A stretch of DNA of 49,609 nt from a virus (IMGVR_UViG_3300031857_011794:1-49609), one strand, 5' to 3'. Numbered from the stretch's first letter, positions 1 to 49,609 are shown. Made by a program: numbers and translations. Notes: generated from the sequence alone by a model not told the origin.

Positions 1-1
1 C

Positions 2-943
2 TTTCCTGTAGTTTATTATGATTTAAGATTTGGAAATTTTTGTAATTTAAAATGTCGTATGTGCGGCCCAACAGATAGTAATGCATGGTACGATGATTGG
101 ATTAAGTTAACTGGCAGTAATAAATTTAAAGATACTGGCGGAATAATGGAAATTGTTGACGGGAATGTTCCAGCTTTTGACTGGCCAGAATACGAACCAT
201 TTTGGGAACAACTTGAGGCAAACATACATAATATCCAACACGTATATTTTGCGGGAGGTGAACCCATGCTAATTGAACGTCATTATGATTTCTTAGAACG
301 TTGTGTTGAAAAAGATGCTGCAAAACATATTATTATTGAGTACAATACCAACATGAGTACACTTCCTACTCGTGTTACAAATTTATGGAAAAGTTTTAAA
401 CAAGTTCGTGTTGGTGCAAGTGTTGATGGTATGGGTGCAATGCAAGAATATCAACGACATCCTGCTAAGTGGCAAAAGACACTAGATAATTTACACAAGG
501 TTGATCAATTGCCAGATAATATTTTTGGTTGGCTTGCGTTCACAGTAACAGCGTATAATGTTAATCATATGATTGATTTTATGAAATGGAAATTAACAGA
601 AAGCGGTTTAAAGAAAATAAACTTCACACAAAAACGCCCAATTATCACACATCATGTTGCACATCATCCAAAACATTTAAATGTACGTGTCCTTCCAGAA
701 CAATACAAAAAAGATGTCACTGTTAAGTTTGTTGAGTTTGTTCAATGGGTAAAAGATAATAATTATCCTGCGCATGTAATTAAACAAGCAGAAGATATTT
801 CTAAAGGCGTAACAAGTTATATGAACAGCGATAATTATTATGATACACACTGGAATGAATTTATAAAATACACACAGCAATTAGACAATATTCGTCAAGA
901 AAATTTGTGCGATGTAGAACCAAAGTTTAAGGATTATATTTAA
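2..943 (+). CDS. Radical SAM protein, 5' end outside the window
   Basis: The reading frame is open to the window edge and the true start lies upstream. The first in-frame ATG (position 59) cannot be the start, because it falls inside the iron-sulfur motif: codons at 41, 53 and 62 give the cysteines of CNLKCRMC (CX3CX2C), which binds the radical SAM 4Fe-4S cluster. A GGEP motif, which contacts the SAM amino group, follows at about residue 86 of the visible part. The visible part is 313 residues. The family cleaves SAM to a 5'-deoxyadenosyl radical; the substrate here is unknown. The C-terminus has few cysteines, so a full SPASM domain is unlikely. The next gene starts at the last base of this one, so the two are probably co-translated. 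Similar proteins are common in marine T4-like phages. Confidence 0.85.
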   Translation, partial: FPVVYYDLRFGNFCNLKCRMCGPTDSNAWYDDWIKLTGSNKFKDTGGIMEIVDGNVPAFDWPEYEPFWEQLEANIHNIQHVYFAGGEPMLIERHYDFLERCVEKDAAKHIIIEYNTNMSTLPTRVTNLWKSFKQVRVGASVDGMGAMQEYQRHPAKWQKTLDNLHKVDQLPDNIFGWLAFTVTAYNVNHMIDFMKWKLTESGLKKINFTQKRPIITHHVAHHPKHLNVRVLPEQYKKDVTVKFVEFVQWVKDNNYPAHVIKQAEDISKGVTSYMNSDNYYDTHWNEFIKYTQQLDNIRQENLCDVEPKFKDYI

Positions 944-1653
944 TGGCTAGTTTTGATACAGTTGATTTGCTTGATGGCAATGTATTCCAAGTAACTTGGG
1001 ATATTGGTCGACGCTGTAATTACGATTGCAGTTATTGTCCAGCTCATAGGCATGACAATTTTAGCCCACATGCCACGTTAGAAGAATTAATCAAAAATGC
1101 AGATTTTATGTTGGAGTATGTAAATTTGTACATGACCTATAGAGATTACAAGAGGGCAAGTGTTAGTTTTACTGGCGGTGAACCAACAGTAAATCCAAAT
1201 TTTATTGCCTTTGCCAAGTACCTCAAAGAAGCATACGAGACCAAATATAAAGACAAGTACGAGTGTAATTTTGCTCTTACTAGCAATGGGGCAATGAGTA
1301 AAAAAATGGCTCAGAAAGTTATGGAAAATTTTGGACACATAACAGTTAGTTACCATGCAGAGGCTGATGACACACTTAAACAACAAGTCAGAGATCGTAT
1401 GGTTCAGTTTCATAAAGAAGGCCCTGCTAATAAATGTAGTATCAGTATCAATGTGATGTTTCATGCCGCATACTTTGACGAATGTGTTGAGCTATGTGAA
1501 TTTTTAGATGACAACGATATAAAATATGTTCCACGTATTATTGGCGAAGAACCAGACAGTAAAAGCAATTTTGCACATCAATACACTGAAGAACAGTTAC
1601 AGTGGATGAAAGATTATTGGTCAAATAACACTAAAAAGGTACAAGCAGCATGA
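943..1653 (+). CDS. Radical SAM protein, catalytic half of a split gene
   Basis: This 236-residue protein carries CNYDCSYC (CX3CX2C) at about residues 26-33 and the GGEP motif at about 78-81, so it should bind a 4Fe-4S cluster and SAM. It ends without the cysteine-rich C-terminal region found in the neighbouring 386-residue paralogue at 2114-3274. That region is instead encoded by the next gene, which overlaps by ATGA at 1650-1653. The two products together have about the same length as the paralogue. I infer that they act as one enzyme made of two chains, or that an ancestral gene was split by a frameshift. Substrate unknown. Confidence 0.85.
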   Translation: MASFDTVDLLDGNVFQVTWDIGRRCNYDCSYCPAHRHDNFSPHATLEELIKNADFMLEYVNLYMTYRDYKRASVSFTGGEPTVNPNFIAFAKYLKEAYETKYKDKYECNFALTSNGAMSKKMAQKVMENFGHITVSYHAEADDTLKQQVRDRMVQFHKEGPANKCSISINVMFHAAYFDECVELCEFLDDNDIKYVPRIIGEEPDSKSNFAHQYTEEQLQWMKDYWSNNTKKVQAA

Positions 1654-2114
1654 GTGAAGAAAAGAAAGAATTGGGTCTAAAAATAGGTAGACCGTGCTGT
1701 GGTAGTAGAACCATGTGTCTAAGTCAAGATGGTGTTGATAGAAAAAGCAAGTTTGTAGATTTTAGAGAATTTAAAGGTTGGCATTGTAGCGTCAATTGGT
1801 TCTTTATGCACATTGAACAACAAACTGATAGTGTATTCCATCATCAAACATGCCAAGCACAATTTGGTCAAACCCGCGGACCAATTGGTAAGTTAAGCGA
1901 AGGCGACAAAATTCTAAAAGAATTAGAAGAGCATTTAAAAGCTGGTACAATGCCAACAATTATATGTCCCAAACACACTTGTGGTTGTGGACTATGCGCT
2001 CCCAAAAGTTCTGATAAAAGCAAATATGAAGCTGTTATGGCTAGACACGTTGACATGAAAGTGTTTGAAAATGCTGTAGAAACAAAACCCAAAGTTATGT
2101 GGATTCAATCTTAA
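1650..2114 (+). CDS. Cysteine-rich auxiliary Fe-S (SPASM/twitch-like) protein
   Basis: The 154-residue product has ten cysteines in clusters (RPCCGSRTMC, GWHCSV, HQTCQA, ICPKHTCGCGLC). The segment around FKGWHC lines up by eye with FKDWEC in the C-terminal part of the radical SAM protein at 2114-3274, and the later cysteines follow in a similar order. It therefore looks like the detached auxiliary-cluster domain of the preceding radical SAM gene, with which it overlaps by 4 bases. In SPASM and twitch enzymes such domains bind extra 4Fe-4S clusters used to hold a peptide or protein substrate. No catalytic CX3CX2C is present, so it should have no radical SAM activity alone. A zinc-binding role cannot be excluded. 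Confidence 0.65.
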   Translation: MSEEKKELGLKIGRPCCGSRTMCLSQDGVDRKSKFVDFREFKGWHCSVNWFFMHIEQQTDSVFHHQTCQAQFGQTRGPIGKLSEGDKILKELEEHLKAGTMPTIICPKHTCGCGLCAPKSSDKSKYEAVMARHVDMKVFENAVETKPKVMWIQS

Positions 2115-3274
2115 TGAGTGATTTAAAAACATCTGCATACGACTTTACACAAATACCCTATGACGATATAGTACGTGTTGGACAACGTACAATGCTTTAT
2201 AGAGACTTATTCACAGTAAGTTGGCTGTTAGGCAGATTCTGTAATTATAAGTGTAGTTACTGCTGGCCTTACGCACGAAGCGATAAAAAAGATCATAGAC
2301 CAACTGAGCTGTGTTTAAAGACTGTTGACGAGATTAAACGTCAAGCTCGTGACCGAGGATTTAATAGTTTCCATTTTAGTTTAAGTGGCGGCGAACCCAC
2401 GTTTCATCCTGGTTATATTGACATTTTGAATCACTTAAACAATGATTCAGAAAACACAAACTATACTAGTGTACATATGACAACGAATATGAGTCGTAGT
2501 TTAGCATGGCATCGAGATGAATATTGTAAGGCAGTTAGTAAATTTCATAGAGCAAGTATCACTGCTAGCCTGCATACTGAACACGTTAATACTAAAGAAA
2601 AAATGAGTGAGTTTGCTGATAAATTAGAATTATGTCAGCAACATGATGTTCAAGTAACTATTAACATGGTAATGGTTCCTGAATGGTTTGATAAAGATTA
2701 TGAGAACGCATTATACTTTCACAATCGTGGAATTAATGTAACATTAAAGCCTCAAAGTGATCCCACTGCTAGTCGTGTAGTTGATGGGTATACTCCAGAA
2801 ATGCTTAAAGTATTACACAACGGAATGCCGCAACGTGGCTATACAGAAGCAAAGGCAGCAGAAGCTAAGTTAGTAGTTAGACCAGAACCCACATTTAAGA
2901 AAGTTCCAGATCCTATATATTCACAAGATACTATCCCGCAACACTTTCAAGTAGAGTTTGTGGACAAAAATAAAAAAGTTTGGTACATGGATCAAGCTGA
3001 ACGATTTAATGCATTTAACTTTAATAAATTTAAAGATTGGGAATGTTCAAGCGGATACCGTAGTATTATTATACGTGAACCTGACGGCAGTATCAAACGT
3101 AGCTATAGTTGTCATGACGCTCCATTAGGCAATATTGAAACTGGATTTAACTTATTTGATGGTCCTAAATCATGCATTACTTCTAGTTGTGTAAGTAGTG
3201 CTGACAGTAAAATACCCAAAAGGTCGCCGGGAACAAAGTTGCCTCTGTGGCCCGGCGATAACTCTTACAACTAA
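2114..3274 (+). CDS. Radical SAM protein with C-terminal cysteine-rich domain
   Basis: The product is 386 residues from the ATG at 2114, which overlaps the previous stop as TAATG; a GTG 15 bases upstream is a less likely start. CNYKCSYC (CX3CX2C) is at about residues 43-50 and GGEP at about 96-99. The last 80 residues contain five cysteines (WEC, YSC, SCITSSC) in a SPASM/twitch-like arrangement. The architecture equals the two preceding genes joined together. Function and substrate are unknown; the family modifies peptides, proteins or small molecules by radical chemistry. The stop codon overlaps the stop of the convergent thyX gene. Confidence 0.85.
   Translation: MSDLKTSAYDFTQIPYDDIVRVGQRTMLYRDLFTVSWLLGRFCNYKCSYCWPYARSDKKDHRPTELCLKTVDEIKRQARDRGFNSFHFSLSGGEPTFHPGYIDILNHLNNDSENTNYTSVHMTTNMSRSLAWHRDEYCKAVSKFHRASITASLHTEHVNTKEKMSEFADKLELCQQHDVQVTINMVMVPEWFDKDYENALYFHNRGINVTLKPQSDPTASRVVDGYTPEMLKVLHNGMPQRGYTEAKAAEAKLVVRPEPTFKKVPDPIYSQDTIPQHFQVEFVDKNKKVWYMDQAERFNAFNFNKFKDWECSSGYRSIIIREPDGSIKRSYSCHDAPLGNIETGFNLFDGPKSCITSSCVSSADSKIPKRSPGTKLPLWPGDNSYN
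3224..3258 (+). repeat. GC-rich inverted repeat near the 3' end of the radical SAM gene
   Basis: Arms TCGCCGGG (3224-3231) and CCCGGCGA (3251-3258) are perfectly complementary, with a 19-base loop. This is unusually GC-rich for the genome. It lies inside the coding sequence, just before the stop, and no U-tract follows, so it is not a standard terminator. It may slow or end transcription before the convergent thyX gene. Confidence 0.4.
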
Positions 3275-3936
3275 TTAATATGGTTTGATGCCATTGGAAA
3301 CACTTCTGCAATGACTCGTCCGCACTCGCGAGCAACCAGCTGATGTTCTAACTGTGTGCCGTTTGCACTTCGCAATTCAATAAAGTGAATCCAACTACGC
3401 AAAGTACCGTTCATGTACAAGCGACTTACTGTATTACCTTCTGGTAAAATAGCACGAGCCTGTTCTTTAGCAATACCTTTAGAAATAGCTTCTGCGTATG
3501 TTTGTTTAACAGTTTCAATAATAAACTTTTGCTTGGCATCCCACCACGCTTGCAATTCAACGTCATCAGTTACAACAGAATTTTGACGATTTGTTGTATC
3601 TTGCAGACGTGCCTCACGTATGACAAAGTCCAAGTCTTTAGTAGGATCCGCATAGCGTTGACTGAACTCTTGGAAACTAAAACTACGGTGTCTTAAAATT
3701 TGCCTTGCAATATCACGTGTGGTTTCAATTTCTAAACAAGCACTTACCATTTCGAGCGGACTCCAATGTTGATGCTTGATTAGATAGTTGATTAATTTCT
3801 CACTAGTTTCTGTATTGAATTGATTAGCTGGGTTACTTACTCTTGCACAAAAGGCAATAAGCTCTTGTGCATCGTAAATACCTTCATTTACCATTTCTCT
3901 ACTGGCTTTACTTGATGATATTAATTTAACTTTCAT
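3271..3936 (-). CDS. thyX: FAD-dependent thymidylate synthase ThyX
   Basis: ThyX makes dTMP from dUMP using methylenetetrahydrofolate, with FAD and NADPH as reductant. The 221-residue product has the ThyX signature RHRSFSFQEFSQR at about residues 82-94, an upstream HQHWSPLEM segment and a C-terminal region typical of the family. Length is normal for ThyX. Phage ThyX supplies thymidine nucleotides during replication and here complements the dCMP deaminase at 44.8 kb. The stop codon overlaps by a few bases the stop of the plus-strand radical SAM gene. The start overlaps the stop of the upstream hypothetical gene by one base. Confidence 0.96.
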   Translation of the reverse strand: MKVKLISSSKASREMVNEGIYDAQELIAFCARVSNPANQFNTETSEKLINYLIKHQHWSPLEMVSACLEIETTRDIARQILRHRSFSFQEFSQRYADPTKDLDFVIREARLQDTTNRQNSVVTDDVELQAWWDAKQKFIIETVKQTYAEAISKGIAKEQARAILPEGNTVSRLYMNGTLRSWIHFIELRSANGTQLEHQLVARECGRVIAEVFPMASNHIN

Positions 3937-4250
3937 TATAATTTTCTTTTCTTAAGGAATTTTGAAGTACCTTGGATTATATCACTTTTTAATTTTTCAG
4001 TATTAAGTTTAAAATCTACATTTTCAATTTCGTCTTGATATTGTGCAAATAATTCGTGAATATTTTTCTCAACATCTTGCCAAGTCATTTCTTCTTTTTT
4101 AGAAGAAATATCAATGTCCCAGGTCTTCTTATCTTTAAAATGTATCTGAATAGAGTGTAAGTATTTTAAGGGAACTACATTTAACTGTATCCCTTCAAAT
4201 ACTTCGGGCCATCGTTCAATAACATCCTTTGAAAGTTTCTTGGATGTCAT
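3936..4250 (-). CDS. Hypothetical protein (104 aa)
   Basis: I do not recognise this family. The product is small, lysine-rich and soluble, with no membrane segment or cysteine motif. It ends in a very basic tail (FLKKRKL). It overlaps its upstream neighbour by 4 bases and touches thyX, so it belongs to the same transcript. A structural or nucleic-acid-binding role is possible from the charge alone, but nothing in the sequence decides it. Confidence 0.75.
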   Translation of the reverse strand: MTSKKLSKDVIERWPEVFEGIQLNVVPLKYLHSIQIHFKDKKTWDIDISSKKEEMTWQDVEKNIHELFAQYQDEIENVDFKLNTEKLKSDIIQGTSKFLKKRKL

Positions 4251-4852
4251 TTTTTCTTAGTCGGTACCAAGTCCTCTGCTAGTCTACGAAATTGTGCAGC
4301 TTCTTTTGCCAACTTATCTGCTTGACTGCGATAACGTTTGGCAACGATCTCTGGCGTATCTCCTTCAACCGGCGCAGTAGCATCAACCTTTGGAGCAACT
4401 GATGGAACTTCATTTACTGTTGCAATCTCTACCACTTCAGCAAGTTGAGTAGATTTTCCACCTGGTGGTTTGATTGCTAAATCGTCAACTGCAACATTAC
4501 GCTGTTCAGCAATGATAATGTTTAACTTATCTAATCTTACTTTGGCAGAAAAGTTTGGAATCATTTCAATTGCATCAGTTGCAACTTTAATCAATTTACC
4601 TTGGGTGTGTAATGCGGCAAGCATAATGCTACCATCTGGGAATTGCTGACGTGCAAGAACTTCTGCAAATTCATTTGCCGATTGAGCAGCAGAAGACTCG
4701 ACAATGCTAATAAGTGCATCGTGTTGTGATTCTGGTAAATTTTCTGTTGGGATTACTAGGCAGCTATATGCATCGCCAGGAAGTGTTCTATATGCTACTA
4801 AACACTTTCTGCCAGAATCAATAAACCTAGCTACGTGTTTTAAATCAACCAT
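4247..4852 (-). CDS. Hypothetical protein (201 aa) with basic C-terminal helix
   Basis: The family is not recognised. The N-terminal 120 residues look like a compact alpha/beta domain. A Pro/Ala/Val-rich linker follows at about 130-165, then a charged helix ending in PTKKK. The start overlaps the end of the preceding 76-residue gene by 8 bases and the stop overlaps the next start by 4 bases, so it is part of a tightly packed operon ending at thyX. Confidence 0.78.
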   Translation of the reverse strand: MVDLKHVARFIDSGRKCLVAYRTLPGDAYSCLVIPTENLPESQHDALISIVESSAAQSANEFAEVLARQQFPDGSIMLAALHTQGKLIKVATDAIEMIPNFSAKVRLDKLNIIIAEQRNVAVDDLAIKPPGGKSTQLAEVVEIATVNEVPSVAPKVDATAPVEGDTPEIVAKRYRSQADKLAKEAAQFRRLAEDLVPTKKK

Positions 4853-5075
4853 TTGTTTGTTGTCCTTTTGCGGCTACTTGAGCTAAGAAGTTTGATAATT
4901 TATTATAAACCTTACCAACAGCTTCCATTTCGTTTGCCTTAAATGCACCGCGTGAACTTGCGATGTCGATGATCTGCTTCATAGAGTTTAGATCATTAAT
5001 TGTTAAATCGTTGTCAGGTGCTTGTGCGGTTTCTGGCGCAGTTTCCTGGACTTGTTCTTTAGTTTGTTCAGTCAT
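4845..5075 (-). CDS. Hypothetical protein (76 aa)
   Basis: A small protein with an acidic, Gln/Glu/Thr-rich N-terminus (residues 1-25) and a helical second half resembling small conserved proteins of marine T4-like phages. The ribosome binding site AAGGAG lies directly after a strong hairpin in the 5' leader. No function can be assigned. Confidence 0.75.
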   Translation of the reverse strand: MTEQTKEQVQETAPETAQAPDNDLTINDLNSMKQIIDIASSRGAFKANEMEAVGKVYNKLSNFLAQVAAKGQQTNG

Positions 5076-5086
5076 AGTATCTCCTT

Positions 5087-5112
5087 AATAACGACATTGT
5101 GATGTCGTTATT
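5087..5112 (-). other. 11-bp stem-loop in the 5' leader of the 76-residue gene
   Basis: Arms 5087-5097 and 5102-5112 are perfectly complementary around a 4-base loop. On the minus strand the hairpin ends just before AAGGAG, the ribosome binding site of the gene starting at 5075. No long U-run follows, so it is not a clear terminator. It could stabilise the downstream message or separate expression from the gene ending at 5138. Confidence 0.6.
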
Positions 5113-5137
5113 ATATAGCCGTATTATATTTTAGGAG

Positions 5138-5416
5138 TTACAGATTTGAATATGCGAGCAAGAAAAAACTAATCTCTTTTTCTTGCTCAAATCCAACTTT
5201 TGTGACATAGATGATAGAGTTAGTTGAATCTAGCTCAATACCTTGCCCAACATAATATCTGCCGTTCAAGTTATTGAAGATCCAACTATCTATTGTTTTT
5301 ACATAAGTGGGATTGTACTTGGGTACAGTCATGTAATAGAAATGGTGAGCGGGAAAGTCCACTCTCCTTAGATCCAACAAATTTAGAGGATTTGGTTTAC
5401 CATTTTTTATTGCCAT
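5138..5416 (-). CDS. Hypothetical protein (92 aa)
   Basis: The family is not recognised. The sequence is aromatic-rich (FPAHHFYYMTV, GRYYVGQG), without membrane segments. It lies between the VWA peptidase gene (9-base gap) and the hairpin at 5087-5112. It may share the transcript of the VWA gene. Confidence 0.7.
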   Translation of the reverse strand: MAIKNGKPNPLNLLDLRRVDFPAHHFYYMTVPKYNPTYVKTIDSWIFNNLNGRYYVGQGIELDSTNSIIYVTKVGFEQEKEISFFLLAYSNL

Positions 5417-5425
5417 CTCACTCTC

Positions 5426-6604
5426 TTATTTAAACTCGTAATAAGCGTGAGAACCAAATGGTGGAACAATAGAATCATTTCCGTGAATAATGAATAGCGT
5501 ATCGCAGTAATTTTCATCACCCCATGAGTCCCAAGGATATCCATCAGTAAACATGATAAACTTTTTAGGATTGATATCGTATTTCTTCATGTATTCCCAA
5601 TTGGCATCAAAGTCTGTGCCGCCGCCGCCTTTAACTTCGTAATTGAGAATATCTTCACCGCTGTATCCGTCAAAGTCTTGTTCGTTATATACTTTGGTAT
5701 CAAAACACCATAATTTAATTTTATAGTCTTTGTACTCGTCCATAATGCCTTTGACTTCACTAATAAAGTCTTTTGCTTGATCATCTCCAATAGAACCACT
5801 CATGTCAATAGCAATAGCAACATCAATTGTTTCGTCAAATTTCATACCAGGCAAAATAGCACCTGACATTTGACCTTTGCGACTTGGACGTGCAAAAGTG
5901 TAATCGTTTTTAATTAAACTTTGAATTTGTTGACGCAACAGTTCACGCCAATTCATTTTAGGTTCTGTAAGTTCCTTAATCATACGTGCAATATTGGCCG
6001 GGGTATTACCTGCACCAGCCGCATTTGCAGCCTGCATAGTAGCTTCACGGATTTCATCACGGATTTGTTTAAGTTCTTCTTTTGTATATTGCGGACGGCT
6101 TTCTCCGTCTTTAGGATCTTTTTCCCAGTCAATATGTTCGTCAAGTAACTCGCCTAATGCGGCAAGTTCTTGTTCGTCCATGCTGTCATAAATCTCGTCA
6201 TATACTTGTTCTGCACTCTTACCATAATGTTTTGGATCATGAAAGATTTTAATTTCTGGAGGCTGTTCTCCAATACGGTCACGAATCAATTGTCCGTTAA
6301 CACAATAGTCTGCGGCAATATTAAAAATACGTGCATCGCGTCCTTCACGTCGGCCCATATGGTCAAAAACGTTATGAAGAATTTCGTGTGCAACGACAAA
6401 CTCTACTTGCTTAGTAGTGAGGGTTTCAAAAAACGAACGACTGTAAAATAGATTGCGACCATCAGTTGCCGCAGTTTTACACCAGTCGCTGGCGTCTACA
6501 ACCTTAAGGCGTGTTGCCATATTTCCAAAAAATGGATGGCGAAGAAGTAAGCCCACACGAGCTACGATAATTTTGTCTACTACGGGGTCTAGACTGTGTT
6601 GCAT
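5426..6604 (-). CDS. VWA-like metallopeptidase-domain protein (DUF2201 type)
   Basis: The 392-residue product has a zinc-peptidase motif HEILH at residues 73-77 in the N-terminal half. The C-terminal half is a von Willebrand A-like domain with the metal-ion site motif DMSGS at 267-271, GGGGTDF near 336-342 and TDG near 363-365. This is the architecture of the DUF2201 / VWA-like families, which often sit next to MoxR AAA+ ATPases. Such pairs act in assembly or remodelling of protein complexes; the phage target is unknown. The MoxR-type gene is directly upstream. A near-perfect sigma-70 promoter with a built-in hairpin lies between the two genes. Confidence 0.9.
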   Translation of the reverse strand: MQHSLDPVVDKIIVARVGLLLRHPFFGNMATRLKVVDASDWCKTAATDGRNLFYSRSFFETLTTKQVEFVVAHEILHNVFDHMGRREGRDARIFNIAADYCVNGQLIRDRIGEQPPEIKIFHDPKHYGKSAEQVYDEIYDSMDEQELAALGELLDEHIDWEKDPKDGESRPQYTKEELKQIRDEIREATMQAANAAGAGNTPANIARMIKELTEPKMNWRELLRQQIQSLIKNDYTFARPSRKGQMSGAILPGMKFDETIDVAIAIDMSGSIGDDQAKDFISEVKGIMDEYKDYKIKLWCFDTKVYNEQDFDGYSGEDILNYEVKGGGGTDFDANWEYMKKYDINPKKFIMFTDGYPWDSWGDENYCDTLFIIHGNDSIVPPFGSHAYYEFK

Positions 6605-6632
6605 GTTCTGCTCCTAAGTTGCTATAGTATAT

Positions 6633-6661
6633 ATTATAACACCGCCCGAAGGCGGTGTCAA
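6633..6661 (-). promoter_or_regulatory. Consensus sigma-70 promoter for the VWA gene, spacer is a hairpin
   Basis: On the minus strand, TTGACA (6656-6661) and TATAAT (6633-6638) are separated by exactly 17 bases. The spacer together with the last three bases of the -35 box forms a perfect inverted repeat with a TTCG loop. Transcription should start about 20 bases before the AGGAG ribosome binding site of the VWA gene. Confidence 0.85.
6639..6658 (-). terminator. 8-bp stem with TTCG tetraloop between moxR and VWA genes
   Basis: The arms 6639-6646 and 6651-6658 pair perfectly (ACACCGCC/GGCGGTGT) around TTCG, an exceptionally stable loop closed by C-G. It lies 14 bases after the moxR stop. Only a short T-rich stretch follows, so termination may be partial. 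It overlaps the promoter of the next gene. Confidence 0.6.
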
Positions 6662-6671
6662 TCGGTTTATT

Positions 6672-7763
6672 TTAACGTTTTTCCGTTGCAGCCGAAATAT
6701 ACTTACCAAATTTGGCATGGAAATCATCAAAGCATTTAATCTCATCCGGATCCAGAGGCAAATTGTATTGGGTAAGAGCAAGTTTAGTACTCATAATAAC
6801 CAATTCAGTTTCAAAGTTATTCATAATGAATTCAAAGAAACAGTTAACTTGATCGTTCCAATTTTTAGCATTCTTGTCGCTAGAATCTTTAAGTTCATAG
6901 CACAAACTAACAGCTAATGAATACATTGCAGAAATCTCTTTTGAATCCATCTTTTTAACTTTGCCAGTCAAAATATCAGTTGGATTTGGCATCTTGCTAG
7001 CAACCTTGCGGTGCGCCATAAACTTAATAGCAAGGCCTTCACCAACTGCTCCAGAGATCAAGTCAGTCAGTGTGTTTTCATCAGTATCGTCATCTTCAAG
7101 CAATTCGCTTACAAATGTCCAGCTACGTGGAGTAGCAAATGCACGACTTGAACTTTTTGGATCAAAATCGTACAAGTCCTTTTTAGAGAATGTCAAAAAG
7201 CCAACAACGTCTTTATGAATACGATTTTCTGTAGCCCAAAAACTGTAGTCTTCCCAGTCTACACGCATTTCCAAATGCAAGAAGCGATTAGCCAACGGAG
7301 CGGGCATACGATAAGTTACACCCTTATCTGCTTCGCGATTACCCGCCGCAACAATGAGAACGTTATCTGGAAGTTCGTAAGTACCAACTTTACGATTCAA
7401 AATAAGTTGATAAGCTGCCGCTTGTACTGCTGGCGGAGCAGAGTTCATTTCATCCATGAACAGGATAATTTGTTTGTGATTTTTAGCAAACTCTTTGCTA
7501 GGCAATTCGCCTGGGGGAGCCCAAACCATTGTGTTAGCGTTTGAATCAAAATATGGAATACCTTTAATATCAGTAGGTTCCCAAAGTGACAAACGAACGT
7601 CAATTACATGAGCGTCCATATCTTCGCCAAGTTGCTTGACAATATCGGATTTACCAATACCGGGAGGACCCCATAGGAACAAAGGACGCCGTTTTGCAAA
7701 TCCTTTGCTAATAGCTTTTTTGGCTGCTTTTGGGCCAACTGTACGTGAAATAATCTCGCTCAT
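6672..7763 (-). CDS. MoxR-type AAA+ ATPase
   Basis: The 363-residue product has Walker A GPPGIGKS at 32-39, Walker B LFMDE at about 101-105, and the sensor-like segment VAAGN further on, as in MoxR-family ATPases. MoxR proteins act as chaperones that assemble or activate complexes together with a VWA-domain partner, here the gene directly downstream. It has its own promoter (7815-7843). The same pair occurs in many marine T4-like phages; what it remodels there is not established. Confidence 0.92.
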   Translation of the reverse strand: MSEIISRTVGPKAAKKAISKGFAKRRPLFLWGPPGIGKSDIVKQLGEDMDAHVIDVRLSLWEPTDIKGIPYFDSNANTMVWAPPGELPSKEFAKNHKQIILFMDEMNSAPPAVQAAAYQLILNRKVGTYELPDNVLIVAAGNREADKGVTYRMPAPLANRFLHLEMRVDWEDYSFWATENRIHKDVVGFLTFSKKDLYDFDPKSSSRAFATPRSWTFVSELLEDDDTDENTLTDLISGAVGEGLAIKFMAHRKVASKMPNPTDILTGKVKKMDSKEISAMYSLAVSLCYELKDSSDKNAKNWNDQVNCFFEFIMNNFETELVIMSTKLALTQYNLPLDPDEIKCFDDFHAKFGKYISAATEKR

Positions 7764-7814
7764 TTAATGTTCCAATCTTAAGTTGAGGGTTGTTGTTTAA
7801 CTGTCTATGTATGT

Positions 7815-7843
7815 ATTATACGGCAATTCCACAACAAAGTCAA
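7815..7843 (-). promoter_or_regulatory. Sigma-70-like promoter for the MoxR gene
   Basis: On the minus strand TTGACT (7838-7843) and TATAAT (7815-7820) are separated by 17 bases. The predicted start of transcription is about 45 bases upstream of the MoxR start codon at 7763. Confidence 0.8.
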
Positions 7844-7859
7844 TAGGAAATTGGTTAAA

Positions 7860-8249
7860 TCACTCAGATTCTTTTCGTGAATTAATGGCTTTTATAAGTC
7901 CGTACTTGCGGATGTCGTCCGAAAACAACATTAGTTCGAACGCTTTTTTCTCGGAAAAAACGGTTATACTCTGATTGGTCAGATAGTACGGACAATCGAT
8001 AAATTGATCAAAAAATATGATCGTTTGTGGACTTAGCTCCACATGCTCAGTGAAAGGGATTTCGTATTCTTTTAAGTCTAAGACTGATGTTACATGTTCG
8101 TATCCAGCATCAGTAAGGCGTAAGCCGCCTTTGTCTTTTGTTCTAGTGTTTTGCCACCACATTCTGTGATGTATTTTTACATTAGCTTCATCTAAGGATT
8201 TTTCTTGTTCTTTTAAAAAAATCTTAGTGTAGGCCAGTGAATTGATCAT
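7860..8249 (-). CDS. Hypothetical protein (129 aa)
   Basis: A conserved-looking small protein with a basic N-terminal half (IHHRMWW, TRTKDKGGLRLTDAGY) and no membrane segment. I recognise it only as resembling hypothetical proteins of marine T4-like phages. The LRLTDAGY segment is reminiscent of winged-helix proteins, but this is weak. The start overlaps the upstream stop by 4 bases. Confidence 0.75.
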   Translation of the reverse strand: MINSLAYTKIFLKEQEKSLDEANVKIHHRMWWQNTRTKDKGGLRLTDAGYEHVTSVLDLKEYEIPFTEHVELSPQTIIFFDQFIDCPYYLTNQSITVFSEKKAFELMLFSDDIRKYGLIKAINSRKESE

Positions 8250-8530
8250 TTCAATACTTGACCAGTTGTTAGAACTGTTACTTGGAAATCACTGCATCCA
8301 AAAGTTAAGTTCAATTTTTTTGCCAAATTAATAGCATGGCCTGGATTACTAAATGCAACTTTCTTGTACTTAGGACCTGGATAACTTGTAATATTGCTAA
8401 AGCTCTTTAAATTAAAAGGTGCACCTTTATAGAAGACAGCCCAGATGGCATCAGCTTCTAAAACCTGTTCACATTTGTAATTTTTCTTATTAACATGCTC
8501 TAACAGTACCTTTGGTTTTGGTCGACTCAT
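8246..8530 (-). CDS. Hypothetical protein (94 aa) under possible RNA-structure control
   Basis: I choose the ATG at 8530 because GAGGA lies 8 bases upstream; an in-frame start at 8602 lacks this. The protein begins MSRPKPKVLLEHV and resembles conserved small proteins of T4-like cyanophages (VFSNPGHA-type central motif, here AFSNPGHA). No function is known. The start region can fold into two competing hairpins, and a late-promoter-like element lies at 8556-8564. Confidence 0.75.
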   Translation of the reverse strand: MSRPKPKVLLEHVNKKNYKCEQVLEADAIWAVFYKGAPFNLKSFSNITSYPGPKYKKVAFSNPGHAINLAKKLNLTFGCSDFQVTVLTTGQVLK

Positions 8531-8559
8531 ATATGCGTTCCTCAAATATACGCATATAT
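8529..8559 (-). promoter_or_regulatory. Competing hairpins around the start of the 94-residue gene
   Basis: Arms 8529-8538 and 8550-8559 are a perfect 10-bp inverted repeat. The loop holds the ribosome binding site GAGGA, and the start codon begins inside the 3' arm. A second hairpin uses 8544-8550 and 8555-8561 (7 bp, TGCG loop) and cannot form at the same time. This suggests translational control, for example temperature or protein dependent. Confidence 0.5.
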
Positions 8560-8564
8560 TTATC
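8556..8564 (-). promoter_or_regulatory. Late-promoter-like element GATAAATAT
   Basis: GATAAATA differs at one position from the T4 late promoter TATAAATA and lies 26 bases upstream of the start at 8530. It belongs to a set of similar elements found before several other genes in this window. Confidence 0.45.
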
Positions 8565-8570
8565 CTATAA

Positions 8571-8813
8571 CTAGTCTTTAAAACCGCCCCCGTCAAGCTC
8601 AACAGTGACGGTATCGTTGGTAGATTGCTTTAAAATGTGTAAAAGATTTTCATAATCTTGCGTTAGCTTACTAGTTACTTCGCCAAGAGTGAATGCTAGC
8701 AATTTAGCAGTCCTAATGTCCAGTTTTACTTCTTTTTGCTGGCTCATATCAGCCATTTTTACTTGTTGAATGAATTGCTGTAAAGGTATTGTATTAATTG
8801 GATTATTTGACAT
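8571..8813 (-). CDS. Hypothetical protein (80 aa)
   Basis: A small helical protein containing QQFIQQVKMADMSQQKEVKLD near its start, resembling conserved proteins of marine T4-like phages that occur next to the following gene's family. It has no motifs that reveal a function. Its start overlaps the upstream stop by 11 bases. Confidence 0.75.
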   Translation of the reverse strand: MSNNPINTIPLQQFIQQVKMADMSQQKEVKLDIRTAKLLAFTLGEVTSKLTQDYENLLHILKQSTNDTVTVELDGGGFKD

Positions 8814-9276
8814 TTGCCAATACCTCTTTAGATTCTTCTTCAGTTAAGTATGGACCTGAAAACTCATAACGTTCAATAGTAATTAATTTTGGACAAAAAC
8901 TACGTACCCAATTTTTAGGAAATTTAATTACATAATGACCAGCACAAAATAAACTTTTACTTTGATTACTTTTAGTAAACAAGGGTAGCTTGCGTCTAAC
9001 ATCATACATTGAGTTGTACGGTTTCCATTTAGTTGGATAACCGTGACACTCATTTTCATTACTATGTGAAACAGTTGTCTTAATTCCTTTTAAGAAAAAG
9101 TTATCACCAAATTTCTTTGTAATTTCTGATTTTTTACTAAAGTAAAGTTCACCGTTTTTAGCACTCAACATATATTTGTTGTTTTCGTTTTTATGTAGAG
9201 TCCCAACACGTTCGCCGTCTTGTTCAACTACCCACAGCTTGCCATCTACGATTGGCTTAGCATGAAGATCTGTCAT
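8803..9276 (-). CDS. Hypothetical protein (157 aa)
   Basis: The N-terminal 55 residues read like a small beta-rich domain (KLWVVEQDGERVGTLHKNE), followed by a basic, cysteine-containing region (CHGYPTKWKPYN, FCAGHYVIKFP). It resembles conserved hypothetical proteins of T4-like marine phages. Start and upstream stop overlap as ATGA at 9273-9276, indicating translational coupling to a 59-residue coiled-coil gene. Confidence 0.78.
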   Translation of the reverse strand: MTDLHAKPIVDGKLWVVEQDGERVGTLHKNENNKYMLSAKNGELYFSKKSEITKKFGDNFFLKGIKTTVSHSNENECHGYPTKWKPYNSMYDVRRKLPLFTKSNQSKSLFCAGHYVIKFPKNWVRSFCPKLITIERYEFSGPYLTEEESKEVLANVK

Positions 9277-9452
9277 ATGATTTTTACCTTAACTTTAAAT
9301 TTCTCAATTTCATCTTTGAGGTGTAACTTTTCTTTTTTAAGATCAGTCACGTTTTCATGATGCGCTTCTAACTTAGTAATTTGTTCATCAAGGATGTCAT
9401 GTTTTTCCTGCAAATGTGCAATGTGATGCTCTAGTTTTTCTCTAGTAATCAT
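9273..9452 (-). CDS. Small coiled-coil protein, YdcH/DUF465-like (59 aa)
   Basis: An open frame of 59 codons starts with ATG at 9452 and ends TGA at 9273-9275. It overlaps the upstream gene by 4 bases and the downstream gene by 4 bases (ATGA both times), which fits a real gene. The product is almost all charged helix with heptad-like leucines, and its segment LKKEKLHLKDEIEKF matches the pattern of the YdcH/DUF465 family of small bacterial proteins. Function in that family is poorly known. It may be a protein-protein adapter. Confidence 0.75.
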   Translation of the reverse strand: MITREKLEHHIAHLQEKHDILDEQITKLEAHHENVTDLKKEKLHLKDEIEKFKVKVKII

Positions 9453-10114
9453 TCAGGCTCCTTTAAAAGTCCTCTCCATGAGACTACATGTTCGTCACTC
9501 CATTGAACGCCGTCCCATTGTGCATAACTTGGAAACGGCCAATTTGGAATGTTGCTTGATGTTACTTGATATGCCCCCTGTCTTGCTGGATTAATGCTTA
9601 CTGGAAACCAATCAGTAACTTCGGGTTCTTCATGAAATTCTTCTGATGCTTCTTCTAATGTTTCGTTTGCAACTGGTGCATCTTCGTCAGGCTCACCTTT
9701 AAATACTTCACCAGTATCTTCATTGGTAAGTTCCAATGGACCATAGTAATAGTACTCTGTATCGTCACACTGCCAACCTAAATTTTCCACACCATCAAAA
9801 GAATCTTCTTCCCACGCTGTGATAAATTCTTCAACATCTTCCTCAGATGCTTTGCCGTTACCATCTTCGATATCGCACCAGCATCCGTCAATCATATCCC
9901 ACATTTCCCACGATTCATCGTTATCAATACAGCTTAATTCGTAACCGTCTTCGTTTTTGAGTTCATCATTGGTAAGCGGTTGTTCGTCAGATTCTACAGT
10001 AAATGTAGCCCAGCGATATCCTTGCTCAATAGTGATGACCTTACCTTCTTTGTAGAAAAACATTTTTTCTACGGCCGATTTTTTATATTGTGGAGATAGT
10101 TTCCAAATAGCCAT
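9449..10114 (-). CDS. Acidic hypothetical protein (221 aa)
   Basis: The protein is extremely acidic and tryptophan-rich (WEMWDMIDGCWCDIEDGNG, WEEDSFDGVENLGW), with an acidic stretch at about 140-165 and a Trp/Pro-rich C-terminus. It resembles hypothetical proteins of marine T4-like phages. The high negative charge could mimic DNA, as in some anti-restriction proteins, but that is only a guess from composition. Confidence 0.75.
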   Translation of the reverse strand: MAIWKLSPQYKKSAVEKMFFYKEGKVITIEQGYRWATFTVESDEQPLTNDELKNEDGYELSCIDNDESWEMWDMIDGCWCDIEDGNGKASEEDVEEFITAWEEDSFDGVENLGWQCDDTEYYYYGPLELTNEDTGEVFKGEPDEDAPVANETLEEASEEFHEEPEVTDWFPVSINPARQGAYQVTSSNIPNWPFPSYAQWDGVQWSDEHVVSWRGLLKEPE

Positions 10115-10125
10115 TTGATAACTCC

Positions 10126-10317
10126 TTAATTATCTAATTCCATTGCGTTGTACTCTTTAACTACAGCAAGTACTTCTTCTTCTGTATTGCATACAATCTT
10201 AGAATTTTTCCATTCGTTGTCATTATCACGACCGCCAACTTCTACCATCCAACCATTGTCGTAACGGTTGATTGTAATTGATTCATTTACTTTTGCTAGT
10301 TTGCTTAGTTTTGCCAT
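10126..10317 (-). CDS. Hypothetical protein (63 aa)
   Basis: A short soluble protein beginning MAKLSKLAKVNES, with a beta-like middle (ITINRYDNGWMVEVGG) and an acidic helical end. Good ribosome binding context and tight spacing (1 base) to the exonuclease gene upstream support expression. Function unknown. Confidence 0.72.
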   Translation of the reverse strand: MAKLSKLAKVNESITINRYDNGWMVEVGGRDNDNEWKNSKIVCNTEEEVLAVVKEYNAMELDN

Positions 10318-10318
10318 T

Positions 10319-11320
10319 TTATTTCTCCTGTTGTAATTTACGCCATGTTACCGCTGACTCAGGGTAACGTGATTGGAATGGTTCTGCATATTGTGTAATG
10401 TTGTCAGTAATTTTCTTCAAATCATACAAATTGCAGAACTTTAGCAGTCTAATACCTACTTGATCAATAGATTTAGGAACTGCTTGTGTGTCGATTGTTT
10501 CGTTAATTATTGTTCGAATTTCTTTAGGTTGTGCAGACAAATCGATCAGTACACGATTTCGTTCATAGTCTTCTAGTACACGATGTTCTTCGCCATTATG
10601 GTCAACCCAACGTTGCAACATCATATTGTTCCACGCGAAGCCCTTGTCTTTTCGATCATTGTATGCTTCTTGTAGTTTGTTTACACGCACCTTAGGATAC
10701 GCACTAAACACATTATCAGTGGGGTCACCACGAATACATTTTTGGAATAGTAACCATTCTGGATTTGGAATTTCTTTATGCTCTTGTGTTTTCTTATCAA
10801 CTACACGCTTACCTTTAGCATCAAATATGCCTTCGTGCGTAATAATAGTTTCCATTACACCGTTGTATTGTTTTACATTGGGTGCAATCAATTGTACGAA
10901 ATCTGTATCTGTTGAAATGATAATATGATCATCATTTGGATGACTTTGTATGAAGCCAGCAATCAAATCGTCTGCTTCTAATTGCTGATGTTGTAAAACT
11001 GTACAGTTTGTTTTTTCTGCAATAAACGTTTTAAATGTATCAAACGCTTCCCAAAATACTGTTTCTTCTTCAGCTTCTTTTTCAGTATGTGCGGCACGTG
11101 CCTCGCTACGGTTACGTTTGTACGGAGGATAATGATCTTTGCGCCAGCTACGACCCTCGAGGCAGAACACTACGTGATCGCCACCAAAGTCATTCCAAGC
11201 CTTTTTAATACTGTTGAGAGTAATGTGGAATGCCATACCTAGTTTGATATCAGCACTTCCATTAATCACATGTCTCGCTCTAAAGAACGTATTTGCTGTA
11301 TCAACTAAAATATATTTCAT
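10319..11320 (-). CDS. 5'-3' exonuclease / RNase H (FEN-type)
   Basis: The 333-residue product matches the PIN/FEN-type 5'-3' exonuclease family, like T4 RNase H. Metal-binding acidic motifs are visible: VDTANTFFRARH (D7) at the N-terminus, EADD at 115-118, STDTD at 136-140 and GDPTDN at 208-213, followed by the helix-hairpin-helix region. The role is removal of RNA primers and flaps during lagging-strand synthesis. It overlaps the upstream gene by 4 bases. Confidence 0.93.
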   Translation of the reverse strand: MKYILVDTANTFFRARHVINGSADIKLGMAFHITLNSIKKAWNDFGGDHVVFCLEGRSWRKDHYPPYKRNRSEARAAHTEKEAEEETVFWEAFDTFKTFIAEKTNCTVLQHQQLEADDLIAGFIQSHPNDDHIIISTDTDFVQLIAPNVKQYNGVMETIITHEGIFDAKGKRVVDKKTQEHKEIPNPEWLLFQKCIRGDPTDNVFSAYPKVRVNKLQEAYNDRKDKGFAWNNMMLQRWVDHNGEEHRVLEDYERNRVLIDLSAQPKEIRTIINETIDTQAVPKSIDQVGIRLLKFCNLYDLKKITDNITQYAEPFQSRYPESAVTWRKLQQEK

Positions 11321-11769
11321 TTTACCTCTGCTTTTCCGTCTGCAAGTTTACTTACGTTAATGTAGCCAGCACCTCTAGAAGCATCCTGACCTTCATCGCT
11401 TAATATGTTACGAGCTAAGTCTCTAAACCAGCGATCCACAATTTCTTCATCTGGATCACCGTCATAACCATATCCTTCTTGCTTTAATTGTACTACAAAA
11501 GCAGCGTTCCAGTCAAGCTCAAAAAAGCCGTTTCTTACATTATCTTTGTTTACATGAGTATCCAAAACGGAAACCCAAGGTTCGCCTTTACGTGTAGCAC
11601 GTTCTTTTGGAGTCAATTTGGCAAGCTCTGCTTTGGCTTCTGCGTCTGCGGCTTCTTTTAATTTTTGTTCTGTTAACTTTTGAGCAACTGCCGCCTCAGC
11701 TTTTGCCATTGCTGTTGCATCTTCAATTGCTTTAATTCCAGTAATTTTCTTTATAAAGTCTTTAATCAT
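11317..11769 (-). CDS. Hypothetical protein (150 aa), Ala/Lys/Glu-rich N-terminus
   Basis: Residues 15-58 form an Ala/Lys/Glu-rich probable coiled coil. The C-terminal half contains the conserved-looking segment EPWVSVLDTHVN and an aspartate-rich turn (YDGDPDEEIVDRWFRDL). It resembles a widely conserved hypothetical family of T4-like cyanophages. No enzymatic motif seen. It overlaps both neighbours by 4 bases. Confidence 0.78.
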   Translation of the reverse strand: MIKDFIKKITGIKAIEDATAMAKAEAAVAQKLTEQKLKEAADAEAKAELAKLTPKERATRKGEPWVSVLDTHVNKDNVRNGFFELDWNAAFVVQLKQEGYGYDGDPDEEIVDRWFRDLARNILSDEGQDASRGAGYINVSKLADGKAEVK

Positions 11770-12314
11770 TTTATCGTTTCCATATGATATGTTAATGTTT
11801 CTAACGGGAATATTGGACTAATTTTATTCTCGTAAAATTCTAAATTTGATTCAGCAAATGGTATTAACAATTTTTGGAACCAAGTTTGATCAATTCCTTC
11901 GTTAAATGTTTTGCGATGCATTTTAAATTTACAAGGACTATATGCATATCTTTCATGATATGTATGTCCTTTTACAAAATAGCTCAATGTATCTACTGTA
12001 AAAAAGTGAACATGTGTTGGATCAACGCAGGCCCATTTACTGCGGAAATACGGCACAATAATAGTAACAGTAGCACCTGGTTTGGTTATGCGATGAATTT
12101 CTTCCATTGTTTTAACAATGTTGTTTAAATGTTCTAATACATTGTCTAAATGTACAACATCAAACTCACCACTCTCAAACGGCCATGGAAATACATCTAA
12201 GTTGTGTACTACATCAGCACCAACATTTTCGTTAATGTCTACAGTAACAATAGTATCTCCAGGATTTCCTGGACGTTCTTTCTTACCACATCCGAGTACT
12301 AGTAATTTTGCCAT
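11766..12314 (-). CDS. Class I SAM-dependent methyltransferase
   Basis: The 182-residue protein begins MAKLLVLGCGKK (SAM-binding motif I, LGCG at 7-10). It has VDIN (acidic end of strand 2) and FDVVHLDNVLEHL, typical of class I methyltransferases. I start at the ATG at 12314, which overlaps the queE stop as TAATG. The substrate is unknown. Position directly behind queE makes methylation of a modified base or a sugar possible, but this is inference. Confidence 0.88.
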   Translation of the reverse strand: MAKLLVLGCGKKERPGNPGDTIVTVDINENVGADVVHNLDVFPWPFESGEFDVVHLDNVLEHLNNIVKTMEEIHRITKPGATVTIIVPYFRSKWACVDPTHVHFFTVDTLSYFVKGHTYHERYAYSPCKFKMHRKTFNEGIDQTWFQKLLIPFAESNLEFYENKISPIFPLETLTYHMETIK

Positions 12315-13180
12315 TAGGTACCCCACTCATTTTTAAATAGTGGCACTTGTAATCTGTCACTATAACGCCATCCACGTTTCATAGCAAGATCGGCCACCTT
12401 ACGATTGTTTAATGCATACACACTTTCTACACCGCCAACTGGCATTAGATAAACATGTCCAGTGAAACCTGCTTTACGATATTCTTCAGTAGCACGTTCT
12501 GCATCGGCAAAGTCTTGTTCTGTAGCAATAACAAATTTTAAATATGCTGTACCATACTCTTCGTACTCACATACAATCTCAGGACAGATTGCTTCTTCCC
12601 ACTTCTCGCCACTACAAGGAAGTTTAGCACTTACACTAAATGTAATCTCACGCCAAAAATCTTGATCATGATGACTTTTCCAAGTATGCAAATATGAAGC
12701 AAATTCTGGAGTTAATTTTTGAGTACCGTTTGTTTCAAAAGTAATTTCTCTAAGACGCCACATACTAGGATGATCTAACAAATCTGGATAAGCACGTTGC
12801 CAACCTAACAACGGCTCTCCGCCTGTAATAACTAGATGCTCATCTTCCCAACGCTTGTGCGGAAGTATCTCCATAATACGATTTACAATAGCGTTACTTT
12901 CTAACATTGGACTTAGATCTTTAAACTCTGGCATCCATGATGCATAGCTGTCACAACCTGTGCTTACAAGCGGCAAGTCTTCATACTTTTGAAAAGACTC
13001 AATCATTTTGTGTGTTGCCGCAATGTCAGTAGCTTCGTGACTGACTTCACCACGTGGCATGCCAAAGCCTGCGCATTTAAAGTTACACCCAAATGTACGC
13101 AGAAACACAGACGGGACACCCATGTAGCGTCCTTCACCTTGGATACTGTAAAACAGTTCCGCTATTTTAATTTTACTCAT
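12314..13180 (-). CDS. queE: 7-carboxy-7-deazaguanine synthase QueE
   Basis: QueE converts 6-carboxy-tetrahydropterin to 7-carboxy-7-deazaguanine using SAM, a 4Fe-4S cluster and magnesium. The 288-residue product opens with the QueE signature FYSIQGEGRYMGVPSVFLRTFGC and has GGEPLLGW at about 120-127. The cluster motif is unusual: C32 and C36 are in place, but the third cysteine is probably C76 (GCDSYASW), after an insertion of about 37 residues, instead of CX3CX2C. I start at ATG 13180 (AGGA upstream), which overlaps the previous stop as ATGA. folE, queD and a DpdA-like gene complete the pathway in this window. Confidence 0.93.
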   Translation of the reverse strand: MSKIKIAELFYSIQGEGRYMGVPSVFLRTFGCNFKCAGFGMPRGEVSHEATDIAATHKMIESFQKYEDLPLVSTGCDSYASWMPEFKDLSPMLESNAIVNRIMEILPHKRWEDEHLVITGGEPLLGWQRAYPDLLDHPSMWRLREITFETNGTQKLTPEFASYLHTWKSHHDQDFWREITFSVSAKLPCSGEKWEEAICPEIVCEYEEYGTAYLKFVIATEQDFADAERATEEYRKAGFTGHVYLMPVGGVESVYALNNRKVADLAMKRGWRYSDRLQVPLFKNEWGT

Positions 13181-13566
13181 ACACAATCCTGTTCTTTTGC
13201 CATTTTTGTTATTATAGCACGTTCTTCTTTATTTTGTCTAGTATTACGAAACTCTTTAACGTCTGCTGATGCAGTTACAAGAGTTTGAGCATAATTAATT
13301 GTTTGTTGCTCTTTCAAACAAATAGTCGATTCGGTATCAATATACCCTTTGGTAAGTAATGTCCAAATATGTGTCCAGCGTGACTTTGACCAAAAGTTTG
13401 TTCTAGTAGTAACATAGATGTTAACAGAAATACCTGTATCATCAGACTCTACCCAGACATTGTGATCACAATCTGTATTAGAACATTCGCAAGCAACTCG
13501 ATAAACTTTTGAATCGCCCCAATCGTTTTGCTTCAAAATACCTTCTGCTGGAGTTTGGGCTTTCAT
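13177..13566 (-). CDS. Hypothetical protein (129 aa)
   Basis: The middle contains CECSNTDCDHNVWVE, a cluster of cysteines and a histidine that could bind zinc. The rest is soluble, with a lysine/glutamate-rich C-terminus. It resembles unassigned proteins in marine T4-like phages. It sits between folE and queE in one overlapping operon, but nothing links it chemically to the pathway. A possible queE promoter (13211-13240) lies inside its 3' part. Confidence 0.75.
   Translation of the reverse strand: MKAQTPAEGILKQNDWGDSKVYRVACECSNTDCDHNVWVESDDTGISVNIYVTTRTNFWSKSRWTHIWTLLTKGYIDTESTICLKEQQTINYAQTLVTASADVKEFRNTRQNKEERAIITKMAKEQDCV
13211..13240 (-). promoter_or_regulatory. Possible internal promoter for queE
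   Basis: On the minus strand TAGACA (13235-13240) and TATAAT (13211-13216) are 18 bases apart, about 30 bases before the queE start. The -35 has one mismatch and the spacer is slightly long, so this is weaker than the other promoters listed. Confidence 0.4.
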
Positions 13567-13895
13567 TGTTTGAACATCTCTAAATTAATAATTTTAGCAA
13601 CACGCTCACCGACATTTTCACCAGTGGGAATAACATAAGTTTGTTGATCGTGTCGATCCTTACGGTCATCATAATGTCGAACATTGAGAATCTTACCACC
13701 AACTGCATTGCTTAGTTCAAATGTAATGCGACCTTCGCCTTCTGCACGGCCACGTTCTACCATTGCTGTTCCCATACCAATTGCCATTTTATGTTTATCC
13801 TGTAACCATACTGTTGAATTTATTTGATCGTAGTGGTCTCTATTTTCCCACATGTCTCGAACTTTGGTATATAACCATTTATCAAACCATTTCAT
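13563..13895 (-). CDS. Hypothetical protein (110 aa)
   Basis: A soluble protein starting MKWFDKWLYTKVRDMWENR, with a strongly charged middle (VERGRAEGEGRITFEL). It resembles conserved hypothetical proteins of marine T4-like phages. It overlaps both neighbours by 4 bases, so it is translated with the folE-queE operon. Function unknown. Confidence 0.75.
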   Translation of the reverse strand: MKWFDKWLYTKVRDMWENRDHYDQINSTVWLQDKHKMAIGMGTAMVERGRAEGEGRITFELSNAVGGKILNVRHYDDRKDRHDQQTYVIPTGENVGERVAKIINLEMFKQ

Positions 13896-14110
13896 TCTAC
13901 ATCTTCCTCAAACCATTCGTCAACCATTGTTTCTGCTTCGTCTTGCGTTAACGCCGGAACAAAAATACGTGCTGGATGTCCAACTGTATGTTGTATATCA
14001 AATTTAACCACACCTGCTGGTATGTGATCGAATTCTCTCTCTACAATAAATTCTTGTAAATTCTTTGCACGGAAAATTAATTGATCAGTTAAGTCTTTAG
14101 CTGTTGTCAT
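13892..14110 (-). CDS. Hypothetical protein (72 aa)
   Basis: A small acidic protein (ends DEWFEEDVE) with a likely alpha/beta fold, directly behind folE with a 4-base overlap. No family recognised. Confidence 0.72.
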   Translation of the reverse strand: MTTAKDLTDQLIFRAKNLQEFIVEREFDHIPAGVVKFDIQHTVGHPARIFVPALTQDEAETMVDEWFEEDVE

Positions 14111-14877
14111 CTTGGGGCAAACTCCTGTTGTAATTTAATGTTATCAAAAAACTCTTTCTTAGCACCTGGATCAGTTTTAAATGAACCAGTAAGTACAGTT
14201 GTCTGTGTTAATGAACTATGTGCCATAATGCCGCGATTCTCACAGCAACCGTGTGTTGCTTGAATGTATACTGCTACGTTTTTGGAATTTGTTGCTCGGC
14301 TGATTTCCCTAGCAATGTCATTGCAAAGTTCCTCCTGGAGAGTACCTCGACGGGCACACCACTGAGCGATCCTTGTATACTTGCTAAGTCCGATGAGTTT
14401 CTCAGCCGCAATAATACCAATATAAGCAACGCCAGTAACGGGTTGGTGATGATGGCTACACATACTGCGAAGCTCGCTACGAACAACCAGCATGCCTTCA
14501 TAACGGTCCGCCGAATCATTTGGAAAACATGTTGCGTCTGGTGCTGATTCATATCTACCTGCCATAATTTCGTTAAAATACATCTTAGCAAGTCTACGTG
14601 CTGTGCCTTTGCTATTAGGATCGTTTTCTCTATCAATAAGTAAACTATCAAGCACTTGCTCAAATGCAGGTGTTGCTTCGTCAATTAATTTTTCTATATC
14701 ACCTTCGTGCAAGTATTCACTGATGTTATCACCTGCCCAAAAACGTTTACCTTCACGTTTCATCTTAAAACGAATATGATCGCCTAAGTATGCTTCTTTG
14801 TAATCTTTGTTGTCGTCGCCTTGTTGTTCTGCACCGGTAAGTGCGTTCTTCAAGTCTTCTGTTGTAAATGTTGTCAA
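14107..14877 (-). CDS. folE: GTP cyclohydrolase I
   Basis: The enzyme converts GTP to dihydroneopterin triphosphate, the first step to 7-deazaguanines as well as folate. The 256-residue product has SMCSHHHQPVTG with the zinc ligands near C140 and H143, IGLSKYTRI, QEEL, and HGCCE with the third ligand near 211. The start is a TTG codon at 14877, because GGAG lies 7 bases upstream and no in-frame ATG precedes it. A perfect sigma-70 promoter lies upstream, so this gene leads the folE-queE operon. Confidence 0.95.
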   Translation of the reverse strand: MTTFTTEDLKNALTGAEQQGDDNKDYKEAYLGDHIRFKMKREGKRFWAGDNISEYLHEGDIEKLIDEATPAFEQVLDSLLIDRENDPNSKGTARRLAKMYFNEIMAGRYESAPDATCFPNDSADRYEGMLVVRSELRSMCSHHHQPVTGVAYIGIIAAEKLIGLSKYTRIAQWCARRGTLQEELCNDIAREISRATNSKNVAVYIQATHGCCENRGIMAHSSLTQTTVLTGSFKTDPGAKKEFFDNIKLQQEFAPR

Positions 14878-14900
14878 GTTAATTCTCCGATCATTTGTAC

Positions 14901-14929
14901 ATTATATAGATTATTTAGGCAAATGTCAA
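14901..14929 (-). promoter_or_regulatory. Perfect sigma-70 promoter for folE
   Basis: On the minus strand TTGACA (14924-14929), a 17-base spacer and TATAAT (14901-14906) match the bacterial consensus fully. The -35 box overlaps the stop codon of a 35-residue upstream gene. Confidence 0.88.
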
Positions 14930-15033
14930 CTAAAGTATCCATAAGATACAACAAACCCTATACCAAACCAGAAAATTACATATTCTAACCAATATTTTTC
15001 AAGTAAATTTTCTATCTTATTTTTAAGAGTCAT
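14926..15033 (-). CDS. Small single-span membrane protein (35 aa)
   Basis: An ATG at 15033, with GGAA 8 bases upstream, opens a 35-codon frame ending at 14926. Residues 1-13 are charged (MTLKNKIENLLEK). Residues 17-31 are hydrophobic (LEYVIFWFGIGFVVS), a probable membrane span. It follows another small membrane protein gene. Function unknown; small membrane proteins of phages often affect the host envelope. Confidence 0.55.
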   Translation of the reverse strand: MTLKNKIENLLEKYWLEYVIFWFGIGFVVSYGYFS

Positions 15034-15045
15034 ATGTTGTTTCCA

Positions 15046-15243
15046 TCAAATTATGTTGCGATCTTTTTTATAGTTTTCGTAGTGCCGCTTGCGGCATTCT
15101 TCTTTAACTGATTGCGGAATATCTGGATGCCATTCTGCCATTCCGCAATCGTAATATCTACCTTGAGGTTGATTTTGTATAATCATATATCCAAAGATAC
15201 TCAATATTGTAACGGCAAGTATGACAATGATAATATCCTTCAT
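15046..15243 (-). CDS. Small membrane-anchored protein (65 aa)
   Basis: I start at ATG 15243, which overlaps the previous stop as ATGA. Residues 3-21 are a hydrophobic span (IIIVILAVTILSIFGYMII). The remainder is hydrophilic with two cysteines (YDCGM, EECRK), suggesting a periplasmic or cytoplasmic disulfide-capable domain. No lipobox seen. Function unknown. Confidence 0.7.
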   Translation of the reverse strand: MKDIIIVILAVTILSIFGYMIIQNQPQGRYYDCGMAEWHPDIPQSVKEECRKRHYENYKKDRNII

Positions 15244-15476
15244 AGTCGTTCGCTCAAAAGTATACGACATAAATCAGCATCTTTTTTATTTTTAAATGTA
15301 AAGGTCATGCAATCTTCTTCAGGATGAGATTCGTATCTGTTTCCAGGCAATCCAAATACTTCTAGTACTAGAGCACATGTTTCATTCCACCAAAAACCAT
15401 TTTGGTTGTCCCATAATACTGCTACTTGATTCTCATTTGTCGCTAACACGATAGTTTCCTTTTTCTGGAATAACAT
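15240..15476 (-). CDS. Hypothetical protein (78 aa)
   Basis: I choose the ATG at 15476 because GGAGG lies 8 bases upstream, inside the end of the HIT-like gene. The product (MLFQKKETIVLAT...) is a small soluble protein with tryptophans (FWWNETC). It looks like a short alpha/beta domain. No family recognised. Confidence 0.7.
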   Translation of the reverse strand: MLFQKKETIVLATNENQVAVLWDNQNGFWWNETCALVLEVFGLPGNRYESHPEEDCMTFTFKNKKDADLCRILLSERL

Positions 15477-15813
15477 GTCTAACACCTCCACGTGGATCTT
15501 CCATATCACCCTTGCGTCTAGGAATCATATGTACATGTGGATACATTATTGTTTGTCCAGCAGCCTCGCCACAGTTTTGTCCGACATTAAAAGCGTCCCA
15601 CCTGCCCGACTCGACGCCCATGTAACCAAATTTGTATGCGGCTTTGTAACAATCCCAGAGATGGTCCCAGTCTTCTTTGGTAGGCACAAATAACAGATGT
15701 CCTTCCGTAACTGGGTATGCATCTCGGAAGACCCAATAGTCTTTAGTTCGGTATTCAATACCGGTCCACGGTGCTCGTTTTTCATCAAGTGCCCTTTCAA
15801 TATCAGTTGTCAT
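15433..15813 (-). CDS. HIT-family nucleotide hydrolase/transferase
   Basis: The 126-residue protein has the fold markers of histidine triad proteins: GHLLFVP at 38-44, NVGQNCGEAAGQT at 76-88 and YPHVHMIPRR at 91-100. In the HIT motif (HxHxH) the first histidine is replaced by tyrosine (Y91), while the middle catalytic histidine (H93) and H95 are kept. HIT enzymes act on nucleoside phosphoramidates or dinucleotides. It lies in an operon with a phosphoribosyltransferase, consistent with nucleotide metabolism. Confidence 0.87.
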   Translation of the reverse strand: MTTDIERALDEKRAPWTGIEYRTKDYWVFRDAYPVTEGHLLFVPTKEDWDHLWDCYKAAYKFGYMGVESGRWDAFNVGQNCGEAAGQTIMYPHVHMIPRRKGDMEDPRGGVRHVIPEKGNYRVSDK

Positions 15814-16354
15814 TGCGCCAAAACTCTTCCCAAGGATAAACTAACCAACAGTCCTCTTCTGCTTTGTTGACTTCCCAAACAGAGTAGTCAACAGTTTCTT
15901 TACTTGCCATATTGTTAGTTAGTGTAGCAAATCGAACATTGCCTCCCCACACGTGATTCCAAAAATCGTGATCGGGATGACAGCCACTTGGCCAGTCTTG
16001 TTTGATCCAGGCAATAGTGCTACCTTGATCATTAATGTCGTCTACAATAAGAATTTTTTTTCTGTAAGCCGGATCAACAAACGTGCCAGTGGATTCTCGT
16101 ATTTCACTAGGGACACAACCAAATGCATCTTCAGCCATGCCTAAGTCGCTTACACAATCTCCACCATCACGTAAACTTACTTGTAATGGACGCATGGGAA
16201 TTCCCATATATTGACTAAGCAGTACTGCTGGCACAGCACCGCCACGTGTGATACCTACAATATAATCTGGACGCCAGTTGTCTTGCTGTAGCTGTCTAGC
16301 AATATCTAAACAAGCACCTTCAATTTGACTCCAGCTATAGTAAACCTTTTTCAT
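15803..16354 (-). CDS. Phosphoribosyltransferase
   Basis: The 183-residue product has YIVGITRGGAVPA at 31-43 and the PRPP-binding motif VDDINDQGST at 104-113, as in purine phosphoribosyltransferases of the hypoxanthine/xanthine type. It probably salvages a purine base using PRPP; base specificity cannot be read from the sequence. Given the nearby 7-deazaguanine genes, a deazapurine or guanine substrate is possible but unproven. The HIT gene overlaps its 3' end by 11 bases. Confidence 0.9.
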   Translation of the reverse strand: MKKVYYSWSQIEGACLDIARQLQQDNWRPDYIVGITRGGAVPAVLLSQYMGIPMRPLQVSLRDGGDCVSDLGMAEDAFGCVPSEIRESTGTFVDPAYRKKILIVDDINDQGSTIAWIKQDWPSGCHPDHDFWNHVWGGNVRFATLTNNMASKETVDYSVWEVNKAEEDCWLVYPWEEFWRNDN

Positions 16355-16362
16355 TAAGTGCC

Positions 16363-16590
16363 TTACTGTAAATTACGATTATCATCTTCTTCTGAACGCA
16401 TAATTGCTTCAACAATGTCTTCATCTAAATCTTCTATATCTACCTCATGGGAGTTTTCTTCAAGTTCTCCACTTTTGAACATACGATGAATTTCAGAAAC
16501 AAGTTCGTCAAGTTCTTCTTGTGTGCCATCAAAATTATCAAAGCAGCCTGGTGCAAATTCGATTTTAGTTGCTTTTGGTTTATCAGTCAT
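16363..16590 (-). CDS. Acidic hypothetical protein (75 aa)
   Basis: The ATG at 16590 is taken as the start; it lies just inside the end of the upstream gene. The product is strongly acidic (VDIEDLDEDIVEAIMRSEEDD) and resembles small conserved cyanophage proteins. Function unknown. Confidence 0.65.
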   Translation of the reverse strand: MTDKPKATKIEFAPGCFDNFDGTQEELDELVSEIHRMFKSGELEENSHEVDIEDLDEDIVEAIMRSEEDDNRNLQ

Positions 16591-16951
16591 GATCGCCTTT
16601 AATTGATTCAAATGTTCTATACTTACCCAATGCATTTATGTATTCGTCATACATCTTTTTTAGTTTTGGATATTTCTTTTCAAGTATAACATCTCTTTCG
16701 GGAATTTGCAAGACTTTTTCAATTGTGTTTAACCGTTCTTCCAAGTCACGGCCGTTAATAACCATTCGACCTTTAACTTCTAATTCTGGCGGAGTTTGTT
16801 TAACAATCATAACATTGTCATTTGGATTAGTCCACGTTGTACCGTTAGACCCACTTGTTAAAAACTGTCCTGATGTATTGGTAGTTGTATAAACGTAGCC
16901 ACCACTAGTAGTATTAGCTATGTTGTTTGCGTTCTTCAAGATATAGCTCAT
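16583..16951 (-). CDS. Hypothetical protein (122 aa), virion-protein-like N-terminus
   Basis: Starting at ATG 16951, residues 1-50 are Ser/Thr/Gly/Asn-rich (GGYVYTTTNTSGQFLTSGSN), like beta-rich phage structural proteins. The C-terminal part (INGRDLEERLNTIEKVLQIPERD) is helical and resembles conserved marine phage sequences. The gene at 17359-17724 has the same two-part design. It may be a virion accessory protein. Confidence 0.7.
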   Translation of the reverse strand: MSYILKNANNIANTTSGGYVYTTTNTSGQFLTSGSNGTTWTNPNDNVMIVKQTPPELEVKGRMVINGRDLEERLNTIEKVLQIPERDVILEKKYPKLKKMYDEYINALGKYRTFESIKGDHD

Positions 16952-17369
16952 TATGTATCCATTTATTTTTAACAAGGAATCCCCATTCTTGTTTTTGTGG
17001 ACCTGGCATGAACAATGTCCACGCAGTTACGTTAGGATCAAGCTCAATACGATGATAGCTGTTAGCACTACATATACGAAAATGTCCTGGACCTCGCCAT
17101 TTACACATTTCACCTGACATATTACCTTGCTCGTCAAATAACGGAATCCATTCATAGTATCCGCCTTTTAAAATCAGTGTAGCATAAGGCCACGGATGAT
17201 CATGTACATCGCCAGGATCTGACTGATGAAACTTGTGTAAAAATATGTTAAACGGAAACCAGTTACGATCCTTTAGGAACAAATAGTAACGTGTGATAAG
17301 TGGAGCACCGTTTTGGCGATCCATAATAATACGTTTACGTCCAATGTGTTCTAAAAATTTAAGAAGCAT
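16914..17369 (-). CDS. Cupin-fold protein
   Basis: From the ATG at 17369 the product is 151 residues. It contains the cupin metal-site pattern HKFHQSDPGDVHDHPWPYATLILKG in the first half and YHRIEL in the second, indicating a double-stranded beta-helix with a bound metal. Cupins include dioxygenases, sugar epimerases and isomerases, so the reaction is open. Neighbouring sugar-type genes (glycosyltransferase, dehydrogenases) make a sugar-modifying role plausible. The start overlaps the previous gene by 11 bases; AAAGG lies upstream. Confidence 0.75.
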   Translation of the reverse strand: MLLKFLEHIGRKRIIMDRQNGAPLITRYYLFLKDRNWFPFNIFLHKFHQSDPGDVHDHPWPYATLILKGGYYEWIPLFDEQGNMSGEMCKWRGPGHFRICSANSYHRIELDPNVTAWTLFMPGPQKQEWGFLVKNKWIHNELYLEERKQHS

Positions 17370-17724
17370 ATTTATTGCCTTTCTTTGCTTCCCAATCGTC
17401 CTCAATCATTGCATAAGTTTGTTTGAATTTTTCAAATGCAATTTTTAAAGCAGGATATTCCTTACACATTTTTTCAACTTCTGAGTAGCTAGGGAAACTA
17501 TCAACCCATTCAATTGGTAAATTAAAACTCCAATTATCTGATCCACCAATAGTAATAGTATCTAAAGGAGAGATTGTACTAATACTTCCGCTTGCAAGTG
17601 TATAACTTCCAGCAAACACGGAAGTGTCTATAGTTACAGTATTGGCACTTGTTATTGACGACAAGTCAATTGTGTCACTGTTTAATGTTATTGAGTAAGT
17701 CTCTGGCGCTAAAGAACTGTTCAT
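17359..17724 (-). CDS. Hypothetical protein (121 aa), virion-protein-like N-terminus
   Basis: Residues 1-70 are rich in Ser, Thr, Ile and Asp (LNSDTIDLSSITSANTVTID), typical of beta-structured phage surface proteins. Residues 78-115 form a helical domain (SYSEVEKMCKEYPALKIAFE) resembling a conserved module in marine phage proteins. Its upstream gene is the glycosyltransferase, overlapping by 50 bases. Function unknown; paralogous in design to 16583-16951. Confidence 0.7.
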   Translation of the reverse strand: MNSSLAPETYSITLNSDTIDLSSITSANTVTIDTSVFAGSYTLASGSISTISPLDTITIGGSDNWSFNLPIEWVDSFPSYSEVEKMCKEYPALKIAFEKFKQTYAMIEDDWEAKKGNKYAS

Positions 17725-18748
17725 TTAAGATATCCTTTTGTTTTCTAATTTGTGGAATCCTAGTTCTGTAATTATCCATATGCTGTATAATTTCTTTACA
17801 CAAATTAGGACGATATACATTATATGCGTCCCAGCTTTCGGTCCACTTACTTGGATACTTAAATGTGTCCAAGTACATTTCTTTGTAACTTAGTCTGTCA
17901 GGAACCATTGGAATTGCATCTACAACAGTGCCTTCATAACAACTAATGCCTAATGTTTCTTGCAAATTAGCACTAAACACTAGTTTTGCCTCACCCAATA
18001 AATTATGATATTCATTTTTAGTCAGTTGTTGATCTTGACATACGACAAATTCATATTGTGGTAAGTGTTCTTTTAAATCTCTAAAAATATTAACTTGTTT
18101 TTCTGGAGCAATACGATGTGGGAATAAGATAAGATCACGCTTGGGCATGTTCTTATACATTGTTAACGTATCTTCCATATACTCCATGGGCCATCCTGTG
18201 CGTATAATTTTACTTTGATTAGTATAATAGTTTGGTGGAGTAAGAGTATCATGGAACAAGTTTTCAGTAAACATGTTAATATGAAACTCTGTAGCAAAGT
18301 AGTTATAATCAAATGAATGGAAGAAACTTTTCTCAGCATGTCTAACCCAAGGTTTAGCACCAACCAAGCGTCCAAGAAAGTCTTGTGGATCATATGATCC
18401 AGCATGCCATAAGCCGTGTGTAGTTACCGGAATACCTAGCAACTCACTCATGTACTTTAAGTTTATGATACCAGGATGCCAAGCATCAGTAAAGATAAAG
18501 TGATCGCCGGAATGAACGGCTCCGTTACAAAATAAACGACCCATCTGCTCAACTTGACTAGCCTTGTATATATTAGTCCCGCCAAAGTTAAGAAACGCTC
18601 CTGGAGTGGTAGCACTAGGTATGTCCATAGGACCAGAGATAATTTGAACATTGTGTCCTGCCTTTTTAAGTAGTTTGGGTACACTAGTTTTCCATTGACC
18701 AGTGTACCGTGTGTCAACTGCTTCAAGGTCGACTAAAAAGACTTTCAT
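17675..18748 (-). CDS. Glycosyltransferase, GT-B type
   Basis: The 357-residue protein looks like a GT-B glycosyltransferase. The N-terminal domain has KVFLVDLEAVDTRYTGQW and a Rossmann-like layout. The C-terminal half has LILFPHRIAPEKQ and, at about 260-275, SANLQETLGISCYEG, which matches the donor-binding region with a key glutamate in GT4-like enzymes. It probably transfers a sugar from a nucleotide donor. The acceptor could be modified phage DNA, as with T4 glucosyltransferases, or a surface glycan; the sequence does not decide. Confidence 0.82.
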   Translation of the reverse strand: MKVFLVDLEAVDTRYTGQWKTSVPKLLKKAGHNVQIISGPMDIPSATTPGAFLNFGGTNIYKASQVEQMGRLFCNGAVHSGDHFIFTDAWHPGIINLKYMSELLGIPVTTHGLWHAGSYDPQDFLGRLVGAKPWVRHAEKSFFHSFDYNYFATEFHINMFTENLFHDTLTPPNYYTNQSKIIRTGWPMEYMEDTLTMYKNMPKRDLILFPHRIAPEKQVNIFRDLKEHLPQYEFVVCQDQQLTKNEYHNLLGEAKLVFSANLQETLGISCYEGTVVDAIPMVPDRLSYKEMYLDTFKYPSKWTESWDAYNVYRPNLCKEIIQHMDNYRTRIPQIRKQKDILNEQFFSARDLLNNIKQ

Positions 18749-18987
18749 CAGTCTTTGAACCTTGGTTTGCTGTTAAAATTTGGATTATGTGGACGAGGAT
18801 TCTTGCCCAAATAAGGTTTACGTTCACCGTTCCATGCCTTCTTAGGTCGACGGCTGTACTCAAAATCTCGCCAATTTTGACTTTCCCTATTATAAAGGTC
18901 GGCTGGGTTATAGTTACGCAACTCAAAGCGACAAAAGTCGAGATAGTTGTCCAGGTCATCAAAAATCTTAACGACTTCGTTTTTCAT
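18748..18987 (-). CDS. Hypothetical protein (79 aa)
   Basis: I start at ATG 18987 (MKNEVVKIFDDLDNYLDFC). The N-terminal part resembles a conserved small family of marine T4-like phages (FDDL..YLDFCR...ADLYN). The C-terminus is basic and rich in Pro, Asn and Lys, suggesting nucleic-acid or protein binding. It ends one base into the glycosyltransferase start. Confidence 0.72.
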   Translation of the reverse strand: MKNEVVKIFDDLDNYLDFCRFELRNYNPADLYNRESQNWRDFEYSRRPKKAWNGERKPYLGKNPRPHNPNFNSKPRFKD

Positions 18988-19006
18988 AGGAGTATTTCCT
19001 TTAATT

Positions 19007-19402
19007 TTAGTACTTAATAAATGAACCATTTTCTCCGTCTTCGGAGACCTCAATCCAAACCTCACGGCCTGGATACTTATTGGAAATAGTGTCGTACAAT
19101 TCGTCCGACATCATTTCGCAACTCTTATGATCTAGCGACAAAACACCTTGTGCGCTAGAATACAGTTGTTCAAGCCATCGCTTGAATTGTATGAATTCCA
19201 CATCTCTGTCATTGTGGGTGACACTAAGCCATACCCTAAAATGGAAAATATGACGATGAGGATTAGCAAGAAACGATACATCATATTGATCTCCTGTTGC
19301 TAGGTTAGGGTCTGTTGCGGCCGCAGGATAGCAATGGATGCCTTCCTTTTGAAATGTGACCCAAATCATTTTAAGCGGCCGTATATCTTGTTTAAGAATC
19401 AT
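19007..19402 (-). CDS. queD: 6-carboxytetrahydropterin synthase-like protein (QueD)
   Basis: QueD makes 6-carboxy-tetrahydropterin from the FolE product. From ATG 19402 (overlapping the previous stop as ATGA) the product is 131 residues, the usual length. The family pattern is visible: a histidine at 23, the zinc pair HRH at 49-51, DVEFIQFK at 67-74 matching the usual D-F-x-x-L/F-K region, LDH at 90-92 and EVSED at 118-122. Overall identity to textbook QueD looks low, so the call rests on motif order and on the presence of folE, queE and a DpdA-like gene nearby. Confidence 0.75.
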   Translation of the reverse strand: MILKQDIRPLKMIWVTFQKEGIHCYPAAATDPNLATGDQYDVSFLANPHRHIFHFRVWLSVTHNDRDVEFIQFKRWLEQLYSSAQGVLSLDHKSCEMMSDELYDTISNKYPGREVWIEVSEDGENGSFIKY

Positions 19403-19935
19403 AGTGTTGTATCTTGTGTGTACTGATCCCAATGAGTGTACTTGTCTTTACTCATCAAGCTCTGTAAGTGATGTGTCCACACACCTGGATTTGTAGCACC
19501 CCAAGTTCGGTCGTCCAGTTTAAGTGTGGCATTATAGTTGAGTTGATTAATGTAAGGTAACTTGACACTAATCATGGGAACAAATCGAGGATATTCGTTA
19601 TATGCTGATTCCAATACACCTTCAATGTGTTCAACACCAAAGTCTAAAGTAACCCAATAGTCTGCTTTTAAACAGCCAATAATAACTTCATCCCATGCTT
19701 TATATTCTTCGTGGCTAATACTTTTAGGATTAAAACTTTGACTAGTGCCAAAGTAAATATGTTTAATACGTTTGCTTTCGTCCAAGTATGCTTGTGTATC
19801 CCCTGCCTTACGAAGTATGTCTTCTAAAGGAGGTGTGCCTACAACAAACAAAGTGAACATGCCATGACAAACAGTATGCTCTACTTCGTAGCCTGTAAAA
19901 TATGTGACGTCTTGTCTTTGTTGTGTATCTAACAT
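19399..19935 (-). CDS. Conserved-looking protein of the 7-deazaguanine region (178 aa)
   Basis: Family not identified. The product has histidines and aspartates in conserved-looking contexts (YEVEHTVCHG, YWVTLDFGVEH, NQLNYNATLKLDD) and no membrane segment. It directly precedes queD with a 4-base overlap, so a role tied to QueD or to the modification pathway is reasonable but not shown. A promoter at 19942-19970 places the predicted transcription start on the A of the ATG, so the mRNA would be leaderless; no ribosome binding site is visible. Confidence 0.7.
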   Translation of the reverse strand: MLDTQQRQDVTYFTGYEVEHTVCHGMFTLFVVGTPPLEDILRKAGDTQAYLDESKRIKHIYFGTSQSFNPKSISHEEYKAWDEVIIGCLKADYWVTLDFGVEHIEGVLESAYNEYPRFVPMISVKLPYINQLNYNATLKLDDRTWGATNPGVWTHHLQSLMSKDKYTHWDQYTQDTTL

Positions 19936-19941
19936 GTTGTA

Positions 19942-19970
19942 AGTATATAATAATTAATATATAAAGTCAA
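19942..19970 (-). promoter_or_regulatory. Sigma-70-like promoter giving a leaderless message
   Basis: On the minus strand TTGACT (19965-19970), a 17-base spacer and TATACT (19942-19947). The start codon at 19935 is 7 bases after the -10 box, the usual distance to +1. Confidence 0.75.
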
Positions 19971-19978
19971 ATCCAATT

Positions 19979-20872
19979 TTACCAAAGTAAGTAGCCTCTG
20001 CTTTGATTGGCTTTTCGATTAATACTTTCTTCAAATGCTTGTTCCCACTGTGATACTCTAGGATATGCGTTTGACCAAAATCTATCAACAATTATGTCAC
20101 CGTTTTCAATCCAAGTAGCCGCATCTTGCATACATTTATAAAAACCTTCAGTTCTTGGACTAGGGAACATAATAGTACATGCTTTCCAAAGTAAATTACC
20201 AAAATCAGTGTTTACTTGCTTTTGATTTCCAAACACAATTAACGCTTCGTTGTTTACGATTGGTTGATCAAATACATCTGGGCCTGAACCCAAATCAATA
20301 ATAACGTCAAAGGTTCCAGTGTATTCTTCAGAAAGCAGTTCTCCCCACTGACGTTTATTGCTTTTACCTTTTACTGTGATTTCAAAATCTAAATGATTTA
20401 GTTTAATTGTATGATACGCAACCCAAGCAAGGAAGCCACTGCCTATAATCAGCAATCTCTTACCTGGCCCACTTCGTTCTGCAATTTCTCTAATGGGTTG
20501 ATGAATAATATTAATCCCGCATGCTACTGGTTCTAGTATGTATTTAGGATCAGCTTCGGGTACCTTAACATATTCTCTAGCACGTACATTATATACATCC
20601 GCATACGCAGGCTCGCCACGTGTTGCCACAAGGTCTCCTACTTTAACATCAGTTACTTTATTACCAATTTCAATAATTTGACCCAATCCTTCGTGACCAT
20701 GCATATTTGATGGCAATAACGCAAACTTTCCTTGCATCATATCAATGTCACTTCTACAAATACCAGTCATAACCGCTGCTACTTGGATTTCTGTTTCTCC
20801 AGGAGGCTGTACATCGTACTTTGCTTCAAAGAAAGCACCTTTACCGTCTGTTTGTAATGTATCTACTATCAT
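19979..20872 (-). CDS. Zinc-type alcohol dehydrogenase-like (MDR) protein
   Basis: The 297-residue product matches the medium-chain dehydrogenase/reductase family: TGICRSD with catalytic-zinc ligand C39, GHEGLGQI at 59-66, and a Rossmann segment LLIIGSGFLAWVAYH at about 150. It is shorter than typical members (about 340-370) and the four-cysteine structural zinc loop is not evident. Such enzymes oxidise or reduce alcohols and sugars with NAD(P). It overlaps the upstream oxidoreductase gene by 4 bases, so the two probably act on the same sugar-like substrate. Confidence 0.88.
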   Translation of the reverse strand: MIVDTLQTDGKGAFFEAKYDVQPPGETEIQVAAVMTGICRSDIDMMQGKFALLPSNMHGHEGLGQIIEIGNKVTDVKVGDLVATRGEPAYADVYNVRAREYVKVPEADPKYILEPVACGINIIHQPIREIAERSGPGKRLLIIGSGFLAWVAYHTIKLNHLDFEITVKGKSNKRQWGELLSEEYTGTFDVIIDLGSGPDVFDQPIVNNEALIVFGNQKQVNTDFGNLLWKACTIMFPSPRTEGFYKCMQDAATWIENGDIIVDRFWSNAYPRVSQWEQAFEESINRKANQSRGYLLW

Positions 20873-21753
20873 AAATCTTCTATCCTTTCATGTATCCAAA
20901 AGTCTTGTTGTAATTGTTCTTGCCAAAAATTGTTGTTAGTTAGGTTTTCAATAGTATCAACAATCATATTATGATATGCTTCTTCTGGGCACCAACCTAG
21001 TTCAAAACGTTCTACGCTACCATCTTCCATTGTAAATTTAATAGAGCTATCGTCTTCATGCATATTAGCCCAATCTGCTAGTAAAGTCCATTTATTACCA
21101 AATAACAGATGGCAACGATCATCCACATCGTATGTCCCATTAGGATTTATAGTTCCATATTCAGTACTTTTAATATTTTCCAGATTATGACATTGTAGTG
21201 AGTGTCTTCCAGTTTGTTGTTCTTTTAGCCAGTTTGGATTCATAGCAACATAAAGACTTAGTAAGTGTGGCATTAGATCTCTACTAACTCCGCCAAACGC
21301 TAATTTTTTAGTAGTAAACCAGCTGCCTGGATTGGGAATACAATTTTTCCTACTCCAAAATATGTCTACAGTCTTTGCTTTAGCGGCTAATTCCTTTAAT
21401 TCACTTATATTACTACGCCACATGTTATTTTTAACCATCATGAAGCGTGTATTGCTAAATGTTTGAACCAATGTAGCCCAGTTTTCTGATCGAGCAACAC
21501 CAGGTTTTTCAACAAATACAATTTTACTTACAGGTGCAACTCGGGTTGCAATGTCAAAATGTGTAAAGTTAGGTGTACAAATATGTACAGTATCAAACGG
21601 AGCATACAATAGTATAGCAGAATCAATACTGGGTAACATTGCACCTTTTGTAATATCCTGATCCACAGTAATAACTTCGTGGCCAAGTTTGTCTAGCACA
21701 GATTTGTACAAGTTTCCAATACCCATACCAATGACTAGACTACGCTTGCTCAT
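20869..21753 (-). CDS. Gfo/Idh/MocA-family oxidoreductase
   Basis: The 294-residue protein has an N-terminal NAD-binding domain (GMGIGN at 9-14, HICTPN at 57-62) and the family signature EKPG at 82-85. Members oxidise sugars, inositols or related compounds. Together with the overlapping MDR gene, the glycosyltransferase and the UDP-sugar dehydrogenase-like gene it suggests a sugar-building route, possibly for DNA or surface decoration. Substrate not readable. Confidence 0.85.
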   Translation of the reverse strand: MSKRSLVIGMGIGNLYKSVLDKLGHEVITVDQDITKGAMLPSIDSAILLYAPFDTVHICTPNFTHFDIATRVAPVSKIVFVEKPGVARSENWATLVQTFSNTRFMMVKNNMWRSNISELKELAAKAKTVDIFWSRKNCIPNPGSWFTTKKLAFGGVSRDLMPHLLSLYVAMNPNWLKEQQTGRHSLQCHNLENIKSTEYGTINPNGTYDVDDRCHLLFGNKWTLLADWANMHEDDSSIKFTMEDGSVERFELGWCPEEAYHNMIVDTIENLTNNNFWQEQLQQDFWIHERIEDL

Positions 21754-21985
21754 TTTTCTTTTCCTCGTAGGATTTAAACATTCGAGTTACCTCTTCCATG
21801 CGTTTGGCAAACACATGCGGGCTTGCTTCTGCGGCCTGCTCCATATCCCAGTCGCTAGGATAATGACGCAAACAACTTCTAGCGCCGTCTTTAATTGCTT
21901 TTGGAACTCGAGGAGTAGTTAGAATCTCAAGTAAAAACTTTTGAGTCTGCAATACTGCTCGATATCTTTCATCAGGTAGCGTCAT
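21740..21985 (-). CDS. BPSL0761-like small protein (81 aa)
   Basis: The sequence TLPDERYRAVLQTQKFLLEIL near the start and LRHYPSDWDM further on match the pattern of the BPSL0761 family of small bacterial proteins, whose role is unknown. The gene overlaps both neighbours by 14 bases. Confidence 0.75.
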   Translation of the reverse strand: MTLPDERYRAVLQTQKFLLEILTTPRVPKAIKDGARSCLRHYPSDWDMEQAAEASPHVFAKRMEEVTRMFKSYEEKKNEQA

Positions 21986-23549
21986 CTTCTTTCTCGATTT
22001 CAGTTTCTAGTTCATCAAGTTTGTTAATTTCATCTTCACTAAATTCATCGCTATGTTCAACAACTGGTTGTGCAACAACTGGAGCAGTTTCTACAACCTC
22101 AAACAAGTTTTCAAAATTTGTATGAGCATTGATAGCTTTCTTACCACTTGCGCCACGTGTACCAATAACACGATTCCAAAAGAATCTAAATTCATCGATA
22201 ACTTTTAACGCAGTACCTTTGTCGCTTGTAGCAAACAATGCTTCAACAATGTCTTTAAAGAATATCTGATCAAAACGTTCGTCAACTAACATATTAGGGC
22301 AACGACCAGCATCATATTGTCTGTTGGCTTCTTGAACAGCGTTCAAATGCATCCAAACATTATGACCCATCATAATGCCATAACTAAAACTATCCCACGA
22401 TGTTTTATTAACTTGTCCAAACTTGTTAGTATCGCCTGGGCCGTAAATGCAAATTTCATTGAGTTTAATCTGATCAATAATGGGACTAGATTCAAATACT
22501 TTTAAAATGCCATCTTGAATAACTGCGTCTTTATACAAACGTGTATCGTTAGCATACTTCTTGTCATCAGCACTTGATGTCATTCTGTATGTCCATTTTT
22601 TACGATCTTCTGTTTCTGTTTGAATATAAATCTGTCCGTTAGCAGTTGCTAAGAACGGGCTTGCACAGTCAAAGCTGATACTAAAGTTTTCGTTATGATG
22701 TTTGCGAACAACACGTTGAATATCTGTAAGTAATACTGCCCATTCTAATTTACTTGTACCTAAAAAGTGCATCCAATCTTGATGACCTTTTTCTAACAAT
22801 CCATCAAAACGTAATTCAACTAATCGTCTTAGTACAAGCTCGACATCACACATGTTCTGGCCACCCATACCCCAGCCATTAAATGCACGATCACCGTATT
22901 GCTTTGGATCACAATACTTTTTCATGCGATCATACCAGTCATCTGCTTGACCGTGATTCTCGCCTTGTAATACGTTTAAGAACTTGCAATTGCCGTTTCG
23001 ATTATTAACAAAGTAATCATTATTAATATATGTGCCATTAACTGCATCAGCATAACTGCTAATGCCGATTAGTTTAGGACTTTCTGGATTTTTAGCAGTC
23101 CAACTTGGAATATCAAGACACATACCATAGTCCATTAAGGTATCCATCCAAGCTAAAACTTGTTTACGCTTTTTCATTGCACGTGGACAGTTGGGATCTT
23201 TCCAATCACCAGTCCATTTGCCTTTACCAATTTGGAAACCACCAGAGTCACCTAACACCCAAGATGTATTGCGATCTCTGTTACGGAACATATCCTCTTT
23301 TGGATCAAACTTATTCAAGTCTAAGTTAGCATGTCCAGCACTATACAAGCACCAGTGATAATAAAATGCACCCTTGTCTGGATCCAAATAGTTGAGACTC
23401 TCCGCACCGTGTGCAAATGATGGCGGAATACGAGTGGGGTCTACATAATTAAAATGACGTTGTTTACCAACAAACGTCGAATAAAATGTCGACGTTGCTG
23501 GCAAAAACTTTGCGTAATCGCTTTGTGTAGCCGTTAAGTTTGTATTCAT
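21972..23549 (-). CDS. dpdA: TGT-like DNA 7-deazaguanine transglycosylase (DpdA-like)
   Basis: The protein has the tRNA-guanine transglycosylase core: GDSGGFQ at 100-106 with the general-base aspartate D101, NVLQG at 192-196, GWGMGGQ at 225-231 and FDCASP at 292-297, where D294 matches the nucleophile. It is 525 residues, longer than tRNA TGTs, with an acidic tail after about 480, and lacks the obvious CxCxxC-H zinc site of bacterial TGT. Phage DpdA proteins swap guanine in DNA for preQ0 or its relatives. The gene starts one base into the stop of the sliding clamp gene, which links it to replication. A tRNA substrate cannot be fully excluded. Confidence 0.85.
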   Translation of the reverse strand: MNTNLTATQSDYAKFLPATSTFYSTFVGKQRHFNYVDPTRIPPSFAHGAESLNYLDPDKGAFYYHWCLYSAGHANLDLNKFDPKEDMFRNRDRNTSWVLGDSGGFQIGKGKWTGDWKDPNCPRAMKKRKQVLAWMDTLMDYGMCLDIPSWTAKNPESPKLIGISSYADAVNGTYINNDYFVNNRNGNCKFLNVLQGENHGQADDWYDRMKKYCDPKQYGDRAFNGWGMGGQNMCDVELVLRRLVELRFDGLLEKGHQDWMHFLGTSKLEWAVLLTDIQRVVRKHHNENFSISFDCASPFLATANGQIYIQTETEDRKKWTYRMTSSADDKKYANDTRLYKDAVIQDGILKVFESSPIIDQIKLNEICIYGPGDTNKFGQVNKTSWDSFSYGIMMGHNVWMHLNAVQEANRQYDAGRCPNMLVDERFDQIFFKDIVEALFATSDKGTALKVIDEFRFFWNRVIGTRGASGKKAINAHTNFENLFEVVETAPVVAQPVVEHSDEFSEDEINKLDELETEIEKEDDAT

Positions 23550-24280
23550 TACTTAGATTGAGCTGGAAGAATATAGTTGTATTCTGTAATACCACTATCA
23601 ACTGTAATTTGCATAGCGCCTTGATCACTAATGCGTACTGTGCTCTTACCATCTAAGTTAAGAATACTAATAACAGCGTTAATTGGCCATGACCATGTGT
23701 GTTTCAATTTACCAACAACATTTGGTTGGAATACAAAGTTACCAGCGTGTGTACTTGCATCACCAAAACTTACAACTAAATTGCCATTGTCTGTTTTGAC
23801 TTGGAACACGTTTTCTTCTGTATGTGCAGCCGCTTGCAATTTCAAACGACTGATTGAGCTCAGTGAAGGTTCAAATTCAATGTCCCAACCGTTGCCTTTG
23901 TACTTGACGCTTTTTAACTTTTCGTTAATAACTTCAGTACTCATAAATCTATAATCGTTAACAAAGTCGCCAGTTGCATTTTCAAAGTGCAAACTTGTTG
24001 GAATATCTACGCCGTTGCGTTGACTAGTAACAACATTAATCTTTGCGTTTTCTTTATATTCTGGATTCTTCAAGTGTAGTGCTAATTTGTCTAAGTTAGG
24101 CATACCAAATACGCCTGCAAATTCAGTAACTACCTTGTGTGTTTTAGCATTAACAATAACGCTACGGTCTTCTGCCATTGATTCAATAGTTGTTTCTCCG
24201 TTCTCACCAGAAACTTTAACTGTTGGCAAAAAGCCTAGGCTATGTGTATGTGCTACGATGTCTTGTAAAATGTTTTTCAT
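23549..24280 (-). CDS. DNA polymerase sliding clamp (gp45-like)
   Basis: The 243-residue product from ATG 24280 (GGAG 6 bases upstream) has the length and beta-rich pattern of T4 gp45-type processivity clamps, with TEFAGVFGMPNLDKLALHL near 55-73 resembling their inter-domain region. It should form a trimeric ring that tethers polymerase. The genes for polymerase (25.1 kb) and clamp loader (46.1 kb) are also present. It has its own promoter within the end of the upstream gene and is followed without gap by the DpdA-like gene. Confidence 0.8.
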   Translation of the reverse strand: MKNILQDIVAHTHSLGFLPTVKVSGENGETTIESMAEDRSVIVNAKTHKVVTEFAGVFGMPNLDKLALHLKNPEYKENAKINVVTSQRNGVDIPTSLHFENATGDFVNDYRFMSTEVINEKLKSVKYKGNGWDIEFEPSLSSISRLKLQAAAHTEENVFQVKTDNGNLVVSFGDASTHAGNFVFQPNVVGKLKHTWSWPINAVISILNLDGKSTVRISDQGAMQITVDSGITEYNYILPAQSK

Positions 24281-24298
24281 ATGGGTCTCCAAGTTTGT

Positions 24299-24327
24299 AT
24301 TTTAACTGATATTGACGCTTGTGTCAA
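24299..24327 (-). promoter_or_regulatory. Sigma-70 promoter for clamp and dpdA
   Basis: On the minus strand TTGACA (24322-24327), 17 bases, TAAAAT (24299-24304). The -35 box is embedded in the 13-mer at 24320-24332 that also occurs at the dsbA promoter, and TTGAC is repeated in inverse 6 bases downstream. Confidence 0.82.
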
Positions 24328-25096
24328 CACCTTTTTTTACTTTTTTGTTGTACTCTATTACCGTTTCCAATAAATCAAATTTTTGATCTAATGAATTAAT
24401 GTAATGAATAAACGCCGATGTATCTTTTGGAAAGCAATGCCCTCCCCAACCTCTTTCACCATCAGGTCCGGGAACCATGCTGTGACTTGTGCCAATTCGG
24501 TTATCTTGGCAAATTAAGTGTCTAACAATATCAAAGTCATGTCCACTTGCCTCACATATATCATATATGTGATTAAAGAACGATACTTTCATTGCTAAAA
24601 AACTATTTGTTGCGTATTTGATAATTGCAGCTTCTTCAATTGAACACTTGTGTACTACTAACAAGTTTGGCATTGCTCCCCTAAAAGCACAGTGCCAAAA
24701 ATCCAACGGATCATCACCGCCAATAATCATATACTTTTGCTTGGCAAAATCTTCAATTGCTGACTTTGCTCTTAAAAACTCTGGACTATACGCAATGCTA
24801 TGTTCAGAATATTTTTCTGTAATAGCTTTAAGTTTGTCTGGACTTACTGTGCTTTTAATTAAGATTGGCATATGAACTGGTGTTTGACTAATAACGTCTA
24901 ACACGTTGCTGATATCACAATCCCCATTATCGTCACTAGGGGTATTAACACAGATAATAATTCCAGCGGCATCATAATGATCTGAAATTTTAACTTCAGT
25001 GAGTGCTGGATCAACTACTTCAGTTTCATAAGTGTATTTTAAAGCAGCCTTAACTGCCTTACCTACAAATCCGTAACCTGCAATAATAAATTTCAT
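24302..25096 (-). CDS. Short UDP-sugar dehydrogenase-like protein
   Basis: The product resembles UDP-glucose/GDP-mannose 6-dehydrogenase: GYGFVG at 7-12 for NAD, VNTPSDDNG at 50-58, SPEFLRA at 104-110 and GGHCFPKD with the catalytic cysteine C221. At 264 residues it ends shortly after this motif and lacks the C-terminal UDP-binding domain of full-length enzymes (about 390-450 residues). It could act on an unusual sugar nucleotide or need a partner. It sits between DNA polymerase and the clamp, 1 base behind the polymerase... stop-start spacing implies co-transcription. Confidence 0.85.
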   Translation of the reverse strand: MKFIIAGYGFVGKAVKAALKYTYETEVVDPALTEVKISDHYDAAGIIICVNTPSDDNGDCDISNVLDVISQTPVHMPILIKSTVSPDKLKAITEKYSEHSIAYSPEFLRAKSAIEDFAKQKYMIIGGDDPLDFWHCAFRGAMPNLLVVHKCSIEEAAIIKYATNSFLAMKVSFFNHIYDICEASGHDFDIVRHLICQDNRIGTSHSMVPGPDGERGWGGHCFPKDTSAFIHYINSLDQKFDLLETVIEYNKKVKKGVDTSVNIS

Positions 25097-25097
25097 A

Positions 25098-27764
25098 TTA
25101 AAATTCGAACAGTTTATTAAACGTGTTCTTCTCCTCTGTACTTTGCACGTCCCACTTCAATACACCAATCAAGTTATCAAGTTTATTATCAATAATTGAT
25201 TGTTCCATTTCTGCGTGGTCAAAAGGCAAATCTTTAAACCATTGCGGCAAACGCAATTCATCTACTGGGTAAGCAACGCTAGTATACCCTAATGGATTTT
25301 GTTTTACTTTACAAACAATAACTTTCATACCGTCTACAATTTGTTGACTGTACTTGTCGTCCATCATACGCTTTAGAGTATTCCAGTTAATGCTTGCTCG
25401 AACGTGACCAGGCATATTAGCTTTACCAGCTTTCTTTTCTTTCTCTTGATATTCCGCAATGTTGTTAGCACGTTTGGGACTACCCTTCTCCCAACCTGGA
25501 CGTGCTTTAAATTCACTTCTAAATTGAGTAATATTTTCTAGTACTTCTTTTTCAGTTGCACCAGTTAGTACTTTTTCCAATACATCGCTTAAGAAGTTTT
25601 GAATAAACACGGGAGTGTCACTACGTTTCAAATCCAAACCCATAGCTTTAATCTTACCAGGTTTGCCATCTATATCACTACGTTTGCCTTCTTTATCATA
25701 GTAAAGAACAGCATAACGTTTCTTAGTAATAAACAAACCTTTACTAGCAACAATTTCACGTCCAGCTTTGATAACTTCTCCACGTGACTTTGGACAATGG
25801 AATGAGTCAAGCATAAACTGTGGGAATGTACTGTTTACTTCTTCTCCAATTTGATCATATAATGAAACAACAGTTTCTTTACTCCATGGTAATGATCCGT
25901 TATCAATATCTTTCTTCAAAGTTTTATACGCTGAGAAATAGCAACTATCAGTATCACCGTAAATAATAGCTTTACCCACATGGTCGTAATCGCCTGTAAT
26001 AATTTCATTTACCTTGCCAGCCATGTGTTTACAAATGGTGCGTCCAGTCAATGTAGTTGACTGCCCAATACGATTGTCAAAGAATCTACAACCACTGTTA
26101 AGAATAGCACCATATAAACTATTTAGGTTAATCTTCTTAACCAGTTGTCTTTTATCCCAATATTCTTCTTCAATTTTATTACCAGCTTTGATAGCGTCTT
26201 TTAGTTTGGCTTGCATTTCCTTACGTTCACTATACCACCGCTTTAACAAGCCAGGAATAATACCTTCTTTTTCGTAAGTGAAGATTGTACCATTTGCACT
26301 CAGCACCCAAGGCTGTTTACTTTCAAAAATTAGTCTATAAACTTCGGCAGCACTTAGTACATCACTGTCTCCGTTTTCCCAATCAATTGTAATTTCGGTG
26401 CCTACTTCTTGATTCATTACTGCGGTATATTCCAAAGCCGCAAACACGCCTTCCCAACTACCAGCAAAACTTTTACCTTTGGCCATTAAACTGTCAATAT
26501 AGTTTTGTGTCATTGTTTGACGTAACTGCCCAACAATAGTTTCTGGTCCCATATTAAGCGCACGAATTGCAGACGGATACAGTGAATTAATATCCAGTGA
26601 GCCGATCCAATCTTGCAAGCCTTCTTTTGGATGTGCAACATACGCACCAGCTGCCGCAGTATTTTCACGTTCAGCCATCTTAACACGATTGGGTACAACC
26701 ATGCCTCTACGATGTGCCTCGTTGATAATGGCCTGTTCAGTAACAGCCACAGCACCCATAATTGTTTGTAACAATACTGTGTTTTCGTGTGCCAGTGTAT
26801 TGGCAAGATCCATAAACTTTAACTTCTTATCCATCTTGTCCAACAAGGCAGTATCTTGTCTGTTGTATTCAATAAACTTGCGGAAATCATGATTATAAAG
26901 TTGATCCAAAGTTCCTTCATATGGAACTTTGTTTTCACCAACTTCGATTTCACCAATAGCATCTAGTCTATATGTGTGACGTTCTTCATATGTGTATTTG
27001 CGATACAATTCTAAACTGTCCAAGTGTACACGACCAATGAGATCATAAGTTACAGCACTTTTTCCAAACTTCTCATACTCTCTGCGTTTTGGGAATTGAT
27101 TAAACAAACAAAAACGTCTAGTGTCTTCTTTGCTTAGAGTTTTGGTCACACGATTAACGGTGTACGGGATATCAAATCCCTCGCTGTTCCAGCCACTTAA
27201 AATGTCTGCATCTTGAATGATATCTAAGAATGTGTCTAACATTTCTGCTTCTGTTTCAAACAGCATAGTGTCTGGAATGTCTTTGATTGATTCTTTAGCC
27301 TGCTCCATTGTCATTGTCTTTGGAGGCACTGCTAAACAAACCATTGTATCTAACCATTGTAGGTGAACAGCAATCGCAGTAATTGGCATAAACGCATCAT
27401 CTGGACTTGCGTAGCCTCTTTCTGGATCAAAGTCCACCTCAATGTCGAACCATGCTACGTGTAGCTTTGGTGGTTCGGCATTGATATAATTCTCACTCAA
27501 ACATACAAATACTTGGTTAATATCTGCTTCGTATAGTTTCTTGTTGGAGTGGATTGCCATTTCCTTGCGGAAATCTTTTTGTGTTTTACAAACAACTTTG
27601 CTAACTGGAGTACCGTGTATACTTTGGTGTTTTCCTCTTGCATCATCGTAGTAAAATGAGTAACGGGCCGGGATATCTTTAAATTCCCTCTTGCCGTCTT
27701 TATTGCGTTCGACAACTTTGACAACGTCATTGTCTCTGTCGAACCATGCGTCTACATAGCTCAT
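25098..27764 (-). CDS. Family B DNA polymerase (gp43-like)
   Basis: The replicative polymerase, about 888 residues from ATG 27764 (AAGGAG 4 bases upstream; a TTG 30 bases earlier is less likely). The exonuclease motif FDIEVDFD lies near 106-113. Polymerase motifs DINSLYPS (A), KKINLNSLYGA (B) and YGDTDS (C) are all intact. This is the usual order of T4-like family B enzymes with proofreading. Works with the clamp and clamp loader in this window. Confidence 0.97.
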   Translation of the reverse strand: MSYVDAWFDRDNDVVKVVERNKDGKREFKDIPARYSFYYDDARGKHQSIHGTPVSKVVCKTQKDFRKEMAIHSNKKLYEADINQVFVCLSENYINAEPPKLHVAWFDIEVDFDPERGYASPDDAFMPITAIAVHLQWLDTMVCLAVPPKTMTMEQAKESIKDIPDTMLFETEAEMLDTFLDIIQDADILSGWNSEGFDIPYTVNRVTKTLSKEDTRRFCLFNQFPKRREYEKFGKSAVTYDLIGRVHLDSLELYRKYTYEERHTYRLDAIGEIEVGENKVPYEGTLDQLYNHDFRKFIEYNRQDTALLDKMDKKLKFMDLANTLAHENTVLLQTIMGAVAVTEQAIINEAHRRGMVVPNRVKMAERENTAAAGAYVAHPKEGLQDWIGSLDINSLYPSAIRALNMGPETIVGQLRQTMTQNYIDSLMAKGKSFAGSWEGVFAALEYTAVMNQEVGTEITIDWENGDSDVLSAAEVYRLIFESKQPWVLSANGTIFTYEKEGIIPGLLKRWYSERKEMQAKLKDAIKAGNKIEEEYWDKRQLVKKINLNSLYGAILNSGCRFFDNRIGQSTTLTGRTICKHMAGKVNEIITGDYDHVGKAIIYGDTDSCYFSAYKTLKKDIDNGSLPWSKETVVSLYDQIGEEVNSTFPQFMLDSFHCPKSRGEVIKAGREIVASKGLFITKKRYAVLYYDKEGKRSDIDGKPGKIKAMGLDLKRSDTPVFIQNFLSDVLEKVLTGATEKEVLENITQFRSEFKARPGWEKGSPKRANNIAEYQEKEKKAGKANMPGHVRASINWNTLKRMMDDKYSQQIVDGMKVIVCKVKQNPLGYTSVAYPVDELRLPQWFKDLPFDHAEMEQSIIDNKLDNLIGVLKWDVQSTEEKNTFNKLFEF

Positions 27765-27836
27765 ATCTCTCCTTATGTCATTTGCGGCTGACAAACACCC
27801 ATGTTGCGGTTTATGGCCCGCCGACCTTTCCTAGCA

Positions 27837-27845
27837 ATATTTATT
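27837..27845 (-). promoter_or_regulatory. Late-promoter-like element AATAAATAT before DNA polymerase
   Basis: AATAAATA has one mismatch to the T4 late element and lies 73 bases before the polymerase start, overlapping the end of the dsbA-like gene. A late promoter is not expected for this gene, so this call is weak. Confidence 0.3.
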
Positions 27846-28101
27846 AGATACGCTTGGTGATATCAAGAATTGCTTCAATCTCTGCCCAATCTTCATTGTG
27901 CGCTGACCAATCGCCTTTATGTGCAATTTTGATAGCACGATTAATGACGCTGGGTTTTACATTGAGTTCTTCTGCTACTGCCTTAACTGTTTCTTTCAAG
28001 CCTTCTGATAAATCTTCAATTTCACGAAGTACTGTAGAACCTTCACTAATCAAACGCTCCAATTTTGCCTTTTCTTCTGCACCGTAATTACGACCTGACA
28101 T
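27844..28101 (-). CDS. dsbA: DsbA-like double-stranded DNA-binding protein
   Basis: The 85-residue product is charged and helical, with ELNVKPSVINRAIKIAHKGDW followed by an acidic helix ending LDITKRI. Length and layout resemble T4 DsbA, a dsDNA-binding protein that helps late transcription. Similarity is by pattern only. It has a consensus promoter and is followed by DNA polymerase. Confidence 0.6.
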   Translation of the reverse strand: MSGRNYGAEEKAKLERLISEGSTVLREIEDLSEGLKETVKAVAEELNVKPSVINRAIKIAHKGDWSAHNEDWAEIEAILDITKRI

Positions 28102-28124
28102 ATTGATTCTCCTTTACATAGCCT

Positions 28125-28153
28125 ATTATATATTAATTATCATCCTGTGTCAA
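28125..28153 (-). promoter_or_regulatory. Perfect sigma-70 promoter for dsbA
   Basis: On the minus strand TTGACA (28148-28153), 17 bases, TATAAT (28125-28130), with AAGGAG before the gene start at 28101. The -35 region lies in the 13-mer shared with the clamp promoter. Confidence 0.88.
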
Positions 28154-28173
28154 CACCTAAGAAATTTTAAAGA

Positions 28174-28200
28174 CAAAAATGGCAGAATAAATCTGCCATT
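28174..28200 (-). terminator. Rho-independent terminator after the 28216-29847 gene
   Basis: Arms 28193-28200 and 28178-28185 pair over 8 bases (AATGGCAG/CTGCCATT) around a 7-base loop, followed on the minus strand by TTTTG. It ends the virion-protein operon just before the dsbA promoter. Confidence 0.8.
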
Positions 28201-28215
28201 AATGCTTATACTTGA

Positions 28216-29847
28216 TTACTTCTGTAGTGAGTATTTGAAATCACTATATTGTTTTTGTAATCCTAAGATTTCTTCATCTTCGCTGTCATTAAAAGATCGA
28301 GCTAATGTGTCTAACTCTTTCATTTCTTCATCGCTTAGTGCGCCAGTTGATGGAGTTGGTTGTGGAGTTGGTTGTGGAGTTGGTTGTGGAGTTGGACGTG
28401 TACCTCCGCCACCTCCGCCACCACCACCTGGTACCGGAGTAGCGGTTGGAGTTGGCGGAGTTTCTGGAGTTTCTGGACTACCACTTAAACCGTAACCTAA
28501 CGTTGCTCCAGCTGCTGTTGCGGCAAGTGCTGTTTTGCCTGGATTATTTTTTACAACTTTAGCTGCTTGATAAGCACCACGTTGAGCAGCTGGCATTGTT
28601 GCCAATTGCTTTGCAAATTTCTTTGAACCTTGACCAGTCATTTGTGCAGCACCAGTTGATGTTAGTTTACCAGTTGCAACTGGTGCACCTGATAAACCTG
28701 TCTTGGCAGCTTGGTAAATACCTTTACCAGCATTCCATGCACCTTTAACTAAGTCTAATGGACCTTCGTCAACTCTTGATTCAATTGCTTCTAAACGATC
28801 ACGTAAAGCTGCATACTTTTCTGCTTCACTCATATTTTCCTTTTTAGGAGCTGCATTGGCAGTAATTGAGTCTGCTGATAAAGGATTAGAACCAGAAGCT
28901 CGATTTTGTGCTGCCCTTAATGTTGCTGCATTGGTTGCCGCTGGCGCACCACCTGCCGCCGCAGCCGCAGGTTTTCCATTTGCCTTTGCTAGTAGCTCTT
29001 TAAAACGTTGTAATTTTTTACCTACAACTTCGCCTGCTTCTCCAGCTGCTTTTGTTAAGTCTTGAGTTGATGGACTACCTGGTGTTGGTGTTGCTGTTTG
29101 ACCCGGAGTTGGAGTTGCTGTTTGACCTGGAGCTGTTGCAGTCTTGTTCATAGAATTTTGTAACTCTGAATATTGTTGCGCAATGGCTAACATTTCAGGG
29201 TCTTCTGTAGATCCAAAACCCTGTACAATTTTTCCAAGTTCTGCCATTAATGGCTTTGCTTCTTCAACACCTTCTACTAACTGATACCCAAAACTTTCAG
29301 CTAACTGGCGAGCAATTGCTCCTTTGAAGTTTAAAGTTTCATTAGTAGCGTTGCCAACTGATCCAGTATAACTACTTCCGCTATTTGGACTTCCAGTATT
29401 TGGTGTGCTGATTGCTGCCTTAATTTTGGTAATTAATTCTTTAGCTTTTGCAATAGTTTTCTTGTGTTCCGCATCACCAGTAGCTTGTTGAGTATTAACG
29501 CTAGTTCCCTTATCAAAATTGCCAAGGCCCTTAATACCAAATAACCCACCTTTTTCTTGTGAGCCATAAGCAGATCCAGTAGCACCTTGTGCCGCTATTG
29601 CTGCTGCCAAATCTGGAGCATAACGTTTGATCCAGTCACTTGGCATAACTTTAATTTGAGGTTCGCCACCCCCCATACGTGCATTAGTTTGATCCATGTA
29701 TTTGACCTTGCCATCCTTTGGGTCAATAAATGCTGGCATGTCTACTGTGGGCTTTTTACCCATTTCTGTATATTTTGCAATAACTGCTGTTGGATCTTCA
29801 GCTTCTGAAAGCTGATCCATTTTGTTGATAAGTGCTCGTAAGTCCAT
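28216..29847 (-). CDS. Large low-complexity virion protein (543 aa)
   Basis: Helical N-terminus (MDLRALINKMDQLSEAEDPT) with a possible prohead-protease site LSE at 13-15, then Ala/Gly/Thr/Pro-rich regions with PGQTATPTPG repeats (about 245-260), a glycine run (about 480) and a TPQP repeat (about 490-502), ending in a helical acidic tail. The helical end sequence (DTLARSFNDSEDEEILGLQKQYSDF) echoes an internal segment (EDPEMLAIAQQYSELQ), so the protein contains a degenerate internal repeat. Likely a structural or capsid-internal protein. A late-type promoter precedes it and a terminator follows. Confidence 0.7.
   Translation of the reverse strand: MDLRALINKMDQLSEAEDPTAVIAKYTEMGKKPTVDMPAFIDPKDGKVKYMDQTNARMGGGEPQIKVMPSDWIKRYAPDLAAAIAAQGATGSAYGSQEKGGLFGIKGLGNFDKGTSVNTQQATGDAEHKKTIAKAKELITKIKAAISTPNTGSPNSGSSYTGSVGNATNETLNFKGAIARQLAESFGYQLVEGVEEAKPLMAELGKIVQGFGSTEDPEMLAIAQQYSELQNSMNKTATAPGQTATPTPGQTATPTPGSPSTQDLTKAAGEAGEVVGKKLQRFKELLAKANGKPAAAAAGGAPAATNAATLRAAQNRASGSNPLSADSITANAAPKKENMSEAEKYAALRDRLEAIESRVDEGPLDLVKGAWNAGKGIYQAAKTGLSGAPVATGKLTSTGAAQMTGQGSKKFAKQLATMPAAQRGAYQAAKVVKNNPGKTALAATAAGATLGYGLSGSPETPETPPTPTATPVPGGGGGGGGGTRPTPQPTPQPTPQPTPSTGALSDEEMKELDTLARSFNDSEDEEILGLQKQYSDFKYSLQK
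28351..28395 (-). repeat. 12-base tandem repeat encoding (TPQP)n
   Basis: The unit TGGAGTTGGTTG (plus strand) occurs three times exactly from 28351 to 28386, with a partial fourth copy. On the minus strand it encodes Pro-Thr-Pro-Gln steps in the virion protein. Next to it a run of glycine codons (about 28403-28429). Confidence 0.9.
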
Positions 29848-29868
29848 GATAGTTTCCTTGAATTCTGT

Positions 29869-29876
29869 TTATTTAG
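29869..29876 (-). promoter_or_regulatory. Late-promoter-like element CTAAATAA
   Basis: Lies 22 bases upstream of the start at 29847 and overlaps the stop codon of the preceding gene. Matches the CTAAATA form seen before other virion genes here. Confidence 0.45.
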
Positions 29877-31404
29877 TTAATGCTTGTCTAGCTGCCGCAC
29901 CGGCAACTGGAAGGGCCGCTGTAACTGCTGATGCTATTTTGCCGCCAGGACCAGGAGTTGCTGCTTGTTGAGGTAATGCAGCGCCATCAGGACCAAAACC
30001 ATATTTTGCTGCTACTGTGGGATTCTTAGCAATTGCTGCTTTAGTTAATGGGCCAATTATGCCATCAGCATCAACACCTAATTCTTTTTGCATTTGCTTA
30101 ACTCCCAAATTTCCTTGAGGTTTAGCTGCGGCAGTTGCTGGAGCTTTTGGATTAGGAGTCATTGCGCCTGGAGCCGGAGTTGCCGTTTGACCAGGAGCTG
30201 CTGCCTTTTTATCTTTAGCTGCCGCTGCTAATTGTTCTTCTTCGCTTGGAAGGAAACTACCAGTACGTGCTTTATCTCTACCTAGCTGTGCTGCGGTCAA
30301 TCCCATTGCTGCCGCTGTGCCAACAACTGGAACAAAACTTGCTAAACCAGCACCGGCTGATAGTGCAGCACCAGTGTAATCACCTTTCTTAATTCTATCG
30401 TAAGCATCAACACCGCCAGCTATTGCGCCAAGTCCTGGTAAAAATCTACCTGCCAACTTACCTGCTCCCGCTAACATGCCTGGTGCTGGTGCTGGAACCG
30501 TTGCTGCTTCTTTCAATTGAACAGCGTCAATTGGGTGTCCCATGATAATTTTTGTATTATCATATTGAACATAAGCACGACCTTCTCTAAGTTTAACAAC
30601 TTTGCCAAATACTGCTTTCTTTAGTACGTTGCTGTATACTTTAACTGGTGCGCCAACTTCTACACTACCATAGCTTTCTGCTATGCTTTCTTTCTTAGCT
30701 GTCTTGGCAGCATCCTTCCATGCTTGTGCTGTGGGTGCTTTTGGATGGCTAGCTGGTCTACTAGTACCTGCAGCCTTGCGCTTGTTTACATTATAGTAAA
30801 GACCTTTTTTGGCTGCTTCGTCAATATCTTGTTCTTTCTTAGACAACTTCTCTGTTTCACGACGTGCTTTGTCACTTAGGTTAGTAACTTTGCCACGACC
30901 ATCTTTATTAGCAGTGGACTTTTTCCACTCGCCTTCATCTTTCCAACTTGTGACTTTACCATCTTTATCTTTTACTTCAGTACGTAACTCAGCTAGTTCC
31001 AATGCTTTGGCTTTGTGCTTAACATCGCCTTGCTTGTCAGCTTTCTTTTTATCTTTGTGTGCGCCAGCGCCACTTGTTGTTGCGTTTTTAGCTACAAAGT
31101 TGCGTGGCTTAGGAGCTTCAGCTTTAACAGTTTTGCCCTCGTCCATACGAGTCAAAACACGATTGACAATCTTTTTAACTTGTATCTTTTTCTGCTCTTG
31201 CTGTTCTTGTAGCGCACCTAGCATTTCATTATTGACTACTTTTAAATATTCATTAATGTTGCTTTTGAACTTAGGAGTAGTTTGTTGAGGTTTAGAGTAC
31301 TGTTGCATGACCATTTGTTGAGCCATGTTAGTACCTTCAGTGATTATTGTTTTTTCTTTAGTTCCACTGTTATCAACAATGGATAGGAGTTTCTTCATGT
31401 CCAT
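29869..31404 (-). CDS. Low-complexity virion protein with peptidoglycan-binding domain (511 aa)
   Basis: The N-terminal half is Lys/Glu/Gln-rich and coiled. A small beta domain around 245-295 (APVKVYSNVLKKAVFGKVVKL) resembles an SH3-like or KOW-like fold. Residues about 320-375 are Gly/Ala-rich and hydrophobic, possibly membrane-active. Near 435-470, LGVKQMQKELGVDADGIIGP matches peptidoglycan-binding domain 1. A PGQTATPAPG motif is shared with the next gene. It may be a virion protein that touches the cell wall during entry. A possible protease site ITE occurs near residue 22. Confidence 0.7.
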   Translation of the reverse strand: MDMKKLLSIVDNSGTKEKTIITEGTNMAQQMVMQQYSKPQQTTPKFKSNINEYLKVVNNEMLGALQEQQEQKKIQVKKIVNRVLTRMDEGKTVKAEAPKPRNFVAKNATTSGAGAHKDKKKADKQGDVKHKAKALELAELRTEVKDKDGKVTSWKDEGEWKKSTANKDGRGKVTNLSDKARRETEKLSKKEQDIDEAAKKGLYYNVNKRKAAGTSRPASHPKAPTAQAWKDAAKTAKKESIAESYGSVEVGAPVKVYSNVLKKAVFGKVVKLREGRAYVQYDNTKIIMGHPIDAVQLKEAATVPAPAPGMLAGAGKLAGRFLPGLGAIAGGVDAYDRIKKGDYTGAALSAGAGLASFVPVVGTAAAMGLTAAQLGRDKARTGSFLPSEEEQLAAAAKDKKAAAPGQTATPAPGAMTPNPKAPATAAAKPQGNLGVKQMQKELGVDADGIIGPLTKAAIAKNPTVAAKYGFGPDGAALPQQAATPGPGGKIASAVTAALPVAGAAARQALTK

Positions 31405-31408
31405 GGTA

Positions 31409-32686
31409 TTATTTCTTTGCCATTATGTCTTTTTTAACTTTGCCAGCAATCTTGTTAGCAACTTCAGTTGAATAACCAGATTTTTTAGCACTAGTAACTA
31501 CACCTTTGAAACCTTTGTTCCCACCAGTGTTAGGCTTGCCTACATCACCAGTTCCTTTTTTAGCTTCCATGTATGTGCCACATTCTTTTAAACCGTGGAC
31601 TGGACATGCTTTACCTTTAGGTGTATGGTTGCATTTGCCTTCACCAAGTGCCGCACTGGCATTTGCTTTCTTTAAATCTGCGCCAGTGGCTCTCATGCCT
31701 GGTACTGTAGTTGTTGCTGTTGCTGGGATGGCAGATTTAGCAGCAGCACTAAGTTTATTACCTATTTGTCCTATGCTTTCTTTTGTTTTAGAACCAGATC
31801 TGCTGGCTAAAAATTCTTCATCTTCAGCATCCTGTTTGTTTCGACGGCGGAGATTAACTTTGTCTAGTGCATGGCTTTTTGCCCATTCATCTTCTTCAGC
31901 ATCACGTTTGGCTTGTCGTTCTTTGGCAAATTTTTCTTCTGCAGATTCTTTAAATGGTAAACCGGCTGCTTTACGACGTGAACCAAATACTTCTTCTTTT
32001 TCAGTTTCTACTTCACCATCTTTATCAAAGTCTCTTTTAGCTTTCTTTGATTTTTTAGCTTCGTCTAATTCTTCACCTGAACCACTGTCTTTAAGACGAA
32101 TGCTAGCCACTGTCCATCCGCCACTACGTGCATCACGTGCGGCACGATCACGCACTTCACTTTGCGCTTCGCCTTCGTCAGCAGTAATAGTCATGCCTTT
32201 CGTCGCGCCGTCTTTTTCTAACTTGACAAAGTATTGCTTCTTTTCAGACTTTTCAACTTTGCCTTTCTTTTTGTCTGTTGCACGTACACCACTTGCTTCA
32301 TCGACCTTTTCTTCTTTCTTCTTGATCTTTTCAGCTTGAGCTTTCTTAAGGTCTTTGATCTTTTCTTTAGCTTCCATTAACTTGCCTCTTAGAGCACGTT
32401 TTTGGCTTTCTGAATAAACATCGCTGTCATCGATAGCTTGGCCGTATTCGCTAAACTTCATTTCGTATTCCATATAGTGGTATACGCTAGCGACATAATC
32501 AGCTGCTTTTGTGATCTTAGCCTGTACCCAACCTTCTAGTTGTGTATTAGCTTCCATCATTTTAAATAGTTTTAAACTGTAATTTGCTAACTTGTATAAG
32601 TCAGCTTTGGCCATAGCACCTTCACGGTCTCTTTCGCCGCCTGGTAAGCCATTCATATCATCTTGTGGTTGCATATCGATGTGCAT
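31409..32686 (-). CDS. Charged virion protein with EF-hand-like motif (425 aa)
   Basis: Strongly charged, Lys/Glu/Ala-rich, with predicted coiled coil at about 85-130. A DFDKDGEVETEKEE segment near 222-235 has the DxDxDG calcium-loop pattern seen in EF-hand/dockerin-like repeats. The helical N-terminal part (LYKLANYSLKLFKMMEANTQLEGWVQAKI) resembles a conserved marine phage module. A Cys/His group (CNHTPKGKACPVHGLKEC) near 355-372 could bind zinc. Probably structural or capsid-internal. GGAG ribosome binding site and late-like promoter upstream. Confidence 0.7.
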   Translation of the reverse strand: MHIDMQPQDDMNGLPGGERDREGAMAKADLYKLANYSLKLFKMMEANTQLEGWVQAKITKAADYVASVYHYMEYEMKFSEYGQAIDDSDVYSESQKRALRGKLMEAKEKIKDLKKAQAEKIKKKEEKVDEASGVRATDKKKGKVEKSEKKQYFVKLEKDGATKGMTITADEGEAQSEVRDRAARDARSGGWTVASIRLKDSGSGEELDEAKKSKKAKRDFDKDGEVETEKEEVFGSRRKAAGLPFKESAEEKFAKERQAKRDAEEDEWAKSHALDKVNLRRRNKQDAEDEEFLASRSGSKTKESIGQIGNKLSAAAKSAIPATATTTVPGMRATGADLKKANASAALGEGKCNHTPKGKACPVHGLKECGTYMEAKKGTGDVGKPNTGGNKGFKGVVTSAKKSGYSTEVANKIAGKVKKDIMAKK

Positions 32687-32705
32687 AGTAAACTCCGTTA
32701 TCGTT

Positions 32706-32713
32706 GTATTTAG
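32706..32713 (-). promoter_or_regulatory. Late-promoter-like element CTAAATAC
   Basis: Found 20 bases upstream of the start at 32686, with GGAG in between, at the end of the preceding gene. Same form as at 43936-43943. Confidence 0.5.
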
Positions 32714-32949
32714 CGTTTTACGGGCTTGCCGCCGAAAATACTGCCCTTCATATCAAGTGCATTTTTCGCTGTTCCGTCTTTGTTTTTCGCTTGTTTTGCT
32801 TTAGGAGGCCTTGGCTTACCACCCTTTCCGTACCTGTTTCGCGTCTTCTTATTGCCAATTGCTAAGTGTGGGCTAACAACCGTAGCAATACTGCCGGCAC
32901 TAGTAGAACCGGCAGTTGCTTCTTCTTGTAATATTTCCCACAACCTCAT
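32710..32949 (-). CDS. Small basic protein with capsid-targeting-like N-terminus (79 aa)
   Basis: Starts MRLWEILQEEATAG, sharing the M-R-L-x-E-[IL]-L pattern with two genes at 34-36 kb. LQE followed by E/A fits the T4-type prohead protease rule [LI]xE. The rest is very basic (NKKTRNRYGKGGKPRPPKAK), so a DNA-binding capsid-internal protein is plausible. Confidence 0.7.
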   Translation of the reverse strand: MRLWEILQEEATAGSTSAGSIATVVSPHLAIGNKKTRNRYGKGGKPRPPKAKQAKNKDGTAKNALDMKGSIFGGKPVKR

Positions 32950-32950
32950 A

Positions 32951-33583
32951 TTAGCTTTCTAAAATTTCCAAGCAATGATTCCAGTGTGAAATACGGTCAT
33001 CAAGACCAATAGTTCCACCATTAATACGTTTGCTCAGTGCTACTACATCGCCAGTATCACAAATTGCGTTTAAATTGTTTTTCTTCCAGAACCAGCAAGC
33101 ACTTAGTACTGCATATTCTGGTGTTCGTAAAAGATCTGGATCTTCTACAAGTGTATCATCACCAAAAAGATCTTTACTACATTGCGTGTAGTTACTCTTA
33201 CCAGTCAATTGAAGTAATCCACGACCACGATATTTCCAGCCTTCTCCGCTAGTTTCGTCACCATTGCCCATACGACTTGAGTATACACGATTAGCAATCA
33301 TCTCTGGTTTGCGTTCGTATTGTACTGCAATGTCGTCTGTTGGAAAATACTTGCCAAATGTGCCACGTAAGCCTTTGGCTCCGTAGTTTAAGTTTTCTTG
33401 TAGTAGATTAAAATCACCACTTTCGTGCTGACATTGCGAAATAAATCCAGCGACTCTTGCTGGAGTATTAATCTCGAACTGTGGTAAATGCTCTGCAAGT
33501 GCTTTGAACCATGATTCAGGATCTTTATTTTTGCTAATACAAGCGGCTACCTTTTCTAGTGTAAAATCAAAATCAAAACTCAT
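32951..33583 (-). CDS. GH19 chitinase-like endolysin
   Basis: The 210-residue product has the glycoside hydrolase 19 core: FISQCQHESGDF with catalytic E54, ENLNYGAKGL, GEGWKYRGRGLLQLTGKSNY with the second acid near E114, and RINGG near the end. In phages this fold cuts peptidoglycan between sugars as the lysis enzyme. No signal peptide is seen, so export would need the holin at 41.3 kb. Because it lies in a virion gene block, a role as a virion-associated lysin is also possible. Confidence 0.9.
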   Translation of the reverse strand: MSFDFDFTLEKVAACISKNKDPESWFKALAEHLPQFEINTPARVAGFISQCQHESGDFNLLQENLNYGAKGLRGTFGKYFPTDDIAVQYERKPEMIANRVYSSRMGNGDETSGEGWKYRGRGLLQLTGKSNYTQCSKDLFGDDTLVEDPDLLRTPEYAVLSACWFWKKNNLNAICDTGDVVALSKRINGGTIGLDDRISHWNHCLEILES

Positions 33584-33602
33584 TTTATTTCTCCATTGTA
33601 GT

Positions 33603-33611
33603 GTATTTATT
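33603..33611 (-). promoter_or_regulatory. Late-promoter-like element AATAAATAC
   Basis: Lies 20 bases upstream of the endolysin start at 33583, with GGAG between. One mismatch from TATAAATA. Confidence 0.5.
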
Positions 33612-33617
33612 GGTTTA

Positions 33618-33911
33618 TTAATCTATTGGTTTTTCACCAGTTAGATATGGTCTTGAAAACCACAATTTAAACCACTCGGGCGTACCCGGTTTAATATCAT
33701 GCTTCTTCATAAGGGCTCCTTTACTGTCACCCGTTGCACTGATATTACTTCCTTGCATACCTCTGTATTCTTGTAGTTTAGCTTGCCCGCCTAAACCTCC
33801 GCCAATACCTGCAAGTGCTTTTAGTTCATGTATAGGATCATTGGGATCAAGATAGCAGTCATCGCTACTATCCGTGTTTAAATCCTGTGTAGTGATCCTA
33901 TACTGTTTCAT
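33618..33911 (-). CDS. Conserved-looking phage protein (97 aa)
   Basis: Begins MKQYRITTQDLNTDSSDDCYLDPNDPIHEL and ends with KPGTPEWFKLWFSRPYLTG, a pattern I associate with a conserved family in marine T4-like phages. Middle part is glycine-rich. Function unknown. Follows the HxGH nucleotidyltransferase gene with a 2-base gap, as last gene of that operon before the endolysin. Confidence 0.75.
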   Translation of the reverse strand: MKQYRITTQDLNTDSSDDCYLDPNDPIHELKALAGIGGGLGGQAKLQEYRGMQGSNISATGDSKGALMKKHDIKPGTPEWFKLWFSRPYLTGEKPID

Positions 33912-33913
33912 AA

Positions 33914-34942
33914 TTATTTTTTTGGTTCCCAGTATCTTCCATTACCAAATGCTTTATCTGCAAGATCTTTTTGGAATCCCCATGTGCGTCCGCTCTTATT
34001 ATATTTTGCCTTAGACCATTTACCACTCTTAGTTTGTTTGATTCCGTAGCTGGCTGCTTCGTCTTCTCTGCCAGCTGGCACGTTATAAAAATACCTACCT
34101 ACTACTACTGGTTTAGAATCTTGCTGGCGTTGCCATTCATCTTCGTGTCCTAGTTCATGTTCCATTTCACGACGTTTGAAATCACGTTTTTCATAGTCCA
34201 TTTGATTTTGTTGATAGCGATCATAATCGCTTGGACTCATTAAGTCTGGGTTACGAGAGTTTTCTGCTGCCATTTTGTCTTTCTTTACTCTTACTTTGGG
34301 TTTTGCAAAGTCTTGCATACGCTGTAATGCAGTTTGCATTAGTTGTTTGACTTTTTCATCGTCAATTTCTGGATTCATTGAATCACGCCATACTTGAAAC
34401 TTTTCCTCATCGCTCATGTTGGGGTCTAACAATGCTTGACGCATAGGTGTAGCACGTGGACCTTCCTCTTCTCTGCTTGGATCATTAGTTTCTTGACGTG
34501 CAATTACTTTTAAATCATCTAAACCAAACTGCTTATACGGTTCAACTCCAGACTTGTCTGGACGTACTAGGTATTGGAATGCATTAACCTGGTCAGCACC
34601 AACAACTACAGTAACATTACCATAGCCCATAGTAGCTAACTTTTTAAGTACTCTATTCAAGTCAGGCATTTCATCAGTTGCTGTGTTGAACACTTTGGGA
34701 TTATTTGGAAATACTTGATTGTAAATGTCTAATTTTTCATCAGGACTTAACGGATCATCTTTGCCCATTGTTTTGCTGATTACAAAATATGGATCGGCAC
34801 CATCATCTTTTGCCTGTGTTAAAACGCTACTGGCCAGCATCATGTGACCTTTGTGCCCCATGCCACGGCCCCAGCCTACAACTGCGTTTTTACTTTCGCC
34901 AGTACGGTCTAAATTCTCTATCAATAGTTCACGTAATCTCAT
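33914..34942 (-). CDS. HxGH nucleotidyltransferase-fold protein with capsid-targeting-like start
   Basis: The first ten residues (MRLRELLIEN) resemble a T4 capsid targeting sequence, with LIE as a possible protease site. Residues 21-33 (VVGWGRGMGHKGH) contain HKGH, the HxGH active-site motif of cytidylyltransferase/NMN adenylyltransferase-type enzymes. VVVGADQVN near 122-130 and RATPMR at 173-178 match the later family motifs. The rest (to 342) is charged and helical. The enzyme likely transfers a nucleotide to a phosphate group; substrate unknown. Start overlaps the previous stop by one base. Confidence 0.82.
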   Translation of the reverse strand: MRLRELLIENLDRTGESKNAVVGWGRGMGHKGHMMLASSVLTQAKDDGADPYFVISKTMGKDDPLSPDEKLDIYNQVFPNNPKVFNTATDEMPDLNRVLKKLATMGYGNVTVVVGADQVNAFQYLVRPDKSGVEPYKQFGLDDLKVIARQETNDPSREEEGPRATPMRQALLDPNMSDEEKFQVWRDSMNPEIDDEKVKQLMQTALQRMQDFAKPKVRVKKDKMAAENSRNPDLMSPSDYDRYQQNQMDYEKRDFKRREMEHELGHEDEWQRQQDSKPVVVGRYFYNVPAGREDEAASYGIKQTKSGKWSKAKYNKSGRTWGFQKDLADKAFGNGRYWEPKK

Positions 34943-36093
34943 TAGTCTTTCCTTGGAGCCCAGTTAGCTTGGTCAATTGCCTTAACAAACTGTCCTGGAA
35001 CATCACGTTTAAATTCTCCGCCTGGATGGGCCTGAACATAACCTTCAGGTTTAGTTTGCTTAATGCCGCTATGTGTGCCTGCACCTAATGCAGTAATTAA
35101 ATTCATCTTAGCAGCAGTTATCATCTCCACAGTGGTTAGAACTGCATCTAATCCTGGATCAGATAAAACTTTTTGTGCCATAGCTGCCGACATCTTTTTA
35201 GCTGCTACTTGATTCTTAATCCAAGACTGAAATTTATTTTTAACTCCAGCTACACGTAAATTTTGATTAAAGAATGTATATAATATATCACCCACTTTGC
35301 TTAGTCCTGGCTTGGGTGCTAAAAAGGCATCAATAGCATCTGCATTTGCATCAATGTATTGCTCAATTTGATCTAACTCACTATCATCAACATCTGGAGC
35401 TTCTTCAACATAAGTTGTGCCTTGCACAATAACGTCTGGTGTACTTAATTCTTCTGCGTTGGGATAACGTGTTTCATCGCTAGTTCCCATTGTTTCGTAA
35501 TAGCCAGTTGCTGCCACCATAACTTTTGCAGTTCTAATTCTTTTACCCAAGTCACTATCTGCTGGAATATGAAAACTAGTAATGTTTGGTGTAAAATCGT
35601 AATCGCCTGTTTTGGGATTTAATTTTGCTGGTTGTCCAGGATGAAATAAAATACCACCTTCAATATATCCAACCTCTGGACTAATTTTTTCAAAGTAACT
35701 CCACAAACTTGCCATTTGATTAGCATAGTTTTGGCGTTGTTTTTCTTTACCAGGTTCTGTATTACCAGTACCTAAAATAAAATTTCTAATGTCTTCTGGA
35801 CTATTCATTTCAGTACTAACACCGCTCTTGGTCTGTGTTGTACCACGCTTCAAATAATCCCACGCATTTTTAGGAAATAAACGGAAAACACCATCCTCAT
35901 CACGACCCCAGTATACAACTGGACTGCCGTCCCACTTTAATTCAATTGAACCAGATTGTTTGCCCATGCTACGTAAACGTTCAACTGCATGGTGCGCTCC
36001 GTTACTGCCGTTAGTAAACGCCAAGTCTTCAATGTGTTGATACTTACGACCTACTTTGGGTGGAGCTGCTTCAAATAGTTCTCTTAATCTCAT
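34942..36093 (-). CDS. Ligase-fold-like protein (DUF6267-like) with capsid-targeting-like start
   Basis: Starts MRLRELFEAAPP; LFE is a possible prohead protease site. Residues 50-60 (IELKWDGSPVV) contain KWDG, matching motif I (KxDG) of nucleic acid ligases and capping enzymes, where the lysine takes AMP or GMP. EGGIL at 155-159 fits a downstream motif of that fold. The sequence resembles proteins I know as DUF6267 from marine phages. It may be an RNA or DNA ligase-like nucleotidyltransferase, but typical motif V is not certain. Length 383. Confidence 0.75.
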   Translation of the reverse strand: MRLRELFEAAPPKVGRKYQHIEDLAFTNGSNGAHHAVERLRSMGKQSGSIELKWDGSPVVYWGRDEDGVFRLFPKNAWDYLKRGTTQTKSGVSTEMNSPEDIRNFILGTGNTEPGKEKQRQNYANQMASLWSYFEKISPEVGYIEGGILFHPGQPAKLNPKTGDYDFTPNITSFHIPADSDLGKRIRTAKVMVAATGYYETMGTSDETRYPNAEELSTPDVIVQGTTYVEEAPDVDDSELDQIEQYIDANADAIDAFLAPKPGLSKVGDILYTFFNQNLRVAGVKNKFQSWIKNQVAAKKMSAAMAQKVLSDPGLDAVLTTVEMITAAKMNLITALGAGTHSGIKQTKPEGYVQAHPGGEFKRDVPGQFVKAIDQANWAPRKD

Positions 36094-36965
36094 TTCAACA
36101 TCCTTAGTGTGCGACTAAACCATTCGTTAGTACCGACTGTGGGAGTTGCGGCTTGCCAACTGCTAGATGCCTTTGCCTTGTCGAAAATTTCATTACGTTT
36201 TGCTTCGTCTGGAATAGCATCCATTATACTTTCAACACTGCCCAAACTATCTGCATTTGCGTTTGGTCCAAGTAACGTTTGAGCAATAACATTTAAATCA
36301 TCACTAATAAACTCTGCCTTCTTACCAGCAGCATCGCGTTTGTAAAGACCTTCGTCTGGACTCCACAAAAATCCTCCACTGCTAGCAAGTGTATTAATCA
36401 TCATTTGTTTATTAACACCTTTGTATGGACTGCCTGGTGGGATAGCGTGGTGATGAAATCTACTTACAATTTCTGCTTTAGGAACAATTTTAATGTCCAC
36501 TTGATAAAAACCTTCACCATAAGGAATGAGTGTATGAACTGTTACACCAGCTTTGTGGGTTTTTAAACCTTTTTCTTTTAAGAAATCATCTAACGCTTGA
36601 CGTGTTGTTTTTCCATCTTTAGTCTTAAAGAATCTAGCAGCATCATTTAAATCTGCCATAACGTCTAAGTCGCCAGATCTTTTTGGTTTTAGTTCAACAC
36701 CTTGTGGTAATTCTCCAGTGTTGTATTTGTCTGCGTATGCTTTAACTGGAACAAACTTTTGTTCACGCTCTCTGTAGATACCAATAAGCTCACCACCTAA
36801 ATAAGCATTTTGCGTAGGCGTAGCACTACTACCAATGACATGAATCTTTAGACCAATTTCACTGACAAACTCTTCAGTGGTTTGAACTAAACCGTCAATC
36901 ATTTCAACAGTTTGTTCGTAATCAGTACTCTCAGGCCAAATGTTGCCGCCTTCGTTTAAAATCAT
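36090..36965 (-). CDS. Pol-beta-fold nucleotidyltransferase
   Basis: The 291-residue product carries the minimal nucleotidyltransferase signature: HVIGSSAT at 42-49 (hGS), SGDLDVM at 97-103 (D99 and D101) and YQVDIKIV at about 165-172 with the third aspartate D167. These bind two metals and an NTP. Members of the fold add nucleotides to RNA, proteins or small molecules; many toxins and tRNA enzymes belong here. The start MILNEG would allow cleavage at LNE. Overlaps both neighbours by 4 bases. Confidence 0.82.
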   Translation of the reverse strand: MILNEGGNIWPESTDYEQTVEMIDGLVQTTEEFVSEIGLKIHVIGSSATPTQNAYLGGELIGIYREREQKFVPVKAYADKYNTGELPQGVELKPKRSGDLDVMADLNDAARFFKTKDGKTTRQALDDFLKEKGLKTHKAGVTVHTLIPYGEGFYQVDIKIVPKAEIVSRFHHHAIPPGSPYKGVNKQMMINTLASSGGFLWSPDEGLYKRDAAGKKAEFISDDLNVIAQTLLGPNANADSLGSVESIMDAIPDEAKRNEIFDKAKASSSWQAATPTVGTNEWFSRTLRMLK

Positions 36966-37366
36966 TTGTAAGCCCCTTCACGCATATTCGTCATCTCAGA
37001 TTCGTGAATTTTCTTACAAATTTCTTCAATCATTTCTTTATCTAATTCGTCTCTAAGTTCTCTTAATGGGAATTCGTCTTTGTATATGCTATACGCTTTT
37101 GTAACAACTGGTTTAAACACTCTGTGCGAAAATGATTGACCTTGATCAAACTGTTTCTTACATAAGTTTAATATAGGAAAGAATTTTTTACGATAAAAAT
37201 CATCGTTGTTGTGCATGAAATAGATAATGTCTTCAGCAAGATCGAATGAATATTCGTCATCTGCTGAGCTATGATCATTGGTCTTTTTATTCAGCCCAAT
37301 TTTATCTAGCTCAAGTTCATCATCTATGCTCTTTGATGTATTATTGAATAGTTCTGTAATTTTCAT
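36962..37366 (-). CDS. Hypothetical protein (134 aa), first gene of the nucleotidyltransferase operon
   Basis: Starts MKITELFNNTSK, close to the M-[RK]-[LI]-x-E-L pattern of the capsid-targeting-like starts in the same operon. The body is charged and helical (FDLAEDIIYFMHNNDDFYRKKF). No motif identified. Its 4-base overlap with the Pol-beta-fold gene suggests a partner protein, for example an antitoxin-like or adapter subunit, but this is a guess. Confidence 0.72.
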   Translation of the reverse strand: MKITELFNNTSKSIDDELELDKIGLNKKTNDHSSADDEYSFDLAEDIIYFMHNNDDFYRKKFFPILNLCKKQFDQGQSFSHRVFKPVVTKAYSIYKDEFPLRELRDELDKEMIEEICKKIHESEMTNMREGAYK

Positions 37367-37401
37367 ATATGTCCAAGCTGTAAGACTAATAACGTACTCA
37401 T
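37363..37401 (-). CDS. Possible 12-codon leader peptide
   Basis: An ATG at 37399-37401 opens a 12-codon frame (MSTLLVLQLGHI) whose TGA overlaps the next gene's ATG as ATGA. A weak GGA precedes it. It could couple or regulate translation of the operon; it may also be chance. Confidence 0.3.
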   Translation of the reverse strand: MSTLLVLQLGHI

Positions 37402-37418
37402 ATTAATCCGCCGTTCGT

Positions 37419-37426
37419 ATATTTAG
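37419..37426 (-). promoter_or_regulatory. Late-promoter-like element CTAAATAT
   Basis: Lies 53 bases upstream of the nucleotidyltransferase operon start, preceded by a direct repeat of AGCTAAAT. Confidence 0.45.
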
Positions 37427-37456
37427 CTAATTTAGCTTCTAAGGAGATTGTTCTGT

Positions 37457-38119
37457 TTAAGCTGGAATTGCGTTGATTACGCGGTCTATTCTGCTGATTT
37501 CACTGCCTAAAAACATCTTCACCATGGTAAGAGACTTCTCATCTTTAACATAGAAGTAACTGCCTCCCCATGAATAGTCAGCTGACAATTCTTGTATGCA
37601 TTTCTTAGTTAATCGAACTTTGTCACTAGTATTAGCCCATTTAATAAAGCTGTCGTAACTAGTACGAGTCTTACCCATGGTTATTTTGAATTCAAAATCA
37701 ATCTTAGGTAAAAATACAGTGTTCTTTTCCAACTTGGGATACAAGAATTCGTCTGGAATACTAACATACTTTGTACGATCAATATCAACAGACGTTAACG
37801 ATACTACATCGTTAAAATCATTAGTGTAAAAACTTAATAACGGATGTTCAACTCTAATATCAAAGTTTTGAAAACTTGATAGTTTGTGTTCGAGAATTAA
37901 GCAAAAATCTAAATCCGCTAAACTTCTTAATTTACTCCATGGGGGAGACAATAAGGGTAGTTTAGTTGGATCAATTGCTTTTAGTTTGTGCCTTGCAAAG
38001 TCTAAATCACAACCCCTAAACCAAGCTGAAACTGGACATACCAGTACTGCCTTGTACTGGTATTTGTCCATAAAAAGTTTTTTAGTTTTCTTGACTAGTA
38101 TTTTCTGGTTGAGTTTCAT
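37457..38119 (-). CDS. Hypothetical protein (220 aa)
   Basis: No family recognised. The core (YKAVLVCPVSAWFRGCDLDFA, LRSLADLDFCLILEHKL) looks like a compact alpha/beta protein. The last 40 residues include SWGGSYFYVKDEKSLTMVKMF. The start at 38119 overlaps clpA by 38 bases; ATG 38071, after the clpA stop, is an equally possible start. No good ribosome binding site at either. Confidence 0.7.
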   Translation of the reverse strand: MKLNQKILVKKTKKLFMDKYQYKAVLVCPVSAWFRGCDLDFARHKLKAIDPTKLPLLSPPWSKLRSLADLDFCLILEHKLSSFQNFDIRVEHPLLSFYTNDFNDVVSLTSVDIDRTKYVSIPDEFLYPKLEKNTVFLPKIDFEFKITMGKTRTSYDSFIKWANTSDKVRLTKKCIQELSADYSWGGSYFYVKDEKSLTMVKMFLGSEISRIDRVINAIPA

Positions 38120-40349
38120 TTTCTAGCAATAATGGCTTGATTATTTTTATTCTCTTAGTAAGAGTAATTTCACCGTTTAACGAGCCAATAGTCAAATGCC
38201 CGCCATTCTTTAGTTCACCAAATAACATCATCTTACTTAGCGGACGTTTAATTAGTTGATCAATAGTTCTCTGCAAAGGACGAGCACCCATTTTTGAATC
38301 AAATCCTTTTTCAATTAGTAGTTCAATTGCAGATTTGTCAATCTTAATTTTAATGCCCTTTTCTTTGACCTGTGCGCTCAATTCTGCAATAAACTTGTTA
38401 ACAACCTTAACCATAATGTCTTTGCCAAGTTTCTTAAAGGTAACAACAGCATCTAATCGATTACGGAATTCTGGAGCAAAAAACTTCTTTAGATCAGAAT
38501 CAGTGTAGTCTTTTTCTTGTGCACCAAAGCCAATTTGATTTTTTTCACTTGCTTGTGCGCCAGCGTTAGTGGTCAATATAAGAATCAAGTTTCGGCAATC
38601 AGCTTTCTTACCATTGCTGCCAGTAACAAACCCGTTATCCATTAGCTGTAACAAAATTGTACTTACGTCTGGATGTGATTTTTCAACTTCATCAAACAAT
38701 AATACACAATTTGGATTCTCTTGAATTTGTGTAATTAGCAAGCCAGCATTTTCTTCAAAGCCAACATATCCTGGGGGACTACCGATTAGTTTAGACACAC
38801 TGTGTTTTTCTTGATATTCACTCATATCAAAGCGAATAAGTTTAACACCTAACTGTTTAGCAAGTGCTTTTGCAGTTTCAGTTTTACCACAACCAGTTGG
38901 ACCCATAAACACAAAACTACCAACTGGTTTATTATCAGCTTTAAGTCCTGCACGGGCAACAAGAATTTTATCAACTACTTCTGTAATAGCAGTATCTTGC
39001 CCATACACCTCTGCTTGTAACTCTGTTTCCAAAGTAGACAAATTACTGGATTCAGTTTCGGCAATTTGCTCTGCTGGCATTTGAACCATTTGTGCTAGTT
39101 CGTATTGGATTTCACGTTCACCAACAACTCGTTCATCTGCAAGTTTTAAGTTAAATCGAGAACATGCACAGTCAATTAAGTCAATTGCTTTATCAGGCAA
39201 CTTCTTATCTGCTTGATATTTAACGGACAACTTAATTGCAACATGTAAAGCTTCATCAAGAATTTTAACTTTATGATGACCCTCGTAATACTTCTTAAGA
39301 CCTTTTAGAATTTGCAATGCTACTTCTGGAGTGGGCTCATCAACTGTAATGCGTTGGAAACGACGCATGAGCGCACGATCTTTTTCAAAGTGCTTGCGAT
39401 ATTCATCCCATGTAGTTGACGCTACAACTTTAATGTTACCTTTGCTTAATGCAGGCTTCATCATGTTGGCAAGGTCATTGGCACTATTTCCAGAACTGCC
39501 AGCACCGCTAATCATGTGTGCTTCGTCAATAAACAGTACAGTCTTGCCTTTCTTTTCTAATGCTTTGAGAACAAGTTTAAAACGTTCTTCAAAATCTCCA
39601 CGATATTTAGATCCAGCAAGCATGGCACTGATATCTAAATTAAACACTTGGTAATCTTTTAGAAAATCTGGAACTGCACCATTAACAATGTTAAAAGCAA
39701 GGCCTTCAGCAATAGCGGTTTTACCAACTCCTGGATCACCAACTAGCATTACGTTATTTTTACTTCTACGTCCCATTGCTAGAGCAATATTTTCTAATTC
39801 TTCAATACGACCTATTACAGGGTCAATTTTATTCTTCTTAACTGAATCGTTAAGATTGGTTGTGAATGCTTTTAACGCTCTTTCGCTTTGATTATCATGC
39901 ACTTCTTCTTCGCCGCTTTCTACTTCGTTGTTAATGTAATCGGCAAATTTATCTTTGTCAATTTCTGCTTGTTGAATATAATATAATGCCCATGATCGTT
40001 TTTCACCCATCATTGCTAGGAAAACGTCTGATGGTTCAATTTGTTGACGACCATTAAACAACACTTGTGTAAACGCACGATTTAACACACGTTCAACTGC
40101 TTGTGTCTTTTTAGGTTTACCAACGGTATTGGTCACAATATCGTTGAGTTTAGTTTTTAGATAATGTTCAAGATTTTTTTTGATATACTCGGGATCAGCA
40201 CCGTATCCTTGAACACATTTAAAGAAACTTTCTTCGCACAGCATGGAAAAAAGCAAATGCTCAACAGTCAAGTACTCGTGTTGTAGTTTTTTGGCTACAT
40301 CAATGGCCTTTTCAAAAACTAACTTTAAATTCTCACTTGGTTCTACCAT
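38082..40349 (-). CDS. clpA: ClpA-type AAA+ unfoldase
   Basis: A full-length 755-residue ClpA. An N-terminal Clp-N domain (to about 140) is followed by two AAA+ modules with Walker A GDPGVGKT at 204-211 and GPTGCGKT near 480, and Walker B LFIDEAH and LLFDEVEKSH. Between the second Walker B and the C-terminal D2-small domain lies NQIGFGAQ, the IGF/IGL loop that docks onto ClpP. The phage product could therefore drive the host ClpP protease or compete with host ClpA. The window has no clpP. It has its own strong promoter and follows dnaJ. Confidence 0.95.
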   Translation of the reverse strand: MVEPSENLKLVFEKAIDVAKKLQHEYLTVEHLLFSMLCEESFFKCVQGYGADPEYIKKNLEHYLKTKLNDIVTNTVGKPKKTQAVERVLNRAFTQVLFNGRQQIEPSDVFLAMMGEKRSWALYYIQQAEIDKDKFADYINNEVESGEEEVHDNQSERALKAFTTNLNDSVKKNKIDPVIGRIEELENIALAMGRRSKNNVMLVGDPGVGKTAIAEGLAFNIVNGAVPDFLKDYQVFNLDISAMLAGSKYRGDFEERFKLVLKALEKKGKTVLFIDEAHMISGAGSSGNSANDLANMMKPALSKGNIKVVASTTWDEYRKHFEKDRALMRRFQRITVDEPTPEVALQILKGLKKYYEGHHKVKILDEALHVAIKLSVKYQADKKLPDKAIDLIDCACSRFNLKLADERVVGEREIQYELAQMVQMPAEQIAETESSNLSTLETELQAEVYGQDTAITEVVDKILVARAGLKADNKPVGSFVFMGPTGCGKTETAKALAKQLGVKLIRFDMSEYQEKHSVSKLIGSPPGYVGFEENAGLLITQIQENPNCVLLFDEVEKSHPDVSTILLQLMDNGFVTGSNGKKADCRNLILILTTNAGAQASEKNQIGFGAQEKDYTDSDLKKFFAPEFRNRLDAVVTFKKLGKDIMVKVVNKFIAELSAQVKEKGIKIKIDKSAIELLIEKGFDSKMGARPLQRTIDQLIKRPLSKMMLFGELKNGGHLTIGSLNGEITLTKRIKIIKPLLLENETQPENTSQEN

Positions 40350-40396
40350 TCTCGTTCCTTTGTTATTATATCAGATAAACAATACCTTCAAACTCT

Positions 40397-40424
40397 ATTA
40401 TATACGAAACTTGTAACTTGTCAA
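40397..40424 (-). promoter_or_regulatory. Sigma-70 promoter for clpA
   Basis: On the minus strand TTGACA (40419-40424), 16 bases, TATAAT (40397-40402). The -35 box is the centre of a small palindrome, AACTTGACAAGTT. It sits just after the dnaJ stop, giving a leader of about 40 bases. Confidence 0.83.
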
Positions 40425-40439
40425 GTTATTTTTTAGAAG

Positions 40440-41276
40440 TTATTGAGGTAAATTATTAATTTCTTTTTGAATGGCTTCTAGTTTGGCTCTTATTGTACTA
40501 TCAGTAATTGATGGAACTTTGACATTAACAATAATGATAAAATTACCAGTTTGTCTATGCCTTGAGTTTTGAAACCCCATTCCAGAACACGAATATTCGT
40601 CACCGTGTTGAACACCTGGACGAATCTTGACCTGTAAAGTTTTATCATCAATTGTACGGATCATTTTTTCAACGCCTAGCATAGCGTCAAATGTGGATAA
40701 TTCAATTTGCGTACAAATGTCATCTCCACGTCTAAAATATTGTAAATCAGGATCTACAAATATAGTAACGTTCAAGTTGCCTCTTGGGGCGCCTGGAATA
40801 CTATCGTCGCCTAATCCATTATAGCGTATAGTTTGTCCAGTTTCAATGCCAGGTGGGATATTAATTACAACACTTTGTTGTTTACCAGTCATCATTTGAT
40901 ATAGTGCTTCTAGTTCTTTACCCAAGAAGCTGTCTTTTAATGATATGTTGAGACGAATGCCCAAATCTCTGTTGCGTCTAGATTGTTGGTGAAAACCGGC
41001 AAATCCTGGACCGAACCTAAATCCAAACATTTCATTAATGTCGTGGAAGCCGCCAGCACTGCCAAAGGGATTCCATTCTTGTTGTGAACCGCCAGCATCG
41101 TACTCAGCTCGTTTTTGTTCATCGCTTAACGTGCGATACGCTTCTTCAATTTCTTTGAATTTCTTTTCGTCACCACCGCGATCTGGGTGATGCTTCATAG
41201 CCAAGGCACGATATGCTTTTTTGATATCTGCCTGGCTGCAATTAGATTGTAATCCGAGAGTTTCGTAGTAGGTCAT
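40440..41276 (-). CDS. DnaJ-type J-domain co-chaperone (CbpA-like)
   Basis: From ATG 41276 (MTYYETLGLQ) the product is 278 residues. The J domain (1-65) carries HPD in KHHPDRGG near 33-35; a Gly/Phe-rich linker follows to about 100, then two DnaJ C-terminal beta domains. The cysteine-rich zinc domain of classic DnaJ is absent, so it is a class B J protein like CbpA. It would stimulate host DnaK. Its promoter puts the predicted transcription start at the A of this ATG, and no ribosome binding site is present. This favours 41276 over upstream starts. Confidence 0.93.
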   Translation of the reverse strand: MTYYETLGLQSNCSQADIKKAYRALAMKHHPDRGGDEKKFKEIEEAYRTLSDEQKRAEYDAGGSQQEWNPFGSAGGFHDINEMFGFRFGPGFAGFHQQSRRNRDLGIRLNISLKDSFLGKELEALYQMMTGKQQSVVINIPPGIETGQTIRYNGLGDDSIPGAPRGNLNVTIFVDPDLQYFRRGDDICTQIELSTFDAMLGVEKMIRTIDDKTLQVKIRPGVQHGDEYSCSGMGFQNSRHRQTGNFIIIVNVKVPSITDSTIRAKLEAIQKEINNLPQ

Positions 41277-41282
41277 CATATA

Positions 41283-41311
41283 ATTATACAACATGTTGAC
41301 CTACTAGTCAA
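41283..41311 (-). promoter_or_regulatory. Sigma-70-like promoter of dnaJ, probably leaderless
   Basis: On the minus strand TTGACT (41306-41311), 17 bases, TATAAT (41283-41288). The -35 overlaps a 6-bp inverted repeat (GTTGAC/GTCAAC, 41295-41312) that could be an operator. Predicted +1 is at 41276. Confidence 0.82.
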
Positions 41312-41322
41312 CATTCTGATTA

Positions 41323-41853
41323 TCAATCCCTTAGAGGCATATCCCCGTCATCCATTGGTTTGCTGGATGCTGGTTTTTTAACAGCCATTGGGGTTACTGG
41401 TGTTGGAGACGTTGCCGCTCCAAATCCTGTATTACCACCAAAGCTACTTGGTGTTGGGCTTGCTGCCGGAGAACCAAATCCTCCTGGTGCTGCACCAAAT
41501 CCTGATTGTGGTTGGCTAGGTGTTGAAGATCCGTTTGCAAAACCTGCTCCTGGTGTTTGTATTCCGCCATTGTTTGCTCCTGCCATTTTTTCTTGTGTAC
41601 GACCAAATGCTGCAATACCCAACACAGCACCCATAGCAATATGGAACAAGCCAGCACCTTGTAGTGTTAGTGGATTCCATTGGCTTGTAACTGATCCACC
41701 ATTTAATGACTGTAACAAACTCCATAACACTGGAAATACAACCATGTCCATGGTGCAGACCAACATGTACATCCAACCCATCATTGGACGCCATTTTGAA
41801 TTCATCCAATCTTCTTTTTTCTTTTCGCTTTCGCTTTTAATTTCTTCTGACAT
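41323..41853 (-). CDS. Holin-like membrane protein with Gly/Pro-rich tail
   Basis: The 176-residue product has a charged N-terminus (SEEIKSESEKKKEDW), a hydrophobic span at about 24-47 (MGWMYMLVCTMDMVVFPVLW) and another at about 67-84 (GLFHIAMGAVLGIAAFG). A long Gly/Pro/Ser/Ala-rich tail follows, ending DDGDMPLRD. The layout resembles holins of marine phages of the 3-TM type. Position next to the spanin genes supports a lysis role. Confidence 0.7.
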   Translation of the reverse strand: MSEEIKSESEKKKEDWMNSKWRPMMGWMYMLVCTMDMVVFPVLWSLLQSLNGGSVTSQWNPLTLQGAGLFHIAMGAVLGIAAFGRTQEKMAGANNGGIQTPGAGFANGSSTPSQPQSGFGAAPGGFGSPAASPTPSSFGGNTGFGAATSPTPVTPMAVKKPASSKPMDDGDMPLRD

Positions 41854-41875
41854 TTAGTTCGCTCCTATTTGTCTA

Positions 41876-41992
41876 TTACTTTTTAGCAATCATTGTTTGA
41901 ATTTTTTCCTGAATTGCCTTAGCCCAGAAAGGCTGTGGAAAATTCCAACCTACAAATGCTCCTACTGCTACCCATAATAAAATATCTAACAT
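41876..41992 (-). CDS. Small membrane protein (38 aa) in the lysis region
   Basis: ATG at 41992 with GGAG 7 bases upstream; stop at 41876. Residues 2-17 are hydrophobic (LDILLWVAVGAFVGW), then a short amphipathic charged tail (KAIQEKIQTMIAKK). Lies between the holin-like and i-spanin genes, so a holin helper or antiholin role is plausible. Confidence 0.65.
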   Translation of the reverse strand: MLDILLWVAVGAFVGWNFPQPFWAKAIQEKIQTMIAKK

Positions 41993-42018
41993 AATAACGC
42001 TCCTCAGTGTTTATGATA

Positions 42019-42639
42019 TTATTTAACGCTTTCAAAGATTTTCTTTTGTTCCTTGTACCACTCTTGCCATGCTTCTAGTTTGGCTGCGTTTTCGTGACAG
42101 CTTCCGTAGTTTTCAACGACTCTGTCGAGGAGCTGACTGGCTTTAACTTCGCTGGGGGTTCCATCAGTTGCGGCGGCACGTCCGGCCACTTCATTACGAC
42201 TGGCGCTGTCGTGCAAGCTGACAGTAGACTTAGGCAAAGCACACTGAGCATCCAATTGCTTGCCCGCAACTTCTTTGATAATTTCTCTGTTAACATATAC
42301 ATTTTCCTTGACTACTTTAATTTTAGTAACTACTTTTTCTTGAATTACAACATTTACTTGCTGACTCTTTTCTTCTGCTATTTTTACTTTTGCTTCAAGT
42401 TCTTCAACTCTAGCCCGCCATATCATTTCAGTGCCATAACTTCCAAACAAATACATGCCAGCTGATAATAAAACAACTCCTACCAATTCTGCTGGCAATT
42501 TATATTGCCCCATCATAGGAATCCAAGTAACCAACTTACTGGCTACATATAGCCCAATACCCAATGCGATAATAATGTAGGTGAGCCAAATGAAAATGCC
42601 ATCTGGTATTAAACTTATCATCCATCCCAATTGAGCCAT
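42019..42639 (-). CDS. Inner-membrane spanin-like protein (Rz-like)
   Basis: The 206-residue product has hydrophobic spans at about 6-32 (ISLIPDGIFIWLTYIIIALG) and 50-66 (ELVGVVLLSAGMYLFGSYG). A coiled-coil region follows (about 72-125, VEELEAKVKIAEEKSQQ), then a helical C-terminus. A lipoprotein gene is nested inside in another frame, the classic Rz/Rz1 arrangement. Together they should fuse inner and outer membranes at lysis. The second membrane span is unusual for i-spanins. Confidence 0.75.
   Translation of the reverse strand: MAQLGWMISLIPDGIFIWLTYIIIALGIGLYVASKLVTWIPMMGQYKLPAELVGVVLLSAGMYLFGSYGTEMIWRARVEELEAKVKIAEEKSQQVNVVIQEKVVTKIKVVKENVYVNREIIKEVAGKQLDAQCALPKSTVSLHDSASRNEVAGRAAATDGTPSEVKASQLLDRVVENYGSCHENAAKLEAWQEWYKEQKKIFESVK
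42075..42302 (-). CDS. Outer-membrane spanin lipoprotein (Rz1-like), nested
   Basis: The 75-residue frame lies fully inside the i-spanin gene. It has a basic N-terminus (KLSKKLRASN), a hydrophobic signal core (WMLSVLCLSLLSAC) and a lipobox ending at C30. The mature part is proline-rich and contains WPDVPPQLMEPP, a pattern usual in Rz1-type proteins. A lipoprotein signal by chance in an alternative frame is unlikely. Confidence 0.82.
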   Translation of the reverse strand: MYMLTEKLSKKLRASNWMLSVLCLSLLSACTTAPVVMKWPDVPPQLMEPPAKLKPVSSSTESLKTTEAVTKTQPN

Positions 42640-43370
42640 TAGATCATCTCCAACGCAACTGCGTATCCATTATTTTCAAATATAAATGTGTTGTTAATTT
42701 TTGTAATGTTGTAGTTGCCAAGAGTTTTTGTTAAAAACATTATCTCACTCATGTCTTTGGATCCTAGTTTGATAGCACCCGGAATTCTGCTGTACAATGC
42801 ATCTTTACGATCAAAATCTTTAATACGCATATTAACAGATTCAGCAAATACTCTTTCAAACCTAATGTCGTCCTCTAGTACACTGACGTTTTCGGCAAAT
42901 CCTCTTCTAAAGAAATTAGAAAAATTATTCATTTCGTTATTTGCAACTCTTTCATCATAGCTGTCTATGTCTTTGGGAATTGCTGCTTCCAAAGTTTCTA
43001 AATCAGCCGGAATACTTTTAAAACTCTTGTAGTATCTAAACTTCCAATTATTGCTGCCAGTTAATCTGCTAGCGCCGTCTAATAGTTCTATAATTTGTTT
43101 TGACACGTGTTTAGTTCTTTCAATCTCAACAAACACTTTAAATTTTCCGTTGTCCACTGGTCCGTTAGTTGCATCAGCGTCAACAACAAAGTCGTAACCC
43201 ATTTCAAAAAATCTTGCAAGGTCATCTGCTGGGGCTTTACTATCAGCAGTAAAACTTAGTACAACCAAATCTCCGTCTTCGCCAATTTTACTTTTATAGC
43301 TGTCAATTTCAAAAACGTGACTGATTAAATTTACCAAATCACCTGCGACTAAATCTTCATTAATTTGCAT
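42639..43370 (-). CDS. Conserved-looking phage protein (243 aa)
   Basis: Begins MQINEDLVAGDLVNLISHVFEID, resembling a conserved family of marine T4-like phages. INE at 3-5 would fit the [LI]xE protease rule. The middle has an acidic region and FKFRYYKSF-like element (WKFRYYKSFKSI). No catalytic motif. Start and previous stop share one base. Perhaps a virion component. Confidence 0.75.
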   Translation of the reverse strand: MQINEDLVAGDLVNLISHVFEIDSYKSKIGEDGDLVVLSFTADSKAPADDLARFFEMGYDFVVDADATNGPVDNGKFKVFVEIERTKHVSKQIIELLDGASRLTGSNNWKFRYYKSFKSIPADLETLEAAIPKDIDSYDERVANNEMNNFSNFFRRGFAENVSVLEDDIRFERVFAESVNMRIKDFDRKDALYSRIPGAIKLGSKDMSEIMFLTKTLGNYNITKINNTFIFENNGYAVALEMI

Positions 43371-43909
43371 TATGCTGGTGCTCCTGCCGCTGGTGCTGCC
43401 GCGGTTGGCGGTGCTGCTGGTGCTGCTGCTGGTGCAGCTGGTCCTTGATTTCCAGCTGTTGGGTTCTTGCTAGAACGCTCTTCTCTAATACGATCCATAT
43501 ACCCGTTAAAAATATCAAACACTAATTTTTTAGGCATTGCAATTTCTACAACCCAGATAGGTTTGGAATCTAACTTGCCCTTCTTTGTTCCAGGACGTAA
43601 ATCATCAGGTGTTCTAATCTTGCGCGGCTCTACCTTTTGTGTTTTTTGAAACGTAACCTTGCAGCCTAATTCTGTTAATCTTTTAGCAGCGATTGGGTCT
43701 GGCATTTTGTTATAGTCCCACATGAATTCTGCGGTAACCCAATGTCTATCTACTTTTGGTCCGCTAGCTAATTCTCCGTCTTGCCAGTTTTTATATACGT
43801 ACATATCCATTTCGTCTAGAACTCTTTCAAAGTCCTTTAGAATAGCCAAGCTGGAATTGTTGTTATAGATGCTTTCTACGTTTTTAATTACTTCTAAAAT
43901 ATCGCGCAT
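43370..43909 (-). CDS. Conserved-looking phage protein with Ala/Pro tail (179 aa)
   Basis: The N-terminal 145 residues (SLAILKDFERVLDEMDMYVYKNW, FMWDYNKMPDP) resemble a family found in T4-like marine phages. The last 30 residues are a flexible Ala/Pro/Gly tail. No function known. Its start is preceded by a late-promoter-like element and it is the first gene of the minus-strand block next to phoH. Confidence 0.75.
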   Translation of the reverse strand: MRDILEVIKNVESIYNNNSSLAILKDFERVLDEMDMYVYKNWQDGELASGPKVDRHWVTAEFMWDYNKMPDPIAAKRLTELGCKVTFQKTQKVEPRKIRTPDDLRPGTKKGKLDSKPIWVVEIAMPKKLVFDIFNGYMDRIREERSSKNPTAGNQGPAAPAAAPAAPPTAAAPAAGAPA

Positions 43910-43935
43910 GGATTTGAGTCCTATATTGTACTCAA

Positions 43936-43943
43936 GTATTTAG
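43936..43943 (-). promoter_or_regulatory. Late-promoter-like element CTAAATAC
   Basis: Lies 27 bases upstream of the start at 43909, in the divergent region with phoH. Same sequence as at 32706-32713. Confidence 0.5.
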
Positions 43944-43987
43944 CTAGGAAAGTTCTATGTAGTATGTGTTTATTATTTCACCAAACG

Positions 43988-43995
43988 TATAAGTA
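43988..43995 (+). promoter_or_regulatory. Possible late-type promoter TATAAGTA for phoH
   Basis: One mismatch from T4 TATAAATA, on the plus strand, 79 bases before the phoH start. No good sigma-70 promoter is visible in this divergent gap. Confidence 0.4.
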
Positions 43996-44000
43996 ATTGT

Positions 44001-44061
44001 GTAGGACCTCTGTAGTTATCGAGGCGGTCGCTACAAGTTCTACTTTTACATTAAAGAGTAG
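44001..44061 (+). ncRNA. Structured 5' leader of phoH (two hairpins)
   Basis: Hairpin 1: 44001-44008 pairs with 44026-44029 and 44031-44034 (8 bp with one bulged G) around a 17-base loop. Hairpin 2: 44040-44047 pairs with 44054-44061 (8 bp, one G-U) around ACATTA. Hairpin 2 takes in the first part of the ribosome binding site TAGGAG. I do not match it to a known RNA family. Confidence 0.45.
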
Positions 44062-44073
44062 GAGAATAACTAG

Positions 44074-44793
44074 ATGAGTAAAAACCGCGTGAAAAAACGT
44101 TTTACATCTGATGTTAAAGTAATTGATTTCGAGTCATACCTTCCCCAAAAGAAGCAACGTGTAGTAATGACAGCACGTAATTCTAACCAAAAAACTTACT
44201 TACAAAAATTACAAGAAGAATCGACTAGCATTGTATTTGCTATCGGTCCAGCCGGTACGGGTAAAACCATGCTAGCGGTAATGCATGGTGTTAAGTTATA
44301 TCAGGAAGGGTTAGTTGATAAAATCATAGTTACCAGACCCGCCGTTTCTGTAGATGAGGATTTAGGATTTTTGCCAGGTACATTGAATGAAAAAATGGCA
44401 CCATGGACTCGTCCTATATTTGACGTCTTAGGAGAGTATTACAAAGCACAAGACATCGCTAAGATGTTGGAGGAAGGAGTTATTGAAATCAGCCCACTCG
44501 CGTATATGCGCGGAAGAACCTTTAAGAACGCATACATTATTGCTGATGAAATGCAAAATGCCACAGTCAATCAAATGAAAATGTTACTAACACGTTTAGG
44601 AGAAAATTCTAAAATGGTAGTAACTGGTGACTTAGCACAAGCTGATCGTGTGAACGACAATGGCTTGATTAATTTTTGCAACCTACTCAAAAATAAACAA
44701 ATGAAACATATCGATATAGTGCAGTTTGACCATAAAGATATTGAACGCCACGATGCAGTAAAGGAGGTGTTATCGCTGTACGGGGACAACTAA
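44074..44793 (+). CDS. phoH: PhoH-like ATPase
   Basis: The 239-residue product has Walker A GPAGTGKT at 58-65, VTRPAVSVDEDLGFLPG downstream, Walker B IIADEMQN near 155-162 and VVTGDLAQ near 187-194, as in PhoH. PhoH is an RNA-associated ATPase/helicase common in marine phages. It is the only plus-strand gene in the right 46 kb, with a structured leader, and shares a bidirectional terminator with dCMP deaminase. Confidence 0.95.
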   Translation: MSKNRVKKRFTSDVKVIDFESYLPQKKQRVVMTARNSNQKTYLQKLQEESTSIVFAIGPAGTGKTMLAVMHGVKLYQEGLVDKIIVTRPAVSVDEDLGFLPGTLNEKMAPWTRPIFDVLGEYYKAQDIAKMLEEGVIEISPLAYMRGRTFKNAYIIADEMQNATVNQMKMLLTRLGENSKMVVTGDLAQADRVNDNGLINFCNLLKNKQMKHIDIVQFDHKDIERHDAVKEVLSLYGDN

Positions 44794-44799
44794 TAAGTT

Positions 44800-44825
44800 A
44801 AAAAGGGGCTTAAGGCCCCTTTTTT
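44800..44825. terminator. Bidirectional rho-independent terminator
   Basis: A perfect 10-bp stem, A-run plus GGGGC on one side and GCCCC plus T-run on the other, with a 5-base loop (44810-44814). It serves phoH (plus) and the deaminase (minus). The deaminase stop codon TAA lies in the loop (44810-44812). Confidence 0.92.
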
Positions 44826-45328
44826 ATTTGCACTACTTCTACGCCGGACTTTTCGAGAAACGCAACACCACCAGTATCCCGATAAGCGTCCCTATATAGA
44901 ACACTGCCAATACCACTTTGGAATATAAGTTTGGCACAGTCCAAACATGGAGCATGGGTAATAAACATAGTAGCACCCATACCACTGTTGTTAGACTTAG
45001 CCAGTTTTGCAATCGCATTTGATTCGGCATGAAGTACCTCCGGTTTTGTTTTTAATTTGAATCTCATTTTTCGACCGTGTGCAGATACCCATTCTTCAAA
45101 AGGCCATTGCGATTCAATTTCTTCAGGACTAAGTCCATGCTCAACACCACTCATAAATTCTTTATCTTCGCAGTTGTTATCCCATCCACTGGGCATTCCG
45201 TTATATCCATAACTAATAACTGTATCGTCTTTGACAATAACTGCACCAACTTGTAACCTACGTGCATGGCTTAATTTTGCAGTACGTTCAGCAAAATCAT
45301 TGTATAAATCTATATATTTTTGTTTCAT
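44810..45328 (-). CDS. Deoxycytidylate deaminase
   Basis: dCMP to dUMP, feeding ThyX. From ATG 45328 (overlapping the upstream stop as ATGA) the product is 172 residues. The zinc site is complete: HAES with H100 and catalytic E102, and PCLDC with C128 and C131. An N-terminal CED segment near 53-55 could be part of a second zinc site as in T4 dCMP deaminase. The final residues KKGP are encoded by the terminator stem. Confidence 0.93.
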   Translation of the reverse strand: MKQKYIDLYNDFAERTAKLSHARRLQVGAVIVKDDTVISYGYNGMPSGWDNNCEDKEFMSGVEHGLSPEEIESQWPFEEWVSAHGRKMRFKLKTKPEVLHAESNAIAKLAKSNNSGMGATMFITHAPCLDCAKLIFQSGIGSVLYRDAYRDTGGVAFLEKSGVEVVQIKKGP

Positions 45329-45795
45329 TCTATTTCTAACCAAGTATGGTCACCCATGTATTTTACTTGTGTTTGATAAACATAATCTTCTGGAGGCCCA
45401 CTAGACCAGTCAGTTGGACCGTGCTGTGTTAACAAAATGTGTTCCTTACGCTGGTCCCAAACTAGCCAATAATAATTGCCCATCACAGGTTGAAATTGAT
45501 AAACGGCAGCGTGTACAGCATCAGTCACATCTAATCGACGTTTAATACCTTCTGCTTGTTTTTGTAATACTGCTACTAATTCCATGATACGATCATATTC
45601 TTGCTGGGCATACATCCTAGCATGATTAATCATTATGTCTTTTTGTTTAGTAACAGGAATTAAATCAAACTTTGGCCCACCAGCTTCAGTTGGATACTCG
45701 CTTACATTCCTATTAAAGAATGGAACTACGCTGTCGCCAATTTTAGCATCATAACTATGCCTGCCTTTGGCTAAGTTTGATTTCTTTTCTGTCAT
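45325..45795 (-). CDS. DUF2452-like protein (156 aa)
   Basis: The segments [16 protein letters not shown] and [36 protein letters not shown] match the pattern of DUF2452 proteins, known from bacteria and phages without assigned role. The C-terminal half ([19 protein letters not shown]) is typical as well. Lies between ferredoxin and dCMP deaminase with 4-base overlaps to both. Confidence 0.82.
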
Positions 45796-46115
45796 TCTTC
45801 AAGTAAATCAAGTTTGTTTGGTTTGCCGTTCCACTCTTCAGCATCTGGCAGTGCAGCCTTGCGCTTGGTAATAACTGGCCACTTAGCACTTAGACGTTTA
45901 TTAATATCAGTCCACAATACAACATTTACATTGACGTCATTATCTGGGACAATGGCATCAATTGGACATTCAGGGACACATACACCGCAGTCAATACATT
46001 CGTCTGGATTAATTACTAAAAAATTAGGACCTTCGTAAAAACAATCAACTGGACATACTTCTACACAATCAGTATGTTTACATTTGATACAGTTTTCAGT
46101 GACCAAATATGTCAT
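45792..46115 (-). CDS. fdxA: 7Fe ferredoxin, FdxA type
   Basis: The 107-residue product is very close in pattern to bacterial Fdx[18 protein letters not shown] (residues 9-25), then [15 protein letters not shown] (38-51). It should hold one 3Fe-4S and one 4Fe-4S cluster. The length and C-terminal extension are also typical. Phage ferredoxins are uncommon outside marine phages; this one could feed electrons to the radical SAM proteins or QueE. It looks like a gene taken from a proteobacterial host. Confidence 0.93.
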
Positions 46116-47026
46116 AGATGAGCTAACCTAATTAATGTTGCGGCCAAGTTAATTTCAACATCACTTACTAACGTGTGATCAACTAAGCCTTGTTTAATAA
46201 TAAGAATTGCTTTTTCTTGCTTTGCGTCATCACCAAATATTGTAATGTTGTCGTATAACCAGCGATAAATATCTTCCATCTCTTCTGGACGTGCTTGGCT
46301 ACACACTAGTTTACGTGCATCTGCAATTTTGCCAGCCTTAAATAATTCAACCATCTCAAATTTGTAGTCTGCTTCACCGGCATCACTCTTTTCTGGGCGA
46401 TGCAATTTACCATCCATACTGTTCATTTGTACTGAATTGATGCACTTACGCAAATCTGGATATGTTGCGGCTACATAATTTGCCAATGTTTCGTCATCAT
46501 ACACAATACTTTCTGCTTTAAGAATAGTTTCAACCCGCTTAAACACTTCAAGTTGATCAACTTTCTCAACGTGGAAACCTTGACAACGACTGTGCAATGC
46601 TGGAATAATACGATTAGGATAGTTACACGTTAAAATAAATCGACTAGTTGTTGCATACGTTTCCATAACACCACGTAAGGCTGCTTGTGCGTTTGGACTC
46701 AAGTAATCTGCCTCATCTAACATTACAACTTTGAATGCACCAAACGGAATCATTTGTACAAAGTTGATAATCTTAGTACGCACAGTGTCTACATCGTTTT
46801 CACGACTAGCGTTAATTTCTAAAACGTCTAAATCGTTTACACCTAACTCGTTAAGCAAAATCTTTGCCAGCGTCGTCTTACCAATACCAGCGTTACCGCT
46901 AAACAACAAATGAGGGATTGTTCCTTCTTTAATCCAGCGTTGTACTTGTGCTTTTTGATGTTCATCTCTAAACACATAACCGTCAACTCTAGCTGGACGA
47001 TACTTTTCTACCCATAATTGTTTCAT
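46112..47026 (-). CDS. Clamp loader ATPase (gp44/RFC-like)
   Basis: The 304-residue product from ATG 47026 (AAGGAG 5 bases upstream) has Walker [10 protein letters not shown] near 43-51, Walker B VMLDEAD at 111-117 and the SRC motif (HSRCQGF near 158), typical of T4 gp44 and RFC small subunits. It loads the sliding clamp onto DNA with ATP. The gp62-like partner was not seen in the window. Overlaps the ferredoxin start by 4 bases. Confidence 0.94.
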
Positions 47027-47043
47027 AATCACTCCTTTTGTAT

Positions 47044-47072
47044 ATTATACAGGTAAGAACAGGACTAGTCAA
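47044..47072 (-). promoter_or_regulatory. Sigma-70-like promoter of the clamp loader operon
   Basis: On the minus strand TTGACT (47067-47072), 17 bases, TATAAT (47044-47049). The -35 box is in the loop and foot of a 10-bp hairpin. Confidence 0.83.
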
Positions 47073-47082
47073 TAGTCCTGTT
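47058..47082 (-). terminator. 10-bp hairpin after the co-chaperonin gene
   Basis: Arms 47058-47067 and 47073-47082 pair perfectly (AACAGGACTA/TAGTCCTGTT) with a 5-base loop. It follows the co-chaperonin stop by 20 bases and overlaps the clamp loader promoter. A long U-tract is missing, so termination may be partial. Confidence 0.55.
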
Positions 47083-47102
47083 GGGTTAGGTTAACCGTTT
47101 AC

Positions 47103-47441
47103 TTACTTGGGAATATATACATCCGATGGTGGTTCATCAGCCGATACCATAATACCGTTTGCATCAATTCGACGAATAACTATTTCTTTTCCGTCTTGAT
47201 CCTCCACAGTATGTCCTCGAGTCCATCGACCATGTTCAACACAAATCCACTCACCCACCTTGACGTCTTTTTGTTCGTTGCCAATAGCCCAGACTCGACA
47301 CCAACGTGGTTTAATCCCGTGGTCTTTGCCGTCATCGCTACGTAATACAATTCCGCTGGTTGTTTTAACTTCTCCAAAATCCATATCAACTGCAAGTATA
47401 TGATCTCGGATTGGTCTAATTTTACCTTTTACAACGTTCAT
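47103..47441 (-). CDS. GroES/gp31-like co-chaperonin
   Basis: The 112-residue product has a GroES-type layout: IRPIRDHILAVDMDFGEVKTTSGIVL at the start with the mobile-loop region near 23-34, KPRWCRVWAIGNEQKDVKVGEWI in the middle and a C-terminal beta strand. It resembles co-chaperonins of marine T4-like phages that, like T4 gp31, replace GroES to fold the capsid protein. Confidence 0.85.
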   Translation of the reverse strand: MNVVKGKIRPIRDHILAVDMDFGEVKTTSGIVLRSDDGKDHGIKPRWCRVWAIGNEQKDVKVGEWICVEHGRWTRGHTVEDQDGKEIVIRRIDANGIMVSADEPPSDVYIPK

Positions 47442-47659
47442 TCTTCGCCTTTCGCTGGATTGCCTTTGTAATATTCTGCCATTACTTCTTCACGCTTGCG
47501 GATAATTTTGCCACCTGGGCCTAATTCATCACCGCGAGCATTGACTCGAGCATTACCAACTGCTGGAGTTAGTTCATTTTTGTTTCTTAGTTTCTCAATA
47601 TCAACTTCTTTACCGTTAGCACTACGGTAAATTTTGCGTTGTTGTTCTTTCATTGCCAT
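47438..47659 (-). CDS. Conserved-looking phage protein (73 aa)
   Basis: Basic protein (YRSANGKEVDIEKLRNKNE) with PAVGNARVNARGDELGPGGKII, a pattern I associate with conserved small proteins of marine phages. AGGAG 6 bases upstream and 4-base overlap with the co-chaperonin gene. Function unknown. Confidence 0.78.
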   Translation of the reverse strand: MAMKEQQRKIYRSANGKEVDIEKLRNKNELTPAVGNARVNARGDELGPGGKIIRKREEVMAEYYKGNPAKGEE

Positions 47660-47681
47660 ATTAATCTCCTGGATTATAGTA

Positions 47682-47690
47682 GTATTTATC
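47682..47690 (-). promoter_or_regulatory. Late-promoter-like element GATAAATAC
   Basis: Lies 23 bases upstream of the start at 47659, overlapping the 3' end of the preceding gene. Confidence 0.5.
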
Positions 47691-48195
47691 TTAAGAAGTC
47701 TTGCCAGTCTAAATTATATTTCATGGAATCTATCTTATGTACGCCTATTAGAAATAGCACATAACTGGATACACTAGATCCACGACCTACACCCCAAACT
47801 ATATTGTTAGTTCTGCAATAATCTACGAAATATTTAAGCCATTGTAGCAATGGTAACATATTTCTTCGTTGAAATTCAAGCAGTTCTGCACCAACACGTT
47901 GTAGCTGATCTTGATTTTCACACTTGTCCAACACCCATTTAGCAATATCAAATGTTTTGTATTCTTCGGGCATCATCCAATCATTTTGACAAATACTGTC
48001 AAAAGTTTCTACATCAATGTCATATAGTGTTGGATCAACGTGATTGAGTTGGATGTTAGCAATTTCTGCTAGTTTGGATAAGTCAATGCTGTTTTCGCAT
48101 AACACTTTGGATAAGTGTTCGCCATCACCCTTATATAGCATATTCACTATATCGGTAGAATCGTAGAGTACATTGCCAAATTTATCTGAAGTCAT
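47686..48195 (-). CDS. DNA polymerase III alpha-like fragment protein (169 aa)
   Basis: The C-terminal segment (VWGVGRGSSVSSYVLFLIGV, then a short linker, then YNLDWQDFLR) matches the start of the palm region of bacterial DNA polymerase III alpha, where GRGSAAGSLV binds the incoming nucleotide. The catalytic PDxD motif and all later domains are missing. Upstream (about 30-115) is helical. It is an independent gene with its own start and stop, so it is probably not just a broken polymerase. It may bind nucleotides or the host polymerase. Confidence 0.7.
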   Translation of the reverse strand: MTSDKFGNVLYDSTDIVNMLYKGDGEHLSKVLCENSIDLSKLAEIANIQLNHVDPTLYDIDVETFDSICQNDWMMPEEYKTFDIAKWVLDKCENQDQLQRVGAELLEFQRRNMLPLLQWLKYFVDYCRTNNIVWGVGRGSSVSSYVLFLIGVHKIDSMKYNLDWQDFLR

Positions 48196-48204
48196 ACAGC
48201 TATT

Positions 48205-48444
48205 TTAGTTGACTTGTATTAAATTGTCAAGATCTTTATTTCTCTTTTGGTTTTGTTGTTCCCATGCTTTAGCACGGCGCATAGACATTTCATCCTTGTA
48301 AATTTGGATGAAACAGCTAATTTGATATTGTATGTCAGGATTTCTAGTCAACCAATACTTCTTACTCAAGTCGGCAATTTTAGCTTCGACTTCGGCATCC
48401 TTAAGACCACTTAGGTCATCAACTAGTGGATTGATTACTGGCAT
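48205..48444 (-). CDS. Conserved-looking phage protein (79 aa)
   Basis: A helical protein (AEVEAKIADLSKKYWLTRNPDIQYQISCF) resembling a conserved small family next to tail genes in marine T4-like phages. One-base overlap with the upstream structural gene. Possibly a tail or baseplate accessory protein. Confidence 0.75.
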   Translation of the reverse strand: MPVINPLVDDLSGLKDAEVEAKIADLSKKYWLTRNPDIQYQISCFIQIYKDEMSMRRAKAWEQQNQKRNKDLDNLIQVN

Positions 48445-49352
48445 TATCCAAATACTACGCCGTTATTACCTACACAAAACCATTTACTTTCAATATATTG
48501 TAATGTACATGCATCACCCACATCGGCCAAAGTTATTGTACCATTGCCAAACAATTTCCAGCCTGCATTAGTAACAGTAATTACCATAGGACCAGCGGCA
48601 GCAACAGTTGCAAATACTTTAATTTGTCCCTCAATACCCGCTGCAAGTGTGGCGGTTGAAGGAGAACTTACTGAAATTGTACTTGCAGTTTTTACTAAAC
48701 TTGCAGCCGCACCACTAACTAAATTCTCGCTGCCAGTGTACTCTGTACTAAAGTTTCGAGGGCCGCTAGCGGTATATGAGCCTAAGTATTTCATATAAAC
48801 TTTGATGCCACCATCAAAAGTCCATGCTTCAACAACCTGATATTCTTGATTTGCAGGCAGGGTCAATGCTCGTACAGTTGCAGATCCAGTTAATAATGGA
48901 AATGTGTTATCAAACTCTACATTACCAGTTCCTGATTCAGCAGTAAATTGCACAGTTCTAATAGTAGCATCACTCTTTAAGTGAAGTCTGATCTTAGCAA
49001 ATCTATCACTTATGGGCCATTGAATAAACTGCAATGTGAGATTTGCCCCAATTGTGTAAATTTGTAAAGGGCCGTTTCTAACGTCTACACTAGTATTAGT
49101 ACTGATTGGACCGTTATTTCTAACAGAACCGTAAAATTTATTAAATTCAGCGTTTTCTAAAATTTGTCCGTTAAAGTCGTTGTCATCATCAAGTTTTGCA
49201 GTTGTATTTTGCAAAGTTGTGATTTCACTCTTTGCAACATTTAAACCCGCTTTAATGTTTGTAAAATTGTCCCTAAAACCTTGGCTATTATTGTCTTGCC
49301 CGGCTACTGGAAACGTGCCGCTAATGTTATCTATGTTTATTGCACTGGTCAT
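48444..49352 (-). CDS. Structural protein, tail/fiber-like (302 aa)
   Basis: The N-terminus (FPVAGQDNNSQGFRDNFTNIK) is a pattern found in marine myophage virion proteins. The rest is beta-rich, full of Ser, Thr, Gly and Val with few charges (TVRALTLPANQEYQVVEAW, TITLADVGDACTL), as in tail fibers or neck/whisker proteins. No enzymatic motif. A late-like element lies 33 bases upstream of its start. Confidence 0.75.
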   Translation of the reverse strand: MTSAINIDNISGTFPVAGQDNNSQGFRDNFTNIKAGLNVAKSEITTLQNTTAKLDDDNDFNGQILENAEFNKFYGSVRNNGPISTNTSVDVRNGPLQIYTIGANLTLQFIQWPISDRFAKIRLHLKSDATIRTVQFTAESGTGNVEFDNTFPLLTGSATVRALTLPANQEYQVVEAWTFDGGIKVYMKYLGSYTASGPRNFSTEYTGSENLVSGAAASLVKTASTISVSSPSTATLAAGIEGQIKVFATVAAAGPMVITVTNAGWKLFGNGTITLADVGDACTLQYIESKWFCVGNNGVVFG

Positions 49353-49609
49353 GATATGGTTACCTTGTCATCTTTAAATACTAGATATTTATCGCTACTC
49401 TCACCAGTAACGGAATCTATTATATATCTGTCTACAGTATAGTCAAGATTTTTAAAGTCAAATCCACTATACTTGATATTCAGCAGGATATCTGCTGAAG
49501 TTCCTGGATTACAGAAGCAGATTGGAACTGCCAACGTAAACCCCAATTCTTGTTTGGTTATGTCCTGTATACTGCGCATCCATAACGGCAAGTAATTTCT
49601 TTCAGTTAA
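49349..49609 (-). CDS. C-terminal end of a large structural protein (partial)
   Basis: The frame is open from the window edge (49609) to the stop at 49349. The visible 86 residues begin LTERNYLPLWMRSIQDITKQ, and continue with LAVPICFCNPGTSADILLN. This resembles the end of large tail or baseplate proteins of marine T4-like phages. The start lies outside the window; a TTG at 49591 is in frame but is not a real start. Confidence 0.7.
   Translation of the reverse strand, partial: LTERNYLPLWMRSIQDITKQELGFTLAVPICFCNPGTSADILLNIKYSGFDFKNLDYTVDRYIIDSVTGESSDKYLVFKDDKVTIS
49385..49393 (-). promoter_or_regulatory. Late-promoter-like element GATAAATAT
   Basis: Located inside the end of the partial structural gene, 33 bases upstream of the start at 49352. 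One mismatch from the T4 late element. Confidence 0.42.

Follow-up and report, generated by a model that had tools for sequence, protein, structure and literature searches.

A J protein and ClpA gene pair with early-type promoters in a freshwater jumbo phage, and its relation to phage-encoded ClpP, ClpS and DnaK

Clp and J proteins of large phages have been listed before. The authors of the Atu_ph07 genome already described ClpA (gp292), DnaJ (gp293), ClpP, ClpS, ClpX and ClpB (PMC6102473), a 2021 review of jumbo phages covers ClpA, ClpP, ClpS and DnaJ and regards ClpS as a partner of the host ClpAP (PMC7824862), and ClpA is a core gene of the moraphages, for which mostly Bacteroidota hosts were predicted (PMC12619734). 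That is, phage ClpA, ClpP, ClpS and DnaJ were each known singly. The DNA analysed here (the window) is the whole IMG/VR record IMGVR_UViG_3300031857_011794, 49,609 bases, which is classed as linear and is probably a fragment; its source is a freshwater jumbo phage of a T4-type lineage.

The J-clpA locus and its proteins

The window carries the two genes on the minus strand, among virion and lysis genes:

36962..37366, minus strand: orf134, the gene after orf220, with a late-type promoter
37420..37426, minus strand: CTAAATA late-type motif of orf134
37457..38119, minus strand: orf220, a phage-specific protein, sharing 38 nt with the end of clpA
38082..40349, minus strand: clpA, Hsp100/ClpA-type AAA+ unfoldase, 755 aa (domains, E. 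coli alignment, phrog_4871 with E 1e-247)
38526..38534, minus strand: IGF codons (aa 606-608) of the predicted ClpP-docking loop, invariant in 73 distinct relatives
40397..40424, minus strand: clpA promoter, sigma70-type, TTGACA-16-TATAAT, 12/12 match
40440..41276, minus strand: class B J protein, 278 aa (alternative starts 41279 and 41294)
41266..41306, minus strand: inverted repeat TAGTAGGTCAACAT / ATGATGACCTACTA; its loop holds the -10 box and its 3' arm the J start codon
41283..41311, minus strand: J promoter, sigma70-type, TTGACT-17-TATAAT, 11/12 match
41323..41853, minus strand: holin-like gene, immediately 5' of J
42019..42639, minus strand: Rz-like spanin (phrog_8821, phrog_1403)
42075-42302: Rz1-like lipoprotein ORF, embedded in the Rz-like spanin gene
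42639-43370 and 43370-43909, minus strand: two virion structural genes (phrog_13138, phrog_12928)
43937..43943, minus strand: CTAAATA late-type motif 5' of the virion gene 43370-43909, found in 100% of 39 relatives

IMG/VR holds at least 599 relatives of the window ClpA, the best 80 of which are all at least 76% identical to it. Among these best 80, the order virion-Rz-holin-J-(peptide deformylase)-clpA-orf220-orf134 is common: orf220 and orf134 follow clpA, with orf220 always immediately 3' of it, J lies upstream where the contig extends there, and holin and Rz precede J in most relatives whose contig reaches that far. The peptide deformylase gene separates J from clpA in 39/73 loci (e.g., L207 5427-5954) and is absent from this position in the window itself. 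The structure model of orf220 is confident (pLDDT 93.8) and, searched against the PDB, gave no match at E<=0.001, matching only other phage proteins; orf220 is possibly an adaptor or a substrate.

A preliminary description of this DNA had reported a class B J protein followed by a full-length ClpA with an intact ClpP-docking loop; both identifications held. The predicted ClpA comprises Clp_N, two AAA modules with Walker motifs and a ClpB_D2-small domain, a ClpB middle domain was looked for in it and not found, and it aligns end to end with the E. coli ClpA structures (PDB 1ksf and 1r6b; E 4e-194), its IGF standing opposite the E. coli IGL. It is like E. coli ClpA in domain order, length and docking loop position, but is only 43% identical to it and falls on a separate branch of the tree. 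The best family is TIGR02639 (NCBIfam ClpA), with a score of 873.6 bits that is below the equivalog cut-off of 993.15, and the protein is a divergent phage branch of ClpA by sequence, which we do not file as the bacterial equivalog. Residues E23, E28, T81 and R86 are retained in phage ClpA. The ClpP-docking tripeptide (IGL or IGF in the D2 loop) is present, and all 73 distinct ClpAs of the window clade have IGFG at 606-609 while the flanking positions 605 and 610 are among the most variable, a pattern that supports ClpP docking in this clade. IGF is also retained in the ClpA of Atu_ph07, Phosso and PA5oct.

The J open reading frame encodes an N-terminal J-domain, a G/F-rich linker and DnaJ_C, and no zinc finger, and is therefore a class B J protein; its HPD motif is invariant in the J proteins of all relatives. 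We placed its start from the promoter position and the J-domain alignment within the longest open reading frame (40440-41294). Since the frame that begins at 41294 overlaps with the -10 box (41288-41283), 41276 is the likelier start; it would lie at or near the transcript start, giving a leaderless J message.

The neighbourhood of the two genes might suggest that ClpA, J and Hsp70 act as a ClpB-like disaggregase or unfoldase while ClpP works separately. J adjoins clpA in the window, Atu_ph07 and PA5oct, with one gene between them in Phosso, and the docking loops of RaK2-like ClpAs have drifted (IGV, LGM, MNM), both of which would fit such a role; the missing ClpB middle domain, the invariant IGFG of the window clade and the co-carriage of ClpP and ClpS (below) speak against it, and we consider it very improbable.

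Promoters and the hairpin at the J start

A strong promoter had been noted before each gene; both are present as listed above, and they differ in conservation. The J promoter matches at 11/12 positions or better in 87% of 52 loci vs. 0.6% of shuffled sequences, with an overall retention of 87-92% of the 52 loci vs. 0.6-3% in shuffles. The clpA promoter is only partly conserved, reaching at least 10/12 in 37% of relatives, and is more frequent in loci that lack the intervening peptide deformylase gene (56%) than in those that have it (22%). The starts of the flanking virion and late genes are instead preceded, at 18-58 nt, by a late-type motif, G(C/A)TAAATA, which resembles the core of the T4 late promoter and occurs in 100% of relatives at the 43370-43909 gene and in 95% at both orf134 and c425 (31409-32686). 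In PA5oct, ATAAATA precedes the structural genes next to J-clpA but neither J nor clpA. The T4 late motif TATAAATA itself is absent from the window, where it would be expected about 5 times. Being an internal gene of a long operon, the major capsid gene lacks a late motif immediately before it and is therefore not usable as a clean positive control for the motif. Of 47 loci of the DnaK-HSP20-ClpS operon in the relatives, 74% carry TAAATA and 2% a sigma70 promoter, while clpP mostly has no promoter of its own, so its timing is not readable from motifs. Judged by these motifs only, and with a sigma70 consensus that may not be that of the host, J-ClpA appear to be early and DnaK-ClpS late. Other sigma70-type promoters of the window also overlap inverted repeats (6633-6661, 24299-24327 and 47044-47072), e.g., ACACCGCC-TTCG-GGCGGTGT in the promoter spacer at 6661.

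The J leader is much more strongly folded than shuffled sequences (mean z -3.0 over 53 loci), compared to +0.36 for clpA and -0.53 for orf220. Two types of hairpin were found. In the first (27 loci), most have a T run after the stem and the -10 box in the loop, i.e., a terminator combined with a promoter; in the second, seen in the window and its close relatives, the J start codon is in the 3' arm and the -10 box again in the loop. Folding of the J leader alignment found no structure; since the aligner had slid the hairpin arms, an arm-swap test replaced it, and in this test each arm paired better with its partner from the same locus than with those of other loci, for both types (permutation p 2e-4). 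That is, the window and its close relatives have a covarying hairpin over the J start codon with the promoter inside it, and the long stem was not seen at some loci whose promoter lies right at the J start codon. Two loci (L018 and L025) have a strong terminator hairpin with a T run right before J, yet no sigma70 promoter.

A comparable arrangement is known from the leaders of T4 genes e, soc and 49, where a hairpin that contains the promoter masks the start in read-through RNA, so that transcripts from the late promoter are freed whereas those of early read-through are silenced (PMC3014915). The J leader would work like the start masking of T4 gene e, with the direction of regulation reversed: the silenced RNA would be that of late read-through, and J would be freed by transcription from its early-type promoter. 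Hence, we do not file it as a member of the T4 group. We favor, as the probable explanation, that J and ClpA are an early-expressed unit made up of a co-chaperone and the unfoldase subunit of a ClpSAP protease that the phage itself encodes. The host sigma70 polymerase would start J-clpA from the promoter inside the hairpin. In other relatives, late transcripts running in from the virion and lysis genes upstream would be terminated at the hairpin, while in the window the stem of such read-through RNA would sequester the J start codon, so that J would be made from its own promoter. Such an early promoter within a start-masking hairpin would account for the persistence of an early gene in a block of late ones.

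The main rival reading, owing to the gene neighbourhood, is that J and ClpA are late morphogenesis chaperones that fold, assemble or quality-control virion proteins. Virion and lysis genes surround J-clpA in the window, the PA5oct pair is flanked by structural genes confirmed by mass spectrometry, clpA adjoins tail-sheath genes in RaK2-like phages, and ClpA and ClpX have been proposed as virion-assembly aids (PMC7824862). However, the J promoter is of early type and J appears to be insulated from late read-through, RaK2-like clpA is also behind sigma70 promoters (extended -10, in 5/7) although it lies among structural genes, and a gp21-like S77 protease fills the role of head protease. We regard a morphogenesis role as unlikely. 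ClpP as the head protease in its main role was likewise ruled out, the head operon holding the S77 protease.

ClpP, ClpS and DnaK in the lineage

The reported lack of clpP is correct for the 49.6-kb fragment, in which clpP, clpS and dnaK were not seen, but does not extend to the lineage. In 10/10 relatives whose contig includes the two genes, they share a strand and clpP is located 41-57 kb upstream of clpA; the window reaches only 9.3 kb upstream of clpA and probably lacks clpP because the fragment ends before that distance. All clade contigs of sufficient length to reveal clpP carry it (10/10), and five long clade genomes (G021, 345 kb; G022, 400 kb; G035, 356 kb; G036, 383 kb; G037, 172 kb) carry ClpA, ClpP, ClpS and DnaK. 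Its presence across the whole clade can only be inferred, because some ClpA contigs are fragments, and the window's own virus presumably carries clpP as well. Here, the singly known parts combine: ClpP and a ClpS-like match were found in each of the ten complete genomes of cultured ClpA-carrying jumbo phages that we examined (the XaC1 ClpS match being below the cut-off), and DnaK in 0/10 of them. Where a ClpS match occurs in a genuine record of a cultured phage, that phage belongs to the same kinds as the ClpA carriers. The window clade adds DnaK and HSP20 to this set, with the order dnaK-HSP20-clpS-heme oxygenase-bilin reductase in 64-65/66 loci (L203 5628-8925, L204, L289-L368). One relative, G026, has a full GroEL (536 aa) adjoining DnaK (L205 5521-7131). 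The clade thus appears to bring a largely complete protein-quality-control kit rather than use only that of the host.

The catalytic triad S97/H122/D171 of phage ClpP is retained in 74/74 sequences, and so are most of the docking-pocket positions, which we take from E. coli ClpP; at position 112, 67/74 have Lys where E. coli has Phe, and docking to ClpA may differ from that in E. coli. In phage ClpS, N34, D35, T38, H66 and K84, the N-degron-pocket and ClpA-contact positions, are retained in 59/59. ClpA, ClpP and ClpS would accordingly assemble, with ClpA as the unfoldase of a phage ClpSAP whose other subunits are encoded outside the fragment, and J would hand unfolded clients to Hsp70, host DnaK first and phage DnaK later. 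The substrates, we speculate, are N-degron or aggregated proteins of host and phage. With this co-carriage, the idea of an N-degron protease owned by the phage can be put directly to the test.

The preliminary description had instead proposed a host takeover, in which phage ClpA captures host ClpP, J captures host DnaK, and host proteolysis is redirected. The invariant IGF loop and the early-type promoters fit redirection of host ClpP, and the J protein looks functional; what found no support is that the phage must use host ClpP or depend solely on host DnaK, since the lineage encodes its own ClpP, ClpS and DnaK, and the unlike position 112 of the ClpP pocket may favour a self-contained machine. 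Early recruitment of host DnaK is still conceivable because the phage DnaK operon has late-type promoters, which would leave only host DnaK to an early J. As the whole explanation, takeover is improbable; as an early phase of the favored early-unit model, ClpA and J could use host ClpP and DnaK. A tentative extension of that model is deployment in two waves, with J (often together with peptide deformylase) and ClpA early and DnaK-HSP20-ClpS late, as self-contained ClpSAP and DnaK/J/HSP20 machines. If true, this would represent a timed switch between substrate sets.

Full-length ClpA had been described as rarely reported in phages, a view contradicted by the abundance of IMG/VR relatives and by cultured jumbo phages including Atu_ph07, Phosso, PA5oct, RaK2, 121Q and GAP32. 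A ClpA phylogeny, which had been suggested as a check, was run with 21 phage and 40 bacterial sequences and placed the phages together on one side of a branch (SH-aLRT 99). Recent transfer of ClpA from a host is ruled out by this tree, in which phages branch apart from bacterial ClpA, and phage ClpA appears to be an old phage lineage. The top database ClpA matches, labelled "Acinetobacter phage MD-2021a" (CAKLQF/CAKLQH), were set aside as probable bacterial contamination because clpS adjoins clpA and dnaK and clpB are on other contigs; fragments labelled Listeria or Enterococcus phage were likewise set aside. Such contaminated phage records skew searches for housekeeping-like genes. Elsewhere, the window has a row of radical SAM genes (59-3274), and a QueE-like gene (12314-13186) and a GTP cyclohydrolase gene (14107-14877) that suggest 7-deazaguanine chemistry.

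Comparison with described phages

The moraphages resemble the window phage as large freshwater phages in which ClpA belongs to the core genes and DnaK, DnaJ and HSP20 occur in some (PMC12619734); the IMG/VR names of the window clade were not found in the text of that paper. The RaK2-like phages (RaK2, GAP32, 121Q, XaC1 and Munch) share a phage-branch ClpA, ClpP and ClpS-like genes and, in most, a sigma70-type clpA promoter, but no J gene was found in them and their docking loop has drifted. The gene order of PA5oct (Pseudomonas, Arenbergviridae) is closer, with PhoH(-)-structural-hypothetical-DnaJ-ClpA-structural and with ClpP and ClpS in the genome, although its ClpA is 42% identical, no lysis genes lie between, the J protein is shorter and a sigma70 promoter was not seen before J. 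In Atu_ph07, the ClpA is 41% identical, and neither a hairpin-promoter before J nor DnaK was found; as in the window, J and ClpA are adjacent on one strand in the same order, and ClpP and ClpS are in the genome. Finally, the Sinorhizobium phage Phosso has peptide deformylase between J and clpA, as do 39/73 loci of the window clade.
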